A stretch of DNA of 5,264 nt from an uncultured Mollicutes bacterium (GTDB taxonomy: Bacteria > Bacillota_I > Bacilli_A > RFN20 > CAG-826). The stretch covers positions 1-5,264 of the forward strand of contig CAMESA010000077.1 of NCBI GenBank assembly GCA_945935945.1, written 5' to 3'. Shown in pieces: positions 1 to 5,264 of this stretch; the stretch's first letter is position 1; each line of letters begins with the position of its first letter. The notes under the pieces are model-generated. The model ran no database searches and had not been told where the DNA came from. It worked only from the letters and a program-made list of their open reading frames with translations. Both the position numbers and the translations under genes were made by a program.

Positions 1-194
1 TTTATAATTACAACACTACCACTAAAGGAATTAAACCAACCAACAATCATTCAAACACACAATCGAATGAACAGCAGAATAGACCTATTGAAATCAATTT
101 AAACATTGGAACGTTTGAGAATAATAGAAATCAAGATGTTCAGCAGTTAATGAAAGAAATTTCTTACTATATGAACCAACAACAAAAGTTTTAA
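1..194 (+). CDS. Tail tape measure protein, C-terminal end (5' partial)
   Basis: An open frame enters from the left edge (first full codon at 3) and ends at TAA 192-194, giving 63 residues. It reads as a polar Asn/Gln/Thr-rich linker followed by IEINLNIGTFENNRNQDVQQLMKEI (split here as IEINLNIGTFENN and RNQDVQQLMKEI) and a short YYMNQQ tail. The pattern of a beta strand, 'NIGxFENNR', then 'DVxxLMxEI' is what I know from C-termini of siphophage tape measure proteins, which run inside the tail tube and set its length. The position immediately upstream of a distal tail protein gene is the standard place for this gene. Most of the protein is outside the window, so the function rests on the C-terminal motif and gene order. 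An unrelated late structural protein is the less likely alternative. Confidence 0.72.
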   Translation, partial: YNYNTTTKGIKPTNNHSNTQSNEQQNRPIEINLNIGTFENNRNQDVQQLMKEISYYMNQQQKF

Positions 195-196
195 TT

Positions 197-220
197 AGAA
201 CCCTTTACAGGGTTCTTTTT
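197..220 (+). terminator. Rho-independent terminator-like hairpin after the tape measure gene
   Basis: An 8-bp perfect stem (197-204 AGAACCCT with 209-216 AGGGTTCT) closes a 4-nt TTAC loop and is followed by a T-run at 216-220. It starts 3 nt after the tape measure stop codon. The form fits an intrinsic terminator or attenuator. Because no convincing promoter is visible between it and the next gene, it probably reduces or shapes expression downstream rather than ending the late operon. Confidence 0.7.
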
Positions 221-251
221 AATTTATATGAAAAAGAGGTGAAAGTATATA

Positions 252-962
252 ATGAAAAACTATTTAATTTTCAATGGTGTGAATACATTAACAGATTTAA
301 ATTTACACATTGACGAATTACCGATTATTGGATCGTTTGAAGAAAGTAAAGATTTGATTGAAATAACTGGTAGGGATGGATTTTTAACTCACAATTATAA
401 TTCAAGAAAATATCAGACAATCGACATTAAAATTTCGGCTAGAAACACAAATAACATTAATCAGATCAAAAAGTTATTTAGTGGAAGTGGCAAATTAATT
501 CTATCTAATAATGAAGAACGATATTATCAAGCGACAGTCATAAACAAGATAGATTTTGAACGATTGTTAATGTACTATAATGAATTTGTCGTTACATTTG
601 CTATTCAACCTTTTTCATATGAATTAACAAATAGTGAAGTTAATATTATCGCTACTCAGCAATTCAATAATCCAACTAATACATCGTGTCAACCGATCAT
701 TAAAATTTATAAACGTAATGGGACAAATGGCGCAGGTAATGTTTATATTGGAAATGAAACTATTCAAATTAAAGCAATTGATGAGTATGTGGAACTAGAT
801 TTTACTTTACAAGAAGCATATACAGTTAAAGACGGTGTTGTTAAAAGTTGCAATTCAAATGTTTTATGCGACTATGATGAAATTGAACCAGGTGATACAC
901 GAATTTCTTTTGATGGAAACATTTCCAAACTTGTAATATTGCCTAATTTTAGATGGTTATAG
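252..962 (+). CDS. Distal tail protein (Dit), siphophage tail-tip hub
   Basis: A 236-residue protein starting at ATG 252, with AGAGGTGA at 235-242 as ribosome binding site 9 nt upstream. Dit forms the hexameric ring that joins the tail tube to the tip and the Tal hub. The N-terminal half shows the Sipho_tail/Dit pattern: a hydrophobic opening with FNG, a conserved 'I..TGRDG' turn near residues 38-43, a 'R.Y..IDIKISA' strand near 52-62, then 'I..LF.G.GKLILSN' and a 'FVVTFAIQPF' strand near 112-121. The C-terminal half, from about residue 130, is a beta-rich region consistent with the galectin-like second domain of Dit, ending in the strand LVILPNFRWL. The length fits the usual 200-300 residues. 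It sits between tape measure and Tal, and its TAG stop (960-962) overlaps the next gene's ribosome binding site, suggesting translational coupling. The family call comes from motif memory and gene order, not a database search. Confidence 0.85.
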   Translation: MKNYLIFNGVNTLTDLNLHIDELPIIGSFEESKDLIEITGRDGFLTHNYNSRKYQTIDIKISARNTNNINQIKKLFSGSGKLILSNNEERYYQATVINKIDFERLLMYYNEFVVTFAIQPFSYELTNSEVNIIATQQFNNPTNTSCQPIIKIYKRNGTNGAGNVYIGNETIQIKAIDEYVELDFTLQEAYTVKDGVVKSCNSNVLCDYDEIEPGDTRISFDGNISKLVILPNFRWL

Positions 963-967
963 GGAGG
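961..967 (+). promoter_or_regulatory. Ribosome binding site fixing the GTG start of the tail hub gene
   Basis: AGGGAGG lies 7 nt before GTG 975 and overlaps the Dit stop codon. The ATG two bases earlier (973) is in another frame and meets a stop after five codons, so GTG 975 is the real start. Confidence 0.8.
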
Positions 968-974
968 AAGAAAT

Positions 975-2271
975 GTGGCTAAAAAATTAATTCGTTTATA
1001 TGAACAAGACACGATAGATTTTTCAAATAATGGTTTGAAAATTTTAAATCCTACGTCAGCTAAAATTACACGTAATTTAATTGAATACACATATCAACTT
1101 GAACTGACACATCTTTTAGATGAAAAAGGTATGATGTTAACAGAAGAAAGAATTTTAGGCTATAATGGTCAGTATTTTAGAATTTCATCTATTAGACGAA
1201 ATTTAAAAGAAGTTAGTGTTATTGCAAAGCATATCTTTTTCGACTTAAATAAAAACTTTATTGAAGATATTAACATTAAAAATAAGACAGGTAGTATGGC
1301 TCTATCACATATTTTAGGTGGAACATCTTACCCTCATTCGTTTTCAGCAACATCTGACATTGATACGGTAGCTAGTTCACGTCTAGTTAGAAAAAATGTT
1401 GTTTCTGCTCTAATTGGAGATACTGATAATAGCTTTATCAATAGATGGGGCGGAGAATTAGACATTGATGGCTTCACTTTTAAGTTGAATGAGCAAATTG
1501 GTAAAGATGATGGGTATACGATTCAATATGGTAAAAACTTAACTGGACTAGACTTACAATTAAACATGTTAGAAGTTGTTACACGTATTCGTCCAGTCGG
1601 ATTTGACGGGATTGAAATTGATGGATTATATGTAGACTCACCATATATTGATAACTATGCACTTCCAATTATCAAGGAAATCAAATATGAAAATGTCAAA
1701 TGGAAAGGTTCTCCAAACTACGAAGAACGTGAAGATGATGATTCATATATTTATGATAATTTGGCAGAAGCACAGGCTAAATTAATTGAATTAGCAACTA
1801 ATGAATTTGTTGTTAATGAAATAGATTCACCAAAAACAACAATCAATATCGAATTCATTGAATTGTCAAAAACCGAAGAATATAAACATTTGAAATTCTT
1901 ACAGAACATTAATATTGGTGACACTGTTCATATTTACCATAAACCATTAGATATTAATTTAAAATCACGTTGTATTGAGTATGTTTATGATTGTATCTTA
2001 AATAAATATGAAACAATCACACTTGGATCATATACAAAAAACTTTTTCACTAAAACACAAAATACAAATAATACACTTGATAAAGGAGAATTAGATATTA
2101 AGTTTTCTGGAATGGTTAATGACATTCTACAACAAACACAAAAACATTTAAATGATTCTATCACACAAGCTATGGGTGGTTATGTATATAAAACAAATAA
2201 CGCATTATATATCATGGACACTGACGATATTAGTACAGCTCAAAAGATATGGACATGGAACAAAAATGGGT
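975..2271 (+). CDS. Tail endopeptidase/hub protein (Tal), exon 1 of an intron-split gene
   Basis: First exon of a gene whose coding sequence is join(975..2271, 2546..4599), 1116 residues. This exon gives residues 1-432 plus the first base of codon 433. Residues 1 to about 375 match the prophage endopeptidase tail family (PF06605-like, gp27/gp44-type hub fold). Markers I recognise are the basic LIRLYEQ start, 'NGQYFRISSIRRN', 'VIAKHIFFDL', 'LLGGTSY'-type segment (here ILGGTSY), the 'NRWGGEL..DGF' motif near 153-165, 'KNLTGLDL', and 'TRIRPVG' near 206. The family forms the trimeric hub closing the tail tip, and some members degrade peptidoglycan; I see no catalytic residues that prove enzymatic activity here. 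Residues about 380-432 are the helical linker and the 'ALYIMDTDDISTAQKIW' segment that leads into the stalk. If the RNA is not spliced, TAA at 2271-2273 ends translation after residue 432. Confidence 0.85.
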
Positions 2272-2545
2272 AAACAGCTTGCCCCTCATACAAGTAATTG
2301 TATGATGAAAACTCGGTGAATTTATGGAAAGCTAAGTTCTATTATTAGAATATGCCAATCATAAGCCAAGCCAATGAAAGTCAATAAAAGTAATTGGAAG
2401 GTTCAGAGACTAATCGTTGAGTCATGACAGACGATAATACGAACAAGAGTGCCGAGAGTCCTATTAATATAGGATTATGATATAGTCCGAACTTATATGA
2501 AAATATAAGAAGTAGAGGATAAAGAGCCTTTACGGTAACAAATTG
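2272..2545 (+). ncRNA. Group I self-splicing intron (subgroup IA-like, ORF-less) in the tail hub gene
   Basis: A 274-nt catalytic intron. The 5' site follows U2271, which forms the expected U.G pair with G2281: GGGU (2268-2271) pairs with GCCC (2281-2284) as P1. The 3' end is G2545, so exon 2 starts at 2546 and the frame is restored (T+TA, Leu). Helices seen: P2 2286-2293/2298-2305 with a GUAA loop; P3 2312-2316/2452-2456; P4 2322-2326/2360-2364; P5 2331-2341/2346-2355; P6 2365-2367/2400-2402 and P6a 2371-2375/2393-2397; P7 2408-2412/2483-2487, plus G2406-C2488 around bulged A2407; P7.1 2413-2417/2431-2435; P8 2459-2464/2469-2474; P9 2492-2498/2503-2509 with a GAAA loop; P9.1 2513-2518/2527-2532. 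A short P10 can form between 2547-2549 and 2277-2279. The conserved R (TTCAGAGACTA) and S (GATATAGTCC) elements are present. The extra P7.1 hairpin and the GNRA loops on P2 and P9 fit subgroup IA. There is no homing endonuclease ORF. G2408-C2487 is the inferred guanosine-binding pair. Confidence 0.95.
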
Positions 2546-4599
2546 TAGCATTTAGTTCCACAGGAGTAGATGGCCCATACACAACAGGAATTACAATGGA
2601 TGGTTATATTGTGGGTTCTATGATTAGTGCTAATAGTATTGTAGGTGAACAAATTCAAGCTAATTCTATTAAGGCGGCAAATTTAGAGGTAGATGTTCAA
2701 AAAAAAATAACAAGTGCAACTGATGAAGAAACGGTTAAAACATTAATCAAAGCAGATTTGGACGGATTTCAGGTAAATGTATCTAATACATATGAAACTA
2801 AAGCGGATGCAATGTCTAAAATCGAAGGTGTTAACGACTCCATTTCTGCCTTAGTTGGTCGTGTTAGTTCGGCTGAGTCTAAAATTACCGATGAAGCTAT
2901 TACGAATACAGTTAAGAAAAGTTTTTATACTAAATCAGAGACAGAAAGTGCTATTACTTCAAAAGGTTATGCAACTGAATCGCAATTACAACAAACTGCA
3001 GATAGTATTACTTATAAATTCAGTCAAAGTGGCGGATACAACTTAATTAAAAATGGTGGATTTGAAAATGGAACTACTCATTGGATAAGAAATGGTAATT
3101 TTACCGATGGTAAGGATGTTTGGTCACCATACGGCAACGGAACATCGTGGGTAATATGGGCAGATGCTTGGTCGGGATTTTACCAATTCTTTAATTGTCG
3201 AGTAGGGCAAACCTATTCGTGGTCAATGGATGTTTATGTCGAGCATGGGTATTTTAGAGCTGGTGTGGAAGATATAAGTGAGGAATGGTATCGAGCAGAC
3301 AATGGATGGGTTAAAATGAAAGGTACTTTTACTGCCACTCGTGAGAGCCATGCTTTTATCCTTTATGCAGCAGAAAATCACACCGCTGTTCATGTTGATA
3401 ATATTATGGTCTGCGAGGGTGATATTCCATCTTCTTATACACCACATCCGAGTGAAATTTATGACGGTATTACAACCATCGACAAGGACGGTATTAAAGT
3501 CACATCATCAATCATGAATGGTTACACACATATGACAAATAGAGGTTTCTATATCAACAAAGATGACAGTAATATTTTTAAAGTTGATGGCGATGGTCTA
3601 TCACTAAGAGGTTGTGGCGCTAATTCTGGACGATATATCAAGATAGAAAATGAAGATTATACAGTATGGAACAATAACATCAACTGTTTGCGTTTTGGTT
3701 ATAAAAACTGGAATGGATGGGATGGAGTACCAGAATTCCTCATGGGATATAAAGGTTTTAGATATACTGATAGTGCAAACACAGGTGAAGATGCTTCTTA
3801 TTTCGGAATGCAAACATGGGGACGTAATGTTAAAAATAATAATGAATATGCTTATCATGATATTTATTATAGAAGCGATAAGTTTGGTGACCAACACCAT
3901 TTAAGATTTTCAGAGGATGGGCTAGTCCAATTACGCTCCCTTAAAAGAATAGAATTAAAAGCCGATTCTGCGAATTATATTGTCGTTGATAAAGATGGAG
4001 GACTATCATTTCCAGAAGGAGTCAATACTTTTGGGGTTAATGATACTATTTGGCTTAAAAACTCGAACTTTGGGATAGTTTGGGGGAAATACACTGGTAA
4101 AGAAGAGTATAATTTACGTCCTGCAACAACATCACCAGTCGATTTAGGCCATTCATCTTATCGTTATCGTACAGTGTATGCCACTAATGGTTCCATTAAC
4201 ACATCTGATATTGTTTTAAAAGAGAATATCGAACCTATTATTTCTAGAGAGTATGCAATGTTTAGAACTAATAATCCAACTATTGAAGACTATTATGAAT
4301 TTGTTAAGACGTTACCACTTTATACTTACGACTATAAAAATGAAGAAGGTTATGATAGATCATTACACAATGTTGGATTTATTGCACAGGATGTAGCAGA
4401 CACAACGGTTGGAAATGAATTTATTTTCAAAGGTGAAGATGGGCTTTATCAGTATAACATGCAGGGATATGTCGGAGTATTAGCTGCTGCTTTACAGAAC
4501 GCTATAAAAGAAATTGATACTCTAAAAGTAAAAAATAATGAATTAGAGGAGCGTTTAAATGATTTAGAAGAACGATTAATTAAACTGGAAACCACCTAA
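2546..4599 (+). CDS. Tail hub/receptor-binding protein (Tal), exon 2: stalk, carbohydrate-binding domain and S74 chaperone
   Basis: Second exon of join(975..2271, 2546..4599), ending at TAA 4597-4599; it supplies residues 433-1116. It opens with LAFSSTGVDGPYTTGITMDG, completing the conserved NG-L-x-FSSTG motif begun in exon 1. The frame is open back to 2539, so ATG 2596 is an internal Met, not the start. Residues about 450-590 are a helical/coiled stalk (ISANSIVGEQIQANSI, then Ser/Thr/Lys-rich repeats). Residues about 594-730 resemble a CBM4/9-type jelly roll: NLIKNGGFENG..HW, Trp-rich strands, 'AVHVDNIMVCEGDIPSSYTPHP'. This probably binds cell-wall glycan. A Gly/aromatic-rich shaft follows. 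LGHSSYRYRTVYATNGSINTSD leads into the peptidase S74 intramolecular chaperone (here split: LGHSSYRYRTVYATN, GSINTSD). Ser986 and Lys991 in SDIVLKENI match the S...K spacing of the autocleavage dyad, so the last 131 residues, ending in a leucine-heptad coiled coil, are likely released after trimer folding. Without splicing this exon has no good ribosome binding site. Confidence 0.87.
3046..3123 (+). repeat. Two adjoining 13-codon imperfect repeats in the carbohydrate-binding domain
   Basis: 3046-3084 encodes IKNGGFENGTTHW and 3085-3123 encodes IRNGNFTDGKDVW, directly abutting and in frame (residues about 600-625 of the spliced protein). Six of 13 residues are identical, with K/R and N/D as conservative changes; by my count 23 of 39 bases match. 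The motif is the usual opening strand of CBM4/9-like domains, which normally occurs once. Confidence 0.6.
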
Positions 4600-4605
4600 A
4601 TCATT

Positions 4606-4613
4606 GAAAGGGG
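4606..4613 (+). promoter_or_regulatory. Ribosome binding site fixing a TTG start
   Basis: GAAAGGGG ends 9 nt before TTG 4623. No ATG or GTG in the same frame lies near this site; the first in-frame ATG falls at codon 43 or so, inside the coiled coil, so TTG is the best supported start. Confidence 0.65.
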
Positions 4614-4622
4614 CTATAAAAC

Positions 4623-4895
4623 TTGGAAGAAAATTTATTAAGTAGATTATCACGCTTAGAAGTCCAGATTGAGAATATTGAAAAATCTCTAGATGTAGTT
4701 CAAGCCGAAACAAAGGCAAATAATCAATTGTGCAATGAATTAAATAAAATGGTCATTGAATTGAAGATCAGTAATGAAAACACAGCAAAAATGATTGAAG
4801 AAGTTAAAGGTAACAATAGTAAGGTGACATGGTTTTTTATCACAACTATTGCTACCTTTTTAATTACTCAGATTTTAAATTTTATTTCTAAGTAA
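4623..4895 (+). CDS. Small coiled-coil protein with C-terminal membrane anchor (XhlA-like)
   Basis: A 90-residue protein starting at TTG 4623 and ending at TAA 4893-4895, 23 nt after the tail hub gene. Residues 1 to about 65 are charged and helical, with heptad hydrophobics (LLSRLSRLEVQIENIEKSL, then repeated N/K/E-rich helix). Residues about 68-88 form one transmembrane helix (WFFITTIATFLITQILNFI), leaving a very short K-ending tail. There is no signal peptide. This layout matches the haemolysin XhlA family (PF10779-like), small membrane proteins of Bacillota phages that work with holins in lysis; the match rests on architecture, not on a diagnostic motif. Its place between two tail genes, rather than beside a visible holin and endolysin, is slightly unusual, so a virion-assembly or membrane-associated tail role remains possible. 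Confidence 0.6.
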   Translation: MEENLLSRLSRLEVQIENIEKSLDVVQAETKANNQLCNELNKMVIELKISNENTAKMIEEVKGNNSKVTWFFITTIATFLITQILNFISK

Positions 4896-4910
4896 GAGAT
4901 TAAAAATTTA

Positions 4911-4916
4911 AGGAGG
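4911..4916 (+). promoter_or_regulatory. Strong ribosome binding site for the last gene
   Basis: AGGAGG, the consensus Shine-Dalgarno sequence, lies 7 nt before ATG 4924 and is the best match in the window. It fits high production of a structural protein. Confidence 0.75.
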
Positions 4917-4923
4917 AGAGCGA

Positions 4924-5264
4924 ATGGCAAAAAAAATATCCCAACTCACACAAGCTACTGAAGTTAAATCAGATGATGTGACAGTTATTGTACAGGATGG
5001 GGAAACGAAAAAATTACCATTAAACATGATGGTAACTAAGCAAGACATTGAAAATAAAAAAGTTGCAGGACTCGCAAAATTAGATGAAATTGAAGCAACT
5101 TATGAGAACGACACTTATACACCAACGATCACAGTTAAAAATAAGTCGTCTGTCAAAACTGGTGAGGGTGATGAAGTAGATTATTCGGCAAATGTTATGG
5201 ATGGACATGCTAAAAGTGCAATTTTAAAAGGTTGTACGGGTTATCGTGATATTGATACAGGCGA
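4924..5264 (+). CDS. Phage tail/fibre-type structural protein, N-terminal part (3' partial)
   Basis: An open frame from ATG 4924 runs past the window edge, giving 113 complete codons. The opening MAKKISQLTQATEVKSDD, followed by VTVIVQDGETKKLPLNMM, matches a short motif ('ISxLTxAxxxxxDDxxxIVQDGxTKKI') that I know from the N-termini of many phage tail-appendage and fibre proteins, where it probably docks the protein on the virion. A short linker follows, then a beta-rich, Asp/Gly/Thr-rich stretch ending near ILKGCTGYRDIDTG, the type of sequence that precedes a jelly-roll or CBM-like domain in such proteins. It follows the XhlA-like gene by 28 nt and seems to belong to the same operon. The rest of the protein, and so its receptor or enzymatic domain, is not in the window; baseplate or upper-fibre protein is the best guess. 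Confidence 0.6.
   Translation, partial: MAKKISQLTQATEVKSDDVTVIVQDGETKKLPLNMMVTKQDIENKKVAGLAKLDEIEATYENDTYTPTITVKNKSSVKTGEGDEVDYSANVMDGHAKSAILKGCTGYRDIDTG

Follow-up and report, generated by a model that had tools for sequence, protein, structure and literature searches.

The window analysed here, a stretch of 5,264 nt, represents the tail-tip region of a siphophage and contains the following features:

3-194: end of a tape-measure gene (phrog_1272)
252-962, + strand: distal tail protein Dit (phrog_33, E 1e-24), directly 5' of tal
975-4599, + strand: tal, interrupted
975-2271, + strand: tal exon 1, encoding the hub; 432 codons and the first base (U) of a split codon
2272-2545, + strand: predicted ORF-less group I intron, 274 nt (detected with RF00028; ends set by uninterrupted alleles)
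2546-4599, + strand: tal exon 2, comprising the last two bases of the Leu codon, a conserved block (AFSSTG...TMDG), a distal module and a C-terminal S74 chaperone of endosialidase
4623-4895: small protein of unknown function with a TTG start and a hydrophobic C-terminal stretch (weak match to phrog_276)
4924 onwards: a further ORF, start only

The first of the two tal ORFs (975-2273) encodes 432 amino acids with the C-terminal sequence WTWNKNG and is closed by a TAA stop codon at 2271-2273. The second ORF spans positions 2596-4599, and its reading frame extends without a stop back to 2546, where the 3' exon is proposed to start. The product of exon 1 contains a Prophage_tail (endopeptidase) domain (PF06605, residues 88-357, E 3.4e-24) and a Prophage_tailD1 domain (PF18994, E 2.3e-5), and the S74 chaperone of endosialidase (PF13884, E 1.1e-9) was detected at the C-terminal end of exon 2. 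The best family for exon 1, phrog_1067 (named minor head protein), is absent from the list obtained for exon 2. PHROG 5555, second-best for exon 1 and fourth for exon 2, covers both exons, with profile positions 2-415 on exon 1 and 418-467 on exon 2, such that positions 415 and 418 meet at the exon joint. Judging from these matches, the host gene is one for a prophage-endopeptidase-type tail-tip protein (Tal) that ends in an S74 chaperone. The closest relative in GTDB is 42% identical.

The intron core and its fold

A sequence-only reading of the window had placed an ORF-less group I intron with helices P1 to P9 and the conserved core between the two ORFs, and had pointed to a covariance model as the check. 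The cmscan search (cut-off 50) bears this prediction out: RF00028 matches positions 2262-2509 over the full model (1-253) with 99.0 bits and an E value of 1.7e-25. In a separate cmscan with the same model, the control introns of Twort orf142 scored 100.9, 97.4 and 63.6 bits. The elements assigned to the intron, all on the + strand, are listed below, with pair counts that refer to helix limits chosen by hand:

P1: exon GGGU 2268-2271 with guide GCCC 2281-2284, 4/4 pairs, including the U2271.G2281 wobble
P2: 2286-2305, 8/8 pairs, GUAA tetraloop
P3: 2312-2317 with 2451-2456, 6/6 pairs, closing P4, P5/P5a and P6/P6a
P4: 2322-2327 with 2359-2364, 6/6 pairs
P5/P5a: 2331-2355, 2/2 pairs in P5 and 6/6 in P5a
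P6/P6a: 2365-2402, 3/3 pairs in P6 and 5/5 in P6a
P7: GACUA 2408-2412 with UAGUC 2483-2487, 5/5 pairs, pseudoknotted with P3/P8
candidate P7.1/P7.2-like extension between the P7 5' strand and the P3 3' strand: 2413-2449
P8: 2457-2476, 8/8 pairs
P9: 2492-2509, 7/7 pairs, GAAA tetraloop
P9.1: 2512-2533, 7/7 pairs

P7 is the guanosine-binding helix of group I introns. Between P7 and P3, where subgroup IA has P7.1/P7.2, the window intron carries an insertion of 35 nt relative to RF00028, a candidate for such an extension. Unconstrained folding recovered P1, P2, P3, P4, P5, P5a, P6, P6a, P8, P9 and P9.1; P7 is missing from this fold because it is part of a pseudoknot, which that type of folding cannot draw. 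The fold has an energy of -65.1 kcal/mol compared with -48.0 (sd 4.8) for shuffled sequences (z = -3.54), and none of the 200 shuffles was as stable. The window intron resembles the Twort introns in parts, and a comparison of P9.1 with that of Twort intron 3, made by hand, showed different letters with the pairing preserved. P10 is weak (3 bp with a one-base offset), a point against the intron reading. As predicted for an ORF-less intron, no ORF of at least 50 amino acids lies wholly within 2272-2545, and no homing endonuclease is encoded; two ORFs cross the intron ends (2152-2319 on the + strand and 2381-2551 on the - strand).

Splice sites and the exon joint

At the 5' splice site, U2271 and G2281 form the U.G wobble pair of P1. 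At the 3' end, G2545 taken as the last intron base yields the junction NKNGLAFSSTGVDGPYTTGI, which is identical to the uninterrupted allele P0131 in 20 of 20 positions, and the other 16 of the 17 G residues tested between 2510 and 2575 reach identities of only 4-6 out of 20. Immediately upstream, at 2525-2541, lies the 3' signature AGCCTTTACG(A/G)TAACAA, in the window AGCCTTTACGGTAACAA, which is expected by chance 0.01 times per window when up to 3 mismatches are allowed. Furthermore, when the two exons were aligned separately to uninterrupted relatives, exactly one residue, Leu, was found between them in all 13 cases (the relatives with at least 83% exon-1 identity, 83-99%, among the 16 uninterrupted ones listed), and this Leu corresponds to the codon U|UA that excision would create.

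What had been proposed from the letters of the window holds up, namely the U.G pair at the 5' splice site, G2545 as the terminal G, the length of 274 nt, the restoration of the frame upon excision and the joined motif WNKNG-L-AFSSTG. The same is true of the assignment of the host gene to Tal, with which PHROG 5555 and the Pfam domains agree, and of the view that the two ORFs are halves of one Tal protein: the homologues, named as the place where this view could fail, have one protein in 13 of 13 cases, and PHROG 5555 matches both halves. In some siphophages, hub and receptor-binding proteins are encoded by separate genes, so the two ORFs could in principle encode proteins that are separate by nature, divided by an unremarkable intergenic stretch whose RNA fold arose by chance. 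Given one continuous protein through the joint in every close relative tested and the E value of the RF00028 match, we consider this explanation extremely improbable.

We regard it as very probable that the tal gene of a Bacillota-type siphophage is interrupted at 2272-2545 by an ORF-less group I (Twort-like) intron, the splicing of which would give a Tal of 1,116 residues. The complete core, the exact ends, the frame left intact by excision and the uninterrupted alleles can all be read from the DNA and protein sequences. We infer self-splicing with guanosine and a spliced mRNA, and likewise the group of the host and how the intron spread. After transcription, the RNA would fold into the P3-P9 core, and a guanosine bound in P7 would attack after U2271. 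In the second step, the GGGU at the end of exon 1, kept in place by P1, would attack after G2545, and the exons would be joined as GGG-U|UA-GCA (Gly-Leu-Ala) to encode the 1,116-residue tail-tip protein. From unspliced RNA, only the 432-residue hub would be made, since a UAA stop codon is completed by the first two bases of the intron. Since the intron lacks a nuclease gene, it probably arrived through the homing of another element, or by recombination, and it may now be kept as a polymorphic, near-neutral parasite.

Interrupted and uninterrupted Tal alleles

The insertion site of the window (hereinafter, site B) was compared among related proteins. In the search with the exon-1 protein (best 120 of 888 matches), the five sequences P0001-P0005, which are 98, 97, 85, 85 and 84% identical to the query and represent 99, 72, 37, 6 and 46 member sequences, respectively (260 in all), stop exactly at WN(K/R)NG. 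Three others, P0131, P0140 and P0062 (98-99% identity), read through. Given these stop and read-through alleles, site B looks polymorphic in a closely related population. The stop in P0001-P0005, which are known from proteins alone, would be due to the same intron as in the window. An IMG/VR scan for close relatives with exon 1 only gave nine stretches, none of which was confirmed; a motif scan of IMG/VR for uninterrupted alleles gave none, and a loose scan for the filled site gave at least 120 loci (L192-L311), all lacking the 3' marker.

These alleles bear on the possibility that the window contains a degenerate group I intron that no longer splices, so that tal would be either broken or split into the 432-aa hub and a separately translated 667-aa distal protein starting at ATG2596. 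At the insertion, exon 1 indeed runs into a clean stop, and the in-frame ATG2596 is preceded by AGGA seven bases upstream, a possible signal for separate translation of exon 2. However, all core helices tested are fully paired, exon 2 is open right to the splice site, and the proteins that end at the site-B codon are numerous (the P0001 and P0002 groups in particular), which would not be expected if an essential tail gene were broken; we consider this alternative very unlikely and retain the splicing intron as the preferred reading.

Together, three protein searches (best 120 each of 888, 828 and 219 matches) yielded 265 proteins, of which 173 had a blastp match to exon 1 with E <=1e-20 and were classified. 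Eight of these 173 listed relatives end at site B (after residue 432), seven end at a Gly-Gly 30 codons upstream (site A, after residue 402), ten extend 24 or 26 residues beyond site B and end there (site C), and 55 read through. The remaining 93 were unclassed; 56 of them are P0006-P0061, and the rest include fragments or motifs missed by the pattern. Both kinds of site-C proteins continue for 19 residues past site B to the same Asp and then show either RTTVL or KQNCPLI before the stop. Site A is a candidate interruption site on the basis of protein ends.

For site C, a genomic counterpart is available in L106 (IMG/VR 3300029904_000016), the Tal of which is 51% identical. Its exon 1 reads ...ITRD and meets a stop five codons on; the insert (7357-8196) contains an ORF with NUMOD4, HNH_3 and NUMOD1 domains and ends with the same 3' signature as the window, after which exon 2 resumes with GHIVADFIDTG. 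P0072 is a natural empty allele for this site, ITRDGHIVADFIDTG, with 410 of 458 residues identical to L106 in exon 1 and 103 of 186 in the first 200 codons of exon 2. Although RF00028 does not match the L106 Tal insert even at E 5, we call it a putative group I intron on the basis of its 3' end, P7-like pairing, U.G start, HNH ORF and the empty allele P0072. A pattern search for covariation in P7 among the marker-bearing loci, which had little reach, found 5'-strand partners with 5/5 pairing in only five of 22 rows (L001, L002, L011, L022 and L106, with L022 duplicating L011), the pair types being GCGTA/TACGC and GCATA/TATGC; a stricter P7 pattern found one. The L106 insert shares with the window intron the gene, the conserved block and the 3' end. 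Unlike the latter, it lies 19 codons downstream, between Asp and Gly rather than within a Leu codon, and it carries a NUMOD4-HNH_3-NUMOD1 ORF and escapes RF00028, whereas the window intron is ORF-less and detected.

The 41.9-kb phage contig of L106 contains three intron signals altogether, the HNH-bearing Tal insert and two RF00028 matches, one at 140-402, upstream of a 1,259-aa ORF that is a putative tape measure gene, and the other at 34.1 kb (G001:C1:34118-34450).

In 53 of the 56 proteins P0006-P0061, NNTLD is followed immediately by NVSN. P0006 is identical to P0140 in 726 of 745 positions and lacks, in frame, residues 370-509 of the latter, so that all three sites are lost. This block-less form is a common Tal allele; that it represents an escape from homing is speculation. 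The 745-aa group was also considered as a target of diversity generation, and this was rejected because none of the columns exceeded an entropy of 1.5 across the 50 proteins compared.

Sites A, B and C all lie beyond the end of the Prophage_tail domain (residue 357) and before the region in which the relatives diverge. With such an arrangement, the intron could be kept as a switch, tied to GTP or translation, that gives a hub-only tail tip from unspliced RNA and a long one from spliced RNA, an idea that has been proposed for other phage introns (PMC11878797). The coexistence of uninterrupted alleles speaks against it, and we find it very unlikely for the window, where the near-neutral intron remains our preferred reading. 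The conserved stretch GG|Y...NG|L...D|G, where the hub of Tal meets its distal module, looks like an intron hot spot. A broader and rather doubtful scenario takes it as a hot spot of group I introns next to an exchangeable module: homing of HNH-encoding versions such as that of L106, with co-conversion of the flanks, would help to swap distal modules between phages, and one common allele would have escaped by in-frame deletion of the block.

Interruptions of this kind are rare among the Tal loci compared from named collections. Of 160 such loci (80 from GTDB and the best 80 of 178 from IMG/VR), 149 continue beyond the match for at least 120 codons and 11 are short; six of the latter run off the contig, four (L069, L085, L086 and L142) have no 3' marker on a brief look, and the last is L106. 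Only L106 was found to be interrupted in the conserved block, at another site than the window, which counts against our preferred reading of the latter. RF00028 matched two of the 80 viral Tal records, with all three matches lying outside the Tal block, and did not match L026, L028 and L030, the three scanned of the 80 GTDB loci. With L106 alone among the 160 loci and no RF00028 match in the viral Tal blocks, the clustering of sites appears to belong to one Tal subfamily, known here almost only from metagenome proteins.

Introns in phage tail genes

The 3' signature was found in 31 of the 311 loci, beside different 3' exons; several of these loci come from one contig, and many were retrieved by a pattern containing the signature itself. 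Other 3' exons, too, are preceded by introns or presumed introns with 3' ends similar to that of the window intron. In the crAss-like phage OQ198718 (L191), RF00028 matches 2958-3343 with 74.1 bits between two CDSs annotated as flavin-dependent thymidylate synthase, which probably are a split gene. In Clostridioides phage CD1801 (MW512570, L190), the same 3' signature occurs in the gap that separates the portal gene from the next gene annotated (2293-3076), where RF00028 gave no match at E 0.05. The gut phage contig MT837385 (L003) combines the 3' signature, an RF00028 match, ROOL RNA, RAGATH-18 RNA and tRNAs (coordinates given, 4981-4997, 5276-5525 and 8424-9021).

The sequence-only reading had called a tail-tip hub less familiar as a host gene, and this surprise is justified in part. 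Published group I introns of phages include cases in tail genes: in the tail tube gene of Twort (PMC11878797), in tape measure genes (PMC10448857) and, as an ORF-less intron of 265 bp, in a minor tail gene of the Cluster J mycobacteriophages BAKA and Optimus (PMC3706429); introns in lysin genes are likewise on record (PMC5601072, PMC9430571, PMC6507118). For Tal or a tail-hub gene, no intron report was found among the papers listed from open-access full texts, a body of literature with subscription journals largely outside it.

The introns of Twort orf142 share with the window intron the RF00028 class, the score range, a tail gene as host and a similar P9 and 3' end; they differ in residing in the tail tube gene and in occurring as a group of three within a single gene of a single phage; the Tal interruptions, by contrast, are distributed among different alleles. 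The BAKA/Optimus intron has a U before it and a G at its end, and was found via intron-less relatives, with splicing shown by RT-PCR (PMC3706429). It resembles the window intron in lacking an ORF, in having a tail gene as host, in both terminal bases and in the existence of intron-less relatives, and differs in belonging to a mycobacterial phage and in its RT-PCR evidence, the window intron being known from sequence. Presumed tape-measure introns of Arcanobacterium phage TPWB06 (PQ358086, where the annotation names the interrupted gene tape measure) and Staphylococcus phage vB_SpsS-DH5 (OM373549, Sextaecvirus) agree with the window intron in the 5' exon end (GGGU), the guide (TTGCCC) and the 3' end (GGATAAAnAGCCTTTACGnTAACAA) but, unlike it, have no RF00028 match at the gathering score.

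For annotation, a short Tal ORF that ends in WNKNG or a similar motif may be an exon, and RF00028 alone can miss inserts such as that in the L106 Tal. Group I introns in phage tail genes being already known, the part worth following is the clustering of interruption sites. A 2025 study asks why phage introns are confined almost entirely to genes of nucleotide and DNA metabolism (PMC11878797). In the related phages compared here, introns seem to have entered a tail-tip gene at up to three codons close to one another, and filled and empty alleles occur side by side. The Tal sites could therefore be used to test which of three things introns follow: conserved DNA, essential genes or recombination joints.
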